Source: Roseinatronobacter monicus (lineage in GTDB: Bacteria > Pseudomonadota > Alphaproteobacteria > Rhodobacterales > Rhodobacteraceae). Taken from it: a DNA stretch of 64,000 bases. Positions 1 through 64,000 of this stretch are shown one piece after another (within the stretch, counting starts at the first letter, position 1; each line of letters opens with the position of its first letter). The notes beneath the pieces are model-generated. The model saw only the letters and a program-made list of their open reading frames with translations. It searched no databases and had not been told where the DNA came from. The stretch is from contig NZ_VFPT01000001.1 in the NCBI RefSeq assembly GCF_006716865.1, positions 3,405,001 to 3,469,000 on the forward strand, given 5' to 3'. Made by a program: the position numbers and the translations under genes.

Positions 1-3000
1 GATCTTCTACGTCGCCTGTTCCCAGGCCGTCCCGTGACGGCCTTCGACGCCGCCCAGATCGACGATCATCTCGACGCAGGCCTGCGCCCGAGCGTCATCC
101 TGATGAACCCGCCCTTCTCGGCTGTGGCCAATGTCGATGGTCGGACGACCGAGGCGACGGCCCGGCATTTGCGCTCGGCGCTTGCGCGGCTGGCCCCAGG
201 CGGGCGGCTGGTCGCCATCACCGGTGCGGGTTTTGCGCCCGATGCCTCGGCCTGGGCTGAAACTTTCACCTGCCTGACCGAGTCGGCGCACCTGGTCTTC
301 ACCGGCGCGGTGGCGGGTGCCGCTTTTGCCAAACACGGCACCAGATTCGAGACCCGCTTGTCGGTCTTCGACAAATGCCGGGACGGTGAGGCAGGCGGCA
401 TCACCGCCGATCTTGCGCGCCCGATATCGCCTGATATCGCCAGTTTGCTCTCGCAGATTTCAGCCGGTGTCCCCCCGCGCCTCACGCTGGACCCGGACAT
501 AGCGGCAGAAAATCGCCCCACTTCCCCCTTCCCGGGAAATCCTTCCTGCACCACACGCACGGCCATCAGCACATCACGCGCAACCCCTGCGGCCCAGCCA
601 CACCAGTCCAGTGCACAAATCGAGGCCGAAGATCTGGCCTATGCGCTGCGCGATGCGACCGAGGAGGCCAATACCGCGCGCCTTTCTGACGCGATCTACG
701 AAACCTTCCGCTTGCACGCGATCGACATCCCCGGCGCCACACCGCACCCGACCAAGCTGGTGCAATCGGCGGCCATGGCCTCGGTCGCGCCCGATGATGC
801 CGCGGACGCTGTCCGCTTTCGGCGCGGCTTCTTCCTCGGCGATGGCACCGGCGCGGGCAAGGGCCGCCAGTCGGCCGGGATCTTGCTCGACAACTGGGCC
901 AAAGGCCGTCGCAAGGCACTCTGGATCTCGAAAAGTGACAAGCTTTTGGAGGATGCGCAGCGCGACTGGTCGGCCCTTGGCCAGGAACGCTTGCTCGTCA
1001 CGCCCCTGTCGCGCTTTGCGCAAGGCAAAGACATCCCGCTGACCGAAGGCATCCTCTTCACCACCTATGCGACGCTGCGCTCGGAAGAGCGGGGTGCAAA
1101 AAAGTCCCGCGTCGACCAGATCGTCGACTGGCTGGGCTCAGATTTCGACGGGGTGATCCTGTTTGACGAAAGTCATGCCATGGCCAATGCCGCCGGATCG
1201 AAGGGAGACCGCGGTGACACCGAGGCGTCGCAGCAGGGCAGGGCGGGCCTGCGTCTGCAGCACAAGTTGCCGAATGCCCGCGTGGTCTATGTCTCCGCCA
1301 CGGGGGCAACCTCGGTGCACAACCTCGCCTATGCGCAGCGCCTCGGACTTTGGGGTGGCGAAGACTTTCCGTTCGCCACCCGGGCAGAGTTTGTCCAGGC
1401 CATCGAGGCAGGCGGCGTCGCGGCGATGGAGGTCCTCGCCCGCGACCTGCGGTCCCTCGGCCTCTACACAGCACGGTCGCTTTCCTATGACGGCGTCGAG
1501 TACGAGATGCTGGTTCATGCGCTCAGTCCCGAGCAGCGCAGCATCTATGATGCCTATGCCGGGGCCTTCGCCATCATCCATAACAACCTTGCCGCCGCAA
1601 TGGAGGCGGCCCACATCACTGGCCCGGCCAGCTCGACAGGCTCCAACGGCACGCTGAACCGCCAGGCCAAATCCGCTGCGCGCTCGGCCTTCGAGTCCGC
1701 CAAGCAGCGCTTCTTCGGCCATCTCCTCACCTCGATGAAAACCCCCACCCTCATCTCCAGCATTGAAGCCGACCTCGCAGCAGGCCATGCGTCCGTCATC
1801 CAGATCGTCTCGACCGGCGAGGCGCTGATGGAACGCCGCCTGTCAGACATCCCCACGGATGAATGGAGCGATGTGCGGGTGGACATCACGCCAAGAGAGA
1901 GCTGCCTGGATTATTTGCAGCACTCCTTCCCGGTGCAGCTCTACGAGCCCTTCACCGACAGCGAGGTCAACCTCTCCTCGCGCCCTGTCACGCGCGATGG
2001 CCAGCCGGTGGAATGCCGCGAGGCGGTGCGCCGCCGCGATGCGCTGATCGAGCATCTGGCAAGCCTGCCGCCCGTGCCCGGCGCGCTGGATCAGATTGTC
2101 CAGCGCTTCGGCACCGATCTCGTGGCCGAGGTGACGGGCCGATCGCGTCGCATCGTGCGCAAAGGCGAGGGTCACGCGGCGCGGCTCGTTGTGGAAAGTC
2201 GGGCAGGATCTGCCAATCTCGCGGAAACTGCCGCCTTCATGGATGACCAGAAGCGTATCCTGATCTTCTCGGACGCGGGCGGCACGGGGCGCAGCTACCA
2301 TGCCGATCTCGGGGCGAAAAACCAGCGCCTGCGGGTCCATTACCTCCTGGAACCCGGTTGGAAGGCCGATGCCGCCATCCAGGGGCTCGGGCGCACCAAT
2401 CGGACCAATCAGGCGCAGCCGCCGCTGTTTCGTCCTGTCGCCACAGACGTCAAAGCAGAAAAGCGCTTTTTGTCCACAATCGCGCGCCGCCTCGACACGC
2501 TTGGTGCGATCACGCGCGGGCAGCGCCAGACCGGCGGGCAGGGGCTGTTCCGGCCGGAAGACAATTTTGAGACCCCTTACGCGCGCGACGCTCTGCGCCA
2601 GCTCTACCGCAAACTGCATCGCGGCGATGTGGCGGGATGTTCGTTGGAGGCGTTCGAGGATGCGACGGGTCTCAGCCTGACCGATGACAATGGCCTCAAG
2701 GACAATCTGCCCCCCATCACCACCTTCCTCAATCGCCTGCTGGCGCTGACGATTGATATGCAGGCGGTGCTCTTCTCGGCCTTCGAGGAGCTTCTCGACC
2801 AACGGATCGAGGGCGCTATCGCCGCCGGGGTCTACGATCTCGGGCTCGAGACGCTCCGCGCAGAGAGCTTCCGCGTCACGGATGCCCGCGTCATCTACAC
2901 CCATCCGGGTTCTGGTGCGGAAACCCAGCTTCTCACTATCGCGCAAAAGCAGCGTAACACGCCGCTGTCGCTAATCGACGCGCTGGATTGGCTCGAAGTC

Positions 3001-3687
3001 CCCAAAGCACGCCTGCTGGTCAATAGCCGCTCGGGCCGGGCCGCGGTGCAGGTGCCCGCGACCAGCCTGATGCTGGATGATGGCACGATCGAGCCCCGCC
3101 TGCGGCTGATCCGCCCGCTTGATGCCAGCACGGTTCCGGCCAAAATCATGGAGGACACCCACTGGCTGGAAGCCGACCGCGCGGCCTTCACTGCCGCCTG
3201 GACCGCAGAACTGGCAGAGGTGCCGGAGTTCTCTGAGAGCACGCTGCATATCGTGGCAGGCCTCTTGCTCCCCATCTGGAAGCAGCTCCCTCAGGATGAA
3301 ACCCGCGTCTACCGACTGCAGACCGATGACGGCCAGCGCATCATCGGCCGCCGCGTCTCGCCCGCCTGGGTCGCAATGACGCTGGCGGAGGACGCACCAA
3401 AACTGACAGCGGCGCAGGTTCATGCCCTTATTCTGGAGGGCAAGACGGTGGTGCGGCTGGCGGAGGGGATGGAGTTGCACCGATCGCGCGTCATGGGGGT
3501 CAACCGGATCGAGCTGTCTGGCTTCACCGAGGCCGCCAAGGACCGGCTCAAGGCGGATGGCTTCTTTTCGGAAATCATCGCCTGGAAGCTGCGGCTCTTC
3601 TGCCCGACGGATCCGCGCGGGGTTGCGGTGCTGGAGCAGTTGCTTGCGCGCTTGCCCGTGGCTGGCCTACATGCACGCAATGGTTGA
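1..3687 (+). CDS. Strawberry-notch-type helicase fused to a methyltransferase-like domain (5' partial)
   Basis: The frame is open from base 1, so the true start lies upstream; the GTG at 34 is only the first in-frame start codon in the window. Near the visible N-terminus is NPPF, motif IV of N6-adenine DNA methyltransferases, followed by a Rossmann-like stretch (LAPGGRLVAITG). After about residue 260 comes a superfamily 2 helicase core: Walker A-like GDGTGAGKGR, DESH box (ILFDESHAM), a SAT motif (YVSATGATS), and a C-terminal helicase half with ILIFSDAGGTGRSYHA and GLGRTNRTNQA, which is characteristic of the SNO family. Bacterial proteins of this type are usually carried by plasmids and integrative elements; the exact role is not established. 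It is closely followed by the toprim gene, suggesting one transcript. The family call is firm; methylation activity is inference because the SAM-binding motif I lies outside the window. Confidence 0.88.
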   Translation, partial: DLLRRLFPGRPVTAFDAAQIDDHLDAGLRPSVILMNPPFSAVANVDGRTTEATARHLRSALARLAPGGRLVAITGAGFAPDASAWAETFTCLTESAHLVFTGAVAGAAFAKHGTRFETRLSVFDKCRDGEAGGITADLARPISPDIASLLSQISAGVPPRLTLDPDIAAENRPTSPFPGNPSCTTRTAISTSRATPAAQPHQSSAQIEAEDLAYALRDATEEANTARLSDAIYETFRLHAIDIPGATPHPTKLVQSAAMASVAPDDAADAVRFRRGFFLGDGTGAGKGRQSAGILLDNWAKGRRKALWISKSDKLLEDAQRDWSALGQERLLVTPLSRFAQGKDIPLTEGILFTTYATLRSEERGAKKSRVDQIVDWLGSDFDGVILFDESHAMANAAGSKGDRGDTEASQQGRAGLRLQHKLPNARVVYVSATGATSVHNLAYAQRLGLWGGEDFPFATRAEFVQAIEAGGVAAMEVLARDLRSLGLYTARSLSYDGVEYEMLVHALSPEQRSIYDAYAGAFAIIHNNLAAAMEAAHITGPASSTGSNGTLNRQAKSAARSAFESAKQRFFGHLLTSMKTPTLISSIEADLAAGHASVIQIVSTGEALMERRLSDIPTDEWSDVRVDITPRESCLDYLQHSFPVQLYEPFTDSEVNLSSRPVTRDGQPVECREAVRRRDALIEHLASLPPVPGALDQIVQRFGTDLVAEVTGRSRRIVRKGEGHAARLVVESRAGSANLAETAAFMDDQKRILIFSDAGGTGRSYHADLGAKNQRLRVHYLLEPGWKADAAIQGLGRTNRTNQAQPPLFRPVATDVKAEKRFLSTIARRLDTLGAITRGQRQTGGQGLFRPEDNFETPYARDALRQLYRKLHRGDVAGCSLEAFEDATGLSLTDDNGLKDNLPPITTFLNRLLALTIDMQAVLFSAFEELLDQRIEGAIAAGVYDLGLETLRAESFRVTDARVIYTHPGSGAETQLLTIAQKQRNTPLSLIDALDWLEVPKARLLVNSRSGRAAVQVPATSLMLDDGTIEPRLRLIRPLDASTVPAKIMEDTHWLEADRAAFTAAWTAELAEVPEFSESTLHIVAGLLLPIWKQLPQDETRVYRLQTDDGQRIIGRRVSPAWVAMTLAEDAPKLTAAQVHALILEGKTVVRLAEGMELHRSRVMGVNRIELSGFTEAAKDRLKADGFFSEIIAWKLRLFCPTDPRGVAVLEQLLARLPVAGLHARNG

Positions 3688-3692
3688 AAAAG

Positions 3693-4730
3693 ATGCGGTC
3701 CATGTCGGTTGAAACACAAGATCTTCTGCGCGAACTTGCGCAAAACGCGGAAAGCGTATGTCGTCATTATCTTCCCGCCGGACGGCGGGAAGGGTCTTAC
3801 TGGATGGTGGGCGATCTACAAAACAGCCCGGGCCGGTCGCTCTTTGTGCGGCTTACCGGGCCAACATCCGGGCCGGGGGCGTGCGGGAAATGGAGTGATT
3901 CCGCCACGTCGGAATATGGAGATCTGCTGGATATCATCCGAGCGCGCACGGGGATCACGCGGTTTCCCGAGCTTCTGGACGAGGCCCGCGCGCATCTTGG
4001 CCGCCCAATGCCGGTGATCCCGGATGCGCCAAGCCCTCGGAAAGCCAAAACCCCCGGTGGCACACCAGCAGCGGCGCGCCTGTTTGCGGCCGCAAAGCCG
4101 GTCGCCGGCACGCTTGCCGACACTTACCTCCGCGCCCGGGGCCTCACCCAAGGCGGCATGATGAGCGCCCTTCGCTTCCACCCGAAGTGCTGGCATCGCG
4201 ATGAGGGCCAGAGCAAGCCTGTCCCCAGACCTGCGCTGATCGCGGCTGTCACCGATGGGGCAGGGGCCTTGCAGGGCGTGCATCGCACCTGGCTGGCGCC
4301 TGACGGACAGGGCAAGGCGGCGGTCAAGACGCAGCGGCGTGCCATGGGTCACCTTCTGGGCAATGCCGTCAGGCTGACCCCGCAGCAAAACATCCTCGTG
4401 GTCGGCGAGGGCATCGAGACCATGTTGTCGCTCACGCAAGCGGTCCCCGGCCTTCCTGTCTGGGCGGCGCTCTCATCGGGTCACCTCGGGGCCGTCCTGC
4501 TGCCGGAGGGTTTGCAGCGCCTCTACATCGCCATCGACCGCGATCCGGCCGGCCAACGCGCGGCAGAGAGGTTGAGCGCCAGAGCAACCGAGGTCGGGAT
4601 TACCGTCCGGATGCTGGAACCACGGCTCGGGGATTTCAACGATGATCTCCGAGCGAACGGCGCGGAGGCGCTGCGCCAGCATCTGGCAGGGCAGATCGGG
4701 CCCGAGGATCGGCAGCGCCTGTTCGGCTGA
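3693..4730 (+). CDS. Toprim domain protein, plasmid primase-like
   Basis: A protein of about 345 residues. An N-terminal zinc-ribbon-like segment (SVCRHYLPAG..GSYWMVGDL) precedes a central region with YLRARGLT and RFHPKCWH, as in primase-like toprim proteins of mobile elements. The toprim domain follows near residues 230-320: VVGEGIETMLSLTQA holds the conserved glutamate, and IAIDRDPAGQRAAERL holds the DxD motif. Such proteins are thought to prime or process DNA during plasmid replication or transfer; here that is inference. It follows the helicase gene at once. The start is uncertain: TTG 3684 would overlap the previous stop, ATG 3693 and ATG 3702 are both possible, and none has a strong Shine-Dalgarno sequence. 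Confidence 0.8.
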   Translation: MRSMSVETQDLLRELAQNAESVCRHYLPAGRREGSYWMVGDLQNSPGRSLFVRLTGPTSGPGACGKWSDSATSEYGDLLDIIRARTGITRFPELLDEARAHLGRPMPVIPDAPSPRKAKTPGGTPAAARLFAAAKPVAGTLADTYLRARGLTQGGMMSALRFHPKCWHRDEGQSKPVPRPALIAAVTDGAGALQGVHRTWLAPDGQGKAAVKTQRRAMGHLLGNAVRLTPQQNILVVGEGIETMLSLTQAVPGLPVWAALSSGHLGAVLLPEGLQRLYIAIDRDPAGQRAAERLSARATEVGITVRMLEPRLGDFNDDLRANGAEALRQHLAGQIGPEDRQRLFG

Positions 4731-4898
4731 GCAGCAACGCGCAAGGGGCGGTTCGGGAATAAGGGGCAGGGTTTCAGCAGTCCTGTCGCGGGTGTGGATC
4801 ACAGTCTTTGCCGCTTTCCGGGGTAATCTCATCCCCCCGACACCCGTGCGGCCTTCTCAGAGATGGGCGTGCTGCCGTCAAAGGGTCCGCCCCCTCAA

Positions 4899-4977
4899 GG
4901 GCGGCAGTCAGGCTATTTCCGCCGCAGGGGACGAGCCCCCACTTTGCATCGCGAAACAAATAGCCTGCCTGCCGCCC
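4899..4977. repeat. Large inverted repeat in the 370-bp gap between toprim and DUF2493 genes
   Basis: Bases 4899-4918 and 4958-4977 are 20-bp arms that are reverse complements with one mismatch (left arm begins GGGCGGCAGTC, right arm ends GCCGCCC). The 39-base loop contains a smaller GGGG-ACGAG-CCCC hairpin. The rest of the gap (4731-5100) has no credible coding sequence; it also holds a 7-bp stem CCGCGCG/CGCGCGG at 5053-5072 just before the ribosome binding site of the next gene. Size and place suit a structured origin of transfer, single-strand initiation site or regulatory RNA, but nothing decides between these. Confidence 0.6.
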
Positions 4978-5100
4978 TCCTCCACTGCGTTTCGGCCCCA
5001 AAGGGGGGGTGAAGGGGCGTCCGCCATGACGGCTCAGAGCTGCCCATGAAGGCCGCGCGGGATGTCGCGCGGACGAGACAAGCCCGGAGGCAAGACCAGA

Positions 5101-6036
5101 ATGACGATCCACACCCACGACGACGCGTATGAACCCGCCCACACCGCATCCCAGACCGCCCATGCGCTCGAAGAGCTGCAGCTCTATGGCTACCGTCCCT
5201 TTGACGACGAGCCCGATCCGCGCCCGATGCCGGATGCCGACCACCTGCGCCGCGCCGCTGCCGATATCTTCGATGCGCTCATAGGCACGCTGGAAGACAC
5301 CCGCATGGAACCCGACATGGAGGAATTACTCTGGGGCCAGGTCAACCTCTTCCACCGCGCGACAGCACGGATCGACCGGTCGCTCGATGAGAACGAGCAG
5401 GCGCAGCGCCGCCTCCAGCGCGAGCAGGACGGCTCCGAGGTGAAATCCACCGAGCTCGAGCGCCTGATGGCTGAAGGCCTGACGCTGATCGAGCGGCGCA
5501 ACTGCATGGACATGATGCGCGATCACGCCGCCACGGAATTTATGCATCACACGGGATCCGCCTGGCGTCCCCGCACCGGATCGATGGTGAACCGCCAGCA
5601 CATGACCGCAGCACTGATCGACAGCCGCGACTTCCTGGCCGCCAAGCGCCGCGCGAAAACCGAGGTGATGCTGCCCGCAGGCCCCAAGGTTGCCCTCACT
5701 GGTGGCAGCGATTTCAACGATCACCGCCTGATCTGGGGCAAGCTCGACCAGGTCCGGAGCAAACATCCCGACATGGTACTCTTGCACGGTGGCAGCCCGA
5801 AGGGCGCAGAACTCATCGCCGCCAAATGGGCCGAAGCCCGCGGCGTGACGCAGGTGGCCTTCAAGCCTGACTGGACCAAGCATGCAAAGGCTGCCCCCTT
5901 CAAGCGCAACGACGCAATGCTGGACGTGCTGCCGGTGGGTGTTCTGGTCTTCCCGGGCAATGGCATCCAGGAGAACCTCGCTGACAAGGCCCGCAAGCTG
6001 GGCATCCCGGTCATGAAGTTTGAGAAGGGGGCGTAA
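5101..6036 (+). CDS. DUF2493 (YspA/SLOG-like) domain protein
   Basis: 311 residues. The start ATG 5101 has GGAGG about 8 bases upstream, better than the ATG at 5062. The N-terminal 190 residues are charged and helical (MRDHAATEFMHHTGSAW). The C-terminal 115 residues form the DUF2493 domain: KVALTGGSDFNDH, a Rossmann-like turn, then MVLLHGGSPKGAELIAAKWA and VAFKPDW, with the conserved GGxxKGAE-type phosphate-binding loop. DUF2493 belongs to the SLOG nucleotide-binding superfamily, whose members are proposed ligand sensors or nucleotide processors; no activity is established for this one. Proteins of this layout are common on Rhodobacterales plasmids. It is coexpressed in order with the toprim and WGR genes, which supports a mobile-element housekeeping role. 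Confidence 0.82.
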   Translation: MTIHTHDDAYEPAHTASQTAHALEELQLYGYRPFDDEPDPRPMPDADHLRRAAADIFDALIGTLEDTRMEPDMEELLWGQVNLFHRATARIDRSLDENEQAQRRLQREQDGSEVKSTELERLMAEGLTLIERRNCMDMMRDHAATEFMHHTGSAWRPRTGSMVNRQHMTAALIDSRDFLAAKRRAKTEVMLPAGPKVALTGGSDFNDHRLIWGKLDQVRSKHPDMVLLHGGSPKGAELIAAKWAEARGVTQVAFKPDWTKHAKAAPFKRNDAMLDVLPVGVLVFPGNGIQENLADKARKLGIPVMKFEKGA

Positions 6037-6045
6037 GCCCCCTTT
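6027..6045 (+). terminator. Short intrinsic-terminator-like hairpin at the DUF2493 stop codon
   Basis: GGGGGC-GTAA-GCCCCC followed by TTT. The stop codon TAA of the DUF2493 gene forms most of the loop. The stem is six G:C pairs but the T-run is short, so termination may be partial. Confidence 0.45.
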
Positions 6046-6108
6046 CCCCTCACGGCGACATCACAGCGGAGGACATCACGGTGGAAGCAAGCGCTTTCCC
6101 CTGATATC

Positions 6109-6396
6109 ATGGCACAAACCCCGCGCCCGGATTGCGACATATTTGATGCCGTCAGCCAACTGGAGATCTTCCCGACCGACCTGCAGATGCGCCGGGTCGA
6201 TCCAGCGCGCAACATGCGCCGCTTTTACCGCATGAGCATCCAGCCCGACCTGTTCGGCGGTGCCAGCCTCGTGCGCGAATGGGGCCGGATCGGATATCGC
6301 GGCCAGATGATGATCGAGCCGCATGCCGATGAAGGCCAGGCCGTGACCGCACTGATGAAACTCGCGCGCGCGAAACAGCGGCGGGGATATGCGTGA
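6109..6396 (+). CDS. WGR domain protein
   Basis: 95 residues, ATG start. After a short leader the whole protein is a WGR domain: MRRVDPARNMRRFYRM, LFGGASLVREWGRIG with the name-giving WGR, then a QAVTALMKLARAKQRRGY tail. WGR domains occur in PARPs and in MolR-type proteins and bind nucleic acid in the PARP context; in bacteria small stand-alone WGR proteins are frequent on plasmids of Rhizobiales and Rhodobacterales with unknown role. It is the last recognisable intact gene of the accessory segment. Confidence 0.85.
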   Translation: MAQTPRPDCDIFDAVSQLEIFPTDLQMRRVDPARNMRRFYRMSIQPDLFGGASLVREWGRIGYRGQMMIEPHADEGQAVTALMKLARAKQRRGYA

Positions 6397-6447
6397 CGCG
6401 GGCGCGGCAACACGGCGCATATCCATCAAAGCTCTGGGAATAGCCAC

Positions 6448-6501
6448 ATGGGACAGATATCCCATAACGCATATTCAAGCTATGCATATCGGGATATCCC
6501 G
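6448..6501. promoter_or_regulatory. Pair of GATATCCC palindromes in the accessory/core junction
   Basis: ATGGGACAGATATCCCAT (6448-6465) has 6-bp inverted arms around a 6-base spacer, and CGGGATATCCCG (6490-6501) is a perfect 12-bp palindrome. Their centres are 39 bp apart, roughly four helical turns. This suits paired operators or a recombination/partition site; no cognate protein is identified. The rest of 6397-6796 holds a dispersed repeat and a possible gene remnant. Confidence 0.4.
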
Positions 6502-6561
6502 CTGCAACAGGGCGGAGCTTGTGACTGGCGGCTGTGCGGGACTTTGCGGTCGTTTGCCTCC

Positions 6562-6633
6562 GCGCGGAATCAAGGGCGTCAGCCCCCCGCGCATCGCCGG
6601 GCCGCCCACGGGCACGGCGATTTGGCTGCCCCA
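6562..6633 (+). repeat. Dispersed structured intergenic repeat, copy 1
   Basis: About 70 bp that matches, in reverse complement, 11441-11513 downstream of aroC. Both copies contain GCGCGGAATCAAGGGC, a GGGC-4-GCCC hairpin whose loops differ, CGCGCATCGCCGGGCCGC, and GGCACGGCGATTTGGCTGCC is nearly the same in both. The 7-bp stem ATCGCCG/CGGCGAT is kept in both. It lies in the junction between the accessory segment and thiQ. Confidence 0.75.
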
Positions 6634-6683
6634 AGCGCGAAGCTCTGATCTTGCTCGGATTTGGCTGGCATAAAGTGCCATAA

Positions 6684-6776
6684 ATCAACCGGGGATCGCC
6701 GCACCGCGGCCCGACGCTGCGCGGCTTGGTGCATCACCTCAACTTCCGCAAAGGGCTCGAAGCAGCAATCGGGTAG
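6684..6776 (+). pseudogene. Possible 3' remnant of a gene at the element junction
   Basis: A 30-codon open stretch after an in-frame TAA, ending at TAG 6774-6776, reads ...TLRGLVHHLNFRKGLEAAIG. The composition (hydrophobic and charged residues, few Arg/Ala/Pro runs) looks like genuine protein C-terminus rather than a high-GC shadow. There is no start codon with a ribosome binding site. I do not recognise the parent family with certainty; a recombinase or other mobile-element gene would fit the place. This is a weak call. Confidence 0.25.
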
Positions 6777-6796
6777 CTTATGTCCGGTCGCAAATA

Positions 6797-7495
6797 CTAC
6801 CCCAGATACGCCCGCAGCGCCGCTGGCGGGTTGTCCAGCAGATGCGCGGTGTCAAACGGGCCTTCGGCCATGCCATCCGCCACCAGAATGGTCTGCTCCG
6901 CAACCGCACGCGCGTCGCTGATATCATGCGTGACCATCAGCAATGTCGCGCCCGTCTCGGCGCAGATATCGGCCACCAGTTGCAGCATTTCGACCTTCAG
7001 CGCCGGGCCAAGGGCCGAAAACGGCTCGTCCAGCAGCACCAGCGGCTTGCCCTGCAACACCACCCGCGCCAGCGCCACACGGCTTTGCTGCCCGCCCGAC
7101 AGTTGCGCGGGGCGGCGCGCGCCAAACCCCTCCAGCCCCACACGCGCCAGCGCCGCCGTGACCTGCGCGCGCTCGGCCACACTCAGGCGCAATGACGGGC
7201 GCAGGCCCAGCGCCACATTGTCAAAGGCCGACAGATGCGGAAACAGGTTGTTGTCCTGAAACAACACCGAGATGGGGCGCGCTGCCGGGCCTTGGTCTGA
7301 AATGGTCTTTCCCGCCCAGATAATGCGCCCTTGCGTCGCAGGCACAAAGCCCGCAACCGCCCCCAACAATGTCGATTTCCCCGCCCCTGACGGCCCGATT
7401 ACAGCCACGCGCGCGCACGGTTCGACCGCCAGATCAGCGCGCAGCGCGAAATCATCCTGCGTGATCGTCACCCCCTCAAGCCTCAGCAAATCCAC
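6797..7495 (-). CDS. thiQ: Thiamine ABC transporter ATP-binding protein
   Basis: 232 residues from a GTG start that overlaps the end of thiP by 20 bp; this equals the usual ThiQ length. The ABC ATPase motifs are complete: Walker A GPSGAGKST, Q-loop in LFQDNNLFPHLSAF, signature LSGGQQSRVALAR, Walker B LVLLDEPFSALG, and switch histidine in MVTHDISDA. It powers import of thiamine or thiamine phosphates by ThiP with periplasmic ThiB. It is the last gene of the riboswitch-controlled thiBPQ operon. The longer open frame up to 7570 runs into thiP and is not used. Confidence 0.93.
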   Translation of the reverse strand: MDLLRLEGVTITQDDFALRADLAVEPCARVAVIGPSGAGKSTLLGAVAGFVPATQGRIIWAGKTISDQGPAARPISVLFQDNNLFPHLSAFDNVALGLRPSLRLSVAERAQVTAALARVGLEGFGARRPAQLSGGQQSRVALARVVLQGKPLVLLDEPFSALGPALKVEMLQLVADICAETGATLLMVTHDISDARAVAEQTILVADGMAEGPFDTAHLLDNPPAALRAYLG

Positions 7496-9053
7496 GCCCC
7501 CATTTGTCGAAAATCCAGAATAGCGCAAGGCTGGCGCCCAGCAACACCAACGCCGCCCCCGCCGCATCATCCAGCCTGTAGGCGGTCATCAGGCGATAAA
7601 GCTGCATGGGCAGGGTTGCCCCCTCGCGCTCGGCAAACAGCATGATCACACCCAGATCGCCCATCGACAAGGCCGCCGTCAGACCAGCGGCAAAGCCCAA
7701 AGGGCGGCGCAGACGCGGCAGGGTCACGATGCGCAACCGCGCCCAGCCGTGCAGCCCCAGACTGTCGGCCAGCCGCCCCTGACTGGCCACCACCTCGCGC
7801 AGGCCCGGCAGGATCAGGCGCAGGGCAAAGGGCAGCGCCATGCCTGCGTTGACCAGCATTGTCACCACCAGTGCGAAATCGCGCGGGTTGGCAAGCGGGC
7901 GGATCAGCAGATACAGACCCGTGCCGATCACAAGGGGTGAGGCGGCCAGTGCCGCCAGCCCCAACCATTCCAGCACCGCGCCCCGCGCGTCCCCTGCAAT
8001 CAGCACCGCATGGGCCAGCGCCAGTGTCATCGCCAATGTCACGCCCGTTGCGCCCAATGCGACGACAAGCGAGCGGCCAGCCGCCTGCCACACCTCAACC
8101 GGCAGACCCACGACATGCGGCGCGCCGCGCATGACCACCAGCGCCAGCGGCACCAGCAGGAACAACGCGCCCCCAACGATCAGCGCGCCATCCCACAGGC
8201 GCAGGCCCGCAGTGCCTGTATCGAAACGCTGCACAGGCCGGTCCATCCCGCCGCCAAGGCCGGATGGCAACGCCATCCGCCACGCCAGCACCCCCGCCCC
8301 CGCACACAGCCCGAATTGCACCAACGCCAGCATCGCCGCGCGGCCCATGTCGAAATCAAACCGGAATGCCTGATAAATCGCCAACTCCACTGTGGTGGCG
8401 CGCGGGCCACCGCCCATTGTCAGTGCCACGGAAAAGCTGGTCAGGCAGATCAGGAAGATGACCAGAAACGCCCCCGGCACCAGATCGCGCAGCATCGGCC
8501 ATTCCAACTGGCGGAAATTATCCCGTGGCCCAAAGCCCAATGTGGCCCCAAGGCGGAACCGCTCTGCCGGGATCGCAGCCCAGCCTTGCAGCAGAATGCG
8601 CGTGGCCAAGGGCAGGTTGTAGAACACATGCGCCAGCACGACGCCATGCAGACCAAATATGTTCAGCCGCGCAAGGCCTAGCCCCTCCAACCCCTGATTG
8701 ACCAGCCCGGCGCGGCCAAATACTGCCAGCAACCCCAGCACGGCGACCAAGGTGGGCAGGATAAACGGCGCGCCCATCAGCATAATCAGCGCGTCCCGCC
8801 CGATGAAACGCCGGCGTGCCAAGGCCCGCGCAATCGGCACGGCCAGCGCAACCGACAGCGCTGCCGATAAAAGGGCCTGAACAAGGGTAAACCGCACCGC
8901 CGCCCAATCGGCACCGCGCAAGGCGGTCAGCCCTTCGGCGCGCCAAGCCACAGCCCCAAGCGCACCGAAATTCAGCACCACCAGCCACGCTGCAACGCCC
9001 AGACCCGCCAGAATGGCGGCTGCGCGCGCTGTGCGGGCCGGGTCGCGTGTCAC
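7476..9053 (-). CDS. thiP: Thiamine/thiamine pyrophosphate ABC transporter permease
   Basis: 525 residues. The GTG start at 9053 overlaps the thiB stop as GTGA, implying translational coupling; a TTG at 9074 is less likely. The protein is a fused double permease with about 12 membrane segments, first near residues 15-35 (ILAGLGVAAWLVVLNFG), and two EAA-type loops: one around LQGWAAIPAERFRLGATLG and one near ADSLGLHGWARLRIVTLP. ThiP forms the channel of the ThiBPQ importer in the inner membrane. Position between thiB and thiQ confirms the call. Confidence 0.93.
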   Translation of the reverse strand: MTRDPARTARAAAILAGLGVAAWLVVLNFGALGAVAWRAEGLTALRGADWAAVRFTLVQALLSAALSVALAVPIARALARRRFIGRDALIMLMGAPFILPTLVAVLGLLAVFGRAGLVNQGLEGLGLARLNIFGLHGVVLAHVFYNLPLATRILLQGWAAIPAERFRLGATLGFGPRDNFRQLEWPMLRDLVPGAFLVIFLICLTSFSVALTMGGGPRATTVELAIYQAFRFDFDMGRAAMLALVQFGLCAGAGVLAWRMALPSGLGGGMDRPVQRFDTGTAGLRLWDGALIVGGALFLLVPLALVVMRGAPHVVGLPVEVWQAAGRSLVVALGATGVTLAMTLALAHAVLIAGDARGAVLEWLGLAALAASPLVIGTGLYLLIRPLANPRDFALVVTMLVNAGMALPFALRLILPGLREVVASQGRLADSLGLHGWARLRIVTLPRLRRPLGFAAGLTAALSMGDLGVIMLFAEREGATLPMQLYRLMTAYRLDDAAGAALVLLGASLALFWIFDKWGRGFAEA

Positions 9054-10027
9054 CGGGTCATGCCATCCAGCCAATGCGCCAAGGCAGGTGAGCGGCGCGC
9101 ATCGGCTTCATCCTCGGTCAGGAAAATCGCGGTTTCGGGCAAGGGCAGATCGCGGAACACTTCTGGCCACTCTTCACGCGGCAGGGCCGAAGGGTAGGAC
9201 CAGTTCGCCGTTGCGATCATCTGCTGAAATTCATCCGACAGGATATAAGCCAAAAAATCGCGCGCAAGCTCTGGCTGTGCGGCCCCTGCCAATATGCCCG
9301 CTGCCTCGGCGGTGAAATAATGGCCTTCGTCGAAAATGGCCGCCGCCTTGGTGTCATCATCTTCGTCCATGATGTGATAGGCAGGCGATGTGGTGTAACT
9401 CAGCACCATGTCAGCTTCGCCATTGGTGAACATGCCATAAGCTTCGGACCATCCCGCCGTAACGGTGACGGTCTTGGCCGCAAGGTTTTCCCAGATGCCC
9501 AACGCATCGTCGCCATACAGCTGATCGACCCAAAGCAGCAGCGCCAGCCCTGCACCGGACGAGCGCGGGTCTTGCCAGATCAACGAGATGTCATCGCGCT
9601 CGATCAGTTCGGCAAAACTGGCGGGCGGGGTTTCCAGCCGGGTCTGGTCATAGACGAACGCCACATAGGACCAGTTGAACGGGATGAATATGTCGTCTTC
9701 CCATGTGACCGGCACACTCAACGGGGAAAGATCCTGTCCGTGGTCTGCAAACAGCCCGGTCTGACGCGCGCGCAGCAATTCATCCGTGCCAAGCCCGATG
9801 ATGACATCGCCTTGCAGCCGCGCGCCATCCAGCATCAGGCGTGGCAGGACATCGCCCGTGCGAAATTCCAGCGTGCAATCGCAGCGCGCCTCGAATCCCT
9901 CTTTGATGGCAGGGCCCGGCCCCCAGCTTGACCCGAAGTAATCAGGGGCCAGCACGGTCAGGGTATCTGCCTGCGCTGCCCCCGCAAGGGTCAGCGCCGC
10001 AATCGTCGCATATAGGGGACGTGTCAT
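9050..10027 (-). CDS. thiB: Thiamine-binding periplasmic protein
   Basis: 325 residues. ATG 10027 follows GGAGAG at good spacing and opens a signal peptide (RPLYATIAALTLAGAAQA, cleavage near residue 20). The mature part begins DTLTVLAPDYFGSSWGPGP, typical of extracellular solute-binding family 1; WSEAYGMFTNGEADMVLSY and YHIMDEDDD match the ThiB core that holds the thiazolium/pyrimidine rings. It delivers thiamine, TMP or TPP to ThiPQ. It is the first gene after the TPP riboswitch. Confidence 0.93.
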   Translation of the reverse strand: MTRPLYATIAALTLAGAAQADTLTVLAPDYFGSSWGPGPAIKEGFEARCDCTLEFRTGDVLPRLMLDGARLQGDVIIGLGTDELLRARQTGLFADHGQDLSPLSVPVTWEDDIFIPFNWSYVAFVYDQTRLETPPASFAELIERDDISLIWQDPRSSGAGLALLLWVDQLYGDDALGIWENLAAKTVTVTAGWSEAYGMFTNGEADMVLSYTTSPAYHIMDEDDDTKAAAIFDEGHYFTAEAAGILAGAAQPELARDFLAYILSDEFQQMIATANWSYPSALPREEWPEVFRDLPLPETAIFLTEDEADARRSPALAHWLDGMTR

Positions 10028-10079
10028 TGTTTCTCTCCATCTCTCTTGCGACAGGCGAAGAATGACGCGGGCAGATCGC

Positions 10080-10180
10080 CCGAACCTTCCCTCCGCCGGT
10101 CCGAACCGGTTCAGGTTCAACGGGTTCGCGCATAGCGCATCTCAGCCCTGTAGGGGCACCCCGAGGTAGACCGAGAGTTA
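10080..10180 (-). promoter_or_regulatory. TPP riboswitch (THI element) controlling thiBPQ
   Basis: On the minus strand the leader contains the conserved THI blocks in order: CGGGGTGCC, GGGCTGAGATG, CGAACCCGTTGAACCTGA, CCGGTTCGGACCGGCGGAGG then GAAGG. These are the pyrimidine- and pyrophosphate-sensing helices of the TPP aptamer. It ends about 50 bases before the thiB start, so control is probably at translation initiation or by an overlapping hairpin; the sequence does not show a T-run terminator. Confidence 0.95.
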
Positions 10181-10265
10181 ATCGCTTTCCGACGCCCGAG
10201 CAAGAGCAGTGCTTGAGCCTTAGGCACCTTGCCGCTAAGTGTTTCGCATAAAGGAGTCCGCGCGC

Positions 10266-11387
10266 ATGAGCTTCAACACATTCGGTCATCTGTTCCGCGT
10301 CACCACTTGGGGCGAAAGCCACGGACCAGCCCTTGGGGCCACGGTTGACGGGTGCCCACCCGGTGTGGCGCTGGACGCGGGCATGATCCAGCACTGGCTG
10401 GACCGGCGCAAACCCGGCCAGAACCGCCACACCACGCAGCGGCGCGAGCCTGACACCGTGGAAATTCTGTCTGGCGTGTATGAAGGGCGCACCACTGGCA
10501 CGCCGATTCAGTTGATGATCCGCAATGTTGACCAGCGGTCCAAGGATTACGGCAATATTCTGGACACATTCCGCCCCGGCCATGCCGATATTACCTATTT
10601 TCAGAAATACGGGCTGCGCGACCCGCGCGGCGGGGGGCGGTCATCCGCACGCGAAACTGCGGCACGCGTAGCGGCGGGCGCGATTGCGCGTGAAGTTCTG
10701 AAAACCCTTGCGCCAAATGTCACGATCACCGGCTATATGGTGCAGATGGGGCCACACCAGATTGACCGGTCGCGGTTTGATTTGGCCCAGATTGACCGCA
10801 ACCCGTTCTGGGTGCCCGATGCGCAAGCGGCAGAAGACTGGGCATCGGCGCTGGACCAGATCCGTAAGGATGGCAATTCCGTCGGCGCCATGATCGAGGT
10901 GGTGGCTGCGGGCGTGCCAGCGGGCCTTGGTGCGCCGATCTATGCGAAGCTGGATACCGAACTGGCCGCCGCGATGATGTCGATCAATGCGGTCAAGGGT
11001 GTAGAAATCGGCGCAGGCATGGCCGCCGCCAGCCTGACCGGCGTGGAAAACGCCGACGAGATCGAGATGGGCGCAGATGGCCCGCACTACCGCACCAACA
11101 AGGCAGGCGGCATTTTGGGCGGTATATCAACGGGTCAGGATGTGGTGGTGCGCTTTGCGATCAAGCCCACATCGTCCATCCACACCCCGCGTGCGTCTGT
11201 CACGCGCGCAGGCGAGGCGACCGAGGTTGTCACCAAGGGCCGCCATGACCCCTGCGTGGGCATCCGCGCCGTGCCGGTGGGCGAGGCGATGATGGCCTGT
11301 GTTTTGTTGGATCAACTGTTGCTGCACCGTGCCCAGACAGGGGCCACCGGTCCAGTGGCCGAGATCGGGAAGAACGCGCCGGAGTGA
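10266..11387 (+). CDS. aroC: Chorismate synthase
   Basis: 373 residues from ATG 10266, preceded by AAAGGAG. The enzyme converts 5-enolpyruvylshikimate-3-phosphate to chorismate using reduced FMN, the last shikimate-pathway step. Signature regions are present: [15 protein letters not shown] (signature 1), [37 protein letters not shown] (signature 2) and [24 protein letters not shown] near the end. It is transcribed away from thiBPQ, with the riboswitch leader between them, and ends facing der. Confidence 0.97.
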
Positions 11388-11440
11388 GCCGCGCAGCGTC
11401 GGTCCGCGGTGCGGCGATCTGCCCATTGTGGTATTGCCCT

Positions 11441-11513
11441 TGTGGCAGCCAAATCGCCGTGCCGTGGTTGCGGCCCGGCGATGCGCGGCGGGCTCGCGCC
11501 CTTGATTCCGCGC
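11441..11513 (-). repeat. Dispersed structured intergenic repeat, copy 2
   Basis: Reverse complement of the element at 6562-6633, with loop differences and kept stems. It sits in the 148-bp gap where aroC (+) and der (-) converge, so it could also act as a terminator. Confidence 0.75.
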
Positions 11514-11535
11514 ATGGGCTTGTTAAAGCAGCGCC

Positions 11536-12987
11536 CTAGTCCGGCTTGCGCCCCTGCAAATGTTTGCGCAGCTTCGATGGCGGTGCTTTCTTGCGGCCCT
11601 TGAACGGGTTTTTATCCGCTTGCGAGCGCATGAATACCCGAATCGGTGTTCCGGGCATGTCGAAATGCTCGCGCAGGCCATTGACCAGATAGCGGGTGTA
11701 GCTGGCGGGCAGATCTTCGGGGTTCGAGCACATGATGACGAAACCCGGCGGGCGCGTCTTGGCCTGTGTCGCGTAGCGCAGCTTGATGCGCTTGCCGCCC
11801 GGTGCGGGGGGCGGGTGCGCCTCGACCATAGCGCCCAGCCACAGGTTCAGCTTCGCTGTTGAGATGCGGCGGTTCCAGACTTCATGCGCGCGCAAAACCG
11901 CGTCGTGCAACCGGTCCAGCCCCTTGCCGGTGATGGCCGACACTGTGACCAGTGGCGCGCCCTTCAGTTGCGGCAGCAGCTTTTCAAACCCGGCGCGCAG
12001 GGCTTTCAGCTTGTCCTGCTTATCCTCTTCTAGATCCCACTTATTCACCGCGATCACGACGGCGCGCCCCTCTGTCTCGGCAAAGTCGGCCATGCGCAAA
12101 TCTTGTTGCTCAAACGGGATGGCGGCATCCAGCAGCACCACCACAACCTCGGCAAAGCGCACAGCGCGCAGGCCATCGGCAACCGACAGCTTTTCCAGCT
12201 TGTCGATGACCCGCGCCTTTTTGCGCATGCCTGCGGTATCAAAAATCCGCGTGGGCGTGCCCATCCAGTCCAATGAGACAGAAATCGAATCGCGCGTAAT
12301 GCCTGCCTCTGGGCCGGTCAGAAGCCGGTCTTCGCCCAGAATCTTGTTGATCAGCGTGGATTTTCCGGCATTGGGCCGGCCAATGACGGCGACTTGCAGC
12401 GGGCGCTTGGCGCTGGGGGTGAAATCTTCGGGCGCGTCTTCGCTGACATCAAGGTCTGTCTCGGGCGCATCCACTGCCGCGCGTTCGGCGAATTCATCGG
12501 CGACAGGGCGCAGGATGTGATAAAGTTCATCCATCCCTTCGCCATGCTCCGCCGACAGGCGCAACGGCTCGCCCAGACCCAGCGCATAGGCATCCAGCAC
12601 ACCGGATTCGCCAGCACGGCCCTCGGCCTTGTTGGCCCCCAGAATCACATGATCTGCGCGCTTGCGCAAAATCTCGGCGAACATCTCGTCTGTGGGGGTG
12701 ATGCCGGTGCGGGCATCGACCAGAAACAGGCAGATATCGGCCATGTCGACCGCGCGCTCCGTCAGCCGCCGCATCCGCCCTTGCAGGCTTTCGTCGGTGA
12801 CTTCTTCCAGCCCTGCCGTGTCGATCACGGTAAAGCGCAGATCGCCCAAGCGCGCATCGCCTTCGCGCAGGTCGCGCGTGACGCCGGGCTGGTCATCAAC
12901 AAGCGCCAGACGCTTGCCCACCAGACGGTTGAACAAGGTCGATTTCCCGACATTGGGGCGGCCTACAATGGCCAGCGTGAAACTCAT
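11536..12987 (-). CDS. der: Ribosome biogenesis GTPase Der (EngA)
   Basis: 483 residues from ATG 12987 ([16 protein letters not shown]). Two tandem GTPase domains are visible: G1 GRPNVGKST at about residue 9 with DTAGLEEV, and G1 GRPNAGKST near residue 190 with [11 protein letters not shown] and NKWDLEE. A C-terminal KH-like domain ends with [17 protein letters not shown]. Der assists 50S subunit maturation. It is the last gene of a yfgM-bamB-der cluster kept in the same order in gamma- and alphaproteobacteria. Confidence 0.97.
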
Positions 12988-13011
12988 GTCTCTCGTGCTC
13001 CTGAACGCAAA

Positions 13012-13034
13012 CATGGCCCCGCAACGGGGCCATG
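13012..13034 (-). terminator. Perfect 10-bp hairpin between bamB and der
   Basis: CATGGCCCCG and CGGGGCCATG are perfect inverted arms with a 3-base loop. There is no T-run, so this may be an attenuator, an mRNA-stability or processing site in the bamB-der transcript rather than a terminator. Confidence 0.45.
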
Positions 13035-13059
13035 CAGTTCCATTACCTGTTTATGGCCT

Positions 13060-14376
13060 TTAACGATAGGCCGTTAGCTGACCATCGCGTGACACGACAT
13101 ACAGCGTGCCCCCCACAACAATCGGCGCGACAGCCGCGCCCGAGCGCAGCTCTGTTTCGGCCACAAGCGCGCCAGAGGCAGGGTCAAAGCTGCGCAGCGC
13201 CCCATCGCCCGATCCGACGATCAAACGCCCGCCTGCCAGAACCGGGCCATAATGCGGATGAATCTCTGCCCGCCTGCGCTCGCGCGTCTCGGTGTAAAGC
13301 GACAGCGGAGTGCCCCAGACAAACGCGCCAGAGCTGGCATCCAGCCGGACAAGCTGGTTGCGATCCGACATCAGGAAGACAGAACCGCCGACAGGCCAGA
13401 CAGGGCCATAGGCCGCTTCATCCGCTGTCCAGATGGGGCGTCCGTCGCTGCGGTTCAAGGCCATGACGCGGCCAGACTGGTTTCCGACATAGATCACGTC
13501 GCCCTGCACCACCGGATCACCCGTCACGTCGGTCACAGAAGCATAGGCTACCCCGATCCGTGTGCCAGCGACTGCGCGGCGCCACATGATCTGCCCTGTG
13601 TCGCGGCGCGCGGCGATCAATTCACCTGCCGAGGTTGGGAACAACACCATCTCGCCACTTACCGCAGGCGCAGCGCCACCCACCATGGACGAGGGCGATG
13701 GCGCACCCGAAAGCTGCCAGTTGGTCTGTCCGGTTGACGCATCCAGCGACCAGCCTGTGCTGTCGCTGGCCACGACATAAACCGTGCCGCCCGTAATTGT
13801 CGGGGCAGCCGTCAGCGGCGCGTCAAAGCGTTTGGACCACACTTCGGCACCGGTCGCCAGATCCAGCGCCCACAGCATACCAAAGGCCGAACTGACAAAC
13901 AGCTTGCCATCTGCAATCGCCATCCCGCCGCCAGAGGCCGAGTCCGCGTTGCGGGTAAAGCCTGGGGTCAGATCGCGTGTCCATGCGACACTGCCGCCAT
14001 TCGATACAGCCGTCACCTGCGCACGGCTGTCCAGTGTATAGATCAACCCGCCGCTGGCGACAGGTTCTGCCGTGATGCGGTGGCGACGTCCGTCACCTTG
14101 CCCGATGGGCACCGACCAGACAGGTTGCAGATTGCCGCCCAGCGCAGGATGCGCAATCCGCGAAGACGGCGCACCAAGCCGGTGCGTCCATTCGGAATTG
14201 CTTGCGCTTGCGGGCAATGAAATTGGCAGCGCCCGGTTCTCGGGCACCTCGCCCGCATCGTCAGAAAACGCAGCGCGCAGCGGAAACCGCTCGCCTTCCA
14301 GAATGAAGTCGCGACTACACGCGCTGACAAAAGTCGCCAATGCAAGCAGGCTCGCGCAGGTCCAGAGTTTCACCAT
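13060..14376 (-). CDS. bamB: Outer membrane assembly lipoprotein, PQQ-like beta-propeller (BamB)
   Basis: 438 residues. A lipoprotein signal peptide (LLALATFVSAC) puts a lipidated cysteine near residue 20. The body is an eight-bladed PQQ-like propeller with repeated blade motifs (GGLIYTLDSRAQVTAV, ADGKLFVSSAFGMLWALD, GGTVYVVASDSTGWSLD, GNQSGRVMALNRSDG). BamB helps the BAM complex fold outer-membrane beta-barrels. Context (yfgM-like gene before, der after) matches the enterobacterial operon and supports BamB over a dehydrogenase; no dehydrogenase catalytic residues are seen. Confidence 0.9.
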   Translation of the reverse strand: MVKLWTCASLLALATFVSACSRDFILEGERFPLRAAFSDDAGEVPENRALPISLPASASNSEWTHRLGAPSSRIAHPALGGNLQPVWSVPIGQGDGRRHRITAEPVASGGLIYTLDSRAQVTAVSNGGSVAWTRDLTPGFTRNADSASGGGMAIADGKLFVSSAFGMLWALDLATGAEVWSKRFDAPLTAAPTITGGTVYVVASDSTGWSLDASTGQTNWQLSGAPSPSSMVGGAAPAVSGEMVLFPTSAGELIAARRDTGQIMWRRAVAGTRIGVAYASVTDVTGDPVVQGDVIYVGNQSGRVMALNRSDGRPIWTADEAAYGPVWPVGGSVFLMSDRNQLVRLDASSGAFVWGTPLSLYTETRERRRAEIHPHYGPVLAGGRLIVGSGDGALRSFDPASGALVAETELRSGAAVAPIVVGGTLYVVSRDGQLTAYR

Positions 14377-14428
14377 ATGCTCCTATCGCTCCAGCCCGGC
14401 TCGGTCGGGGTTTGCAAGACACCACAGT

Positions 14429-15079
14429 TCAGCGTGACGCAACATCGCCGCCCAACGCAACAACTAGCTGTGTCACCCGGCGGCGCAATGTGTCAGTCAC
14501 ATCTGATTGAGACAACAAGTCAGTCATGATTTCAATGGCTGTTTCAGGATTTCCCTGCTCCAGTTGCAAAAGCGCAGTCTGTTCCAACGCCATAGGTCGC
14601 AGCGGTTGCCCCGGTTGTGCAAGACCCGCCAGCAGCGATTCCCGCTCATCCATCGGAATATCGCTGCCGCCTGCGATAACCCGTTTCAGGGCCGCAAGCT
14701 GGCGATATGCTTCTGGCAATGCTGTATCTTCGGACGCGGCCTGCAATGCGGCAATGGCAGTGGCGCGGTCGGTTTCCATCAATTCACCGGCGCTGAGCAG
14801 TTGAATCATGCCCGCTTGCGCGCCCGTCGTTTCAATCTGTGCCAGCGCGTTCACGCGGTCTGCGGGGTCATCATTTTCAAGAGCAGCCAAAACAGAATCG
14901 CCAAAGGCTTCGGCATTGGCGCGGTCATTTGCCTTGCGCCACTCGTTCCAACCGGTGCCGCCCACGATCAGCAAAACCGCCAGAACCGCGATCCAGCCAT
15001 ACCGGCGCAGATAGCCCACCATGCGGTCGCGGCGCAGTTCTTCTGTCACCTCATTGAAAAAACTGTCGGGATTGCTCAC
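14429..15079 (-). CDS. YfgM-like TPR-domain membrane protein
   Basis: 216 residues. A cytoplasmic N-terminus rich in charged residues (FFNEVTEELRRDRM) is followed by one membrane segment (YGWIAVLAVLLIVGGTGW, about 27-44) and a helical, TPR-like periplasmic part (LLSAGELMETDRATAIAALQAA..LLQLEQGNPETAIEIM). This is the layout of YfgM, a chaperone-linked SecYEG partner in E. coli. The location just before bamB and der agrees. Function here is by family and synteny. Confidence 0.82.
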   Translation of the reverse strand: MSNPDSFFNEVTEELRRDRMVGYLRRYGWIAVLAVLLIVGGTGWNEWRKANDRANAEAFGDSVLAALENDDPADRVNALAQIETTGAQAGMIQLLSAGELMETDRATAIAALQAASEDTALPEAYRQLAALKRVIAGGSDIPMDERESLLAGLAQPGQPLRPMALEQTALLQLEQGNPETAIEIMTDLLSQSDVTDTLRRRVTQLVVALGGDVASR

Positions 15080-15298
15080 GCGCCACCTCTGCCAAAACTC
15101 AGCCCCTCTTACCGCGAAGCACGGCTTATTGCCAAGCCCTGCCTATGTAGAATCAGCGCCAGAACACGTGTACAGGCAAAAACCTTGTTGTGAGCGGGTC
15201 ATCAGCACTTGTTTTTCTGCATGCGCAAACAAATCTGAACTGGTCAGTTTAGCGTATTTGGTTTAGTTTTCGCCTCGTGATCCATCGGAGTGGTCTAC

Positions 15299-16399
15299 AT
15301 GCGTGTTTTTCCGTTAGTTACTGCGGTGGCAGTAACGCTTGTTCTGTATCTTGCAATCATGGAACGCGACGCCTTGCTCGGCTTTGCGGGGGTGATGACG
15401 GATGAGCTACAGGAACAGTCAGACGCAGACACCCCAGAAGCCCCGCGCGTACGTGTGCTGGCCCAGCGCTCTGTCGCGCAGCCGGTTGCAACCACAGTCG
15501 TTCTGCGGGGCCGGACAGAGGCCATGCGCCAAGTCGAAATCCGCTCGGAAACATCGGGGCTGATCGTATCAGACCCGTTGCGCCGTGGCGCGAGTGTGCA
15601 AGCAGGCGACAGGCTGTGCGAGGTGGCACCCGGTGTGCGCAAGGCGGCACTGGACGAAGCGCAGGCCCGCATGACCGAAGCTGAAATCAATTTCCGCGCC
15701 GCATCTGGCCTGTCGGAAAGCGGTTTTGCCACGGATGTGCGCTTGGCCAATGCGCGCGCGGCCCTGCAATCGGCACAGGCCGGTGTCGACCGCGCGGTTG
15801 AGGAAATGGCCCGTCTGGTCATGCACGCACCCTTCGATGGCATTCTGGAAACCGACACGGCGGAACTGGGCAGCCTGCTGCAACCGGGCGCATTATGTGC
15901 AACGCTAATTCAGTTGGACCCGATCAAGCTGGTTGGATACGCGACCGAGGCACAGGTTGACCGGCTAGAACACGATGCACCCGCAGGCGCGCGGCTTGCC
16001 TCTGGGCGCGAAGTGATGGGCACGGTCAGCTTTATCGCGCGCTCTGCCGATGCACAGACCCGCACCTTTCGCGTCGATGTCACCATTCCCAACCCCGATG
16101 GCCGAATTCGTGACGGGCAAAGCGCCGATATCATCGTTCAGGCGCAAGACCAGACCGGGCACTTGCTTCCCAGCTCGGCCCTGACGTTGAACGACACGGG
16201 CGAGTTGGGCCTTCGGCTGGTCGATGATGCGGGGCTTGTCAGCTTCGCGCCCGCCCAGATCCTGCGCGACAGCGCCGAAGGCATCTGGCTGGCCGGACTG
16301 CCTGACGAGATTGGCGCCATCACCGTCGGGCAGGAGTTCACCCGCGAAGGTGCGCGCGTGCATGTGACATGGGATGACAACGCTCAGGAGCAGCAATGA
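15299..16399 (+). CDS. RND efflux periplasmic adaptor (membrane fusion protein)
   Basis: 366 residues. ATG 15299 has CGGAG 8 bases upstream; a GTG at 15290 is less likely. One N-terminal membrane anchor (VFPLVTAVAVTLVLYLAI) is followed by a lipoyl-like half (VEIRSETSGLIVSDPLRRGASVQAGDRLCEVA), a short alpha-hairpin of about 75 residues (ALDEAQARMTEAEINFRAA), the second lipoyl half (APFDGILETDTAELGSLLQPG) and a beta-barrel domain (VSFIARSADAQTRTFRVDV). It would link the inner-membrane pump encoded next (ATGA overlap) to an outer-membrane channel. No channel gene is nearby. The substrate is unknown. Confidence 0.9.
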   Translation: MRVFPLVTAVAVTLVLYLAIMERDALLGFAGVMTDELQEQSDADTPEAPRVRVLAQRSVAQPVATTVVLRGRTEAMRQVEIRSETSGLIVSDPLRRGASVQAGDRLCEVAPGVRKAALDEAQARMTEAEINFRAASGLSESGFATDVRLANARAALQSAQAGVDRAVEEMARLVMHAPFDGILETDTAELGSLLQPGALCATLIQLDPIKLVGYATEAQVDRLEHDAPAGARLASGREVMGTVSFIARSADAQTRTFRVDVTIPNPDGRIRDGQSADIIVQAQDQTGHLLPSSALTLNDTGELGLRLVDDAGLVSFAPAQILRDSAEGIWLAGLPDEIGAITVGQEFTREGARVHVTWDDNAQEQQ

Positions 16400-19300
16400 T
16401 CGGCATTGTCACATGGGCCGCCAACCATGCGCGCATGGTGATGGCGCTGCTGGTCATGGTGCTGGGCGCTGGCACTGCGGCCTATTTCTCGCTGCCCAAA
16501 GAGGGCGAGCCGGATATCGAGGTGCCCGCCGTCATCATTACCGTGCCCTTCCCCGGCATCTCGGCAGTGGATGGCGAGACGATGCTGGTCAAGCCGATGG
16601 AATCCGAGCTGTCCGATCTGGACGGGCTGAAAACCCTCAGTGCCTTTTCGGCGGACGGGTTCGCCGCCGCAGTGCTGGAATTCGAGTTTGGCTGGGACAA
16701 GACCGCCACAATGGCGGATATCCGCGACGCGATGGGCCGGGCCGAAGGTAAATTCCCCGAAGGCGCGCAAAACTACTCGATCGCGGAAATCAACTTCTCG
16801 CAATTCCCTATCATCATCGTGGCGGTCGCGGGCGATGTGTCGGAACGCACGCTTTTACGCGCAACCCGCGATCTGCAATCGCGGATCGAAGGGCTGGATT
16901 CCGTTCTGGAAGCTGAAATCGCTGGCTCGCGCGATGAAATGGTCGAGGTGCTGATCGACCCGTTGCGGCTGGAAGCCTATAACGTCACGGCGGGCGAGTT
17001 GATCCGCGTGGTCACCCAGAACAACCAGCTTGTCGCTGCGGGCGAGGTGGAAACCAATCTTGGCGCTTTCTCCGTCACAGTGCCGTCCAGCTTCAGCAGT
17101 CCCGAAGATATTTATCGCCTGCCGGTCAAGGTGAATGGCGATTCGGTCGTCACCTTGGGCGATCTGGCTGATATTCGCCTGACCTTCGCAGACCGCGAAG
17201 GGACCGCCCGTTTCAATGGTGAAACCAACCTTGCCATTCAGGTGGTCAAGCGCAAGGGCTTCAACGCCATCGACTCCACCGCCCAAGTGCGCGAGGCGAT
17301 CGAGGCAGAGCGCGCTTCTTGGCCCGAGGAACTGCAAGCCGCCATTCGGATCACCCCTGCACTGGACACGTCGATCCAGACAGGAGAGATGGTCACACAG
17401 CTTGAAGGTTCGGTGCTGACAGCCATTGCTCTGGTGATGATCGTGGTGCTGGCCGCCCTTGGCGCGCGCTCGGCGCTGTTGGTGGGGCTCGCCATTCCGA
17501 CATCATTCTTGCTGTGCTTCATCCTGTTGGGGCTGATGGATGTCGCGGTGTCCAATATTGTGATGTTCGGGCTTATTCTGGCAGTGGGCGTGTTGGTGGA
17601 TGGCGCGGTCGTGGTGACCGAATATGCCGACAAACGCCTTGCCGAAGGTGACGGCCCGATGGAAGCCTATGTCAAGGCCGCCAAGCGGATGTTCTGGCCG
17701 GTGATCGCCTCGACCGCGACGACGCTTTGTGCGTTTTTGCCCATGCTGTTCTGGCCCGGTGTCGCGGGCGAGTTCATGGGGCTGTTGCCTGTTACACTGA
17801 TCTTTGTGCTGACAGCATCGCTTGTGGTGGCGCTGGTTTTCTTGCCGGTCCTTGGTGGCATCACAGGCCGCCTTGCGCGTAAACTGGGCTATATGACAGA
17901 AGCCTTGCGCCCGTTGCCTTTGCTGGTGTGCCTGACGGTTGCCGGTGTGTTTGTGGCAGGGCTGGTGCTAGGGGGGCTGTTGTTGCTTAATCCGGGGCTG
18001 CTGACCGGGGGTACAGATGCGGCCCGAAGCTTGTCGCAGATGCTGCCGGGTGCTGTGCTGATGGCCCTCTCGGCGATGGGCATTTCCACAAGTTTCGCGG
18101 CCATCACCTCTCCGCGTAAACCCCGGCGCATTGATGCCGCCCGCAAATATTCCCCGGCCGGATATGTTGCCAAACTGTTCGTCGGCAACCCGGTAATGCC
18201 GGTAATACTGGTCGTTGCTGTCGTCGCGTTTGTGATCGGCGTATTTCAGTATTACGGCGAGAATAACCGTGGTGTGGAATTCTTTGTCGAAACCGAACCC
18301 GAGCAAGGCATCATCTATGTCCGCGCACGCGGCAACCTGTCGCTGACCCAAAAAGACAACCTTGTGCAACAGGTTGAACGGATCGCGCTGGCGGAAGACG
18401 GGCTTGCATCTGTTTTTGCCTTTGCGGGCGATGGCGGTTTGGACACCAACACCGCAGGCGAAGGGCCGCCCCGCGATGCGATTGGCCAGATCCAGTTTGA
18501 ACTGACCCATTGGCGCGAACGACAGGGCCAGCCACACTTGAGTGGGCAGGCCATTCTTGACCGCCTTGATGAACAATTCGAGCAGATTCCGGGCATTTAT
18601 ACCGAGTACCTGATCGCCTCTGGTGGGCCAGCAGGGGCGAAACCTGTGCATTTGCGCCTGACAGGCGATGATTTTGGCGAACTGGAAACCGCGTTCGAGA
18701 CGGTGCGCGCACGCTTTGCAGATATGCCCGGCCTGTTTGATTTGGAAGATTCGCGCCCTGTGCCCGGCATCGACTGGCAAATCAATGTCGATACCGAAAT
18801 GGCAGGCCGATTTGGTGCAGATGTGGCCACGATTGGCGGCATGGTGCAACTGGTCACGCGCGGGTTGTTGCTGGACACGATGCGGGTCGATACTTCGGAA
18901 GAAGAAATCGACATTCGCGTGCGCCTGCCCGAAGGTGACAGACTGCTGTCGACGCTGGACACGTTGCGGGTGCAGACAAATTTCGGTCTGGTGCCGCTGT
19001 CGAATTTCATCACCAGTGAAACCGTTGCCTCTCGTGGGCAGATCGACCGCGTGAACCAGCAACGCTATTACGATGTGCTGGCGGATGTGCGCTCTGGTCT
19101 GGTGCGGATCGTGGACCGCGAGGGCGAGACGGTGCGCGTTCTGACCCGCTCTGAAGTGGTGGCGCGCGAACATGAGACTGGCTCGCCCGAATATCAGCGC
19201 GTGCGCGAGACATTGGCCGAGATCGAGCGCAATGGATGGCGTCAGGTGCCAATCACCGCCACCGAACGCATCACTGCGCTGACCGACTGGCTGAACACCG

Positions 19301-20106
19301 AAGCGCCATTGCCTGCCTCCATCGGGTGGGAATGGACCGGTGAGCAGCAGGATCAGGAAGAAAGTACCGAATTCCTTACTGTTGCATTCAGTGCTGCATT
19401 GGGCCTGATGTTCGTGATTTTGCTGACCCAGTTCAACAGCTTTTACAATGCGGTTCTGGTACTGCTGGCCGTGGTTTTATCCTCTGCCGGGGTGCTGATC
19501 GGGATGCTGGTCATGGACCAGACCTTTTCGGTCATCATGACGGGGACAGGCATTGTTGCGCTGGCCGGGATTGTGGTGAACAACAACATTGTGCTGATCG
19601 ACACCTATCAGAATTACGCAAAGATCATGCCCCGGATCGAGGCCATCATCCGCACAGTCGAGGCCCGCATCCGGCCCGTTTTGATGACCACCACAACCAC
19701 AATGGCAGGCTTGACCCCCATGATGCTGGGCCTGTCGATTGATTTTGCGGGTGGCGGCTATTCCATCGACAACCCCACAGCGCTGTGGTGGAAGCAACTG
19801 GCGACGGCTGTGGTTTTCGGGTTGGGCGTCGCAACAATTCTGACGCTGATGCTGACGCCTGCGCTGCTGGCGCTGCGCGTCTGGGTGGAAAAAGGGGCCT
19901 ATAGCGGGGCGTTTGGTCTGGCTCGCATCTTCTCGCCGCGTGATTCGACGGCGCGGCGTGACCATGCATTGCAGAAAAAACTGCGCGGTATCCGGGATGC
20001 AGAATTGATCTGGGACGTGCCGCCAGAACCCAAAGAGGTGCAACTGCCGCTGCAACTTGGCGAACCCTTGCCCCGCGACACACCCCCCTTACGCGCGGCA
20101 GAGTAG
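16396..20106 (+). CDS. RND family efflux permease, enlarged
   Basis: 1236 residues, start coupled to the adaptor by ATGA. AcrB/MexB-type layout: TM1 near 12-32, a large periplasmic loop (GISAVDGETMLVKPMESEL), TM2-6 from about 337, the GVLVDGAVVVTE motif in TM4, a second periplasmic loop and TM8-12 with GIVVNNNIVLIDTYQN. It is about 190 residues longer than a usual RND pump; part of this is residues about 495-598, where two extra hydrophobic segments (LLVCLTVAGVFVAGLVLGG and AVLMALSAMGISTSFAA) are inserted between TM6 and TM7. It presumably exports drugs or other hydrophobic compounds by proton antiport; the substrate cannot be told. Confidence 0.9.
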   Translation: MIGIVTWAANHARMVMALLVMVLGAGTAAYFSLPKEGEPDIEVPAVIITVPFPGISAVDGETMLVKPMESELSDLDGLKTLSAFSADGFAAAVLEFEFGWDKTATMADIRDAMGRAEGKFPEGAQNYSIAEINFSQFPIIIVAVAGDVSERTLLRATRDLQSRIEGLDSVLEAEIAGSRDEMVEVLIDPLRLEAYNVTAGELIRVVTQNNQLVAAGEVETNLGAFSVTVPSSFSSPEDIYRLPVKVNGDSVVTLGDLADIRLTFADREGTARFNGETNLAIQVVKRKGFNAIDSTAQVREAIEAERASWPEELQAAIRITPALDTSIQTGEMVTQLEGSVLTAIALVMIVVLAALGARSALLVGLAIPTSFLLCFILLGLMDVAVSNIVMFGLILAVGVLVDGAVVVTEYADKRLAEGDGPMEAYVKAAKRMFWPVIASTATTLCAFLPMLFWPGVAGEFMGLLPVTLIFVLTASLVVALVFLPVLGGITGRLARKLGYMTEALRPLPLLVCLTVAGVFVAGLVLGGLLLLNPGLLTGGTDAARSLSQMLPGAVLMALSAMGISTSFAAITSPRKPRRIDAARKYSPAGYVAKLFVGNPVMPVILVVAVVAFVIGVFQYYGENNRGVEFFVETEPEQGIIYVRARGNLSLTQKDNLVQQVERIALAEDGLASVFAFAGDGGLDTNTAGEGPPRDAIGQIQFELTHWRERQGQPHLSGQAILDRLDEQFEQIPGIYTEYLIASGGPAGAKPVHLRLTGDDFGELETAFETVRARFADMPGLFDLEDSRPVPGIDWQINVDTEMAGRFGADVATIGGMVQLVTRGLLLDTMRVDTSEEEIDIRVRLPEGDRLLSTLDTLRVQTNFGLVPLSNFITSETVASRGQIDRVNQQRYYDVLADVRSGLVRIVDREGETVRVLTRSEVVAREHETGSPEYQRVRETLAEIERNGWRQVPITATERITALTDWLNTEAPLPASIGWEWTGEQQDQEESTEFLTVAFSAALGLMFVILLTQFNSFYNAVLVLLAVVLSSAGVLIGMLVMDQTFSVIMTGTGIVALAGIVVNNNIVLIDTYQNYAKIMPRIEAIIRTVEARIRPVLMTTTTTMAGLTPMMLGLSIDFAGGGYSIDNPTALWWKQLATAVVFGLGVATILTLMLTPALLALRVWVEKGAYSGAFGLARIFSPRDSTARRDHALQKKLRGIRDAELIWDVPPEPKEVQLPLQLGEPLPRDTPPLRAAE

Positions 20107-20114
20107 CTATATCA

Positions 20115-21431
20115 TCAGGCCCAAGGTGCCAGCACTGCGCGCAGATCAACTGTTGCGCGCAGCCGCTGTGCCAGCAGAAACATGCCACCGATCTTGCGGT
20201 GCATGAAAAGCAAATCGGCGGGCGGGACGTGCCAGAAATCCTTTGCAGCGCCCAACTCGGCCCCTGCGATGGCCAAATCCTCGATCAGGGTCGCGCGGCC
20301 GAAATCATAGAGGCTGGCCTGTCGCAAGGGCGCACTGGCCTGCACCGCCAGATCAACGATCAACGCCTGTCGCGCCTCTGGCTGATCGGGCGCGAAATAA
20401 CCAAGCGCAAGCATCTGCTCCCATATCGCCACGCGATCTTTCGCAAGAAAGGCGCGCAACAAGCCGCGATACTGCGCGGCAATATCGGGCGCAATATCGC
20501 GGGTTGCGCCAAAATCCAGCAACACCAGTCGCCCATCCGGGGCCAGACGATAATTGGCGAAATTCGGATCGGTCTGCATATAGCCCAACTCAAAAATCTC
20601 GCGCAGGACCAGCGTGATAAGCTGCGCGACCGTGGTGTTGCGGATGTCTTGCGCGGCATCGGCCAATGCCTCTATCGGGGCGCTCTCGACATAGTCCATG
20701 GCCAGAATACGCGGTGTGCTGAAATCCTTATGGTGCTGCGGCACAATGAAGGCAGGGTCGTTCTGCATCGCTGCGCCATAAGCCGCAAGCGCGGCCGCCT
20801 CGCGCAGATAATCTGCCTCCTGATGCAGTTGCGCGCTGGCCTCGGTCAGAAGCGGTGCGATCTGCATGCCCTTCGGCAAAACACCCGGCATACGCATCAG
20901 TCGCCCCAACGTGGCAATATCGCTGTCGATGCTTTCTGCCACACCCGGAAACTGCACCTTGATCGCCAGATCAGTCCCATCGCGCAACCGTGCCCGGTGC
21001 ACTTGCCCGATTGAAGCCGCAGCAAGCGGGTGCACATCGAACCGCGCGAACTGCTTGTGCCAATCAGCGCCCCATTCAGAAATGAGCACCGCCTTTAATT
21101 GCTTTGGCGGCATTGCGGGCGCATTTGCCTGTAACTGGCCAAGGATCGCCGTTATTTCCGTAGGCAAGGCAAAACCGTTTTCCATCGACAACATCTGGCC
21201 CAGCTTCATGGCCGCGCCGCGCAGATGCCCCAATCCCCCCGCAAGGCGCAAGGCATTGGCCGAGGTCAGCGCCGCTTGCGCCAGATCGGCCCTGCGCCCA
21301 CGCATGAGATTTGACGCAACACCCCCCAGTGTTGCACCCAGAATGCCCCCTGCGACACCGCCAATACGAAGGTTGCGCGCAAAAGCACGTTGCGGGACCG
21401 AGCGCGGCGATGGGGGCGGATCTTGCGACAT
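20115..21431 (-). CDS. ABC1/UbiB-family atypical kinase (AarF/ADCK)
   Basis: 438 residues. The family-specific KxGQ motif (GAAMKLGQMLSMENG, near residue 75), AAASIGQVHRA (the A-rich loop replacing a glycine-rich loop), LAIKVQFPG with the lysine, DPNFANYRLAPDGRLVLLDFGATRDI with the catalytic Asn and DFG are all present. UbiB-type proteins support ubiquinone synthesis through ATPase activity; this paralogue is of the shorter, MDR-like ABC1 group without the C-terminal membrane helices, so a direct ubiB call is withheld. It ends facing the RND operon. Confidence 0.85.
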   Translation of the reverse strand: MSQDPPPSPRSVPQRAFARNLRIGGVAGGILGATLGGVASNLMRGRRADLAQAALTSANALRLAGGLGHLRGAAMKLGQMLSMENGFALPTEITAILGQLQANAPAMPPKQLKAVLISEWGADWHKQFARFDVHPLAAASIGQVHRARLRDGTDLAIKVQFPGVAESIDSDIATLGRLMRMPGVLPKGMQIAPLLTEASAQLHQEADYLREAAALAAYGAAMQNDPAFIVPQHHKDFSTPRILAMDYVESAPIEALADAAQDIRNTTVAQLITLVLREIFELGYMQTDPNFANYRLAPDGRLVLLDFGATRDIAPDIAAQYRGLLRAFLAKDRVAIWEQMLALGYFAPDQPEARQALIVDLAVQASAPLRQASLYDFGRATLIEDLAIAGAELGAAKDFWHVPPADLLFMHRKIGGMFLLAQRLRATVDLRAVLAPWA

Positions 21432-21507
21432 GAAGGGGAATTTGGCGCGCTATCAGACAATGTCGAGGGGGTTCATTCAATTGTGCTGCGCGTGTCCTTT
21501 TTGTTGA

Positions 21508-21572
21508 GGGGGCTGCCGCCCCCACCCGGCCTGCGGCCGTGTTCCCCCGCGAGTATTTTCGGCAAGAAAATG
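21508..21572 (+). repeat. Recurrent hairpin plus GAGTATTTT intergenic element, copy 1
   Basis: GGGGGC-TGCC-GCCCCC (21508-21523) is followed after about 27 bases by GAGTATTTTCGGCAAGAAAA then TG (21551-21572). The second part recurs in reverse at 24480-24501 with one difference. The gap 21432-21841 also holds a terminator and tRNA-Asp, and no protein gene. Confidence 0.7.
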
Positions 21573-21654
21573 AAGATTGTCTATGATCTGCTTTTATCGT
21601 GGCGCAGCCCCTTCAGGGGGGGTGCAGGTAGGAGAATTGCGCTGCTTCAAAGTT

Positions 21655-21684
21655 AAAAGCCCCTGCCGATTGGCAGGGGCTTTT
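21655..21684 (-). terminator. Intrinsic terminator of tRNA-Asp (bidirectional)
   Basis: AAAAGCCCCTGCC, loop GATT, GGCAGGGGCTTTT: a 13-bp stem including the A/T ends, symmetric so it can act both ways. It lies 3 bases past the CCA end of tRNA-Asp. Confidence 0.9.
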
Positions 21685-21687
21685 AAG

Positions 21688-21764
21688 TGGCGCGGTTGAC
21701 GGGGCTCGAACCCGCGACCCCCGGCGTGACAGGCCGGTACTCTAACCAACTGAGCTACAACCGC
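21688..21764 (-). tRNA. tRNA-Asp (anticodon GTC)
   Basis: The 77-base gene starts GCGGTTGTAGCTCAG at 21764 and ends CAACCGC-G-CCA at 21688, with CCA encoded. The acceptor stem pairs GCGGTTG with CAACCGC, the discriminator is G, the D-arm is GCTCAGTTGGTTAGAGT, the anticodon loop is CTGTCAC (GTC) and the T-arm has GGGTTCGAGCCC. Confidence 0.97.
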
Positions 21765-21841
21765 GCGATAAGCGCCGTTTAGGCAATCCGGAAACGCCCG
21801 TCAAGCACAAAGCGGCAGGAAATTCCCTCGCTGGGGCAAAA

Positions 21842-22573
21842 TCAGGCCTTGGCGCGCGCGCGACTGCGCCGCCACGCAAGCCACCCGAGAACCGAGAGAT
21901 AAAGAAGATCCGCCAGCACAAATGTCAGCCATGTGCGCAAGAATAGCAGGCCCACAAAAGCGCTCATCCCGATCATGATCCAGATGGCGTTTTCACGCGC
22001 GATCCGCACGGCCTTGAGCGATGGGGTCGGCAGACGCGAGACCATCAGAAAACCGACCCCCGCCAGATACAGGGCCACCAGAAACGGCGCGCGCGTAGGG
22101 TCCAGAACACCGGACAGGCCCAGAAAGACAGGCAGCAAACCCAGCATCGCGCCCGCTGGCGCAGGCACACCCACGAAATGCCGCTGCACCGGCCCGTCCG
22201 GTGCTGCACGCGAGATGTTAAAGCGCGCAAGCCGCAGACAGGCGCAGACTGCAAAAACCAGCACAAAGGTCCACCCGACGCCGGCCATCGGCCCAGCCAG
22301 CGCATAGCCAAACACCAAAATGCCGGGCGCGACCCCGAAACTGACAAAATCTGCAAAACTGTCGAGTTCCGCACCAAATGAACTGGCAGCATTGAGTTTG
22401 CGCGCCAAAAGACCATCAAACCCGTCCATCACGGCGGCGAAGATGATCAACGCGGCGGCAAGCTCGAACCGACCATCAAAAGTGTAGCGAATAGCGCTCA
22501 GCCCGGCACACATGCCCAGTATCGTCACCAGATTGGGCACGAGTTGCAGCAGGGGCAAGCGCTCTCGCGGCAT
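21842..22573 (-). CDS. pssA: CDP-diacylglycerol-serine O-phosphatidyltransferase
   Basis: 243 residues with about seven membrane segments. The CDP-alcohol phosphotransferase motif is complete: MDGFDGLLARKLN, eight residues, GAELDSFADFVSFG (Dx2DGx2ARx8Gx3Dx3D). It transfers phosphatidyl from CDP-DAG to serine, giving phosphatidylserine. The neighbour psd, 2 bp upstream in the same operon, decarboxylates the product to phosphatidylethanolamine. Confidence 0.96.
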   Translation of the reverse strand: MPRERLPLLQLVPNLVTILGMCAGLSAIRYTFDGRFELAAALIIFAAVMDGFDGLLARKLNAASSFGAELDSFADFVSFGVAPGILVFGYALAGPMAGVGWTFVLVFAVCACLRLARFNISRAAPDGPVQRHFVGVPAPAGAMLGLLPVFLGLSGVLDPTRAPFLVALYLAGVGFLMVSRLPTPSLKAVRIARENAIWIMIGMSAFVGLLFLRTWLTFVLADLLYLSVLGWLAWRRSRARAKA

Positions 22574-22575
22574 GG

Positions 22576-23274
22576 TTAACGGGCCTCGGCCAAGCGGCGG
22601 GGTTCTTGTGCATACAGATCGGCAATGACCGTCTCGGCCGAGATCATGGTCTGCCCCAGCGCGACCATCGGCTCGACGCCCTCGGGCAGGTAAACATCCA
22701 CCCGAGACCCGAAGCGAATCATGCCAAACCGCGCGCCTGTGGCCAGAACATCCCCTTCTTTGACCTCACACAGAATGCGCCGCGCAACCAGACCGGCAAT
22801 CTGAACAACCGCGATCTTGCGACCATCCTCCATCTCGATTGCCAAAGAGTTCCGCTCGTTCTGCTCGCTTGCCTTGTCCAGCGAAGCATTGAAAAACTTG
22901 CCCGCTCTGTAGGAAATATTGGTGATCTTTCCACCGATTGGCGCGCGGTTCACGTGGCAGTTAAACACATTCATGAAAACCGACACGCGTGTCAGCGCGG
23001 CGCTGCCCATGTTCAACTCGGCAGGGGGGATTGCGGGTTCAATCAACGAGATTACGCCATCCGCCGGGCTGACCAGCAAACCGTCGCGTATGGGCGTTTG
23101 GCGTTCAGGGTCGCGGAAGAAATAATAGCACCAGACTGTCAGAACCACCCCGATCCAGCCCAAAGGCTGCCAGATCACGAACAGCAGCAGCGTGACCGCT
23201 GCAAAGATACCAATAAACTTGTAGCCTTCCTTATGGATCGGCTTGACGACTGTCGAAAGCATGTCAGCGGCCAT
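22576..23274 (-). CDS. psd: Phosphatidylserine decarboxylase proenzyme
   Basis: 232 residues, the short archaeal/alphaproteobacterial type. An N-terminal hydrophobic region ([23 protein letters not shown]) anchors it; [17 protein letters not shown] is the conserved core; the self-cleavage site is the GS in [15 protein letters not shown], where the serine becomes the pyruvoyl group. It makes phosphatidylethanolamine from the PssA product. Confidence 0.96.
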
Positions 23275-23292
23275 CGGGCCTCCTTCGCGAGG

Positions 23293-24417
23293 TTAAAGTG
23301 GGTCTATGTCACCCTGCGCGCGGTCGGCATGAAAGCGGGCCACGAACTGGTCAAGCTTGCCCAAGGAAATTGCATCGCGCAACCCTTGCATAAGCCGTTG
23401 ATAATACGTCAGGTTGTGCCAAGTCAGCAACATCGAGCCGATGATCTCGTCACTCTTGATGACGTGATGCAGATAGGCGCGGCTGTAGTTCCGGCACGCG
23501 GGGCAGGTGCACCCCGCTTCCAGTGGGCGCGGGTCATCCCGGTGGCGGGCATTGCGCAGATTGACCGGGCCACGCGCGGTCCATCCCTGCCCCGTCCTGC
23601 CCGAGCGCGAGGGCAAGACACAGTCAAACATATCTACTCCGCGCTGCACGGCGCCCACAATGTCATCCGGTTTGCCCACCCCCATCAGATAGCGCGGTTT
23701 GTCCTCGGGCAGCTGGTCCGGAGCATAGTCCAGAACCTGAAACATCAGCTCCTGCCCTTCGCCGACGGCCAGCCCGCCAATCGCATAGCCATCAAATCCG
23801 ATCGCGCGCAACTTTTCAGCACTCTCGGCGCGCTGGTCAGGATAGACCGAGCCTTGCTGAATCCCGAACAGCGCATGGCCCGGGATGTCGCCAAAGGCAT
23901 CGCGTGAGCGCCGCGCCCAACGCATCGACAATTCCATCGACGCGCGCGCTGTCTTCTCATCCGCGGGCCAGGGCGTGCATTCGTCAAAGGACATCACAAT
24001 GTCAGACCCAAGCAGGCGCTGTATCTCCATTGAGCGCTCTGGTGTCAGCATATGGCGCGCGCCGTCTATATGGCTGGCGAAGCGCACGCCCTCTTCGGTC
24101 ATGTTGCGCAGGGAGGCGAGTGACATAACTTGAAACCCGCCGGAATCCGTTAGAATAGGCCGGTCCCAGTTCATAAATTTGTGCAATCCGCCAAGATTGG
24201 CAATCCGCTCGGCGGTGGGGCGCAGCATCAGATGATAGGTATTGCCCAGCAAAATATCAGCGCCGGTTTCGCGCACAGACTCGGGCATCATGGCCTTCAC
24301 GGTCGCCGCCGTGCCCACAGGCATGAATGCGGGTGTCCGTATCTCACCGCGCGGCGTTGCGATCACACCTGTGCGCGCGCGCCCATCGCGGGCCGATATG
24401 TCAAATTTGAAACCCAT
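23293..24417 (-). CDS. tgt: tRNA-guanine transglycosylase
   Basis: 374 residues from ATG 24417 ([17 protein letters not shown]); the frame is open further upstream but that part reads through the intergenic repeat. Tgt swaps the wobble guanine of GUN-anticodon tRNAs for preQ1 on the way to queuosine. [12 protein letters not shown] holds the catalytic aspartate, [23 protein letters not shown] the second one and the substrate pocket, and [16 protein letters not shown] the zinc ligands. tRNA-Asp in this window (GTC anticodon) is one of its expected substrates. Confidence 0.97.
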
Positions 24418-24479
24418 GCATACTGCCCTTTGCCAGACGCTCCTTTGACGCAAAAGCCATGCTTTGCCAAGTGACCGTG

Positions 24480-24501
24480 CATTTTCTTGCCAAAAATACT
24501 C
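24480..24501 (-). repeat. Recurrent GAGTATTTT intergenic element, copy 2
   Basis: Read on the minus strand it is GAGTATTTTTGGCAAGAAAA then TG, 21 of 22 bases like 21551-21572. As in copy 1, a GC-rich hairpin (24526-24580) lies upstream of it on the same strand. Confidence 0.7.
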
Positions 24502-24525
24502 AACTCCCACGGTTCAGGCGCGGCG

Positions 24526-24580
24526 CTTTCTGCGCGGGGGCAAGCGGGTGGGTGGGTGGGCGACGCCCCCGCGCTGAAAG
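24526..24580 (-). terminator. 16-bp hairpin carrying a G-quadruplex motif in its loop, after smr
   Basis: Arms 24526-24541 (CTTTCTGCGCGGGGGC) and 24565-24580 (GCCCCCGCGCTGAAAG) pair with one mismatch. The 23-base loop contains GGGTGGGTGGGTGGG (24546-24560), a canonical single-T-loop quadruplex sequence on the plus strand. It begins 6 bases past the smr stop, so it may end or protect that transcript. Confidence 0.6.
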
Positions 24581-24586
24581 CCAGCC

Positions 24587-25186
24587 TTACCGCGGTCTGC
24601 GCAAATAGACATAATATGCGCCACTGCCGCCATGGCGCGCATGGGCTTCTCGAATTTCCAGCACAGTTCCGTTCAACGGCGCCATGCGCAGCCATTGCGG
24701 CACATCATGCTTCAGCGCGCCCTGCCTGCGCGGGATCGGGCCGTCATCGCCGACTGTCTTGCCCTTGCCGGTAATCACCAGCACCAGCCGCAAGCCCTGC
24801 GCCTGTGCGCGCAGGATAAACCCGTTCAGCACCCCATGCGCTTGCGCAAGCGTCATGCCATGCAGGTCGATGCGCGCTTCGGGGTCAAGTTTTCCACGGG
24901 TCAGGCGCTGGAACTTGCGCTTGTCCATCTGCACCGGCACGCGCGCCAATGCATCGGACAAGGGGTGCGCCAGATCATGGCCGGGGGGTGGGCGCGACGG
25001 GGTTGGGCGAAAGCTTGCGCGCGCTGTCTCGGGTGTTTTGCGCAAGCTTGGCTTTGCTTCGGGTATCGGTGCCGGGTCCGGCATGAAAACCGGTCTGGCT
25101 TCTGATTTCAAAGGCCGCGTAGTCTGCACCACGCGGCCCCATAAGTCTTGATCCTCTGGCGAGAGCCCTCGCCGCCGACGGCTCAT
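24587..25186 (-). CDS. Smr-domain protein
   Basis: 199 residues. A basic N-terminus and a proline-rich linker (residues about 35-75) precede an Smr domain of about 85 residues: RIDLHGMTLAQAHGVLNGF, LVLVITGKGKT, then PLNGTVLEIREAHARHGGSGAYYVYLR. Stand-alone Smr proteins are nucleases, in E. coli SmrB a ribosome-collision endonuclease; whether this one has that role is not shown. Its start overlaps the timA stop by 4 bp. Confidence 0.9.
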   Translation of the reverse strand: MSRRRRGLSPEDQDLWGRVVQTTRPLKSEARPVFMPDPAPIPEAKPSLRKTPETARASFRPTPSRPPPGHDLAHPLSDALARVPVQMDKRKFQRLTRGKLDPEARIDLHGMTLAQAHGVLNGFILRAQAQGLRLVLVITGKGKTVGDDGPIPRRQGALKHDVPQWLRMAPLNGTVLEIREAHARHGGSGAYYVYLRRPR

Positions 25187-25851
25187 TCGCCTGTCGCCAC
25201 CAACTTCCAGTTGGGGCTGTCCGAGCTCATGTCGCGCGCGAAAGTCCAGACGTCTTTCTGACGCTTGATCTCATTGGGGTCGCCTTCAATCACTTCGCCA
25301 CTGTCCGCCTTGCGCACCACAGATGTCAGCTCGCCCACGAATTTGATCGTGATCTCGCCCTCTTTGGTCGTCTCGTCAAACACTGCGTCAACGATGCTCA
25401 ACTCGCGCAGACCCACAAAGGTCGCGTCTACGCGCAATCCTTCTTTCTCACGCAACTGCACCACCTCATCGAAGCTGTTGAACACATCGCGCGACAGGAA
25501 TGGCAGGATCGGGTCAAGATCGGACGACTCGAAGGACATCAGGATCATTTCGTACGCACCACGTGCACCTTGCAGAAATTTATCGACGCTGAATTCAGGG
25601 TCTGTGGATTTCATGCGACCCAAGGCCTTGGCCATGTCTGACCCCTCGGGCACGTGATCGGTGATATCCGTATCCGGACCCCCTTCGATCACTTCAAAGC
25701 GTGGCTTTGTTGCTGCCTCGGGCTCAGCACCCTGACGCGGCAATGGTTTTTGTTCAAAGCCGTCTCGCGATCCTAATACAGAGCGCAAACGCAAAATCAA
25801 AAAGACAGCTATTCCGGCAAGAATAAGAAGCTGGATCACGGCAGGTTCCAT
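25183..25851 (-). CDS. Tim44/TimA-family membrane adaptor
   Basis: 222 residues. ATG 25851 is chosen for GAGGAAAC just upstream. One N-terminal membrane segment (VIQLLILAGIAVFLILRL) and an acidic linker are followed by a Tim44-like domain from about 85 (SVDKFLQGARGAYEMILMSFESSDL..WTFARDMSSDSPNWKLVATGE). Alphaproteobacterial TimA is the relative of mitochondrial Tim44 and is proposed to act in membrane or secretion processes. The gene diverges from fxsA and lies near secB, as in relatives. Confidence 0.9.
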   Translation of the reverse strand: MEPAVIQLLILAGIAVFLILRLRSVLGSRDGFEQKPLPRQGAEPEAATKPRFEVIEGGPDTDITDHVPEGSDMAKALGRMKSTDPEFSVDKFLQGARGAYEMILMSFESSDLDPILPFLSRDVFNSFDEVVQLREKEGLRVDATFVGLRELSIVDAVFDETTKEGEITIKFVGELTSVVRKADSGEVIEGDPNEIKRQKDVWTFARDMSSDSPNWKLVATGE

Positions 25852-25958
25852 TGTTTCCTCGGCCAAGGGTTGGTATGGCGGGTCTGTTGCCTATGTAAGG
25901 TGGGTTGCGGGCCAAGTCCACCACATGCGACCATGTCACCCGCGAGAAGGGCGAAGTA

Positions 25959-26414
25959 ATGTGGATTTTACTGGTTTTTCTAGCTGTTCCTATCCTTGAA
26001 ATTGCACTCTTCGTGCAAATCGGGGCACAATTCGGCGTGATCGGAACATTGGCCGAGGTGTTTGCTACCGCTGCAATAGCGCTGGTCCTCATGCGGCTGG
26101 AGCCGCATCGCAACGCGCATGACGTGCGTGCAGCGCTTGATCGTGACGCCAGCCCCGCCAGTCCGATGGCCCATTCCGCCCTTCGGATGATAGCGGCAGT
26201 GCTGCTGCTGCTTCCCGGTTTCTTTACCGACACACTCGGCGTTTTATTGCTGCTTCCCTTTGTGCGGATGCTTGTACTGGCGCAATTGTTCAAAAAACTT
26301 CGGGCTGCACATGCGCGCGACGAGGTTGTTATCATTGAAGGCGAGTACGAACACCGCCCCGATCCCGAATCACCCCCGGCCCCGCGCTTGGATGACCCGG
26401 AAAAGCGGGATTGA
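25959..26414 (+). CDS. fxsA: FxsA family membrane protein
   Basis: 151 residues from ATG 25959 (MWILLVFLAVPILEIALFV). Typical FxsA layout: first hydrophobic segment, VIGTLAEVFATAAIALVLMR, a middle loop, LRMIAAVLLLLPGFFTDTLGVLLLLP with the conserved PGFxTD, then a charged tail. In E. coli, FxsA overproduction relieves phage T7 exclusion by F plasmid; its normal role is unknown. It reads toward secB. Confidence 0.88.
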   Translation: MWILLVFLAVPILEIALFVQIGAQFGVIGTLAEVFATAAIALVLMRLEPHRNAHDVRAALDRDASPASPMAHSALRMIAAVLLLLPGFFTDTLGVLLLLPFVRMLVLAQLFKKLRAAHARDEVVIIEGEYEHRPDPESPPAPRLDDPEKRD

Positions 26415-26484
26415 GCCAAACCGGGCGCGCTGCTACAAGCTGCGCCAGACAAAAATTACCCGAAAAGATACAAGGAGCTTTTAG

Positions 26485-27009
26485 ATGACTGAATCCGAAC
26501 AGCAGGGCAATGGCGCTACAGCCGCCGCCGCACCCCAGCCAAAGGTCAATATGCGTATTCTTGCGCAGTTCATGCGGGACCTGTCCTTCGAAAATGTTGC
26601 AGCACAAAAAAAGCTGCAAGGCTCGAATGTGCAGCCCGACATTCAGGTGCAGGTCAGTCTGGACGCGAACAAGCGCGAAGCAGAAAACCAGTATGAGATT
26701 GGCACCAAGTTCAAGATCACCTCAAAGAACAAGTCCGACGACCAGACCTTGTTCATCGTCGAGTTGGACTATGTCGGCCTGTTCCATATCGAAGGTGTGC
26801 CACAGGAACAATTGCACCCGTTCCTGCTGATCGAATGCCCGCGCATGATCTTCCCCTTTGCCCGCCGGATCATATCAGACGTCACGCGTGATGGTGGCTT
26901 CCCGCCCCTGAACCTTGATACCGTTGATTTTCTGGCACTCTACAAGCAGGAATTGCAGCGTCAGGCGGCTGCCCAAGCGCAAAAGAGCGAAACACCTGTC
27001 GCAAATTGA
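26485..27009 (+). CDS. secB: Protein-export chaperone SecB
   Basis: 174 residues, with AAGGAG before ATG 26485. The SecB core is clear: ILAQFMRDLSFENVAAQKKL, YEIGTKFKITSKN, TLFIVELDYVGLFHIEGVP, PFLLIECPRMIFPFARRIISDVTRDGGFPPLNLDTVDF. N- and C-terminal tails are Ala/Gln-rich. The tetramer holds preproteins unfolded for SecA. It meets dnaQ tail to tail at a shared terminator. Confidence 0.97.
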   Translation: MTESEQQGNGATAAAAPQPKVNMRILAQFMRDLSFENVAAQKKLQGSNVQPDIQVQVSLDANKREAENQYEIGTKFKITSKNKSDDQTLFIVELDYVGLFHIEGVPQEQLHPFLLIECPRMIFPFARRIISDVTRDGGFPPLNLDTVDFLALYKQELQRQAAAQAQKSETPVAN

Positions 27010-27029
27010 TCTGATGTCACGTGCTGCAC

Positions 27030-27056
27030 AAAAGCCCCCGGTTTCGGGGGCTTTTT
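27030..27056 (+). terminator. Bidirectional terminator between secB and dnaQ
   Basis: AAAAGCCCCCG-GTTT-CGGGGGCTTTTT: strong G:C stem with A- and T-runs on either side, suited to end both convergent transcripts. Its right edge touches the dnaQ stop. Confidence 0.93.
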
Positions 27057-27754
27057 CATGACTTTCTGTATTTTCCCCACACGGCCGTTTCCCCCAGATC
27101 GGTGACAAAGGCGGCATGCGCCTGCGCTTCCGCTTCTGTCAGGCGCGAGGGCAGGGGTTTGGGTCGTCGTGGCAGCGGGGCGGCCCGCTGTCCGGCAGCA
27201 GCGCTTCCTTGTGCAGGTCGGGATGACAGCGCGAAATCCGGCTGCTGCCCACCCGCAAGTTCCAGATACACTTCGGCCAGAATTTCGCTGTCGAGCAGCG
27301 CGCCATGTTTCGTGCGCGCCGAATTGTTTATCGAGAACCGCCGACACAGTGCGTCCAGCGATGCGGGCGAGCCGGGAAATTTCTTGCGCGCAAGCGTCAA
27401 TGTGTCGAAGGCGCGATCAAAAGACAGAAGCGGACGCCCCGCCCATTCCAACTCGGCGTTCAGGAATTTCATATCAAAAGCTGCATTGTGGATGACCAGC
27501 CTGTCATCTGCGACAAATTCCAAAAACGCATCGGCAATATGCTCAAAAAGTGGCTTGTCGCGCAGAAAGTCATCGCCCAGCCCGTGCACCTCAAATGCTT
27601 CTGGCGGCATAGGGCGCTTGGGGTTGATATACTGGTGATATGTCCGTCCGGTCGGCATAAGATTGACCAGCTCCACAATGCCGATCTCGACCAGCCGGTG
27701 CCCTTCGCCGGGTTCGAACCCTGTGGTTTCCGTATCCAGCACCAGTTCACGCAT
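27056..27754 (-). CDS. dnaQ: DNA polymerase III epsilon subunit (proofreading exonuclease)
   Basis: 232 residues. The DEDDh exonuclease motifs are complete: LDTETTGFEP (Exo I), VIHNAAFDMKFLN (Exo II) and HGALLDSEILAEVYLEL (Exo III with the histidine). The C-terminal tail (PLPSRLTEAEAQAHAAFV) is the polymerase-alpha binding segment. Its start overlaps the coaE stop by 8 bp in a maf-aroE-coaE-dnaQ operon typical of the alphaproteobacterial origin region. Confidence 0.96.
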   Translation of the reverse strand: MRELVLDTETTGFEPGEGHRLVEIGIVELVNLMPTGRTYHQYINPKRPMPPEAFEVHGLGDDFLRDKPLFEHIADAFLEFVADDRLVIHNAAFDMKFLNAELEWAGRPLLSFDRAFDTLTLARKKFPGSPASLDALCRRFSINNSARTKHGALLDSEILAEVYLELAGGQQPDFALSSRPAQGSAAAGQRAAPLPRRPKPLPSRLTEAEAQAHAAFVTDLGETAVWGKYRKS

Positions 27755-28334
27755 GTTCTGCCTCCAGTCTTCTGACCAGTTTCTGGACCGCCGCGCGCGT
27801 GCTGTCCATATCTGTCGTCTCGATCACGAAATCTGCGCGCGCGCGCTTTTCGGCATCAGGCATCTGGCGTGCAAGAATGGCATCAAGTTGCGCCTCATTC
27901 ACGTCCGGGCGTTCCAACACGCGGGCGCGTTGCACATTTTCCGGCGCGGTGACGACCAAGACACCATCAACCTGCGCGCCCACCTCAAACAGCAATGGAA
28001 TATCCAGCACAACAAGTGGGCCAGATAGAGATGCGACAAACGCCTCGCGGTCCTGCGCCACCAGCGGATGCACCACAGATTCCAGTGCAGCCAATGCCGT
28101 GGGGTCGCGCGCTATCCAGCGCTTCAACTCTGCGCGGTCAATCGCAGCATCGCGCAACGCTTCGGGGCAAAGGGCGGCAACCGGCCCGACCGCAGCGCCA
28201 TCCTTGCCATACAACCGGTGCACTGCTGCATCCGCATCCCAGACCGGAACGCCCATGTCGCGGAAGAACCCAGCAGTGGTGCTTTTGCCCATGCCGATCG
28301 ACCCTGTCAACCCCAGTCGATATGGCTGCCTCAT
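27747..28334 (-). CDS. coaE: Dephospho-CoA kinase
   Basis: 195 residues from ATG 28334, coupled to aroE by ATGA. The P-loop GLTGSIGMGKSTT, WDADAAVHRLYG, and the lid region ARQMPDAEKRARADFVIET are CoaE hallmarks. It phosphorylates the ribose 3'-OH of dephospho-CoA, the last CoA synthesis step. The open frame extends upstream inside aroE, which is shadow. Confidence 0.96.
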   Translation of the reverse strand: MRQPYRLGLTGSIGMGKSTTAGFFRDMGVPVWDADAAVHRLYGKDGAAVGPVAALCPEALRDAAIDRAELKRWIARDPTALAALESVVHPLVAQDREAFVASLSGPLVVLDIPLLFEVGAQVDGVLVVTAPENVQRARVLERPDVNEAQLDAILARQMPDAEKRARADFVIETTDMDSTRAAVQKLVRRLEAEHA

Positions 28335-29158
28335 GCGCGCAAAACCGCAGCGCGCAGCGCCTCGGTCACCTCTGGCTTGTGTCCAAACCACCGCTCGAAC
28401 CCCGGTACGGCCTGATGCAGCAACATGCCCAGCCCGTCGACCACAACACACCCAGAGCGGTGCGCATGTTGCAATAAAGGGGTGTCCAAGGGTGTATAAA
28501 CCAGATCCGTCACAACGGTTTGCGCCGAAAACAGTGTATCGGGCAACTCTAGCGCGGGCTGTCCGACCATTCCCAGCGAAGTTGTATTGACGACAAGCGC
28601 GGCATTCTGCGCGGCATCGGGCCAATTTGCCCAATCAACGATTGTGATGGGCGCCCCGAGATCCTGCGCCAACCCCTCTGCCCGCGCGCGGGTTCGGTTG
28701 GCCAGCCGAATATCGGTGACACCTGCATCTGCCAGCGCCACGATCACAGCCCGCGCGGCACCGCCCGCACCCAATATCAGCACAGGACCGTCCGCCGCAC
28801 GCCACGCAGGCGCACCCGCTTGCAAGTTGCGCAAAAACCCATAGCCATCGGTGTTGTCAGCATGGACCGCGCCATTCACGAAGGTCAGGGTATTCGCAGC
28901 CCCGATCGCGCGCGCCATTGGTGTGACATCATCCGCAAGGGCAAGCACAGCTTCTTTATGCGGGATCGTCACATTCGCGCCGAAAAACCCCATCATGGGC
29001 ATAACGCGCAACACCCGCTCCAGATCATTGGCTTCGACATGCAGGGGCACGTAATGGCCCTTGATCCCGTACTCCCGCAGCCATGTGCCATGCAATAGCG
29101 GCGATCGACTGTGACCAATGGGGCACCCGATGACGCCGGCCAAGGGTATCTTGCTCAT
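28331..29158 (-). CDS. aroE: Shikimate dehydrogenase (NADP+)
   Basis: 275 residues. GCPIGHSRSPLLHGTWL binds shikimate, NVTIPHKEAV carries the catalytic lysine, NTDGYGF the aspartate, and VLILGAGGAARAVIVAL with NRTRARAE binds NADPH. It reduces 3-dehydroshikimate; the pathway's last enzyme AroC is also in this window but in another operon. Its start overlaps the maf stop (ATGA). Confidence 0.97.
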   Translation of the reverse strand: MSKIPLAGVIGCPIGHSRSPLLHGTWLREYGIKGHYVPLHVEANDLERVLRVMPMMGFFGANVTIPHKEAVLALADDVTPMARAIGAANTLTFVNGAVHADNTDGYGFLRNLQAGAPAWRAADGPVLILGAGGAARAVIVALADAGVTDIRLANRTRARAEGLAQDLGAPITIVDWANWPDAAQNAALVVNTTSLGMVGQPALELPDTLFSAQTVVTDLVYTPLDTPLLQHAHRSGCVVVDGLGMLLHQAVPGFERWFGHKPEVTEALRAAVLRA

Positions 29159-29748
29159 CCCTCGATTTCTCCTCGCAAAGCCAGATAATTCAGCAATTCC
29201 AACAAGGGCAGACCAAGAATGGTAAAATAATCACCCTGTATCTGCGCGAACAGGCGCACGCCCTCTTCCTCCAGCTTGTATCCGCCGACAGAAGCGCCAA
29301 TCGCAGGCCAGTTGCGGTCCAGATAAGCATCAAGATAGCTGTCGGAAAAGCTGCGCATGGTCAGGCGCGCGACGCCCACATGCCGCCAGACAGGTTCGCC
29401 ATCATCATACAGCACAGCGGCAGACAGCAACTGGTGCGTCCCTGCACGCAGCAGGCAGAGTTGATCGCGCGCCACCTGTTTCGTCGGGGGTTTTTCCAAG
29501 ACAGCGCCCTTATGCGCAAGAACCTGATCGCACCCCAAAACCAGACGGCCCGGCATACGCCCGGACACTTTGCGCGCCTTGGCCTCTGCCAATGTATCAG
29601 CGATATCGCGGGGAGGGGCCGCATCTGCCAGCAGGGACGCAATAAGCGCGGACTCGTCCACACGCGCGACGGCAACCTCCGGGTGCAGGCCCGCATTCTC
29701 AAGCATCTGACGCCTGATTTCAGAACCCGAAGCCAAGACAAGTGTCAT
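29155..29748 (-). CDS. maf: Maf/YhdE-like nucleotide pyrophosphatase
   Basis: 197 residues from ATG 29748 (MTLVLASGSEIRRQML). Maf motifs: LASGSEIRR, VDES, GCDQVL, and GGYKLEEEGVRLFAQIQGDYFTILGLPLL. Maf proteins hydrolyse non-canonical or modified NTPs; paralogue class cannot be fixed. The start codon shares a base with a perfect DnaA box, so transcription begins inside or beside the proposed origin. Confidence 0.93.
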   Translation of the reverse strand: MTLVLASGSEIRRQMLENAGLHPEVAVARVDESALIASLLADAAPPRDIADTLAEAKARKVSGRMPGRLVLGCDQVLAHKGAVLEKPPTKQVARDQLCLLRAGTHQLLSAAVLYDDGEPVWRHVGVARLTMRSFSDSYLDAYLDRNWPAIGASVGGYKLEEEGVRLFAQIQGDYFTILGLPLLELLNYLALRGEIEG

Positions 29749-30127
29749 GTGGATAACCTTGTGATCAAGCACGCCAATAAGTGATGGCAAACTAGCCAGA
29801 TATCCCCAGCCATGCCAAGTGCTGTCATGTTGTGCCCGCCGCCGCAAGGGCTCGGGCCGGTCTGTCCACACGGGATAACTCGCCACGTACCGTCTGTGCA
29901 AAACCCGAATCACCAAGAGTAACAAACACGTTATTCTTGGTTTGTTCCGTTTTATACCTATGTTTTAATTGCGTTTTTTTCACGTTCAACGTGTATCGAG
30001 ATTTGGCGGGGGTGTGGATAACTCTGTGCATGGAAAAGTTATCCCCATATCCACAGGCCTTACTACAACATCATTCCCTTCTATCTCTTTATTAATTAAA
30101 GAAGGACAAAACAGAGAAGAGGCAATC
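29749..30127. other. Probable chromosomal replication origin (oriC)
   Basis: A 379-bp non-coding gap between maf (-) and hemJ (+). DnaA boxes: TGTGGATAA at 29748-29756 and at 30013-30021 (both perfect, minus strand), TTATCCCCA 30039-30047 and ATATCCACA 30047-30055 (8 of 9), ATATCCCCA 29800-29808 (7 of 9). An AT-rich, T-rich stretch (about 29935-29985) could be the unwinding element; a second AT-rich patch lies at 30078-30105. A 13-bp palindrome CACGTTCAACGTG lies at 29981-29993. Neighbouring genes (hemJ, rho, mnmEG, parAB; maf-aroE-coaE-dnaQ) match the Caulobacter-type origin context and mostly read away from the gap. Confidence 0.83.
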
Positions 30128-30565
30128 ATGTTGAGCGATCTGTATTTGTGGATCAAGGCGTTGCATATCATGGCTGTCATCGCCTGGATGGCAGGCTTGT
30201 TTTATCTGCCTCGATTGTTCGTCTACCATGTTGAACGATCTGCCAGCGCAGAAATGGGCGCAGTCTTTCAGACGATGGAAGAAAAACTGCTGCGCGTCAT
30301 CATGAACCCCGCAATGATCGTGGCATGGCTGACAGGGCTGACGATGGTCTCCATCCCCGGCCTGATCGACTGGTCCCTGATCTGGCCATGGAGCAAGTTC
30401 ATCGGGCTGATCGGCATGACATGGTTTCACATGTGGTGCGCACGGCGGCGGCGCATCTTTGCCGAAGGCGGCAATGCATTGAGCGGGCGCAATTACCGCA
30501 TGATGAACGAAGTCCCGACCGTGCTGATGGTGGTGATTGTTCTGTCGGTGATCGTGAAATTCTGA
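30128..30565 (+). CDS. hemJ: HemJ-type protoporphyrinogen IX oxidase
   Basis: 145 residues with four membrane segments; ATG 30128 follows GAGG. LWIKALHIMAVIAWMAGLFYLPRLFVYH carries the conserved histidines, and LLRVIMNPAMIVAWLTGL and WFHMWCARRRR are family features. HemJ oxidises protoporphyrinogen to protoporphyrin in heme and chlorophyll synthesis where HemG/HemY are absent. In relatives hem genes also border the origin. Confidence 0.93.
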   Translation: MLSDLYLWIKALHIMAVIAWMAGLFYLPRLFVYHVERSASAEMGAVFQTMEEKLLRVIMNPAMIVAWLTGLTMVSIPGLIDWSLIWPWSKFIGLIGMTWFHMWCARRRRIFAEGGNALSGRNYRMMNEVPTVLMVVIVLSVIVKF

Positions 30566-30629
30566 AGCCAGATTGACTCTGGCGCTGATATTTCGTATGC
30601 GACAGCCAACCCCGCCGTCCGGTGGGACG

Positions 30630-30645
30630 TGTTCCACATGAAACG
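30630..30645. promoter_or_regulatory. Degenerate parS-like site upstream of rho
   Basis: TGTTCCACATGAAACG matches 13 of 16 bases of the parS consensus. It lies in the hemJ-rho gap. Binding by ParB is uncertain with three mismatches. Confidence 0.35.
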
Positions 30646-30690
30646 ATGACAAGATGTCCTGCACGTGGTGTGGGCAAGCAGGGTGTTGCA

Positions 30691-31992
30691 ATGTCCGATA
30701 CGGTGATCGAAGACCGGCCTGAAAGCGAAGAAACGCTGAACCTCGCAGACCTCAAGGCGAACAGCCCGGCGGACCTGCTGGCGATGGCCGAAGAGTTGGA
30801 GATTGAGAACGCACCTTCCATGCGCAAGGGCGAGATGATGTTCTCGATCTTGAAGGAACGCGCGGAAGAAGGCTGGATCATCTCTGGCGAGGGTGTGCTG
30901 GAAGTGCTGCAAGACGGTTTTGGTTTTCTGCGCGCACCAGAAGCAAACTACCTGCCCGGTCCCGATGACATTTACGTCTCGCCTGATGTGATCCGCCAGT
31001 ATTCGCTGCGCACCGGCGACACAATCGAAGGGGTGATACAAGCCCCCGCCGAGAATGAGCGGTATTTCGCAATCACCAAGGTGACGCGGATCAATTTTGA
31101 TGACCCGGAACGTGCGCGCCACAAGGTCCATTTCGACAACCTGACCCCGCTTTACCCTGATGAGCGGCTGTGGATGGAAACCGGCGACCCTGCCACAAAA
31201 GACCGCTCTGCGCGGATCATCGACATCGTCTCGCCGCTTGGCAAAGGCCAGCGTGCCCTGATCGTGGCCCCGCCGCGCACGGGTAAAACCGTTTTGTTGC
31301 AAAATATTGCGCATAGCATCGCCCAAAACCACCCTGAGTGTTATCTGATCGTCCTGCTGATCGACGAACGGCCAGAGGAAGTGACGGACATGCAGCGCTC
31401 GGTCAAGGGCGAGGTGATTGCCTCGACCTTCGACGAACCGGCAACGCGACATGTGGCCGTGGCTGAAATGGTCATAGAAAAGGCCAAGCGCCTTGTCGAG
31501 CACAAGCGCGATGTGGTGATCCTGCTGGATTCCATCACTCGTCTGGGCCGCGCCTTTAACACGGTGGTTCCAAGCTCGGGCAAGGTGCTGACCGGCGGTG
31601 TGGATGCGAACGCCCTGCAACGCCCCAAGCGCTTCTTCGGGGCTGCGCGGAATATCGAAGAGGGTGGTTCACTCAGCATCATCGCAACCGCGCTGATCGA
31701 CACAGGCTCGCGCATGGACGAAGTGATCTTTGAAGAATTCAAAGGCACCGGCAACAGTGAAATCGTGCTGGATCGCAAAGTGGCTGACAAGCGCGTCTTC
31801 CCGGCGATGGATATTCTGAAATCCGGCACCCGGAAAGAGGATCTGCTGATCGAGAAGAACGATCTTCAGAAAACCTTTGTCCTGCGCCGCATCCTGAACC
31901 CGATGGGCACAACCGACGCCATCGAATTCCTGATCTCGAAGCTGAAACAGACCAAAACCAACAGCGATTTCTTCGACTCGATGAATTCCTGA
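30691..31992 (+). CDS. rho: Transcription termination factor Rho
   Basis: 433 residues from ATG 30691. N-terminal helix domain ([19 protein letters not shown]), the RNA-binding cold-shock fold ([16 protein letters not shown]), Walker [14 protein letters not shown], Walker [12 protein letters not shown], and the R-loop [24 protein letters not shown] are in order. The hexamer ends transcription at rut sites. The 125-bp leader is long and non-coding, compatible with autoregulation. Confidence 0.97.
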
Positions 31993-31993
31993 C

Positions 31994-33280
31994 ATGGACA
32001 CGATTTTCGCACTGGCCTCGGCCCGTGGAAAATCGGGCGTGGCTGTTATTCGGGTGTCGGGTCCACAGGCGCATTCTGTTGTCAAAACTCTGACTGGGGC
32101 GCTGCCACAGGCGCGCCGCGCATCCTTGCGAAAGCTGCACACCGCGGATGGGGACTTGCTGGACACCGCATTGGTCGTAATCTTCGACCAGGGCGCCAGC
32201 TTTACCGGCGAACAGGTTGCAGAAATCATGACGCATGGCAGTCTGGCAACTGTCGCAGCCGTTGAGGCCTGTCTGGCGCAAGATCACGGCCTGCGGATGG
32301 CAGAACCGGGCGAATTCACCCGCCGCGCGCTGGAGAACGGCGTTCTTGACCTGACGCAGGTAGAGGCACTGGGTGACCTGCTGGAGGCCGAGACGGAAAG
32401 CCAGCGCCGGCAGGCTATGCGCGTCTTGGATGGGGCCTTGGGCAGGCTGGTTGAGGGGTGGCGCGGGCATCTGCTAAAAGCAGCGGCCTTGGTCGAGGTT
32501 TCAATCGATTTCGTCGAAGAGGATGTCGGCAATTTTGATGCGATGATATTGGCAGAACTGAATGCGGTGCAATCTCAGCTATTGGCCGAAATTTCAGGGC
32601 AGGCGGTACGCGAGCGGGTGCAAAGCGGGTTCGAGATTGCGCTGATCGGGTCGGTCAACGCGGGAAAATCCACCCTGCTGAATGCGCTGGCAGGCCGGGA
32701 AGCTGCGATCACCTCTGATATTGCAGGCACGACGCGCGATGTTATCGAGTTGCGCATGGATATTGGCGGCTATGCTGTGACATTGCTGGATACAGCAGGG
32801 CTGCGAGAGACGCGCGAAGAGATTGAAAGCATCGGCATCGCACGCGGGCAAAAGCGCGCCGCTGACGCCGATATTCGCATTATATTGTGTGACGGACCCG
32901 ATATTCCACCACCTGTAGACGTTATCCCTAATGATATTGTCACGTTTAGCAAGGCTGACCAGTTTCCCCAAGCGCAGGGCGGAGTGTCGGGTGTGACGAG
33001 CGAAGGGATTGATGCGTTGTTGCAAGAGATTGTGCAGCGCTTGTCTGTGATGACGGCGCGCGACGGGGTGAGTGTGCGGCGTCGCCACTTGCAGGCCATG
33101 ACTGCTGCGCAACACGCATTAGAGAGTGCGATTGAAAAACTGACCGATGAGGGGTATATCCCCGAACTGGTGGCAGCTGACATACGTCAAGCGATGACAG
33201 CGCTGGATTCCTTGATTGGCAAAATAGATGTGGAAGATTTGCTTGGTGACATCTTCGCGTCTTTCTGTATCGGCAAGTAG
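31994..33280 (+). CDS. mnmE: tRNA modification GTPase MnmE
   Basis: 428 residues, start one base after the rho stop. The N-terminal folate-binding domain ([21 protein letters not shown]), central helices, an inserted G domain ([27 protein letters not shown]) and the C-terminal CIGK motif are complete. The G domain is somewhat short between G3 and G4 ([16 protein letters not shown]). With MnmG it installs carboxymethylaminomethyl groups at the wobble uridine of tRNAs. Confidence 0.97.
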
Positions 33281-33283
33281 GAG

Positions 33284-33299
33284 TGTTTCACGTGAAACA
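33284..33299. promoter_or_regulatory. parS site at the mnmG start
   Basis: TGTTTCACGTGAAACA, a perfect match to the consensus parS palindrome bound by chromosomal ParB. It fills the spacer between the Shine-Dalgarno sequence and the GTG start of mnmG. Confidence 0.96.
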
Positions 33300-35154
33300 T
33301 TATGATGTGATTATTGTTGGCGGTGGACATGCCGGCGTCGAGGCGGCCTTGGCGGCATCGAGGATGGGCGCTGCGACCGCATTGGTCACATTTAGAAAGT
33401 CTGATCTTGGTGTGATGTCCTGCAACCCTGCGATTGGCGGATTGGGCAAGGGGCATCTGGTCCGTGAAATAGACGCCTTGGATGGGCTGATGGGCCGCGC
33501 GGGTGATTTTGCCGCGATTCAATATCGCCTGCTCAACCGCTCCAAAGGTCCCGCTGTGCAAGGCCCGCGTATCCAAGCGGACCGCGCGCGATACCGCGAA
33601 ATTGTTTCACGTGAAACACTTGCCGCGCAGAACCTTGATGTAATTGAGGCAGAAGTCACAGCCCTTTTGCAGCGGGGTGACGCTGTAGTCGGCATCCAAG
33701 TTAACGGCACCGCAGAGATTCACGCGCGCTCTGTCGTTCTGACCACAGGCACATTTCTGGGCGGCAAGGTCTTTATCGGCGATGAAAGCTTCCCCGCCGG
33801 ACGGATGGGTAACGCCGCGTCCAGCATATTGGCGCAACAACTGCGCGGCTTGGGGCTGCCCATGGGTCGCCTAAAGACCGGCACACCCCCTCGGCTTGAT
33901 GGGAAATCGATTGACTGGGATATGCTGGAAAAACAGCAAGGCGACGAGTCACCAGAGTACTTATCATTTCTGACAGACCACGTCATCGCGCCACAGGTTC
34001 CCTGCGCGATCACACATACAAACGAGCGAACACATGAGATTGTGCGCGATAACCTGTCGCGGTCTGCCATGTATGGCGGGCATATCGAGGGGGTTGGCCC
34101 CCGCTACTGCCCTTCGATAGAAGATAAGGTGATGCGATTCGCCGAGAAAACATCGCATCAGGTGTTTCTGGAACCCGAAGGGCTTAACGACGATACGGTG
34201 TACCCCAATGGCATTTCAACCTCGCTTCCTGCCGAGGTTCAAACTGCCTATGTGCGCAGTATTGCCGGGCTAGAGCATGTGACGATCCTTCAGCCGGGTT
34301 ACGCCATTGAATATGACTATATCGACCCACGAGCATTAACGCTGTCTTTACGTTTGAAGGATATGCAAGGGTTTTACCTTGCCGGCCAGATAAACGGAAC
34401 CACAGGCTATGAGGAGGCAGCAGCACAAGGGTTGGTTGCAGGTTTGAACGCGGCGCTTTTCGCGCATGGCCGCGATGCCGTGACCTTCAGCCGGTCAACG
34501 TCCTATATTGGCGTGATGATCGACGATCTTACTCTACGCGGTGTGGCGGAGCCTTATCGTATGTTCACCTCTCGGGCGGAGTATCGATTGTCTTTGCGCG
34601 CCGATAACGCTGACCAACGGCTGACGCCGCTGGGCATATCTCTGGGGTGTGTGTCTGAGGCGCGGCAACAGGAATTTGAGGGCAAGCTGGAACGGCTGGA
34701 GAAAGCGAAAGGCAAGATGCGGGCCGTTACATTCACGCCGGGCCAGTTGAACCGGGCAGGGCACAAAATCAGCGAAGATGGAACGCGCAGAAATGCCCTG
34801 ACACTGCTTGGCCTGTCGGGATTTAATTTTGATGTTCTGACGCAGCTTGTGCCAGAGTTTGCAGAAATTGATGACGCAACCAAGCGCCAGATCGAGAAAG
34901 AAATGGTCTATGATTCCTATCTGGACCGGCAAGATGCGCAGATAAAAGCGTTGCAGGCGGATGAAGACCGGCGTTTTCCAGAAGGGTTTGATTTCACAAA
35001 GATAAACGGGCTGTCAAACGAACTGGCGGGAAAGCTGACACGTATTCGTCCAGAAACCTTGGCGCAGGCTGCACGGATAGACGGGATGACACCGGCAGCG
35101 TTGGTGCTCCTGTTGTCGCGCTTGCAGCACCGCAAAAATCGTGCATCGGCATGA
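33292..35154 (+). CDS. mnmG: tRNA modification FAD protein MnmG (GidA)
   Basis: 620 residues. GTG 33292 has AGGAG (33279-33283) 8 bases upstream; the GTG at 33283 overlaps that sequence and is less likely. [18 protein letters not shown] binds [29 protein letters not shown] is signature 1, and [20 protein letters not shown] is signature 2. The C-terminal part ([27 protein letters not shown]) contacts MnmE. Two perfect parS sites lie in this gene, one at the start and one at 33603. Confidence 0.97.
33603..33618. promoter_or_regulatory. parS site inside mnmG
   Basis: TGTTTCACGTGAAACA, perfect consensus, within the coding frame where it encodes VSRET. Confidence 0.96.
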
Positions 35155-35768
35155 CGGAAGTGACCATCTGCGGGTTAGATGTTTCACGTGAAACATATGA
35201 CACCCTTCAGAATTATGTGGCGCTGCTTCACAAGTGGAATGCCCATATAAACCTTGTGGCGGCGTCTACATTACCTGATTTCTGGGACCGCCACGTTCTG
35301 GATTCAGCGCAGCTTTTCACCCATGCGCCCGCAACAACCCGCCATTGGGTCGATTTAGGGTCTGGTGGCGGGCTTCCGGGCCTTGTCTGTGCAGTGCTCG
35401 CAAAGCAATTTTTGCCTGAATGCAAGTTTACGCTGGTTGAAAGTGATGCCCGCAAGGCCGCGTTTTTAACGACGGCGATACGTGATCTGGAACTCAATAC
35501 GCGCGTACTGGTTGCCCGCACAGAAGCCGCACCACCGCAGAACGCAGATATTGTTTCGGCCCGCGCTTTGGCCCCGTTGCCGCAATTGCTCGACTGGGTT
35601 ACGCGGCATATCGCCAAAGATGGTGTTGCCCTGTTGCCAAAGGGAAAAAACTACGCTGAAGAGCTTGCGGTGGCGCGGCGAGAATGGCAATTTAGCGAGG
35701 CCATTATCGAGAGTCAGACCGACCCGTTGGCGAGATTGCTCATTTTGAAGGATATCAAACGTGTCTGA
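35151..35768 (+). CDS. rsmG: 16S rRNA (guanine-N7) methyltransferase RsmG (GidB)
   Basis: 205 residues, start overlapping the mnmG stop (ATGA). [21 protein letters not shown], the SAM site [16 protein letters not shown] and [14 protein letters not shown], and [15 protein letters not shown] are RsmG features. It methylates G527 of 16S rRNA. A perfect parS lies in its first codons. Its 3' end overlaps the parA start by 8 bp. Confidence 0.97.
35180..35195. promoter_or_regulatory. parS site inside rsmG
   Basis: TGTTTCACGTGAAACA, perfect consensus, in the rsmG frame encoding VSRET. Confidence 0.96.
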
Positions 35769-36576
35769 TCTGACAGCCACCCGAACCATCGCAATTGCGA
35801 ATCAGAAAGGCGGGGTTGGAAAGACGACGACTGCAATCAACCTTGCAGCGGCCCTTGCAGAGCGTGGCGAGAAGACTTTGCTGGTTGATCTCGACCCGCA
35901 AGGCAATGCGTCGACCGGACTAGGGTTGGAGGTCTCGGCGCGCAAATACACAACATATGATTTTTTGTTCGCAAGCGTCCGCCCGTCAGAGATTGTCATT
36001 CAAACGCCGCATAACAACCTTTCTGTCATTCCAGCTACCACAGATCTGTCATCAGCGGATATCGAATTGATGACCCGCGCGCGGCGCAGCTATCTGCTGC
36101 ACGATGCCTTGCGTCACCCCGAGATCAGAGAGGCGGGCTACGACTATATTCTGGTGGATTGCCCACCATCATTGAACCTGCTGACGATCAACGCCATGGT
36201 TGCGGCGCAGTCGGTTCTGGTGCCCTTGCAGGCAGAGTTTTTCGCTCTTGAGGGGCTGTCTCAGCTTATGCTGACGGTGCGCGAGCTGCGCGAAACTGCG
36301 AATACCTCGCTTCGGATCGAGGGGATTTTGTTGACGATGTTCGACCGCCGCAACAATCTAGCGCAGCAGGTTGAAGCAGACGCGCGCGGTAATCTGGGCG
36401 AGCTGGTGTTGCGCACGATGATTCCGCGGAATGTCCGGCTGAGCGAAGCGCCATCTTATGCCATGCCGGTTCTGAATTTTGATTCATCGTCGAAAGGGGC
36501 CATCGCGTATCGTGATCTGGCCACTGAACTTCTTGAAAAGCACAATAAACTTCACTCAGAGGGAGTGGTCCAATGA
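35761..36576 (+). CDS. parA: Chromosome-partitioning ATPase ParA
   Basis: 271 residues from GTG 35761. Deviant Walker A NQKGGVGKTTTAINLA, Walker A' LLVDLDPQGNASTGLG, Walker B YDYILVDCPPSLNLLT and EGILLTMFDRRNNLAQQV define a chromosomal (Soj-type) ParA without an N-terminal DNA-binding extension. It binds DNA non-specifically as an ATP dimer and pulls ParB-parS complexes from the origin. Coupled to parB by ATGA. Confidence 0.97.
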   Translation: MSDLTATRTIAIANQKGGVGKTTTAINLAAALAERGEKTLLVDLDPQGNASTGLGLEVSARKYTTYDFLFASVRPSEIVIQTPHNNLSVIPATTDLSSADIELMTRARRSYLLHDALRHPEIREAGYDYILVDCPPSLNLLTINAMVAAQSVLVPLQAEFFALEGLSQLMLTVRELRETANTSLRIEGILLTMFDRRNNLAQQVEADARGNLGELVLRTMIPRNVRLSEAPSYAMPVLNFDSSSKGAIAYRDLATELLEKHNKLHSEGVVQ

Positions 36577-37445
36577 CTGAACGCAAACCCGAGCGCAGAG
36601 GTTTGGGCCGTGGCCTGTCCGCCTTGATGGCCGAAGTAACACCCGATGCAACCAGCACCGAGCGTCCGCGCGAACAGAACCTGCCTGTGGAAAAGCTTGT
36701 CGCCAATCCCGACCAGCCGCGTCGGCATTTCGATGATACGGCGCTGGCAGAACTTGCCATGTCCATCCGCGAGAAGGGTGTCATTCAACCGCTGATCGTG
36801 CGTCCAAAGGGCGATATGTTCGAAATTGTTGCGGGTGAGCGGCGCTGGCGCGCGGCTCAGCGCGCACAGGTACATGAAGTGCCTGTTATCATTCGGGAAT
36901 TTACGGATACCGAGGTTCTTGAAGTTGGTATTATCGAGAATATCCAGCGCGCTGACCTGAACCCAGTGGAAGAGGCGATGGGCTACCGGACCTTGATCGA
37001 ACGGTTTGGGCATACGCAAGAGCATCTGTCCCAAGCGATGGGCAAAAGCCGTTCGCATATTGCCAATCTCATGCGCTTGCTGACCCTGCCTGCGGAAGTG
37101 CAGACTATGGTGCGCGAGGGAAAGCTCACCGCTGGCCATGCACGTGCGCTTATTACAGCGGATGATCCGGCCATGCTGGCGCGCAAGGTCGTGCTGGAGG
37201 GGTTGTCTGTCCGTCAGACGGAAAGCTTGCTTAAATCCCCATATAGCCCAAGTAAGAAAGCAAAATCAACGGCTTATAGTAAAGATGCGGACACGCGTGC
37301 TTTGGAAAACGACCTGTCGGCGAGTCTGGGTATGCCTGTTGATCTGGAATATGCTGGCGGTCGGGGCAAGGTGACGATCACCTTTCAATCTATGGAACAG
37401 CTTGACCGCCTGTGCGGTATCCTCGGCACGCCGGTCAGGACGTAA
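36573..37445 (+). CDS. parB: Chromosome-partitioning CTPase/DNA-binding protein ParB
   Basis: 290 residues. The N-terminus RRGLGRGLSALMAE is the ParA-activating segment. The CTP-binding domain has the GERRWRAAQRA motif and ENIQRADLNPVEEA; the helix-turn-helix is HTQEHLSQAMGKSRSHIANLMRLL; the C-terminal dimer domain ends at 37445. It loads on parS and spreads as a clamp. Target sites lie 1.4 to 3.3 kb upstream. The 3' end overlaps that of hemW by 11 bp. Confidence 0.97.
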   Translation: MTERKPERRGLGRGLSALMAEVTPDATSTERPREQNLPVEKLVANPDQPRRHFDDTALAELAMSIREKGVIQPLIVRPKGDMFEIVAGERRWRAAQRAQVHEVPVIIREFTDTEVLEVGIIENIQRADLNPVEEAMGYRTLIERFGHTQEHLSQAMGKSRSHIANLMRLLTLPAEVQTMVREGKLTAGHARALITADDPAMLARKVVLEGLSVRQTESLLKSPYSPSKKAKSTAYSKDADTRALENDLSASLGMPVDLEYAGGRGKVTITFQSMEQLDRLCGILGTPVRT

Positions 37446-38589
37446 GCGCCCGCAACACTGCATTCAGCACTGGCCGCCCGTGATCTGTTGCCATGATCCG
37501 GGTGTCCGTCTGCGCTATAACCCCTTGCTCAATGAGATCGCGGATGCGTTCCGATGGCAGGGCGGTCCCTGCAAGCTGCTGATACCGGTGCAGATCACTG
37601 CCTTCGGACAGGCGCATACTCATCATCAGATATTCCAGCGCCTGCTCCTGCGCAGGTACGGTTTCGCGCGCGAGTTCTCCATGACCAGTGCGGGAGACCT
37701 GGTCCAGCCAGGTTGCCGGGGCTAGGGGGGTCTGTGTGGCGATGCGCGTTCCGTTGCGCGTCAGGCGGCCATGTGCGCCGGGCCCGATGCCTGCATAATC
37801 GCCATAGCGCCAATAGATCAGGTTGTGGCGCGACTGTGCCCCCGCGCGGGCGTGATTGGACACCTCATAGGCGGGCATTCCGTGTGCTGCACAAATATCC
37901 TGTGTTAACAGATACATATCTGCTGAAATATCGTCGTCAGGCAACCCTTTTAGCCCGCCTTTTGCGTGCCTTTCGCCAAAGGCCGTGCCTTGCTCGATGG
38001 TCAGTTGGTACAGCGACAGGTGATCGACGGCCATGGACAGCGCTTCTTGCAACTCCCGCTCCCACGCCTGCAAGCTTTGGAACTGGCGCGCATAAATCAG
38101 GTCGAAACTGACGCGGTCAAACTGTTCTCGGGCGATATCAAACGCCACGCGCGCCTCGGCCACGCTGTGCAGGCGGCCCAGTCGGCGCAGATCTTCGTCA
38201 TTCAGCGCTTGTATCCCCATGGAAATGCGGTTCACGCCCGCCTGCGCAAAGCCCTGAAACCGACCCGCTTCGACAGAGCCGGGGTTCGCTTCTAACGTGA
38301 CCTCAAAATCATTGGCGGTCGTCCAGCGCGCAGTGATCCGCTCCAACACCGTGGCAACCAGATCGGGTGACATGAGCGAGGGGGTGCCGCCGCCAAAAAA
38401 AACCGTGTTCAGCAAGCGGCCCTTGGTTTCCTCGGCCACGCGGTCAATCTCTGACAGATAGGCGCGTTCCCATGCGTTCTGGTCAATTTCGGCTGCGACA
38501 TGGCTGTTAAAGTCGCAATATGGGCATTTCGACTGACAAAACGGCCAATGAAGATACAGGCCAAAGCCACCATTTTGCCAGTCGTCCAT
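37435..38589 (-). CDS. hemW: HemW-like radical SAM heme chaperone
   Basis: 384 residues. The radical SAM cluster motif is CQSKCPYC (with CDF following), and FFGGGTPSLMSP is the next motif. HemW has the extra cysteine but lacks coproporphyrinogen oxidase activity; it inserts heme into respiratory enzymes. The C-terminal HemN domain (AGIGPGAHGRL, ALEYLMMSMRLSEG) is present. The lack of an N-terminal extension argues for HemW over HemN. It is last in the rph-rdgB-ridA-hemW run. Confidence 0.93.
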   Translation of the reverse strand: MDDWQNGGFGLYLHWPFCQSKCPYCDFNSHVAAEIDQNAWERAYLSEIDRVAEETKGRLLNTVFFGGGTPSLMSPDLVATVLERITARWTTANDFEVTLEANPGSVEAGRFQGFAQAGVNRISMGIQALNDEDLRRLGRLHSVAEARVAFDIAREQFDRVSFDLIYARQFQSLQAWERELQEALSMAVDHLSLYQLTIEQGTAFGERHAKGGLKGLPDDDISADMYLLTQDICAAHGMPAYEVSNHARAGAQSRHNLIYWRYGDYAGIGPGAHGRLTRNGTRIATQTPLAPATWLDQVSRTGHGELARETVPAQEQALEYLMMSMRLSEGSDLHRYQQLAGTALPSERIRDLIEQGVIAQTDTRIMATDHGRPVLNAVLRALTS

Positions 38590-38591
38590 AT

Positions 38592-38966
38592 CTACCCCTT
38601 AAAGGCCGTAACCTCGATTTCGATCAGCATTTCCGGCTTGATTAACCCTGCAATAACAATCGTTGCCGCCGGTCGTATCTCGCCCATTGCGGCGCCTAGT
38701 GCGGGTGTGACCTCGTCCATCAGCGCAGCATCGGTCAGCGTGTATTGCACGCGCACAATATCGTCGAGGGTGAAGCCGCCCTCTGCCAACACCTTTTCGA
38801 TAGTGGCAAAGCAGTTGCGCGCCTGATCGGCCGCGCTTTCGGGCATGGTCATGGTGCTGTAATCATAGCCTGTGACGCCCGAGACGAAACACCAGCCACC
38901 TTTGACGATGGCGCGGCTGAAGCCAAGTGTTTTTTCAAAGGGGGAACCGGTAGAGATGCGTTTCAT
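38592..38966 (-). CDS. RidA (YjgF/YER057c) family protein
   Basis: 124 residues from ATG 38966, overlapping the rdgB stop (ATGA); ATG 38975 would add three codons. Conserved features: SRAIVKGGWCFVSGVTGYD, QARNCFATIEKVLAEGG, VRVQYTLTD, and IRPAATIVIAGLIKPEMLIEIEVTAF. RidA proteins deaminate reactive enamines/imines, but the canonical active-site arginine (near RPAxT) is the only clear catalytic residue here, so substrate is open. A degenerate parS lies over its start. Confidence 0.88.
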   Translation of the reverse strand: MKRISTGSPFEKTLGFSRAIVKGGWCFVSGVTGYDYSTMTMPESAADQARNCFATIEKVLAEGGFTLDDIVRVQYTLTDAALMDEVTPALGAAMGEIRPAATIVIAGLIKPEMLIEIEVTAFKG

Positions 38967-38974
38967 GTGAAACA
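38959..38974. promoter_or_regulatory. Near-consensus parS site at the ridA start/rdgB end
   Basis: CGTTTCATGTGAAACA, 14 of 16 bases of parS, with one change in the centre and one at the edge. It overlaps the ATGA junction of rdgB and the RidA-family gene. Confidence 0.55.
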
Positions 38975-39571
38975 TCCTTGCAAAAGCGCTGTAATCGCAG
39001 CGCCACGGTGGGAGAGGGTGTTCTTCTCATCAGCCGACATTTCGGCAAAGGTGCGCGTCTCGCCTGCGGGTTGGAACATGGGGTCATAGCCGTGCCCGTC
39101 CTGTCCGCGCCGGGGCCAGACCAACTGCCCGTTCGCATAGCCTTCAAACACCTCGTCATGTCCATCCGGCCAAGCCAGCACCAATGTGCAGCAAAACCGC
39201 GCACGCCAAGGCTGGGCCGCGCCCGCCGCGATCAGTTTTGCATGGGTTTTCTCCATTGCCATCGCAAAATCGCGCCCATTCGGGGTTTCAGCCCAATCGG
39301 CAGTGTAAACACCCGGTGCACCGTCCAGTGCGGCCACTTCCAGACCGGAATCATCCGCCAGCGCCGGCAAGCCCGTTGCCTTGGCAGCAGCATGTGCCTT
39401 GATACGGGCATTGCCGATAAAGTTGTCTTCGGTTTCAACGGGTTCTGGCAGATCATGTTCCGCCGCCGAGGTGACGGTTATCCCCAAGGGCGTCATGATC
39501 TGGCGGAATTCTTCCAGCTTGCCTGCGTTATGCGTGGCAACCAGTAGGGTTTTTCCGCTGAACTTCCTCAT
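38963..39571 (-). CDS. rdgB: XTP/dITP pyrophosphatase (RdgB/HAM1)
   Basis: 202 residues. [18 protein letters not shown] at the N-terminus, [25 protein letters not shown] in the centre and [34 protein letters not shown] at the end are HAM1 hallmarks. It removes deaminated purine nucleotides. Start overlaps the rph stop by 4 bp. Confidence 0.97.
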
Positions 39572-40281
39572 ATAATCGCCGCTTTCTGGGCCGCAATCAA
39601 TTCGCCCACACCCTTTTCGGCAAGGTTCAGAAGCTGATCCATTTCCATGCGCGAGAAGGTGGCACCTTCGGCGCTCATCTGCACCTCGACCAGACGACCG
39701 GTCCCCAGCAGGATGAAATTGCCATCCACGCCTGCGGTGCTGTCTTCGGCGTAGTCCAGATCAAGGACTGGCTGGCCTGCATAGATGCCGCAAGACACCG
39801 CAGCCAGATGTTCGGTGATTGGGTCAGAAACGACATCGCCCGCTTTCAGCAGCTTGTTCACGGCCAGACGCAGCGCCACCCAGCCGCCAGTGATGGCCGC
39901 GCAACGCGTGCCGCCATCGGCTTGGATCACATCGCAGTCAATGGTGATCTGGCGCTCGCCAAGCGCCGAGCGGTCGACGCAGGCGCGCAGGGCGCGGCCG
40001 ATCAGGCGCTGGATTTCCACAGTCCGGCCCTGTTGCTTGCCCGACGCCGCTTCGCGTCGCATCCGGGTATTGGTGGAGCGCGGCAACATGCCATATTCAG
40101 CCGTGACCCAGCCAAGGCCTGTATTGCGCAAGAATGGGGGTGTGCGATCTTCGAGCGAGGCTGTACACAGGACTTTCGTGTCGCCCATCGAAATCATGCA
40201 AGAGCCTTCGGCATGTTTGGTCACGTTCGGCTCGATTGAAATTGTGCGGATGGTGTCTAGATTTCTACCTGACGGGCGCAT
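39568..40281 (-). CDS. rph: Ribonuclease PH
   Basis: 237 residues. [53 protein letters not shown], and [21 protein letters not shown] are the conserved RNase PH segments. It trims tRNA 3' ends using phosphate. The gene diverges from hrcA over a 134-bp gap, the usual alphaproteobacterial arrangement. Confidence 0.97.
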
Positions 40282-40349
40282 GGTCTATCCTTACTTGGGT
40301 ACCGTGCTTCGATACAGGGCCGAATAGGGCGGATGCAAGCCTGATTGCC

Positions 40350-40373
40350 CTTGAAACTGGCGCAGTTTTCAAG
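40350..40373. promoter_or_regulatory. Inverted repeat upstream of hrcA, with a heat-shock -35-like CTTGAAA
   Basis: CTTGAAACTG at 40350 is mirrored by CAGTTTTCAAG ending at 40373, offset by one base. CTTGAAA resembles the -35 of RpoH-dependent promoters, though no clear -10 follows. The classical CIRCE operator (TTAGCACTC-N9-GAGTGCTAA) is not present in 40282-40415. Confidence 0.35.
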
Positions 40374-40415
40374 TGCTTTGAAATTACAGGCTGGTCCAAG
40401 CCGTTGGAGTTTGAA

Positions 40416-41495
40416 ATGCGCAAGACACTTGATGCGCCACAACTGCTGGAAGAAATGAACGACCGCTCGCGCGAGGTGTTTCGCCGTGTGGTCGAGGGGT
40501 ATTTGCATTCTGGCCATCCTGTCGGCTCGCGGACCCTGACGCGGGATATGAGCGAGAAAGTCTCGGCTGCGACTGTGCGCAATGTCATGCAGGATCTGGA
40601 GTTTCTGGGGCTGCTGGACAGCCCGCATATCTCTGCGGGGCGTATTCCCACCAATCTGGGTTTGCGGCTGTTCGTGGACTCCCTGCTGGAAGTGGCACCT
40701 TTGGACCACCGCGACCGCGAAAAACTGGATTCGACCCTTGGCAGCAATGAACGCGATGTGTCGGGTTTGCTGGAAAAGGTGGGCGGCGCATTGAGTGGCA
40801 TCACACAAGGCGCGTCGCTTGTGCTGTCACCCAAGCATGAAGCTGCGATCAAGCATATCGAATTTGTCTCGCTTGCTGCTGACCGTGCGCTGGTGGTTCT
40901 GGTTTTTGCCGACGGACATGTCGAGAACAGGCTGTTTACCCCGCCCAAGGGCATGACACCTTCGGCCATGCGCGAGGCGGCGAATTACCTGAATTCCATG
41001 ATCGAAGGGGCAACCGTCACTTCTTTGTTGGAGCGGTTCCGCTCTGAGATAGCGCGCAACCGGCGCGAGATTGATGCATTGGCGGCCACGCTGGTCGAGC
41101 AGGGTTTGGCGATCTGGGAAAGCGAAGGCGAGCTGCAAGAGCGCCTGATTGTCCGGGGACGTGCGAATCTGCTTGACGAAGGCGCGCCTGCTGAAGATAT
41201 CGAGCGCATCCGAACCCTGTTTGACGATCTGGAGCGAAAGCGTGACATCACGGAATTTCTGGAACTCACCGAACAGGGCGAGGGGGTTCGCATCTTTATC
41301 GGGGCTGAAAACCGTCTTTTTTCGCTGACGGGTTCAACTTTGGTGGTTTCCCCTTATATGAACGCAGAACGCAAGATCATTGGTGCTGTTGGTGTGATTG
41401 GCCCGACGCGGTTGAATTACGGGCGCATCGTACCGATTGTCGATTACACAGCGCAGCTTGTTGGCCGAATGCTGACAGACCGGCGCACAGAATAA
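40416..41495 (+). CDS. hrcA: Heat-inducible transcription repressor HrcA
   Basis: 359 residues from ATG 40416 (GGAG upstream). The N-terminal winged helix (EEMNDRSREVFRRVVEGYLHSGHPVGSRTL, SEKVSAATVRNVMQDLEFLGLL) and the HrcA-specific domain (HIEFVSLAADRALVVLVFADGHVENRL, GEGVRIFIGAENRL, VIGPTRLNYGRIVPIVDYTAQL) are intact. HrcA represses groESL-type operons at CIRCE sites, which must lie elsewhere. It is followed by grpE at 19 bp. Confidence 0.97.
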   Translation: MRKTLDAPQLLEEMNDRSREVFRRVVEGYLHSGHPVGSRTLTRDMSEKVSAATVRNVMQDLEFLGLLDSPHISAGRIPTNLGLRLFVDSLLEVAPLDHRDREKLDSTLGSNERDVSGLLEKVGGALSGITQGASLVLSPKHEAAIKHIEFVSLAADRALVVLVFADGHVENRLFTPPKGMTPSAMREAANYLNSMIEGATVTSLLERFRSEIARNRREIDALAATLVEQGLAIWESEGELQERLIVRGRANLLDEGAPAEDIERIRTLFDDLERKRDITEFLELTEQGEGVRIFIGAENRLFSLTGSTLVVSPYMNAERKIIGAVGVIGPTRLNYGRIVPIVDYTAQLVGRMLTDRRTE

Positions 41496-41514
41496 CGAAG
41501 GAAAAGGGAAGATT

Positions 41515-42093
41515 ATGGCCGACCCAAAGCCAAGCCCCGAAGTGGACCCTGATATTCAAGACGATCTAAATCAGGACATGCACAACGACGCCGAAATGGC
41601 GCAAGACCCCATCAGCGCGCTGGAGGTCGAGATTGACGAGTTGATCGCGCAGCGCGATGAAATGCGCGACCGCATGATCCGTGCATTGGCCGATGCCGAG
41701 AACAGCCGCAAACGTGCCGAGAAAGACCGCCGCGATGCGCAGCTTTACGGCGGCTCGAAAATCGCACGCGACATGCTGCCGGTTTACGACAATCTGACCC
41801 GCGCGCTGAATGCCGTGAATGAAGATACCCGCGCCGCAGCCCCCGGTCTGGTCGAAGGGGTAGAGCTGACGTTGCGCGAGCTGAGCAATATTCTTGGCAA
41901 GCACGGCGTGCAGCGGATCAGCCCGGAAGTGGGCGAGATGTTTGATCCCCATTCGCATCAGGCCATGTTCGAAGCACCCGTGCCCGATTTCAAGGCAGGG
42001 CAGATCATTCAGGTCATGGCCGAAGGGTTCATGCTGCATGACCAATTGCTGCGGCCCGCGCATGTCGGGGTATCGTCAACGCCCGCAAGCTAG
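41515..42093 (+). CDS. grpE: Nucleotide exchange factor GrpE
   Basis: 192 residues with AAGGAAAAGGG before the start. An acidic N-terminus, a long coiled coil (ALEVEIDELIAQRDEMRDRMIRALADAENSRKRAEKDR), and the beta domain (GVQRISPEVGEMFDPHSHQAMFEAP..GFMLHDQLLRPAHVGVS). It releases ADP from DnaK; dnaK is not in this window. Confidence 0.97.
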   Translation: MADPKPSPEVDPDIQDDLNQDMHNDAEMAQDPISALEVEIDELIAQRDEMRDRMIRALADAENSRKRAEKDRRDAQLYGGSKIARDMLPVYDNLTRALNAVNEDTRAAAPGLVEGVELTLRELSNILGKHGVQRISPEVGEMFDPHSHQAMFEAPVPDFKAGQIIQVMAEGFMLHDQLLRPAHVGVSSTPAS

Positions 42094-42122
42094 ACGCGCC
42101 TTGGTTATGACTGGGATTGAAT

Positions 42123-42147
42123 AAAGGGGGCAATTCGCCCCCTTTTT
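42123..42147 (+). terminator. Intrinsic terminator after grpE
   Basis: AAAGGGGGC-AATTC-GCCCCCTTTTT, lying between the convergent grpE and mutS genes; it can act in both directions. Confidence 0.92.
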
Positions 42148-42165
42148 CTGGCACAGAATAAACGG

Positions 42166-44796
42166 CTATGGCTTGGTCAGTGCGCGCAACTCATACATCA
42201 GATCAAGCGCTTCTTTCGGTGTCAGCCCGTCCGGGTTGATCTGCGCAAGCCGCTCCAACGCGGGTGGTGTGGCTGGCTTTTGTGGCGCAGGTGCGCGCGC
42301 GGCCGAGAATAAGGGCAAATCGTCAATCAGGGCTTTGGGCTTGGTGCCTGCCTCGCCCTGTTCCAGCGCACTCAGCACCTCGCGCGCCCGCGCAATCACG
42401 GTATCGGGCAGCCCTGCCAGCCGCGCCACCTGCACGCCGTAGCTGCGATCTGCCGCGCCGCGCTTGACCTCATGCAGGAAGATGACATCGCCTTCCCATT
42501 CCTTGACAGTCACAGTGGCGTTTTCAACACATTGCAGACGACCGGCCAGCGCGCTCATTTCATGGTAATGTGTGGCAAACAGCGCGCGGGCGCGGTTTAC
42601 GTCATGCAGGTGTTCCAGCGTGGCCCATGCAATCGACAGCCCGTCATATGTGGCCGTGCCACGCCCGATTTCATCGAGGATCACCAGCGCGCGGTCATCG
42701 GCCTGATTTAGGATTGCGGCAGTCTCGACCATTTCCACCATAAAGGTCGAGCGCCCCCGTGCCAGATCATCACTGGCCCCCACGCGGCTGAAAACCTGAC
42801 TGACCAGCCCGATCTGGGCAGAAGTGGCGGGCACCCACGCGCCCATCTGCGCCAGAATGGCGATCAGCGCGTTCTGACGCAGAAAGGTGGATTTACCTGC
42901 CATATTCGGACCGGTCAGCAGCCAGATGGCAGCACCCTCCTCGGCGCTCAGGGTGCAGTCATTGGCAATGAAGGGCTGGCCTGTGCGCGCCAGTGCGGCC
43001 TCGACCACCGGATGACGCCCGCGTTCTATCTCGAACACGCGCGATTGGTGTAGTTTCGGGGCGCACCACTGCGCGGCCTGCGCGATATCTGCCAACCCTG
43101 CGGCGAGATCAATCTCGGCCAAGGCCCGCGCGGTCTGGGCAAGTTCGGCGGCACGCGCAAGAATGGCGCTGCGCAATTCTGCAAACAGGCGCTTTTCAAT
43201 CTCTAACGCGCGCGACCCGGCGTTATGAATGCGGGTTTCCATTTCCGATAGGTCAACCGTGGTAAACCGCACCTGATTGGCCGTGGTCTGGCGGTGGATA
43301 TAGCGGGCCGAAAGCGGTTCCGACAGCATACGCTCGGCATGGGTGGCGGTGACTTCGATGAAATAGCCCAGCACGTTATTATGCTTTATCTTCAACGATG
43401 TAATGCCGGTATCGCGGGTATACTCGGCCTGCATCTGCGCAATGACGTTGCGCCCTTCGTCGCGCAACTGGCGGGCCTCATCAAGATCGGCGTCATGGCC
43501 CGGCGCGATGAAGCCGCCATCGCGGGCCAGAAGCGGCGGGGATGCGATCAGGGCAGTGTCGAGCAGGTTCAGCAGGGTGTCATGCCCTTGCAGCGCTTGG
43601 GCCGCGCTGGCCAAAAGGGCAGGCGCTTCGTGCTGCTCCAACAGGGCGGCAATATCAATCGCCTGCGCAATCGCATTGCGGATTGCCCCCAGATCGCGCG
43701 GGCCTGCGCGGTCCAGCGACAGGCGCGACAGGGCGCGGTCCAGATCGGGCACTTCTTTCAGGGCGGTGCGCAGATCAGTGCGCAGGCGGGTGCTGCCATG
43801 CAGAAAGGTCACGGCGTCCTGACGTTCCATAATCGTGTCCAGCCTGCGCGAGGGCGAGGCAAGACGCCGTTCCAGAAGCCGCGCGCCCGCAGCAGTGACG
43901 GTATGATCAATCGCATGCAACAGCGCGCCTTCGCGGGTGCCGGACAGCGATTGCGTCAGTTCCAGATTGCGCCGTGTGGCCGCGTCGATCTGCACCAACT
44001 CTTCGGCGGCATCGCGGACGGGGGGTTGCAACAGCGGCAGCTTGCCACGCTGGGTCATGTCCAGATAATCGACCAGCGCGCCAAGGGCGGCATGTTCCGC
44101 GCGGCTGAATTGCCCGAAACCATCCAGCGATTGCACCTTATACAGCGCACAGAGGCGCGACACTGCCGTCTGACTGTCAAAGCTGGAGGCGGCAAGCCCT
44201 GTCAGCGCCGCACCCATATCTTCGGCAATGGGCCGGATTTCTTCGCTGCGGGCATCTGTGACCAGCAATTCGCGCGGGGCAAGGCGCGCAAGTTCCGGCC
44301 CAAGGCGGGTGCGGTTGCAGGGCATAACGCGCACCTGCCCGGTCGAGATATCGGCCCAAGCCAGCGCGCCTTCGTCGCGCAGCTCGGCAAAGGCGGCAAG
44401 GAAATTGTGGCGGCGCGCATCCAGAAGCGAGTCTTCGGTCAGCGTGCCGGGGGTGACAAGCCGCACCACATCGCGGTTCACCACCGATTTATGCCCGCGC
44501 TTTTTCGCCTGTTCAGGGGTTTCCATCTGCTCGGCAATCGCCACGCGAAACCCCTTGCGGATCAGCGTCAGCAAATACCCCTCAGAGGCATGATGGGGCA
44601 CGCCGCACATGGCAATATCTTCGCCCAGATGCTTGCCGCGTTTGGTCAGCGCAATATCAAGGGCAGCGGCAGCGGCGACAGCATCGTCAAAGAACAACTC
44701 GTAGAAATCGCCCATGCGGTAGAACAGCAGCGCATCAGGGTGCTGCGCCTTGACCTGTAGATATTGGGCCATCATCGGGGTGACAGTGTCGGTCAA
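42166..44796 (-). CDS. mutS: DNA mismatch repair protein MutS
   Basis: 876 residues from TTG 44796, which has AAGGA 7 bases upstream; GTG 44811 is an alternative, and the open frame to 44916 adds residues unlike MutS. Mismatch-binding RMGDFYELFFDDA (Phe and Glu), connector and lever domains, then the ABC ATPase: Walker A LTGPNMAGKSTFLRQ, GASDDLARGRSTFMVEM, Walker B LVILDEIGRGTATYDG, and FATHYHEM. A C-terminal dimer helix region ends the protein. The neighbours are unrelated. Confidence 0.96.
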   Translation of the reverse strand: MTDTVTPMMAQYLQVKAQHPDALLFYRMGDFYELFFDDAVAAAAALDIALTKRGKHLGEDIAMCGVPHHASEGYLLTLIRKGFRVAIAEQMETPEQAKKRGHKSVVNRDVVRLVTPGTLTEDSLLDARRHNFLAAFAELRDEGALAWADISTGQVRVMPCNRTRLGPELARLAPRELLVTDARSEEIRPIAEDMGAALTGLAASSFDSQTAVSRLCALYKVQSLDGFGQFSRAEHAALGALVDYLDMTQRGKLPLLQPPVRDAAEELVQIDAATRRNLELTQSLSGTREGALLHAIDHTVTAAGARLLERRLASPSRRLDTIMERQDAVTFLHGSTRLRTDLRTALKEVPDLDRALSRLSLDRAGPRDLGAIRNAIAQAIDIAALLEQHEAPALLASAAQALQGHDTLLNLLDTALIASPPLLARDGGFIAPGHDADLDEARQLRDEGRNVIAQMQAEYTRDTGITSLKIKHNNVLGYFIEVTATHAERMLSEPLSARYIHRQTTANQVRFTTVDLSEMETRIHNAGSRALEIEKRLFAELRSAILARAAELAQTARALAEIDLAAGLADIAQAAQWCAPKLHQSRVFEIERGRHPVVEAALARTGQPFIANDCTLSAEEGAAIWLLTGPNMAGKSTFLRQNALIAILAQMGAWVPATSAQIGLVSQVFSRVGASDDLARGRSTFMVEMVETAAILNQADDRALVILDEIGRGTATYDGLSIAWATLEHLHDVNRARALFATHYHEMSALAGRLQCVENATVTVKEWEGDVIFLHEVKRGAADRSYGVQVARLAGLPDTVIARAREVLSALEQGEAGTKPKALIDDLPLFSAARAPAPQKPATPPALERLAQINPDGLTPKEALDLMYELRALTKP

Positions 44797-45011
44797 CAGG
44801 CAGTCCTTCACGTTGCGATTTTGCGCGGAAGGTAACGAAAGCACAGGGCAGGGGGAAGGGGGTGAACATACAGGTTCTGGCCTATTGCTGGCCGCAATTT
44901 CTGCACTCTCGGCCAACAGCGCGGGTTTGACAGCGCAAACAGCTCTCAGCCTTTGTTGTCCCTGCCTGCCCGAGTGTTTAAGAAAGGTTCATTCAAGGAG
45001 GAGGCGCGCCC

Positions 45012-47267
45012 ATGTCCCGCAATAAATTTACGGATGAGCAGGCGCTTGCCTATCATCATCTGCCCACGCCCGGAAAATATGCCATCACCGCGTCCAAGCC
45101 CATGGCGACGCAGGCAGATTTGTCGCTGGCCTACAGCCCCGGTGTTGCGGTGCCAGTGCAGGCCATCGCAGATGATCCGCAGGCCGCTTATGATTACACG
45201 GCCAAGGGCAATATGGTGGCCGTGGTGTCGAACGGGACCGCTATTTTGGGCATGGGCAACCTTGGTGCATTGGCCTCCAAGCCCGTGATGGAAGGCAAGG
45301 CGGTTTTGTTCAAGCGGTTTGCAGATGTGAACGCGATTGATATTTTGCTGGATACTGAAGACCCTGACGAGATTATTCAGGCGGTCAGGTTGATGGGGCC
45401 GACCTTTGGCGGGATCAACCTTGAAGATATCAAGGCGCCCGAATGTTTCATCATCGAGCAGCGCCTGAAAGAGATCATGGATATTCCGGTATTCCATGAC
45501 GACCAGCACGGCACAGCGGTCATTTGCGCGGCAGGGCTGATAAATGCGCTGGAATTGTCCGGCAAGCAAATCAAGGACTGCAAGATAGTCCTGAACGGCG
45601 CAGGGGCAGCGGGCATTGCGTGCCTTGAGTTGATCAAGTCGATGGGCGCTTTGCACGACAATTGCATCATGTGCGACACCAAGGGCGTGATCTGGCAGGG
45701 CCGGACCGAGGGCATGAACCAATGGAAATCCGCCCATGCCGCCCGTACCGATGCCCGCACGCTGGAACAGGCGATGGTGGGCGCGGACGTGTTTCTGGGC
45801 GTCTCGGCCAAGGGCGCTGTGACGCCTGCAATGGTTGCCAGCATGGCCGATAATCCGGTGATCTTTGCTATGGCAAACCCCGATCCCGAAATCACACCGG
45901 AAGAAGCGCAGGCGGTGCGTGCCGATGCGATTGTGGCCACAGGGCGCAGCGATTACCCCAATCAGGTGAACAATGTTTTGGGGTTTCCCTATCTGTTTCG
46001 GGGCGCGCTGGACATCAATGCGCGTGCCATCAATGACGAGATGAAAATCGCCTGCGCGCGCGCCTTGGCCGAACTGGCGCGCGAGGATGTGCCTGATGAG
46101 GTCGCTATGGCCTATGGGCGCAAGCTGACATTCGGGCGCGACTATATCATTCCGACGCCGTTTGATCCGCGATTGATCCATACGATCCCGCCCGCTGTGG
46201 CCAAGGCGGGCATGGATACAGGTGTCGCGCGCCGACCGATCATTGACATGGACGGGTATACCCAAGCGCTGAAAGCGCGGATGGACCCGACCGCCAGCAT
46301 TCTGCAATCAATCCATGCCCGCGCCAAACAAAAGCAATCGCGCATGATTTTTGCCGAGGGCGATGACGAGCGCGTCTTGCGCGCCGCTGTCGGCTATCAG
46401 CGCGGCGGTTACGGTCAGGCGCTGGTTGTCGGGCGCGAAGAGGATGTCCGCGCCAAGCTGGAAGCGGCGGGCTTGGGTGATGCTGTGCGTGAACTCTCGG
46501 TCGTCAATGCCGGAAATACCCGTAATCTGGAGACATACAAAACGTTCCTCTATGAGCGTTTGCAACGGCAGGGCCATGACCTGAAGGATGTGCACCGTCT
46601 GGCGGCGCGCAACCGTCATGTCTTTGCCGCGCTGATGCTGGCACATGGGCATGGCGATGCGCTGGTCACAGGGGCCACGCGCAAATCGGCGCATGTGCTG
46701 GGGCTGATCAACCATGTGTTTGATGCGCGCGCCAAGGATGGCGTGGCGGGGGTGACAGCGCTGTTGCACAATGGGCGGATCGTGCTGATTGCCGATACAT
46801 TGGTGCATGAATGGCCCAGCGACACCGATCTTGCCGATATCGCCACGCGTGCGGCATCTGTCGCGCGCCATCTGGGGTTGGAGCCACGCGTCGCCTTTGT
46901 CAGCTTTTCAACCTTCGGCTATCCCATTTCAGAACGCGCGGAAAAGATGCATCTTGCGCCGCGTATTCTGGACGCGCGCGGTGTGGATTTCGAGTATGAG
47001 GGCGAAATGACCGTCGATGTGGCGCTGAACCCTACGGCGGCGGCGCATTATCCGTTCTCGCGCCTGTCGGGGCCTGCGAATATTCTGGTCGTGCCTGCAC
47101 GGCACTCGGCGTCTATCTCGGTGAAGCTGATGCAGGAAATGGCCGGGGCGACGGTGATCGGGCCAATTCTGGCCGGTGTGCCAAAACCCATTCAGATCTG
47201 CTCGACAGGTTCGACCGTGAATGACATTGTCAATATGGCGGTCATGGCGGCCTGCGAGATTGTCTGA
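45012..47267 (+). CDS. maeB: NADP-dependent malic enzyme with phosphotransacetylase-like domain
   Basis: 751 residues, AAGGAGGAGG before ATG. The malic enzyme part (1-430) has [40 protein letters not shown] and [16 protein letters not shown] for NADP. Residues about 430-751 are a PTA-like domain ([46 protein letters not shown]), the regulatory, catalytically silent tail of MaeB-type enzymes. It decarboxylates malate to pyruvate, linking the TCA cycle to gluconeogenesis and NADPH supply. Confidence 0.96.
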
Positions 47268-47278
47268 AAGGGAATAAC

Positions 47279-48157
47279 GTGACTGTCTGGTGTTTCGGGT
47301 CGATCAATATTGACCATTTCTATGCGCTGCCGCATTTGCCAGTGCCCGGTGAAACACTTGCTGCAACCACAGTCCGGGCGGAACTTGGGGGTAAGGGGGC
47401 CAATCAATCCGTTGCTGCGGCGCGGGCGGGCGCGCGTGTGCGCCATCTTGGGGCTGTCGGGCCTGACGGTGCGCGCGCTCTTGCCGGACTGGCGGGCTAC
47501 GGGGTGCTGTGTGAGGGGGTCCAGCAGGTTGAGACACCGACTGGCCATGCCGTGATTATGGTGGACCCTTTGGGTGAGAATGCCATCATTATTGACGCTG
47601 GCGCCAATCGCGCGATTGCACTGGCCCCTGTTCTGGCTGCGTTGGAACATGCAGCGCTGGGCGATATTCTGTTGCTACAGAATGAAACAGCGTTTCAGGT
47701 TGAAGTCGCGCGCGCAGCAATGGGGCTGGGCATGGAAGTGATCTATTCCGCCGCCCCGTTCGAGGTAGAGGCCGTGCGCGCGGTTTTGCCTTTCGTCAAC
47801 ACGCTTGTGGTGAATGCGGTTGAAGCGGCGCAACTGCTTGCCGCGCTGAACACCCCGTTTGAGGATTTGCCTGTTGAAACTGTCGTCGTCACCCGCGGGG
47901 CAGAGGGCGCAAGCTGGCATGCGCGCGGCACGCCAGACATTTGCGTGCCTGCCTTGCCGACACAGGTGGTCGACACCACAGGCGCAGGCGATTGTTTCAC
48001 GGGTGTGCTGGCAGCGGCCTTGTCGATGGATGCGTCGCCCGAAGACGCGATGCATTTTGCCGCGGCTGCTGCTGCGATGCAGGTGTCGCGCCCCGGCACC
48101 GCCGCAGCGATGCCGACCCGCGCCGAGATAGAGGCGTTAATTAATGAAAGGCGCTGA
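47279..48157 (+). CDS. PfkB-family carbohydrate kinase, ribokinase-like
   Basis: 292 residues from GTG 47279. FGSINIDHFYALPHLPVPGET and ELGGKGANQSVAAARAGA are the substrate-binding signature of ribokinases; VVDTTGAGDCFTGVLAAAL holds the anion hole and catalytic aspartate. The sugar cannot be named from sequence. It may be cotranscribed with maeB (11-bp gap). Its end overlaps the convergent msrA end by 21 bp. Confidence 0.88.
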   Translation: MTVWCFGSINIDHFYALPHLPVPGETLAATTVRAELGGKGANQSVAAARAGARVRHLGAVGPDGARALAGLAGYGVLCEGVQQVETPTGHAVIMVDPLGENAIIIDAGANRAIALAPVLAALEHAALGDILLLQNETAFQVEVARAAMGLGMEVIYSAAPFEVEAVRAVLPFVNTLVVNAVEAAQLLAALNTPFEDLPVETVVVTRGAEGASWHARGTPDICVPALPTQVVDTTGAGDCFTGVLAAALSMDASPEDAMHFAAAAAAMQVSRPGTAAAMPTRAEIEALINERR

Positions 48158-48763
48158 GTTGCCCCACAACTCGCCCACGCGGCGGTCACGCCCGCACCCT
48201 TCGCGGTAGCCCTTATAGGCGGCACGGCGTTCAACCCAGCCAAAACGGGTCAGGGTGCGTTCGTCGGAATTGGCGTAATTTTGGTGAAATTCCTCGGCTT
48301 CATAGAAGGGGGCCGCTTCGCGCACTGGTGTGACGATGCTTTGGCCCAATTCCGCTTCGGCAGCCTCTATCGCGGCCTGTACCTGCGCCATCTGATCGGG
48401 GGTGGCGAAAATTGCCGTGGTGTAATGCGCGCCGCGATCACAGAACTGGCCGCCATCATCCAGCACATCAATTGACCGAAGGAACATGTGCAGGATCTGG
48501 TCATAGCTGATCTGTTCGGGATCGAAACTGATCATCGCAGATTCCAGATGCGATGTGCGCCCGCGCACCACGTCGTCATAGCTGGGGTCGGGCGTTGTTC
48601 CGCCCGCAAAGCCCACGCGCACATCGGTCACGCCCTCGACCCGCCGGAAATCGGATTCAACACACCAGAAACAGCCGCCAGCAACAAGCGCCGTTTCGGT
48701 TTGCTGGGCAGTAGCTGGCATTCCAACGACAGCAAGCAGCAGGATTGCAAAAACTCTGAACAT
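48137..48763 (-). CDS. msrA: Peptide methionine-S-sulfoxide reductase, exported
   Basis: 208 residues. A signal peptide (FRVFAILLLAVVGMPATAQ) precedes the MsrA domain: AGGCFWCVESDFRRVEGV with the catalytic cysteine, VRVGFAGG, FDPEQISYDQIL, YTTAIF. A resolving cysteine near the end (GYREGCGRD) fits. Export suggests repair of envelope proteins. Family MsrA is firm; location follows from the signal peptide. Confidence 0.94.
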   Translation of the reverse strand: MFRVFAILLLAVVGMPATAQQTETALVAGGCFWCVESDFRRVEGVTDVRVGFAGGTTPDPSYDDVVRGRTSHLESAMISFDPEQISYDQILHMFLRSIDVLDDGGQFCDRGAHYTTAIFATPDQMAQVQAAIEAAEAELGQSIVTPVREAAPFYEAEEFHQNYANSDERTLTRFGWVERRAAYKGYREGCGRDRRVGELWGNSAPFIN

Positions 48764-48899
48764 GGCGCGCCTCTCTGTAGGGTTACTTTCCTATATTACG
48801 GTGCAGAAAGGCAATCGGGTGACACGGGGCAGTCACTTTCTGGTGACATGCCCGCAGTCTTGCCGAAATCTTGCGTTGAAGGCTGTCAGGCGCACACAG

Positions 48900-49973
48900 C
48901 TACGCTTCCACCTCAACGCGCCCGATCGGCTTGGAGCAGCAGGCCAGAATATAGCCCTGCTCGATATCCTCCTCCGTGATGCCGCCATTATGGACCATAT
49001 GCACCTCGCCCGACAATTTGCGGATCTTGCAGGTGCCGCACAGCCCGAAATTGCAGCCAGAGGCGACCGGCAAGCCATTCGCGCGCGCCATTTGCATGAC
49101 TGTGTCACCTTCGGTGCATGCAACACTCAGGCCGGACCGCGCAAAGACAATCTCGGCATCTGCGCTGTCATCGGGCACAGGGTCGTCAAATTCCTTGATC
49201 TCGGCCACGCTTTCGGCGGGTGCATGGAAGGATTCCTGATGGTAGTGGTCCATGTCATACCCCAGCGAGATCAGGATCTCGCGCACCGAGTTCATGAACT
49301 CTTCCGGCCCGCAGCAATAGACATGGCGGTCCAGATAGTCATTGCACATCAGACCCAGCATCAACTGGTTGAACTGCCCGCGATAGCCGGTCCAAACCTC
49401 ATAGGGTTCGGGCTTGCTGACCACGAAATGCAGCCCCAAGCCCGAAACACGAGAGGCCATGTATTCCAGCCTGCGCCGGAAAATCAGGTCACTTGGCCGC
49501 CGCGCGCATTGGATAAAGCAGATGTCCGGGTCTTCGCCGCGTTCAAACAGCGTGGTGGCCATCGACATCATGGGGGTGACACCCGACCCGGCCGAGATGA
49601 ACAGATATTTACCATCAGGCTGCGGTGGCAGATGAAAGTAACCGGCAGGCCCGAAGGCGCGCACCCGCATGCCCGCGCACAAATGCGCATGCATCCAGCG
49701 CGTACCGACCGAGTCGGGCTGCAATTTGGCCGTGATGCTGATATAGGCCGCCGTGACTGGCGACGAGGAAATCGTGAAGGTGCGCTGCACATTGCCACCG
49801 GGCAAGGGCAGGTCCAACGTCAGGAACTGTCCTGCCCGGTAGACGAACATCGCCCCCGAGGGGGGACGGAAGACAAAGGTCTTCACATCCGGCGTTTCGG
49901 GCAAAACGGCCACGCATTCCAACATTTCGCTGTCGCGCCAGACAGGGCTGTCCTTGGTCGGCATCGGGATCAT
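48900..49973 (-). CDS. gbcB: Betaine demethylase reductase component (GbcB-like)
   Basis: 357 residues. An FAD domain (AGQFLTLDLPLPGGNVQRTFTISSSP), an NAD domain (FISAGSGVTPMMSMATTLF, YCCGPEEFM), and a C-terminal plant-type 2Fe-2S ferredoxin domain (ASGCNFGLCGTCKIRK with a final cysteine pair in ILACCSKP). It passes electrons from NADH to the Rieske oxygenase encoded 4 bp upstream. Glycine betaine is the most likely substrate of the pair; stachydrine or related betaines are not excluded. ATG 49964 is an alternative start. Confidence 0.87.
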   Translation of the reverse strand: MIPMPTKDSPVWRDSEMLECVAVLPETPDVKTFVFRPPSGAMFVYRAGQFLTLDLPLPGGNVQRTFTISSSPVTAAYISITAKLQPDSVGTRWMHAHLCAGMRVRAFGPAGYFHLPPQPDGKYLFISAGSGVTPMMSMATTLFERGEDPDICFIQCARRPSDLIFRRRLEYMASRVSGLGLHFVVSKPEPYEVWTGYRGQFNQLMLGLMCNDYLDRHVYCCGPEEFMNSVREILISLGYDMDHYHQESFHAPAESVAEIKEFDDPVPDDSADAEIVFARSGLSVACTEGDTVMQMARANGLPVASGCNFGLCGTCKIRKLSGEVHMVHNGGITEEDIEQGYILACCSKPIGRVEVEA

Positions 49974-49977
49974 GCGC

Positions 49978-51213
49978 TTACTCCGCCGCGATACGGGCAG
50001 CGCCCATCAGAGCCGTGTGCATGGCGCGGCAATACCAGTCGACAAACTGGTTCACGCCCCCTTCCTGAACCTTGCTATAGGGACCGGGCAAATAGGCGGG
50101 CGAGTTGATGCCGCGCTGGTTTTCCTCAACGATGCGGCGGTCTTCGTCATTGGTGGCGGTCCAGACTTCGGTCAGGCGCTTCAGATCATAATCGCGCCCT
50201 TCTTCGGCGTCCTTGTGGACCAGCCATGTGGTTGTGACCTGCGTTTGCTGCGGGCCGATGGGCAGCACGCGGAAGGTCAGGACATGGTCTGACAGAAAGT
50301 GGTTCCACGTGTTGGGGTAGTGGAAGAACAGGCATGTTCCGGCATTGTCGAAGGGCACATTGCCTACGCGTTTTGACACCGCCGCCTTGCCATCCAGCGT
50401 GTAGCTGACACCCTTTCCCAAAAACGGAATACGCACGAAACGCCACCGCTCGGACGGGTCGATCAGGTATTTTGCGGGCAGGCCAGCCGCTTCGCAGCGG
50501 TCCACATGGGCGCGGCCCATATTGCTGGTGGTGCTGTCATCCGCCCCCACAAGGTTGGGGTCATCGGGGAAGGTCACGCATAACGACGGGTGCGAGCCAG
50601 AGCAGTGATAGCATTCGCGGTTATTCTCCAGCACCAGCTTCCAGTTGGCTTGCTCGATGATGCTGGACTGGTGCGCCACTTTCAGGTTCGCCACATCATG
50701 CGGGCCAAGATAGCGCGCGGCCTGTGCTTCCAGCATATCGGTCGCGGGGGCCTGATCGGCCAGACAAATATACACCATTCCCGCGATCTCGCGGCAATGA
50801 ACAAGGCCAAGGCCATGCGCGGAAGGGTCGAAATCCGTGCCCATCTCGCGCGCCCAGAGCAGTTTGCCATCCAGATCATAGGTCCACTGGTGATAAGGGC
50901 AGACCAGTTTCGGGGCCGTTCCCTTATGCGCGGCGCAAATTCGGCTGCCGCGATGGCGGCAAGAATTGTGAAACGCACGGATCACACGGTCCGCACCGCG
51001 TACCACGATCACGGACGCCTCGCCAATCTCCAGCGTGATATAGCTGCCGGTTTTCGGAAACTCGGCGCTGGGGGCGGCGAATATCCAGTCTTGCTGCCAG
51101 ATATTGCGCAGGTCGGCGCGGTAGACATCGGGTTCAGTGTAGAAAGGTTGCGGCAGCGAATGCCACGGTTTGCGCGACATCAGAAGATAAAGCAGATCGG
51201 AATTGCTGACCAT
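49978..51213 (-). CDS. gbcA: Rieske oxygenase, glycine betaine monooxygenase-like (GbcA)
   Basis: 411 residues. The Rieske 2Fe-2S ligands are CRHRGSRIC..CPYHQW (C-x-H, 17 residues, C-x-x-H). The mononuclear iron site is NRECYHCSGSHPSL with the two histidines. The architecture is that of GbcA, which demethylates glycine betaine to dimethylglycine with O2, releasing formaldehyde. A product acceptor (flavin oxidoreductase, upstream) and the reductase (downstream) are in the same operon. Confidence 0.87.
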   Translation of the reverse strand: MVSNSDLLYLLMSRKPWHSLPQPFYTEPDVYRADLRNIWQQDWIFAAPSAEFPKTGSYITLEIGEASVIVVRGADRVIRAFHNSCRHRGSRICAAHKGTAPKLVCPYHQWTYDLDGKLLWAREMGTDFDPSAHGLGLVHCREIAGMVYICLADQAPATDMLEAQAARYLGPHDVANLKVAHQSSIIEQANWKLVLENNRECYHCSGSHPSLCVTFPDDPNLVGADDSTTSNMGRAHVDRCEAAGLPAKYLIDPSERWRFVRIPFLGKGVSYTLDGKAAVSKRVGNVPFDNAGTCLFFHYPNTWNHFLSDHVLTFRVLPIGPQQTQVTTTWLVHKDAEEGRDYDLKRLTEVWTATNDEDRRIVEENQRGINSPAYLPGPYSKVQEGGVNQFVDWYCRAMHTALMGAARIAAE

Positions 51214-51236
51214 AGTCGTGGTCCTTGATGAGGGGT

Positions 51237-53273
51237 TCAGATATCTTTGACCAGCCGCAACGCGTCATAAATCGCGGCATGGGTATTGCGGGCGGCGACA
51301 GCGTCGCCGATGCGGTAGAGGGCAAAACTTGCGTCCGTATTCGGACCATCGGGTTGGGGGCGGCCTTCGACAAAAGCATCCTGATCCAGCGCGCCAAGGT
51401 TGCGCGAGCGGGGTTTGAGGTCGAAATACACCTCATCCATCGGCAGGGTGCCATGATTGACCACGACCTGATCGAAATCGCGCCGCTCGGTATGGCTGGA
51501 ATAGTCCGTGCCAATCACAGCCGTCAGCATATTGCCCGATTTCACCACATCGCGCAGGCGGTAGGTGACGGTGAAGCGCGTGTCTAGTTCTTGCAGGCTG
51601 CGCATATAGGGCACCAGGTTCATCGCCATCACATCGGGGGCGAAGCTGCGGTCCGGGGTCATGATTTCAACATGCGCGCCGGTTTTGGCGATAAGTTCGG
51701 CGGCTTGCAGCCCCGCATGATCGCCCGCGTCATCATAGACCAGAACGCGCGTGCCCGGTTTCACATCGCCTGCGATAATATCCCATGAACTGACCACATG
51801 GGCGTTGCCGGTGGCGCAAACTTCAGTATGGGGCAGACCGCCTGTGGCGATGATGACGACATCGGGGTTCAGGGCCGTGACGTCATCCGCCTCGGCATAG
51901 GTGTTGAAGTGAAACACCACGTCGCGCGCGGCACATTGGGCCATGCGCCAGTCGATAATGCCGATCATCTCGCGGCGGCGCGGGCTTTTGGCGGTCAGGC
52001 GGATTTGCCCGCCGGGGTCTGGCTGTGCCTCGAACACCACCACATCATGCCCGCGTTCTGCGGCGACGCGCGCGGCTTCTACCCCTGCCGGACCCGCACC
52101 GACAATCACCACCTTCTTGCGCACAGGTGCGGGGGCCACCTCATGCGGCATGGTCAATTCGCGGCCCGTGGCGGGGTTATGCAGGCAGAGCGCATCACCA
52201 GCGGCATAAATCCGGTCAAGGCAGTAATTCGCGCCGACACAGGGGCGGATGTCATGCTCGCGCCCCTCAACGATCTTTTGCACGATCATCGGGTCGGCCA
52301 TATGCGCGCGGGTCATGCCCACCATATCCAACAGGCCGGAACTGATCGCATGGCGCGCGGTTGCCACATCGGGGATGCGCGCGGCGTGAAAGGTGGGCAT
52401 ACCGGTTTCGCGCCGGATTGTGCCTGCGAAATCTAAGTGCGGCGCGGATGCCATGCCCTGCACCGGAATGACATCCGTTAGGCCCGCATCGGTGTCGATA
52501 TGGCCACGAATGACATTCAGGAAATCGACCTTGCCGCTGTCAGCCAGCTTGCGCGAGATCTCCAGCCCCTCGGCCACGGAGATCCCGCCCTCCAGCGTTT
52601 CATCGGCGGTGTAGCGGATGCCGACGATGAACTCAGCGCCCACCCGCGCGCGGATGGCGTCCAGCACTTCCCAAGTGAAACGCAAGCGGTTGTCCAGATC
52701 GCCGCCATAGGGGCCGTCCAGCGTGTTGGTCAGGGGCGACCAGAACTGGTCCATCAAATGGCCATAGGCCTGCAATTCAATGCCATCCATGCCGCCTGCC
52801 TGCATGCGCTCGGCGGCATCGGCGTAATCGGTAATGATGCGGGCAATGTCCCAGTCTTCCAACTGCTTGGGAAAGGCGCGGTGCGCGGCTTCGCGCTGGT
52901 GGCTGGGGCTGACAGCGGTCAGCCAGTCGCCCTTGGCCCAATGGGTGCGTCGCCCCAGATGGGTCAACTGGATCATGACTGCGCAGCCATGCTCATGGCA
53001 GGCATCGGTCAGCCGCCTGATCCAGGGCACAACCTCATCCTTATAGGCCAGAATGTTATTGAAGACGGGCGGCGAGTTGCGCGACACGGCGGCAGACCCT
53101 GCGGTCATTGTCAGCGCCACCCCTGCTTTCGCGCGCACCTCATGATAGGCGCGGTAGCGGTCCTTGGGCATACCATCTTCGGGATAGGCGGGTTCATGCG
53201 CTGTGGTCATGATCCGGTTGCGCAAGGTCAGGTGCTTCAGGCGGTAAGGCTGCAAGAGGGGATCGTTCGACAT
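51237..53273 (-). CDS. NADH:flavin oxidoreductase, dimethylglycine demethylase-like (DgcA)
   Basis: 678 residues, as in DgcA. The N-terminal TIM barrel of the old yellow enzyme type (YRLKHLTLRNRIMTTAHEPAYPEDG, GGMDGIELQAYGHLMDQFWSPLTN) binds FMN. A 4Fe-4S loop follows (RPCVGANYCLDRIYAAGDALCLHNP). The C-terminal half is FAD/NAD Rossmann (VVIVGAGPAGVEAARVAAERGH, DPGGQIRLTA). With gbcA-gbcB it would take dimethylglycine to sarcosine. Alternatively it is a stachydrine demethylase paralogue (StcD). dgcB and sarcosine genes are not here. Confidence 0.82.
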   Translation of the reverse strand: MSNDPLLQPYRLKHLTLRNRIMTTAHEPAYPEDGMPKDRYRAYHEVRAKAGVALTMTAGSAAVSRNSPPVFNNILAYKDEVVPWIRRLTDACHEHGCAVMIQLTHLGRRTHWAKGDWLTAVSPSHQREAAHRAFPKQLEDWDIARIITDYADAAERMQAGGMDGIELQAYGHLMDQFWSPLTNTLDGPYGGDLDNRLRFTWEVLDAIRARVGAEFIVGIRYTADETLEGGISVAEGLEISRKLADSGKVDFLNVIRGHIDTDAGLTDVIPVQGMASAPHLDFAGTIRRETGMPTFHAARIPDVATARHAISSGLLDMVGMTRAHMADPMIVQKIVEGREHDIRPCVGANYCLDRIYAAGDALCLHNPATGRELTMPHEVAPAPVRKKVVIVGAGPAGVEAARVAAERGHDVVVFEAQPDPGGQIRLTAKSPRRREMIGIIDWRMAQCAARDVVFHFNTYAEADDVTALNPDVVIIATGGLPHTEVCATGNAHVVSSWDIIAGDVKPGTRVLVYDDAGDHAGLQAAELIAKTGAHVEIMTPDRSFAPDVMAMNLVPYMRSLQELDTRFTVTYRLRDVVKSGNMLTAVIGTDYSSHTERRDFDQVVVNHGTLPMDEVYFDLKPRSRNLGALDQDAFVEGRPQPDGPNTDASFALYRIGDAVAARNTHAAIYDALRLVKDI

Positions 53274-53460
53274 GGGACGCGACCTTGTGGCTGACTGCTC
53301 GGGCCCAATTTGCTGTGATTGGCGAAACCCACACGCCGCACAGCGGCATATTGGTGGCTGTCAGCGGCATTTCACAAGGATATGTACGAATTTACGCGCG
53401 TATGCGGGTGTCATCTTATGCCCCGGACGAAGCAATGCAGAAACGCGGGCCTGCCCATGC

Positions 53461-53482
53461 AAAAGGGGGCCAACCGGCCCTC
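53461..53482 (-). terminator. Intrinsic terminator of the 53510-53995 gene
   Basis: On the minus strand GAGGGCC-GGTT-GGCCCCC then TTTT. It lies 28 bases past that gene's stop. The rest of 53274-53509 shows nothing else. Confidence 0.75.
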
Positions 53483-53509
53483 TGTCAATCTGTTCATTGC
53501 AGCCTTTGG

Positions 53510-53995
53510 TTATTCGAGTCGTTCGACAACATTCTCTGCAAAGCTGCTGACCAGAGTTTCATAGGCCATTTCCGGTTCCATCTGCGCCACGATAACCGGT
53601 GTGCCGCTCTCGTCTGCGACAGTCATGCCTTCAATGCTGACGCTTAATTCAAAACTGTTGAATTCAGCGTTGTTTTCCAGATTGATTACATGAATACGCC
53701 CGATCAGCGCCGCGTTCTCCATTGAAAAGGTGGCGTCCGCCGCATCATTGATCGAAAAGCTCTCGATGTTGACGACAACGCGCGCGCCCTCATCGACGAT
53801 CTCATCTGCCACAAGCTCAAGGATTGCAGATTCCAGATCAGCTTCGAGAGTATTCCAGAATTCCGCAGCCTGTGGATTTTCGATTGTGGTCAGATCGGCT
53901 GACACATCTACTTCCGAGATATCCAACGCGCTGGCAAGCGACGTTGTGCCCAGCAGCGCAATAAGGCCAGAAGCCAGTATTTTCCGCAGTTTCAT
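53510..53995 (-). CDS. Secreted protein of unknown function
   Basis: 161 residues. ATG 53995 has AAGGA six bases upstream. A signal peptide (KLRKILASGLIALLGTTSLASA, cleavage near residue 23) is followed by an acidic beta/alpha-like body, DISEVDVSADLTTIENPQAAEFWNTL, with no cysteine. It lies 106 bases past the stop of the OmpA-like gene on the same strand, with a hairpin between. I recognise no family; a periplasmic or outer-membrane associated role is inferred only from the signal peptide and neighbours. Confidence 0.8.
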   Translation of the reverse strand: MKLRKILASGLIALLGTTSLASALDISEVDVSADLTTIENPQAAEFWNTLEADLESAILELVADEIVDEGARVVVNIESFSINDAADATFSMENAALIGRIHVINLENNAEFNSFELSVSIEGMTVADESGTPVIVAQMEPEMAYETLVSSFAENVVERLE

Positions 53996-54084
53996 CTCAT
54001 GTCCTTTCAAGTTGGGTGTTCGGATAAACCCAGACAGGATGTAAACTCGGTTTGACGTGATTAGTTCCGCTTTGGTCGATCATA

Positions 54085-54112
54085 CAGGCGGCCCAACCAA
54101 GTGGGCCGCCTG
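54085..54112 (-). terminator. Hairpin after the OmpA-like gene
   Basis: CAGGCGGCCCA and TGGGCCGCCTG are perfect 11-bp arms around a 6-base loop, 20 bases past the OmpA-like stop. There is no T-run on the minus strand, so it may stabilise or attenuate rather than fully terminate. Confidence 0.55.
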
Positions 54113-54132
54113 TTTATTACAGCGCTGCGCGC

Positions 54133-56226
54133 TTAATTCGCCGCGATCTGGCGCAGCAGCGGTGTGATCCGGCGCACAGTTGCACGGCGGTTGCGTTGCT
54201 CTGCTGCTTGCGTCTGCACCTTCAGGAACTCTTCGCCATAGCCCTGCACAATCAGGTTTTCAGGCGGGATGCGGAACGCTTCGGTCAGGGCAAGCGCCAC
54301 GGATTCTGCGCGCCGGTCCGACAGGGCAAGGTTGTAGCTTGCGCTGCCCACTGCATCGGTATGTCCTTCGATCAGGAATATTTCACGCGGGTTCTCGAAC
54401 AGCATTTCCTCGATCAGGATGCCCAGCCGCACAAGGCTGCGCGCCTGCTTTGCCGGGATCGCCGCAGAGCCGGTGGCGAAGGTTACAGTATCGAGATCAA
54501 TCGCCGGAACAAGGCTGCGCACCTGCTCGATCTCGCGGATCTGGCGCAGGCTAAAGGTCCGGCCTGCGTCAAACGTCATGTCTTCGCGCAAGGCTGCGCG
54601 CAAGGCAACCTGATCGCTTTCTGCGACTGACAGGCGACGTGGGGCAGGACGCTGGGTTTGCAACTGGCGGACATCGACCACCTGCGCTGGTTCCAGATCA
54701 TCAAACAACTCGTATTGTGTACCATCTGGATAGATGGCGGCACGGCGCACGACCCGTCCGCGCGAATCCCGGATTGTTTCGACCCGAGAACCGTCAGCCC
54801 GTTCCAGGAAAGTGCGCGATGACCCGTCCGAAAAGGTTTCGGTGCGCACAGTTGCGCCGGGTTGGCGCAGCAGGGCATCATCGTCCTTATAAACAGTGTA
54901 TCCGCGCGCGCCCTCAACGATTACGCGGTCACCGGTATTGGCCACCACACGGTCACCACTGCGCAGCACTGCGCCGACAGCAACAGCGCCCAGACCCAGC
55001 AGCAACGCGCTTTCAAGGTTGCTCAGGCCGCTGCGTCCGCCGTCTTGCGTTCCGCTTGGGGCTGTTTCACCAAGGGCAGTTGCGAAGTCTTGCGCGCTGG
55101 TCCGGACGGATTCCGCATCCAGCGTCTCTTCAACCAATCCCTCAGATGCTGCTTCAGCTTCCTGCGTCGCCGCAACGGGCGCTTCTTGCTCTTCATCAAC
55201 GGTCGGGTCGGTCAACTCTGCATCATCTTCTGCTTCGGCCAGGGCTGTTGCTTCCGCTTCCGCTTCTGCCTCGGCCTGAGCTTCCAGCTCTGCTTCTTCG
55301 GCGGCCTCTTCTTCGGCCTCCTCAGCGGCAATTGCTTCGGCTTCTGCCTCGGCTTCGGCTTCTGCCTCGGCCTGAGCATCGAGTTCTGCTTGCTCGGCGG
55401 CCTCTTCCTCGGCTTCCTCAGCGGCAAGTGCTTCGGCTTCGGCTTCGGCTTCGGCTTCTGCCTCGGCCTGAGCATCGAGTTCTGCTTGCTCGGCGGCCTC
55501 TTCTTCGGCCTCCTCAGCGGCAAGTGCTTCGGCATCTGCCTCGGCTTCGGCATCTGCCTCGGCCTGAGCATCGAGTTCTGCTTGCTCGGCGGCCGCTTCT
55601 TCGGCCTCCTCAGCGGCAAGCGCCTCGGATTCGGCCGCAGCTTCCGCTTCTGCCTCGGCCTGAGCTTCGAGTTCTGCTTGCTCGGCGGCCGCTTCTTCGG
55701 CTTCCTCAGCGGCAAGTGCTTCGGCTTCTGCCTCGGCGGCCGCTTCTTCGGCCTCCTCAGCGGCAAGCGCCTCGGCTTCGGCCGCAGCTTCCGCCGCCGC
55801 CAGTGCCTCAGCCTCCGCTGCTTCGGCTTCGGCGCGGAGCGCTTCAGCTTGTGCTTCAGCCTCGGCCGCCTCGGCTGAGATGCGTTCAGCTTCGGCCAGT
55901 GCCGCTTCCAATGCTTCGGCCTCTGCTTCTTCTTGTTGCAGGCGCTCGGCTTCGGCTTGGGCCTCGGCGGCTTCTTCTTCGATCAGCCGTGCTGCATCTT
56001 CGGCTTCTGCGGCCAGTCGCGCAGCTTCGCTTGCAGCGAATTCAGCCCGTTCCTGCGGAGTAGAGCCGTCTTCCGGCTCGCCTTCGGGGCAGGGTGGTTG
56101 GGTTTCATCAAGGCAAAGCAACTCGGCTTCCTGCGCCCAGGCGGACGAGATGAGCACGGGGTGGGGCAACAGCAGCGACAGGCTGGTAACAAGCGCCGTA
56201 GTGGCCTTTAGCGGTGTGACAGGCAT
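54133..56226 (-). CDS. OmpA-family protein with long Ala/Glu-rich coiled coil
   Basis: 697 residues. ATG 56226 is chosen for AAAGGAAG upstream and the signal peptide that follows (ALVTSLSLLLPHPVLISSAWA). Residues about 60-340 are an Ala/Glu/Gln coiled coil built partly from 32-residue repeats. A glycine-containing hydrophobic stretch (SALLLGLGAVAVGAVL) and a beta-rich part (VVANTGDRVIVEGARGYTVYKDD) lead to a C-terminal OmpA domain (VTFATGSAAIPAKQARSL, IEGHTDAVGSASYNLALSDRRA) that binds peptidoglycan. It resembles proteins that tie the outer membrane to the wall across a wide periplasm. No C-terminal barrel or lipobox is seen. Confidence 0.85.
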   Translation of the reverse strand: MPVTPLKATTALVTSLSLLLPHPVLISSAWAQEAELLCLDETQPPCPEGEPEDGSTPQERAEFAASEAARLAAEAEDAARLIEEEAAEAQAEAERLQQEEAEAEALEAALAEAERISAEAAEAEAQAEALRAEAEAAEAEALAAAEAAAEAEALAAEEAEEAAAEAEAEALAAEEAEEAAAEQAELEAQAEAEAEAAAESEALAAEEAEEAAAEQAELDAQAEADAEAEADAEALAAEEAEEEAAEQAELDAQAEAEAEAEAEAEALAAEEAEEEAAEQAELDAQAEAEAEAEAEAEAIAAEEAEEEAAEEAELEAQAEAEAEAEATALAEAEDDAELTDPTVDEEQEAPVAATQEAEAASEGLVEETLDAESVRTSAQDFATALGETAPSGTQDGGRSGLSNLESALLLGLGAVAVGAVLRSGDRVVANTGDRVIVEGARGYTVYKDDDALLRQPGATVRTETFSDGSSRTFLERADGSRVETIRDSRGRVVRRAAIYPDGTQYELFDDLEPAQVVDVRQLQTQRPAPRRLSVAESDQVALRAALREDMTFDAGRTFSLRQIREIEQVRSLVPAIDLDTVTFATGSAAIPAKQARSLVRLGILIEEMLFENPREIFLIEGHTDAVGSASYNLALSDRRAESVALALTEAFRIPPENLIVQGYGEEFLKVQTQAAEQRNRRATVRRITPLLRQIAAN
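55234..55760 (-). repeat. 96-bp in-frame tandem repeat in the OmpA-like gene
   Basis: The core CTCAGCGGCA (plus strand) recurs at 55321, 55417, 55513, 55609 and 55705, exactly every 96 bp, then at 55756 (51 bp). Each unit encodes 32 residues of the type EALAAEEAEEEAAEQAELDA plus an (AE)n tail, with substitutions such as AD for AE. Confidence 0.9.
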
Positions 56227-56455
56227 TGTTTCTTCCTTTGTTTTTGAGCCGACGCGGTGACAGCACCCTAACCGGGGCTGAGCGACCAGCGAAAGCACAG
56301 ACGCGTTCATGGTGTCTATATAACGCTGTGCGTCAATGTTTGACGCATGCCGAAATACTACCTCACCAAGACGTGTTATCCAAAAACAGTGGGTTTTGCG
56401 CCGCTGGGCACGGTGCAAAACCTAAATGATTGTGGTGAAAAAGCGTGTCTGGCGA

Positions 56456-56983
56456 TCAGTAGAATTGCTGACAGTCTTCGGGCAGCAAATAGACGCGCTG
56501 AAACAGATTTCCGGCGCCATCTTCAAAACTGTTGCGCAAGGTGACGCCCATTCCGAACATCTCGCGCCCTTCGGTACAGATCGTCTCGGCACGGGATTCG
56601 ATCAGGCTGCGCATCTCGTCGGCAGAACTGCGGGCATCAGCGGCGGTTGTGACGTAATTATATTCCATGATCCGCATGCGTGGTACAAACAGCGCATCGG
56701 TCAGGGTCAGCGTGTCGGTCACTGCTGACGGCAGGCTTTCGCGGGCGTCAGCGGCCATTTCCTCTAGCAGGGCTTCTTCGTCGGGTGCCTCGGCTTCTGT
56801 ATCTGACGGGGTGATCGCTTCGGGTGCAACGGGCGCTGCTTGGGGTTCGGGTTCCGGCGCGGGGGCAGATGCCGCAGGTTCAGAGGCCGGTTCTGGCGCA
56901 GGCGGGGTGTCTGCCGGGACCAGCAGGAAATACGCGACCACCACTGCGACCAACGCGCCAAGGCCGATTAGGTATTTCATCAT
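56456..56983 (-). CDS. Membrane-anchored protein of unknown function
   Basis: 175 residues; ATG 56983 follows AGGAG. One membrane anchor (YLIGLGALVAVVVAYFLLV) is followed by a Pro/Ala/Glu linker (about 25-60) and a C-terminal domain of about 110 residues with two cysteines (ETICTEGREMFGMG and LLPEDCQQFY), probably periplasmic. No family is recognised. It lies 230 bp upstream of the OmpA-like gene on the same strand. The 216-bp gap to rnd shows nothing else. Confidence 0.78.
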   Translation of the reverse strand: MMKYLIGLGALVAVVVAYFLLVPADTPPAPEPASEPAASAPAPEPEPQAAPVAPEAITPSDTEAEAPDEEALLEEMAADARESLPSAVTDTLTLTDALFVPRMRIMEYNYVTTAADARSSADEMRSLIESRAETICTEGREMFGMGVTLRNSFEDGAGNLFQRVYLLPEDCQQFY

Positions 56984-57229
56984 TTCAATCACTCCTGCTG
57001 CCGCGACTGCCAAAAACCTATAGGTTTCTGCGCGAGAGGCAAGGGCACATCACCCTGCGATGCCGCGGGAGTGACTGGCCGGTCTTGTCGATCTGCGCTG
57101 TGTTTGGCATATGGGATCAAGCAGCATTGCAGGGTGGGGACAAATGTCACGCAGCGTCCGCACGGGGCTTTCCAATACGGCGCATATTGCCTATGCAAAT
57201 GCAACAGGACCAGCAGTCAGGCAAATTCT

Positions 57230-58405
57230 ATGGATCTGATCACCACGACCGAAGATCTGGCGCGCTTTTGTGCGCTTGCACATGATGCCCCATATGTGAC
57301 GATTGACACGGAATTCCTGCGCGAGCGCACATATTACGCCAAGCTGTGCCTGCTTCAGATGGCCTTGCCAGGTGATGACGGGCCGGAAACGGGGCCGGCG
57401 GTTCTGGTTGACCCGATGGCCAAAGGGCTGTCGCTGGAGCCGTTCTACACCCTTTTGCGCGACACCAGCACCGTCAAAGTGCTGCATGCCGCACGGCAGG
57501 ATCTGGAGATTTTCCTGATCGAAGGGCGCACCCTGCCACAGCCGCTATTCGACACCCAGATCGCCGCTATGGTCTGCGGGTTTGGCGACCAGATCGGATA
57601 TGAAACACTGGTGCGCAAACTGACGCGCGGCAGTGTCGACAAAACCTCGCGCTTCACGGACTGGTCGCGCCGGCCCCTGAGTGATGCGCAACTGGGCTAT
57701 GCGCTGGCCGATGTGACACATCTGCGCGTGATCTATGAAAAGCTGGCCGCAAAGCTGGAAGAGACGGGCCGCGCAAGCTGGGTTGCCGAAGAACTTGCGA
57801 CGCTGGATGATCCGGCAACTTACATTACCCTGCCGGAAGATGCGTGGAAACGGGTCAAAACACGCAATGATTCCGGGCGGTTTCTGGCGATTGTGCGCGA
57901 ATTGGCAAGCTTCCGCGAAAGCCATGCGCAACTGAACAATGTCCCGCGCTCTCGGATTTACAAAGATGATGCGCTGCTGGAGCTGGCCTCGTTGAAGCCG
58001 CAGAACGCGGATGATCTGGGGCGCACGCGTTTGCTGTTGCGCGAGGCCCGCAAGGGAGAGATTGCGCAAGGTATTCTGGACGCTGTCGGGCGCGGGCTGG
58101 CTTGTCCGCCGGAGAATTTCCCCAAATCCGAGAATGGCCGCGAAAACCTACAGGTCAACCCCGCGCTGGCCGATCTGTTGCGGGTCTTGCTCAAGGCAAA
58201 ATCCGACGCGACCGGTGTGGCGTCTAAGCTGATCGCTTCGGCGGCGGATCTGGACGCGCTTGCAGCAGGTGCGCGCGATGTGCCCGCGCTGGCTGGCTGG
58301 CGCGCTGTGGTGTTTGGCCATGACGCCCTAAGCCTGTGCAATGGAGAGGTCGGATTGGCCGTACGCGGCGAGCGGGTCGAGGTGATAGCGCTGCCGCAGT
58401 CGTGA
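57230..58405 (+). CDS. rnd: Ribonuclease D
   Basis: 391 residues from ATG 57230. The DEDDy exonuclease motifs: VTIDTEFLRERTYYAKLCLLQ, LHAARQDLEIF, and QLGYALADVTHLRVIYEKL with the tyrosine. An HRDC domain follows (VLLKAKSDATGVASKLIASAADLDALAAG region). It trims stable RNA 3' ends. The open frame reaches upstream to 57071 but has no conserved N-terminus. Confidence 0.95.
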   Translation: MDLITTTEDLARFCALAHDAPYVTIDTEFLRERTYYAKLCLLQMALPGDDGPETGPAVLVDPMAKGLSLEPFYTLLRDTSTVKVLHAARQDLEIFLIEGRTLPQPLFDTQIAAMVCGFGDQIGYETLVRKLTRGSVDKTSRFTDWSRRPLSDAQLGYALADVTHLRVIYEKLAAKLEETGRASWVAEELATLDDPATYITLPEDAWKRVKTRNDSGRFLAIVRELASFRESHAQLNNVPRSRIYKDDALLELASLKPQNADDLGRTRLLLREARKGEIAQGILDAVGRGLACPPENFPKSENGRENLQVNPALADLLRVLLKAKSDATGVASKLIASAADLDALAAGARDVPALAGWRAVVFGHDALSLCNGEVGLAVRGERVEVIALPQS

Positions 58406-58463
58406 CGTTTGAGTAGCCACCTGTCCGGGCTTTCTGCGCCGTTGCGAAGCTTTACGGGATCAC

Positions 58464-59690
58464 TCAGATCGGCAAGCCCCGCATCAGGCGCGGCAGATCG
58501 CCTGTCAGGCCTGCCGCTTCGCGGATGAAGCGGCGGCGCAGGCTGGGCATTGCGGAAATCGCGCCCATGCCCAGATCGCGCAGCCCGCGTATCAGCGGGT
58601 TGTCGTTGGAAAACAGCTTGTTCACGCTGTCCGTGCCCACGGCCATCATCATCGTGTCAAAGCGGCGCCATTGCTGGTAGCGTTCCAGAACCAGGGGGTT
58701 GGCGAAGTCTTCGCCGCGTCGCATGGCCTCGATCAGCACTTCGGCGAGGGCGGCGACATCGCGCAGCCCGAAATTGAACCCCTGTCCTGCAATCGGGTGC
58801 ATCCCATGCGCGGCATCGCCCACCAGCGCTAGACGTGGGCCAATGAAACTGTTGGCGATGGTCAGTTTCAGCGGATAGGCGAAGCGCTTGCCTGCCAATG
58901 AAATCTCGCCCAGAAACTCGCCAAAGCGGGGGCGCAAGGCTTCCAGATAGGCCGTGTCATCCAGCGCGTGGATAGCGGCGGCTGTTTGAGTGCGTTCTGT
59001 CCACACGATGGAAGAGCGGTTGCCCGGCAGCGGCAAAATCGCCAACGGGCCCGCGGGCATAAAGAACTGATGCGCGCAGCCGTTATGGGGCAATTCATGC
59101 GCAACGGCACAAACCAGCCCGGTCTGGCCATAGTCCCAGCCTGTGCGCTTGATGCCCGCGCGCTGTGCTGTCGGGCTATCGCGCCCGTCGCACCCGACAA
59201 GAAGGCGCGCACGGAATGTCTTGGCGCTTTCAGTGGTGACAGTCGCGCCCTGTGCGTCGATCTGCTGCGCGATAACGCGCGCGTCAGAGACATGCGTGAT
59301 AAGGGGCTCACGGTCCATCGCCGCCAGCAAGGCGGGGCGCAGAATGCGATCCTCCAACATGTGGCCCATCGGCCCTTCTTCAATCTCGGCGTGATCGAAG
59401 TGCATAAACAGGGGTGCGGCCCCTTCGGTCGGTCGCCCATCGCTGGCCTTGATCTGCAAGATGGGCTGCGTCTGGTCTACCACATCGGCCCAGACGCCCA
59501 AACCTGCCAGAACGCGGGTTGACGCAATCGCCAGTGAATAGGATCGGCCATCGAATTCGGGGGCTGCACGGGTGTCGCGGGGCAGTGCATCCACAACAGT
59601 GACGCGCAAGCCACCCTGTGCCAGCGCCAAAGCCAGTGAGGGGCCATTCAACCCGCCGCCTACGATCAGAATATCTGTGTCATGTGTCAT
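58464..59690 (-). CDS. UbiH/UbiF/COQ6-type FAD monooxygenase
   Basis: 408 residues from ATG 59690. ILIVGGGLNGPSLALALAQGG binds FAD, VGCDGRDSPTAQRAG is the DG motif, and LVGDAAHGMHPIAGQGFNFGLRDVAAL the GD motif. These enzymes hydroxylate the ring in ubiquinone synthesis; which carbon (UbiH, UbiF, UbiI or UbiL-like) cannot be settled by eye. It diverges from the amidase gene. Confidence 0.9.
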   Translation of the reverse strand: MTHDTDILIVGGGLNGPSLALALAQGGLRVTVVDALPRDTRAAPEFDGRSYSLAIASTRVLAGLGVWADVVDQTQPILQIKASDGRPTEGAAPLFMHFDHAEIEEGPMGHMLEDRILRPALLAAMDREPLITHVSDARVIAQQIDAQGATVTTESAKTFRARLLVGCDGRDSPTAQRAGIKRTGWDYGQTGLVCAVAHELPHNGCAHQFFMPAGPLAILPLPGNRSSIVWTERTQTAAAIHALDDTAYLEALRPRFGEFLGEISLAGKRFAYPLKLTIANSFIGPRLALVGDAAHGMHPIAGQGFNFGLRDVAALAEVLIEAMRRGEDFANPLVLERYQQWRRFDTMMMAVGTDSVNKLFSNDNPLIRGLRDLGMGAISAMPSLRRRFIREAAGLTGDLPRLMRGLPI

Positions 59691-59840
59691 GGTGCAACTA
59701 TGCCATCCAACCACCCAAAGTCCATGCGTCAAAAGGGGCAATGCGCTGGCTTTCGCCGTGCGCCGGTTCGAATGCCCCTTGACATGGACATGCGCCAGAT
59801 AGTCCCTTTGCGCCCAATGGAAACGCTGCGCGAGGGACAA

Positions 59841-61181
59841 ATGACCGACATTAAATGGGCCGACCACTCCGCATGTGATATTGGGCGCGCCATCGGGCAG
59901 GGCGAGATTTGCCCTGTGGAGCTGGCTGAATCCTATCTGGGCGCGATCAGCGCCCACCCTGACGGCCAGCGCATTTACGCGCGCCTGACCCGCAACCGCG
60001 CGCTGGACGAGGCGATGGCCGCGCGGGGTCGTGCGCGCGCAGGTTTGCGGCGCGGCGTGCTGGATGGTGTGCCCGTCTCATGGAAAGACCTGTTCGATAC
60101 AGCGCATGTCGCCACCGAATCCGGCACGGCGCTGTTGCGCGGGCGCGTCCCCACAGCGGATGCGGCTGTGCTGCGCGCCATGTCGCAGGCGGGCACGGTC
60201 TGCCTTGGCAAGACGCATATGACCGAGTTTGCGTATTCCGGACTGGGGCTGAACCCGGTGACAGAAACACCGCCCTGCATCAACAACCCGCAGGCCGTGC
60301 CGGGGGGCTCTTCTTCGGGGGCGGCGGCGTCGGTTGCCTTCGGGCTGGCCGCCGTTGCGATCGGGTCCGACACTGGCGGGTCTGTGCGCATTCCTGCGGC
60401 GTGGAATGACCTTGTGGGGCTGAAAACCACATCCGGGCGCTTGTCGCTGGAAGGGGTGGTGCCGCTGGCCCCGAAATTCGACACAGTCGGCCCCTTGGCC
60501 CGCAGTGTCGAGGATTGCGCACAGGTGCTGGCCGATATGGAGAACCGCCCCGCGCCCGACCTACGCGGTGCAACGTTGGCGGGGCGGCGGTTTCTGGTGC
60601 TGGAGGGCGCGCCCTTTGACAGCATCCGCGACCAACCTGCGCAGGGTTTCGAGCAGGCCGTCACGCGGCTGGAGCAGGCAGGTGCGCAGATCGACCGCGC
60701 CACCCTCGCCCCAGTCGAGGAGGCGCTGGCGCTGTCACCCATCATCTACACACCCGAATGCTATGCCCAGTGGCGCGAATTGATCGAGACGCGGCCAGAA
60801 GCGGTCTTTTCGCCTATTCTGGAACGCTTCCGGTCTGGTCGGGATTATATAGCGACGGATTATCTGGCCGCGTGGGATGCGCTGCGGGCGCACCGGCAGG
60901 CGTATCTGGCGCAAACAGCGGGGTATGATGCTGTTTTGTTGCCAACTGCGGCAAACCTGCCCCCGGACGCAGCGCGCCTGATGCAGGATCACGCCTATTT
61001 CACGATAGAAAACCTGCTGACATTGCGCAACACGCGCATTGGCAACATGCTGGGCCTGTGCGTGCTGACGCTGCCAACGGCCATTCCATCGGTCGGGATC
61101 AGCCTGATGGCACCACCCATGGCCGAGGATCGCTTGCTGCGTTTGGGTGCGGCAGCCGAAGCAGTGGTGCGCGGCGTCTAA
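59841..61181 (+). CDS. Amidase signature family hydrolase
   Basis: 446 residues from ATG 59841 (GAGGG upstream). Ser-cisSer-Lys triad: VSWKDLFDTA (Lys), PGGSSSGAAASVAFG, GSDTGGSVRIPAAWNDLVGLKTT. It lacks the tRNA-binding parts of GatA and is not next to gatB/gatC, so it is a general amidase with unknown substrate. It may share a promoter region with the downstream aminotransferase. Confidence 0.9.
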   Translation: MTDIKWADHSACDIGRAIGQGEICPVELAESYLGAISAHPDGQRIYARLTRNRALDEAMAARGRARAGLRRGVLDGVPVSWKDLFDTAHVATESGTALLRGRVPTADAAVLRAMSQAGTVCLGKTHMTEFAYSGLGLNPVTETPPCINNPQAVPGGSSSGAAASVAFGLAAVAIGSDTGGSVRIPAAWNDLVGLKTTSGRLSLEGVVPLAPKFDTVGPLARSVEDCAQVLADMENRPAPDLRGATLAGRRFLVLEGAPFDSIRDQPAQGFEQAVTRLEQAGAQIDRATLAPVEEALALSPIIYTPECYAQWRELIETRPEAVFSPILERFRSGRDYIATDYLAAWDALRAHRQAYLAQTAGYDAVLLPTAANLPPDAARLMQDHAYFTIENLLTLRNTRIGNMLGLCVLTLPTAIPSVGISLMAPPMAEDRLLRLGAAAEAVVRGV

Positions 61182-61370
61182 GCGGGGCCGCGCAGCGCTA
61201 CCCATAGGCGGGAATGCCAGCAGATACACGACATCTTGTGTGTTCTGCGAAAATACCACAAATTCGCGGGGTTATTGTCATTTCTTCAAGCCTTTTTCTG
61301 GACCGAAGCGGCCTGTCAGGGTATGCTGACCCTTAATTGGGGCAAAGATCCCGTGAGTTTGAGGCAGTCC

Positions 61371-62549
61371 ATGGCATTTCCAGAGCGGTTTTCGAACCTG
61401 CCTGAATACGCATTCCCGCGCCTGCGCGCGCTTCTGGACCATCACCAACCAGGTGGTGCGCCCGTCGCAATGACGATTGGCGAGCCGCGCCATGAAATGC
61501 CACCGTTTCTGGCCGAAGTGCTGAACGCGCATCTGGACGGTTTTGCAAGGTACCCCACGAATGAGGGCATCCCCGCCCTGCTAGAGGCTATTCAGGGTTG
61601 GATTTCGCGGCGCTACGGTGCCGATCTGACACCAGAGAACCTGATGGTGCTGAATGGCACACGCGAAGGGTTGTTTAACGCGGCCCTTGCGCTGTGCCCC
61701 GAACACAAGCACGGGCAGACGCCCGTCATCCTGACCCCAAACCCCTTTTATCAGGCCTATGCTGTTGCCTCGCTGGTGATTGGAGCCGAACCCGTTTACG
61801 TGCCCGCAACCGAAGCCAGCGGCCATTTGCCCGATTACATGAACCTGCCTGCCGAAACGCTCGACAGGGTGGCGATTGTCTATATCTGCTCGCCCGCGAA
61901 CCCGCAGGGCTCGGTTGCGGATGCAGAATATCTGCGCGACCTGATTACCTTGGCCCAGCGGCATGATTTCCAGATCTTCGCGGATGAGTGTTATTCCGAG
62001 ATATACCGTGACACCCCGCCCCCCGGCGTGTTGCAGATCGCACGCGAGATGGGCGCAGACCCTGAACGCGTGTTGCCGTTTCATTCACTTTCCAAACGCT
62101 CCAACCTGCCGGGGCTGCGGTCGGGTTTTGTCGCAGGCGGGGTCGAGAGCATTCGCCGCATCCGCCAGTTGCGCGCCTATGCAGGCGCGCCCCTGCCCGA
62201 ACCCTTGCAACATGTCGCCGCCGCCGCATGGAATGACGAGGCGCATGTAGACCGGTCGCGCGCGCTCTATCAGCAGAAATACGCGCTGGCAGACCGCATC
62301 TTTGCTGCGGTGCCGGGTTATCAGGGGCCGGAAGCGGGGTTTTTCCTGTGGCTGCCTGTGGAAGATGGCGAAGCGGCGGCCTTGCACCTGTGGCAGCAGA
62401 CCGGCATCCGTGTGTTGCCGGGGGCATATCTGTCGCGTGAGATGGAGGGGTTCAATCCCGGCAAAAAGTTTATCCGCGTGGCGATGGTCACGCCCATTGA
62501 CGAACTCGAAGAGGCGCTTCGGCGTCTGCGCAACTGTATTTATCCGTAA
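61371..62549 (+). CDS. Class I/II aminotransferase, DapC-like
   Basis: 392 residues; ATG 61371 follows GAGG. LMVLNGTREGLFNAALAL, YICSPANPQGSVAD, FADECYSEIY, and SLSKRSNLPGLRSGFVAGG with the PLP lysine. The last motif is typical of succinyldiaminopimelate transaminase (DapC) of lysine/peptidoglycan precursor synthesis; other class I substrates remain possible. The next gene is ftsK, 13 bp on. Confidence 0.85.
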   Translation: MAFPERFSNLPEYAFPRLRALLDHHQPGGAPVAMTIGEPRHEMPPFLAEVLNAHLDGFARYPTNEGIPALLEAIQGWISRRYGADLTPENLMVLNGTREGLFNAALALCPEHKHGQTPVILTPNPFYQAYAVASLVIGAEPVYVPATEASGHLPDYMNLPAETLDRVAIVYICSPANPQGSVADAEYLRDLITLAQRHDFQIFADECYSEIYRDTPPPGVLQIAREMGADPERVLPFHSLSKRSNLPGLRSGFVAGGVESIRRIRQLRAYAGAPLPEPLQHVAAAAWNDEAHVDRSRALYQQKYALADRIFAAVPGYQGPEAGFFLWLPVEDGEAAALHLWQQTGIRVLPGAYLSREMEGFNPGKKFIRVAMVTPIDELEEALRRLRNCIYP

Positions 62550-62562
62550 CGAGGCTTCACAG

Positions 62563-64000
62563 ATGGCATCCTACAATACCCGTTCGAGCGAACCCTTGCT
62601 TGACAGCAATCTGCAAGCGATGTTGCAAAAACGCGGGCGTGAATTGCTGGGTGTGGGGCTGATCGCCCTTGGCGGGTTGATTGCGCTGATGCTGTGGTCC
62701 TATTCTCCGGCTGATCCAAGCTGGCTAAGCTCATCTGATGTGCCTGTGCAAAACTCTCTGGGGCGGGTTGGCGCGATGATCGCCTCTCCCATGATGATTA
62801 TAATTGGTATGGCGTCTTGGGGGCTGGTGCTGTTCTTTGCGGGCTGGGGTGCGCGGCTGATTTCGGGAATTGGCCATGAGCAGGTGCTGACGCGCGGCAT
62901 CTTCCTGCCCATCGGCTTGGCCGTCACCGCAGTGTGGAGTGCGACACTGGTCCCGACCGCCGGATGGGACACCCTATATGGTATGGGCGGCGTGTTTGGC
63001 GACACTGTTTTGGGCGCTATCATCAATGCCCTGCCCATGAGCGCGTCTGCGGGCGTCAAGATGATGGGCGTGGTCATGTTGCTGGCAACGCTTGCGATCT
63101 GGAGCTTTGTACTGGGTGTTCACCGCTATGAGGCGCTGCGTTTTATGCGCTTTGTGGCTGCCGGTATTGTGCTGTGCTACGCAGGGCTGCGCGCTCTGCT
63201 GCGGGGGGGCGCTGTTGGCGGTGTGCGGGGTATGCGCCTTGCAGGGGGCGCGATGGCGCGCAAACTGCATGACAGTCGTGCAGCGCGCGAACAGGCCCAG
63301 TATGCGCGCGAAGATGCATTTGCGCGTCAAGCCCCGCCACTGGATGGCGATTACCACAACCCACGCGCACGGCCCGCGCATCCGGCCGGACAGCACCAGC
63401 ATGCTTTTCCACGCGCCGAACCGCAATTGCACAGCGACGGCAGCGCGCGCCGCTCTCCGCCAGTGATCCGTGCGGCGGCATATGCCCCGCCTGCCCCTGC
63501 GGCGCAGGATGATGACGATTATGATTTCCCTCTGCTGGACGATGAAGCGGCCTATTATGCCGCACCGGCACAAGCAGCGCCGGAATATCAGCAGCGTCAG
63601 CCGCAAAGCAGCCCAGCCCCCGAGGCAGCACCATCCGGCCTGTTGTCAAAACTGAAATCCCTCTCCACGCGGCCACTCTCGGCGTCCTATCAGGACCCAG
63701 AGCCGGAATTGCCAATCCGTGGGGAATTGGTTGAACCCCGCCTGAGCGCGGCTGCGATAGATGCGCGCCCCTCGGGGGATGCGCGGATCAAGTCGCGCAT
63801 TGCCGATGCCATCCGTCACCGCAAGGGCGCAAAGCCGGTCTTTCAGTTTGACCGCACGCGCCACCCGAACACAGAGCCGCCCCTGCGCGCGCCCGCGCCG
63901 CAGCATCCCGCACCGCACAGCATGTCACCCGATGTCCCGCTGCCAGTGGCGGGCGCCAGCCTGAGCGCCAGCCTGCCCGCGGCACCGTTCGGGTCTGTTC
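62563..64000 (+). CDS. ftsK: DNA translocase FtsK, N-terminal part (cut by window end)
   Basis: At least 479 codons, no stop before the end. GAGG precedes ATG 62563. Four membrane segments are visible: GVGLIALGGLIALMLW, MIIIGMASWGLVLFFAGW, GIFLPIGLAVTAVWSATLV, and VMLLATLAIWSFVLGVHRYEA, followed by a Pro/Ala/Gln-rich linker starting about residue 225. The ATPase motor and gamma domain lie beyond the window. FtsK anchors at the division septum and pumps DNA to the dif site. Confidence 0.92.
   Translation, partial: MASYNTRSSEPLLDSNLQAMLQKRGRELLGVGLIALGGLIALMLWSYSPADPSWLSSSDVPVQNSLGRVGAMIASPMMIIIGMASWGLVLFFAGWGARLISGIGHEQVLTRGIFLPIGLAVTAVWSATLVPTAGWDTLYGMGGVFGDTVLGAIINALPMSASAGVKMMGVVMLLATLAIWSFVLGVHRYEALRFMRFVAAGIVLCYAGLRALLRGGAVGGVRGMRLAGGAMARKLHDSRAAREQAQYAREDAFARQAPPLDGDYHNPRARPAHPAGQHQHAFPRAEPQLHSDGSARRSPPVIRAAAYAPPAPAAQDDDDYDFPLLDDEAAYYAAPAQAAPEYQQRQPQSSPAPEAAPSGLLSKLKSLSTRPLSASYQDPEPELPIRGELVEPRLSAAAIDARPSGDARIKSRIADAIRHRKGAKPVFQFDRTRHPNTEPPLRAPAPQHPAPHSMSPDVPLPVAGASLSASLPAAPFGSV

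Follow-up and report, generated by a model that had tools for sequence, protein, structure and literature searches.

A candidate DnaA-dependent replication origin in the maf-hemJ gap of the Roseinatronobacter monicus chromosome

Our combined findings indicate, with a probability of about 94%, that the intergenic gap between maf and hemJ is the DnaA-dependent replication origin (oriC) of the 3.77-Mb chromosome. This origin belongs to an ordinary, already known type. A first-pass annotation of the sequence had placed oriC in this gap, and its proposal is strongly supported by GC skew, the polarity of KOPS-like octamers, parS sites, a dif-like site, the conservation of DnaA boxes and synteny, with some sampled pieces of the chromosome being contrary. 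The location of the origin, its boxes, their conservation, the skew around it and its duplex instability were all obtained by computation. The genome comprises 4,725,029 bases in 6 contigs; the window, meaning the whole 64-kb stretch of DNA that was analysed, spans positions 3405001-3469000 of contig C1 (3,772,823 bp). The gap, its flanking genes and its elements are as follows.

29155..29748, minus strand: maf (nucleotide pyrophosphatase; PF02545), left flank
29749..30127 (C1:3434749-3435127): candidate oriC, the 379-bp maf-hemJ intergenic gap, called on boxes, skew and conservation
29748-29756, minus strand: perfect DnaA box TTATCCACA at the maf end, with a conserved TGTG half-site (29760-29763) after it
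29800: weak DnaA box, 2 mismatches
29862-29870, plus strand: weak DnaA box, 2 mismatches, closer to consensus in several relatives
29895-29903, minus strand: weak DnaA box, 2 mismatches, reading TGTGGATAA in a few relatives
29931-29970: central T-rich stretch, the unwinding element of the first-pass annotation; second least stable, non-overlapping 40-mer of the window
29933-29947: conserved non-box element ATTC-N4-TTTGTTC bordering the central T-rich stretch, from the alignment of 25 close gaps
30013-30021, minus strand: perfect DnaA box TTATCCACA at the centre, then a TGTG half-site (30025-30028)
30039-30047, plus strand: DnaA box TTATCCCCA, 1 mismatch, first of a tandem pair
30047-30055, plus strand: DnaA box ATATCCACA, 1 mismatch, second of the tandem pair
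30056-30080, plus strand: GGCC spacer and conserved TTACTACAACATCATTCCC element, from alignments of relatives' gaps
30061-30100: preferred candidate for the DNA unwinding element; no 40-mer in the window is less stable
30128..30565, plus strand: hemJ (protoporphyrinogen oxidase; PF03653, TIGR00701), right flank

The clustering of DnaA boxes is beyond chance. Within the gap and 15 bases on each side we found four boxes with at most one mismatch, compared with 0.13 on average over 2000 dinucleotide shuffles, of which none reached four. Both perfect boxes named in the first-pass annotation are present, on the minus strand, as are its two boxes matching at 8 of 9 positions, which carry one mismatch each, lie on the plus strand and overlap by a single base (30047). 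Perfect boxes number 10 on the entire contig, and only the two of the gap stand less than 1 kb apart. The description of the surrounding core genes as mostly diverging was also borne out, with dnaQ, coaE, aroE and maf on the minus strand and hemJ, rho, mnmE, mnmG, rsmG, parA and parB on the plus strand; secB, further left than the dnaQ-maf group, is on the plus strand. The dnaA gene, at 3755 kb on the contig and 0.32 Mb from the gap, is not a neighbour of it. GANTC occurs once in the gap, with a mean of 0.82 sites per gap over the 67 gaps compared below, and shows no clustering. An Rfam search of 28000-32000 returned one match, far under the gathering score and located within hemJ, outside the gap, and it was rejected.

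Cumulative GC skew, which the first-pass annotation had proposed as a check, reaches its minimum in the window at the gap (~30 kb) and rises afterwards. For the chromosome as a whole, we sampled 40 stretches of 20 kb which, together with the window, gave 44 pieces and 864 kb (23% of the contig), and defined the right arm as running from the gap to the dif-like site via the contig end. The sign of the skew switches at the gap in this sample of 864 kb out of 3,772,823 bp: it is positive in 20 of 25 right-arm pieces versus 6 of 19 left-arm pieces, with pooled values of +0.0202 and -0.0175, respectively. The best split of the contig by skew has its sign change between pieces cut at 3434900, beating the neighbouring cuts (3420000 and 3450000). 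The far end of this split lies at 2.0 Mb, away from the dif-like site at 1.62 Mb, and the second-best split ends at 1.6 Mb. This dif-like site, the single one in the genome when up to 2 mismatches to the consensus are allowed, has one mismatch and is found at 1624860, nearly opposite the gap, giving arms of 1.81 and 1.96 Mb (48:52).

The KOPS-like octamer GGGCAGGG is oriented in the same manner, with forward and reverse copies in the sampled pieces at 74:10 in the right arm and 14:54 in the left. Genome-wide there are 412 and 373 copies, versus 70 and 83 for the reversed control. Contrary observations exist as well. The piece at 3405001-3420000, left of the gap, holds five forward and no reverse octamers, its GC skew having the expected sign; the right-arm pieces at 3470001 and 3550001 each hold none forward and two reverse; and octamer polarity is best split at ~3.40 Mb, which is 35 kb to the left of the gap. 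In related loci with enough flanking sequence (47, the window included), the skew minimum fell between -600 and +200 of hemJ in 28 and elsewhere in 19. Divergent genes alone could account for part of the local skew signal. Strong local AT skew is also seen in the window, at +0.34 in 7001-9000 and about -0.27 in 54001-57000. At C1:120992-133941, seven consecutive GGGCAGGG matches among those listed stand exactly 2157 bases apart, reflecting either an effect of the assembly or a 2157-bp unit repeated in a large tandem array.

We regard it as very improbable that the gap is merely a DnaA-regulated divergent promoter for maf and hemJ, with replication starting elsewhere on the contig. One DnaA box does abut the maf start codon, as such a promoter would have it, but the skew, dif-like and parS evidence speaks against this reading, as does the lack of any other pair of perfect boxes this close together on the contig. 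The maf-start box shares its last base with the ATG of maf (the A) and, read on the maf strand, spans the eight bases preceding that codon. DnaA bound at this position would presumably block the transcription or the translation of maf. The coupling of maf to DnaA suggested in the first-pass annotation is plausible from the sequence, since 56 of the 67 gaps have a box near maf. An origin role is nonetheless enough to explain this box, because the same composite of box plus TGTG recurs at 30013.

We compared the gap with those of relatives by scanning for hemJ. Among the best 80 of 366 loci, the nearest named relative is Roseinatronobacter thiooxidans, of a Rhodobacterales genus, whose hemJ is 90% identical. 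A usable maf-hemJ gap was obtained from 66 of these 80 loci, leaving out four with a contig ending near hemJ and 10 Paracoccus loci in which maf was not recognised; with the window this gave 67 gaps, whose start codons were extrapolated from the alignments. Nine of the Paracoccus loci have an aroE-hemJ spacing of 414-550 bases, and in the tenth none of the tested left-hand genes was found. Gap length in the 66 relatives is 348-485 bases by alignment ends and 342-448 once extrapolated to start codons. Boxes with at most one mismatch are present in nearly all gaps (at least one in 66/67 and at least two in 65/67), and 47 of the 67 have a perfect box. In 56/67 gaps the 60-base stretch around the maf start includes a minus-direction box, against a shuffled mean of 0.5, and a plus-direction box near hemJ is found in 58/67 against a shuffled mean of 2.9, TTATCCCCA being allowed as a further consensus for the latter. 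Contigs filed as Nitrospira and Verrucomicrobia metagenome bins carry origin regions of Rhodobacteraceae type, and their filing is therefore probably due to binning errors.

Four blocks stand out as conserved when the window is aligned with 24 close relatives (25 gaps). The maf start carries CATGTGGA-N-A-NN-C-N-TGTG, and ATTC-N4-TTTGTTC borders the central T-rich stretch on its left; position 30013 has TGTGGATAA together with TGTG, and 30039-30078 has TTATCCCCATATCCACAG with CATCATT. The second of these matches no DnaA, CtrA or IHF site and is more weakly conserved across all 67 gaps than in the 25 close ones. Over all 67 gaps, information is highest in the maf-end block and in the block around 30059-30080.

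Which part of the gap melts is a matter of graded preference. We ranked all 40-mers of the 64-kb window by nearest-neighbour energy, and the two least stable both fall inside the gap, giving it easily melted AT-rich sequence next to its boxes. The T-rich stretch that had been proposed as the unwinding element is thus real and ranks second; its instability stands, but it is the weaker of two choices, as 30061-30100, which the first-pass annotation did not mention, is less stable, adjoins the tandem boxes and has a conserved start. We consider 30061-30100 the probable melting site, as a preference and not as proof, because it is the least stable stretch and lies directly 3' of tandem boxes aimed at it, beyond a GGCC spacer and with a conserved start at 30059-30080. 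It is a preference only because the last 110 bases hold a less stable 40-mer than the centre in just 41 of 67 gaps, the centre being less stable in the other 26. That the gap is oriC with 29931-29970 as its unwinding element, opened in the leftward direction from the 30013 box, would agree with those 26 gaps, with the stretch being the second least stable of the window, with the conserved ATTC-N4-TTTGTTC at its edge and with the box at 30013 being aimed towards it. We judge this arrangement unlikely: the sequence of the T-rich stretch is itself poorly conserved, as are the 42 bp between it and that box, whereas the right-hand stretch adjoins the tandem boxes and is strongly conserved at its start.

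The preferred site at 30061-30100 resembles a known arrangement. In the basal unwinding system (BUS) of Bacillus subtilis, a box is followed by the melting stretch on its 3' side, and the same polarity is seen here. Tandem boxes, a short G+C-rich spacer, a conserved stretch and an AT-rich region are likewise shared with the BUS of this and other bacteria as described in PMC8287927, PMC6669920 and PMC10721633, with boxes 30039-30047 and 30047-30055 standing before the GGCC spacer. Under the search rule published for the BUS, three or more 3'-NAN-5' trios must lie no further than 16 bp from a box (PMC8287927). Unlike in the published BUS, no such set of trios was found at the tandem pair in the window, and a DnaA-trio reading of 30056-30078 was therefore rejected for the window. 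In the window, formal passes were limited to the 2-mismatch box at 29800 and to the maf-start box when read into the maf coding sequence, and near hemJ the rule was passed in 20 of 67 gaps (boxes with up to 2 mismatches), several of these having ATC repeats and not the usual trio; both counts are without a chance control.

From these features we infer DnaA binding, a melting site, an order of events and helicase loading as follows. DnaA would first occupy the two perfect boxes, at 29748 by maf and at 30013 in the centre, and would next fill the tandem pair at 30039-30055, aimed at hemJ. A DnaA filament would then be expected to grow from the tandem pair past the GGCC spacer, to reach into the conserved ACAACATCATT element and to open up the AT-rich 30061-30100, where the helicase would be loaded. 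Both forks would run to the dif-like site 1.8-2.0 Mb away, and ParB on five parS sites to the right of the gap would segregate the new origins.

Comparison with the Caulobacter crescentus origin (Cori) bears on the flanking genes. According to PMC1914354, Cori has a heme gene on one side and the maf side on the other, as here, and is likewise intergenic and AT-rich with several DnaA boxes. Its flanks are hemE and COG1806 (PMC1914354), and the usual order elsewhere in the class is hemE-[gap]-COG1806-maf; here, in contrast, hemJ is the neighbour, hemE lies at C1:826376-827398 (~1.2 Mb from the gap if the contig is circular) and a profile search for COG1806 (PF03618) found no match anywhere in the genome. 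Cori is also described as having five CtrA sites and one IHF site (PMC1914354), whereas at up to one mismatch the gap has neither the CtrA site TTAA-N7-TTAA nor a match to the IHF consensus. Across the 67 gaps, the CtrA site is perfect in 9 and present at up to one mismatch in 28.

Of 115 sampled genomes of the class, 80 had a PF03618 match (79 of them above the cut-off), versus 8 of 150 of the window's family. We examined 35 of these loci, namely the 30 best-scoring of the class and five of the eight of the family. Both hemE and maf were within about 1.5 kb in 31 of the 35 each. The gap on the heme-gene side, measured up to the start of the profile match, could be determined in 33 of the 35 and is 327-1067 bases long. 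These hemE-COG1806 or hemJ-COG1806 gaps contain at least one box (up to one mismatch) in 30 of 33 cases and at least two in 21 of 33, counted without a shuffle control. Two family members have kept COG1806 and carry hemJ instead of hemE across the gap. By their gene order, such loci appear to be intermediate between the usual order of the class and the hemJ-maf order. Since these intermediates link the two orders, the earlier argument that the origin lies between a hem gene and the maf side holds, with hemJ standing where hemE would be. The maf-hemJ neighbourhood thus appears to be a derived state of Caulobacter-type flanks, and the intermediates show the flanking genes of an alphaproteobacterial origin changing while the origin itself stayed put.

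The parS sites lie close to the gap, at 0.5-8.8 kb to its right beside parA and parB. The pattern GTTYCACRTGRAAC has five matches in the whole genome, all within 30631-38973 of the window.

30631-30644, plus strand: parS variant upstream of rho
33285-33298: parS overlapping the mnmG start codon
33604-33617: parS inside mnmG
35181-35194: parS inside rsmG
35761..36576, plus strand: parA (PF13614)
36573..37445, plus strand: parB (PF02195, PF17762, PF23552)
38960-38973, minus strand: parS variant

These sites bear on how origins have been called by software. The nonamer TGTTTCACG was put forward by Ori-Finder as the Bradyrhizobiaceae DnaA box, on the grounds that predicted origins next to gidA contain the palindrome TGTTTCACGTGAAACA (PMC2275245). 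A published Oligotropha origin is described with four copies of the nonamer (PMC3091675), which is also one of three DnaA boxes used in calling 101 Rhodobacteraceae origins (PMC6699656). In a published listing, the palindrome TGTTTCACGTGAAACA appears as the parS of Hyphomonas neptunium, and the Caulobacter parS is nearly the same (PMC7022226). The window holds seven exact copies of TGTTTCACG, six of which form three palindromes at 33284-35195 in mnmG (gidA) and rsmG, 3-5 kb from the DnaA boxes; one copy with a single mismatch lies inside the gap at 29976. The nonamer thus appears to be half of a ParB site (parS), a remark that we did not find among the literature matches listed, which were mostly titles and abstracts.

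A search with TGTTTCACG as the DnaA box would shift the true origin rightwards by a few kb, to where mnmG and rsmG contain the TGTTTCACGTGAAACA palindromes. Such a placement could appeal to the proposal of this nonamer next to gidA in Bradyrhizobiaceae (PMC2275245), to its use for Rhodobacteraceae (PMC6699656) and to the concentration of six of the seven exact copies of the window in three palindromes. It is highly unlikely nonetheless, as the palindrome is the listed parS of H. neptunium (PMC7022226), the copies sit within coding sequence and the skew turns at the maf-hemJ gap.

The maf-hemJ gap as oriC agrees in kind with the 101 Ori-Finder origins, which come from the same family and were called by the same criteria (skew minimum, local GC minimum and nearness to parAB), with the difference that the parS half TGTTTCACG was also counted there as a DnaA box (PMC6699656). 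No experimentally mapped Rhodobacteraceae oriC was found among the literature matches listed, mostly titles and abstracts. Our analysis places a compact, well-bounded origin in a family whose one surveyed origin set was called by software (PMC6699656), sets it apart from the nearby ParB centromere and names a specific 40-bp candidate melting site. It also suggests caution for tool annotation, as searches for DnaA boxes with TGTTTCACG may pick up ParB half-sites. It is possible, rather than probable, that two propositions hold jointly: that the Rhodobacteraceae have a variant unwinding module in which DnaA on the tandem boxes recognises ACAACATCATT and not canonical 3'-GAT-5' trios, and that some published Rhodobacteraceae and Bradyrhizobiaceae origin calls depend on ParB half-sites taken for DnaA boxes.

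Two of the parS positions recur among relatives, with a site overlapping the mnmG start codon in 65 of 68 and a site in or just before rsmG in 68 of 68. In the window, the palindrome at 33283-33300 includes the mnmG start codon, which is mostly GTG in relatives, and 42 of 68 have VFHVKH there. A single sequence thus appears to serve ParB binding, translation start and N-terminal coding. Finally, eleven weak PF00308 matches of identical bit score were found on contigs C1, C2, C5 and C6, probably representing IstB-type helper ATPases of an abundant insertion sequence.
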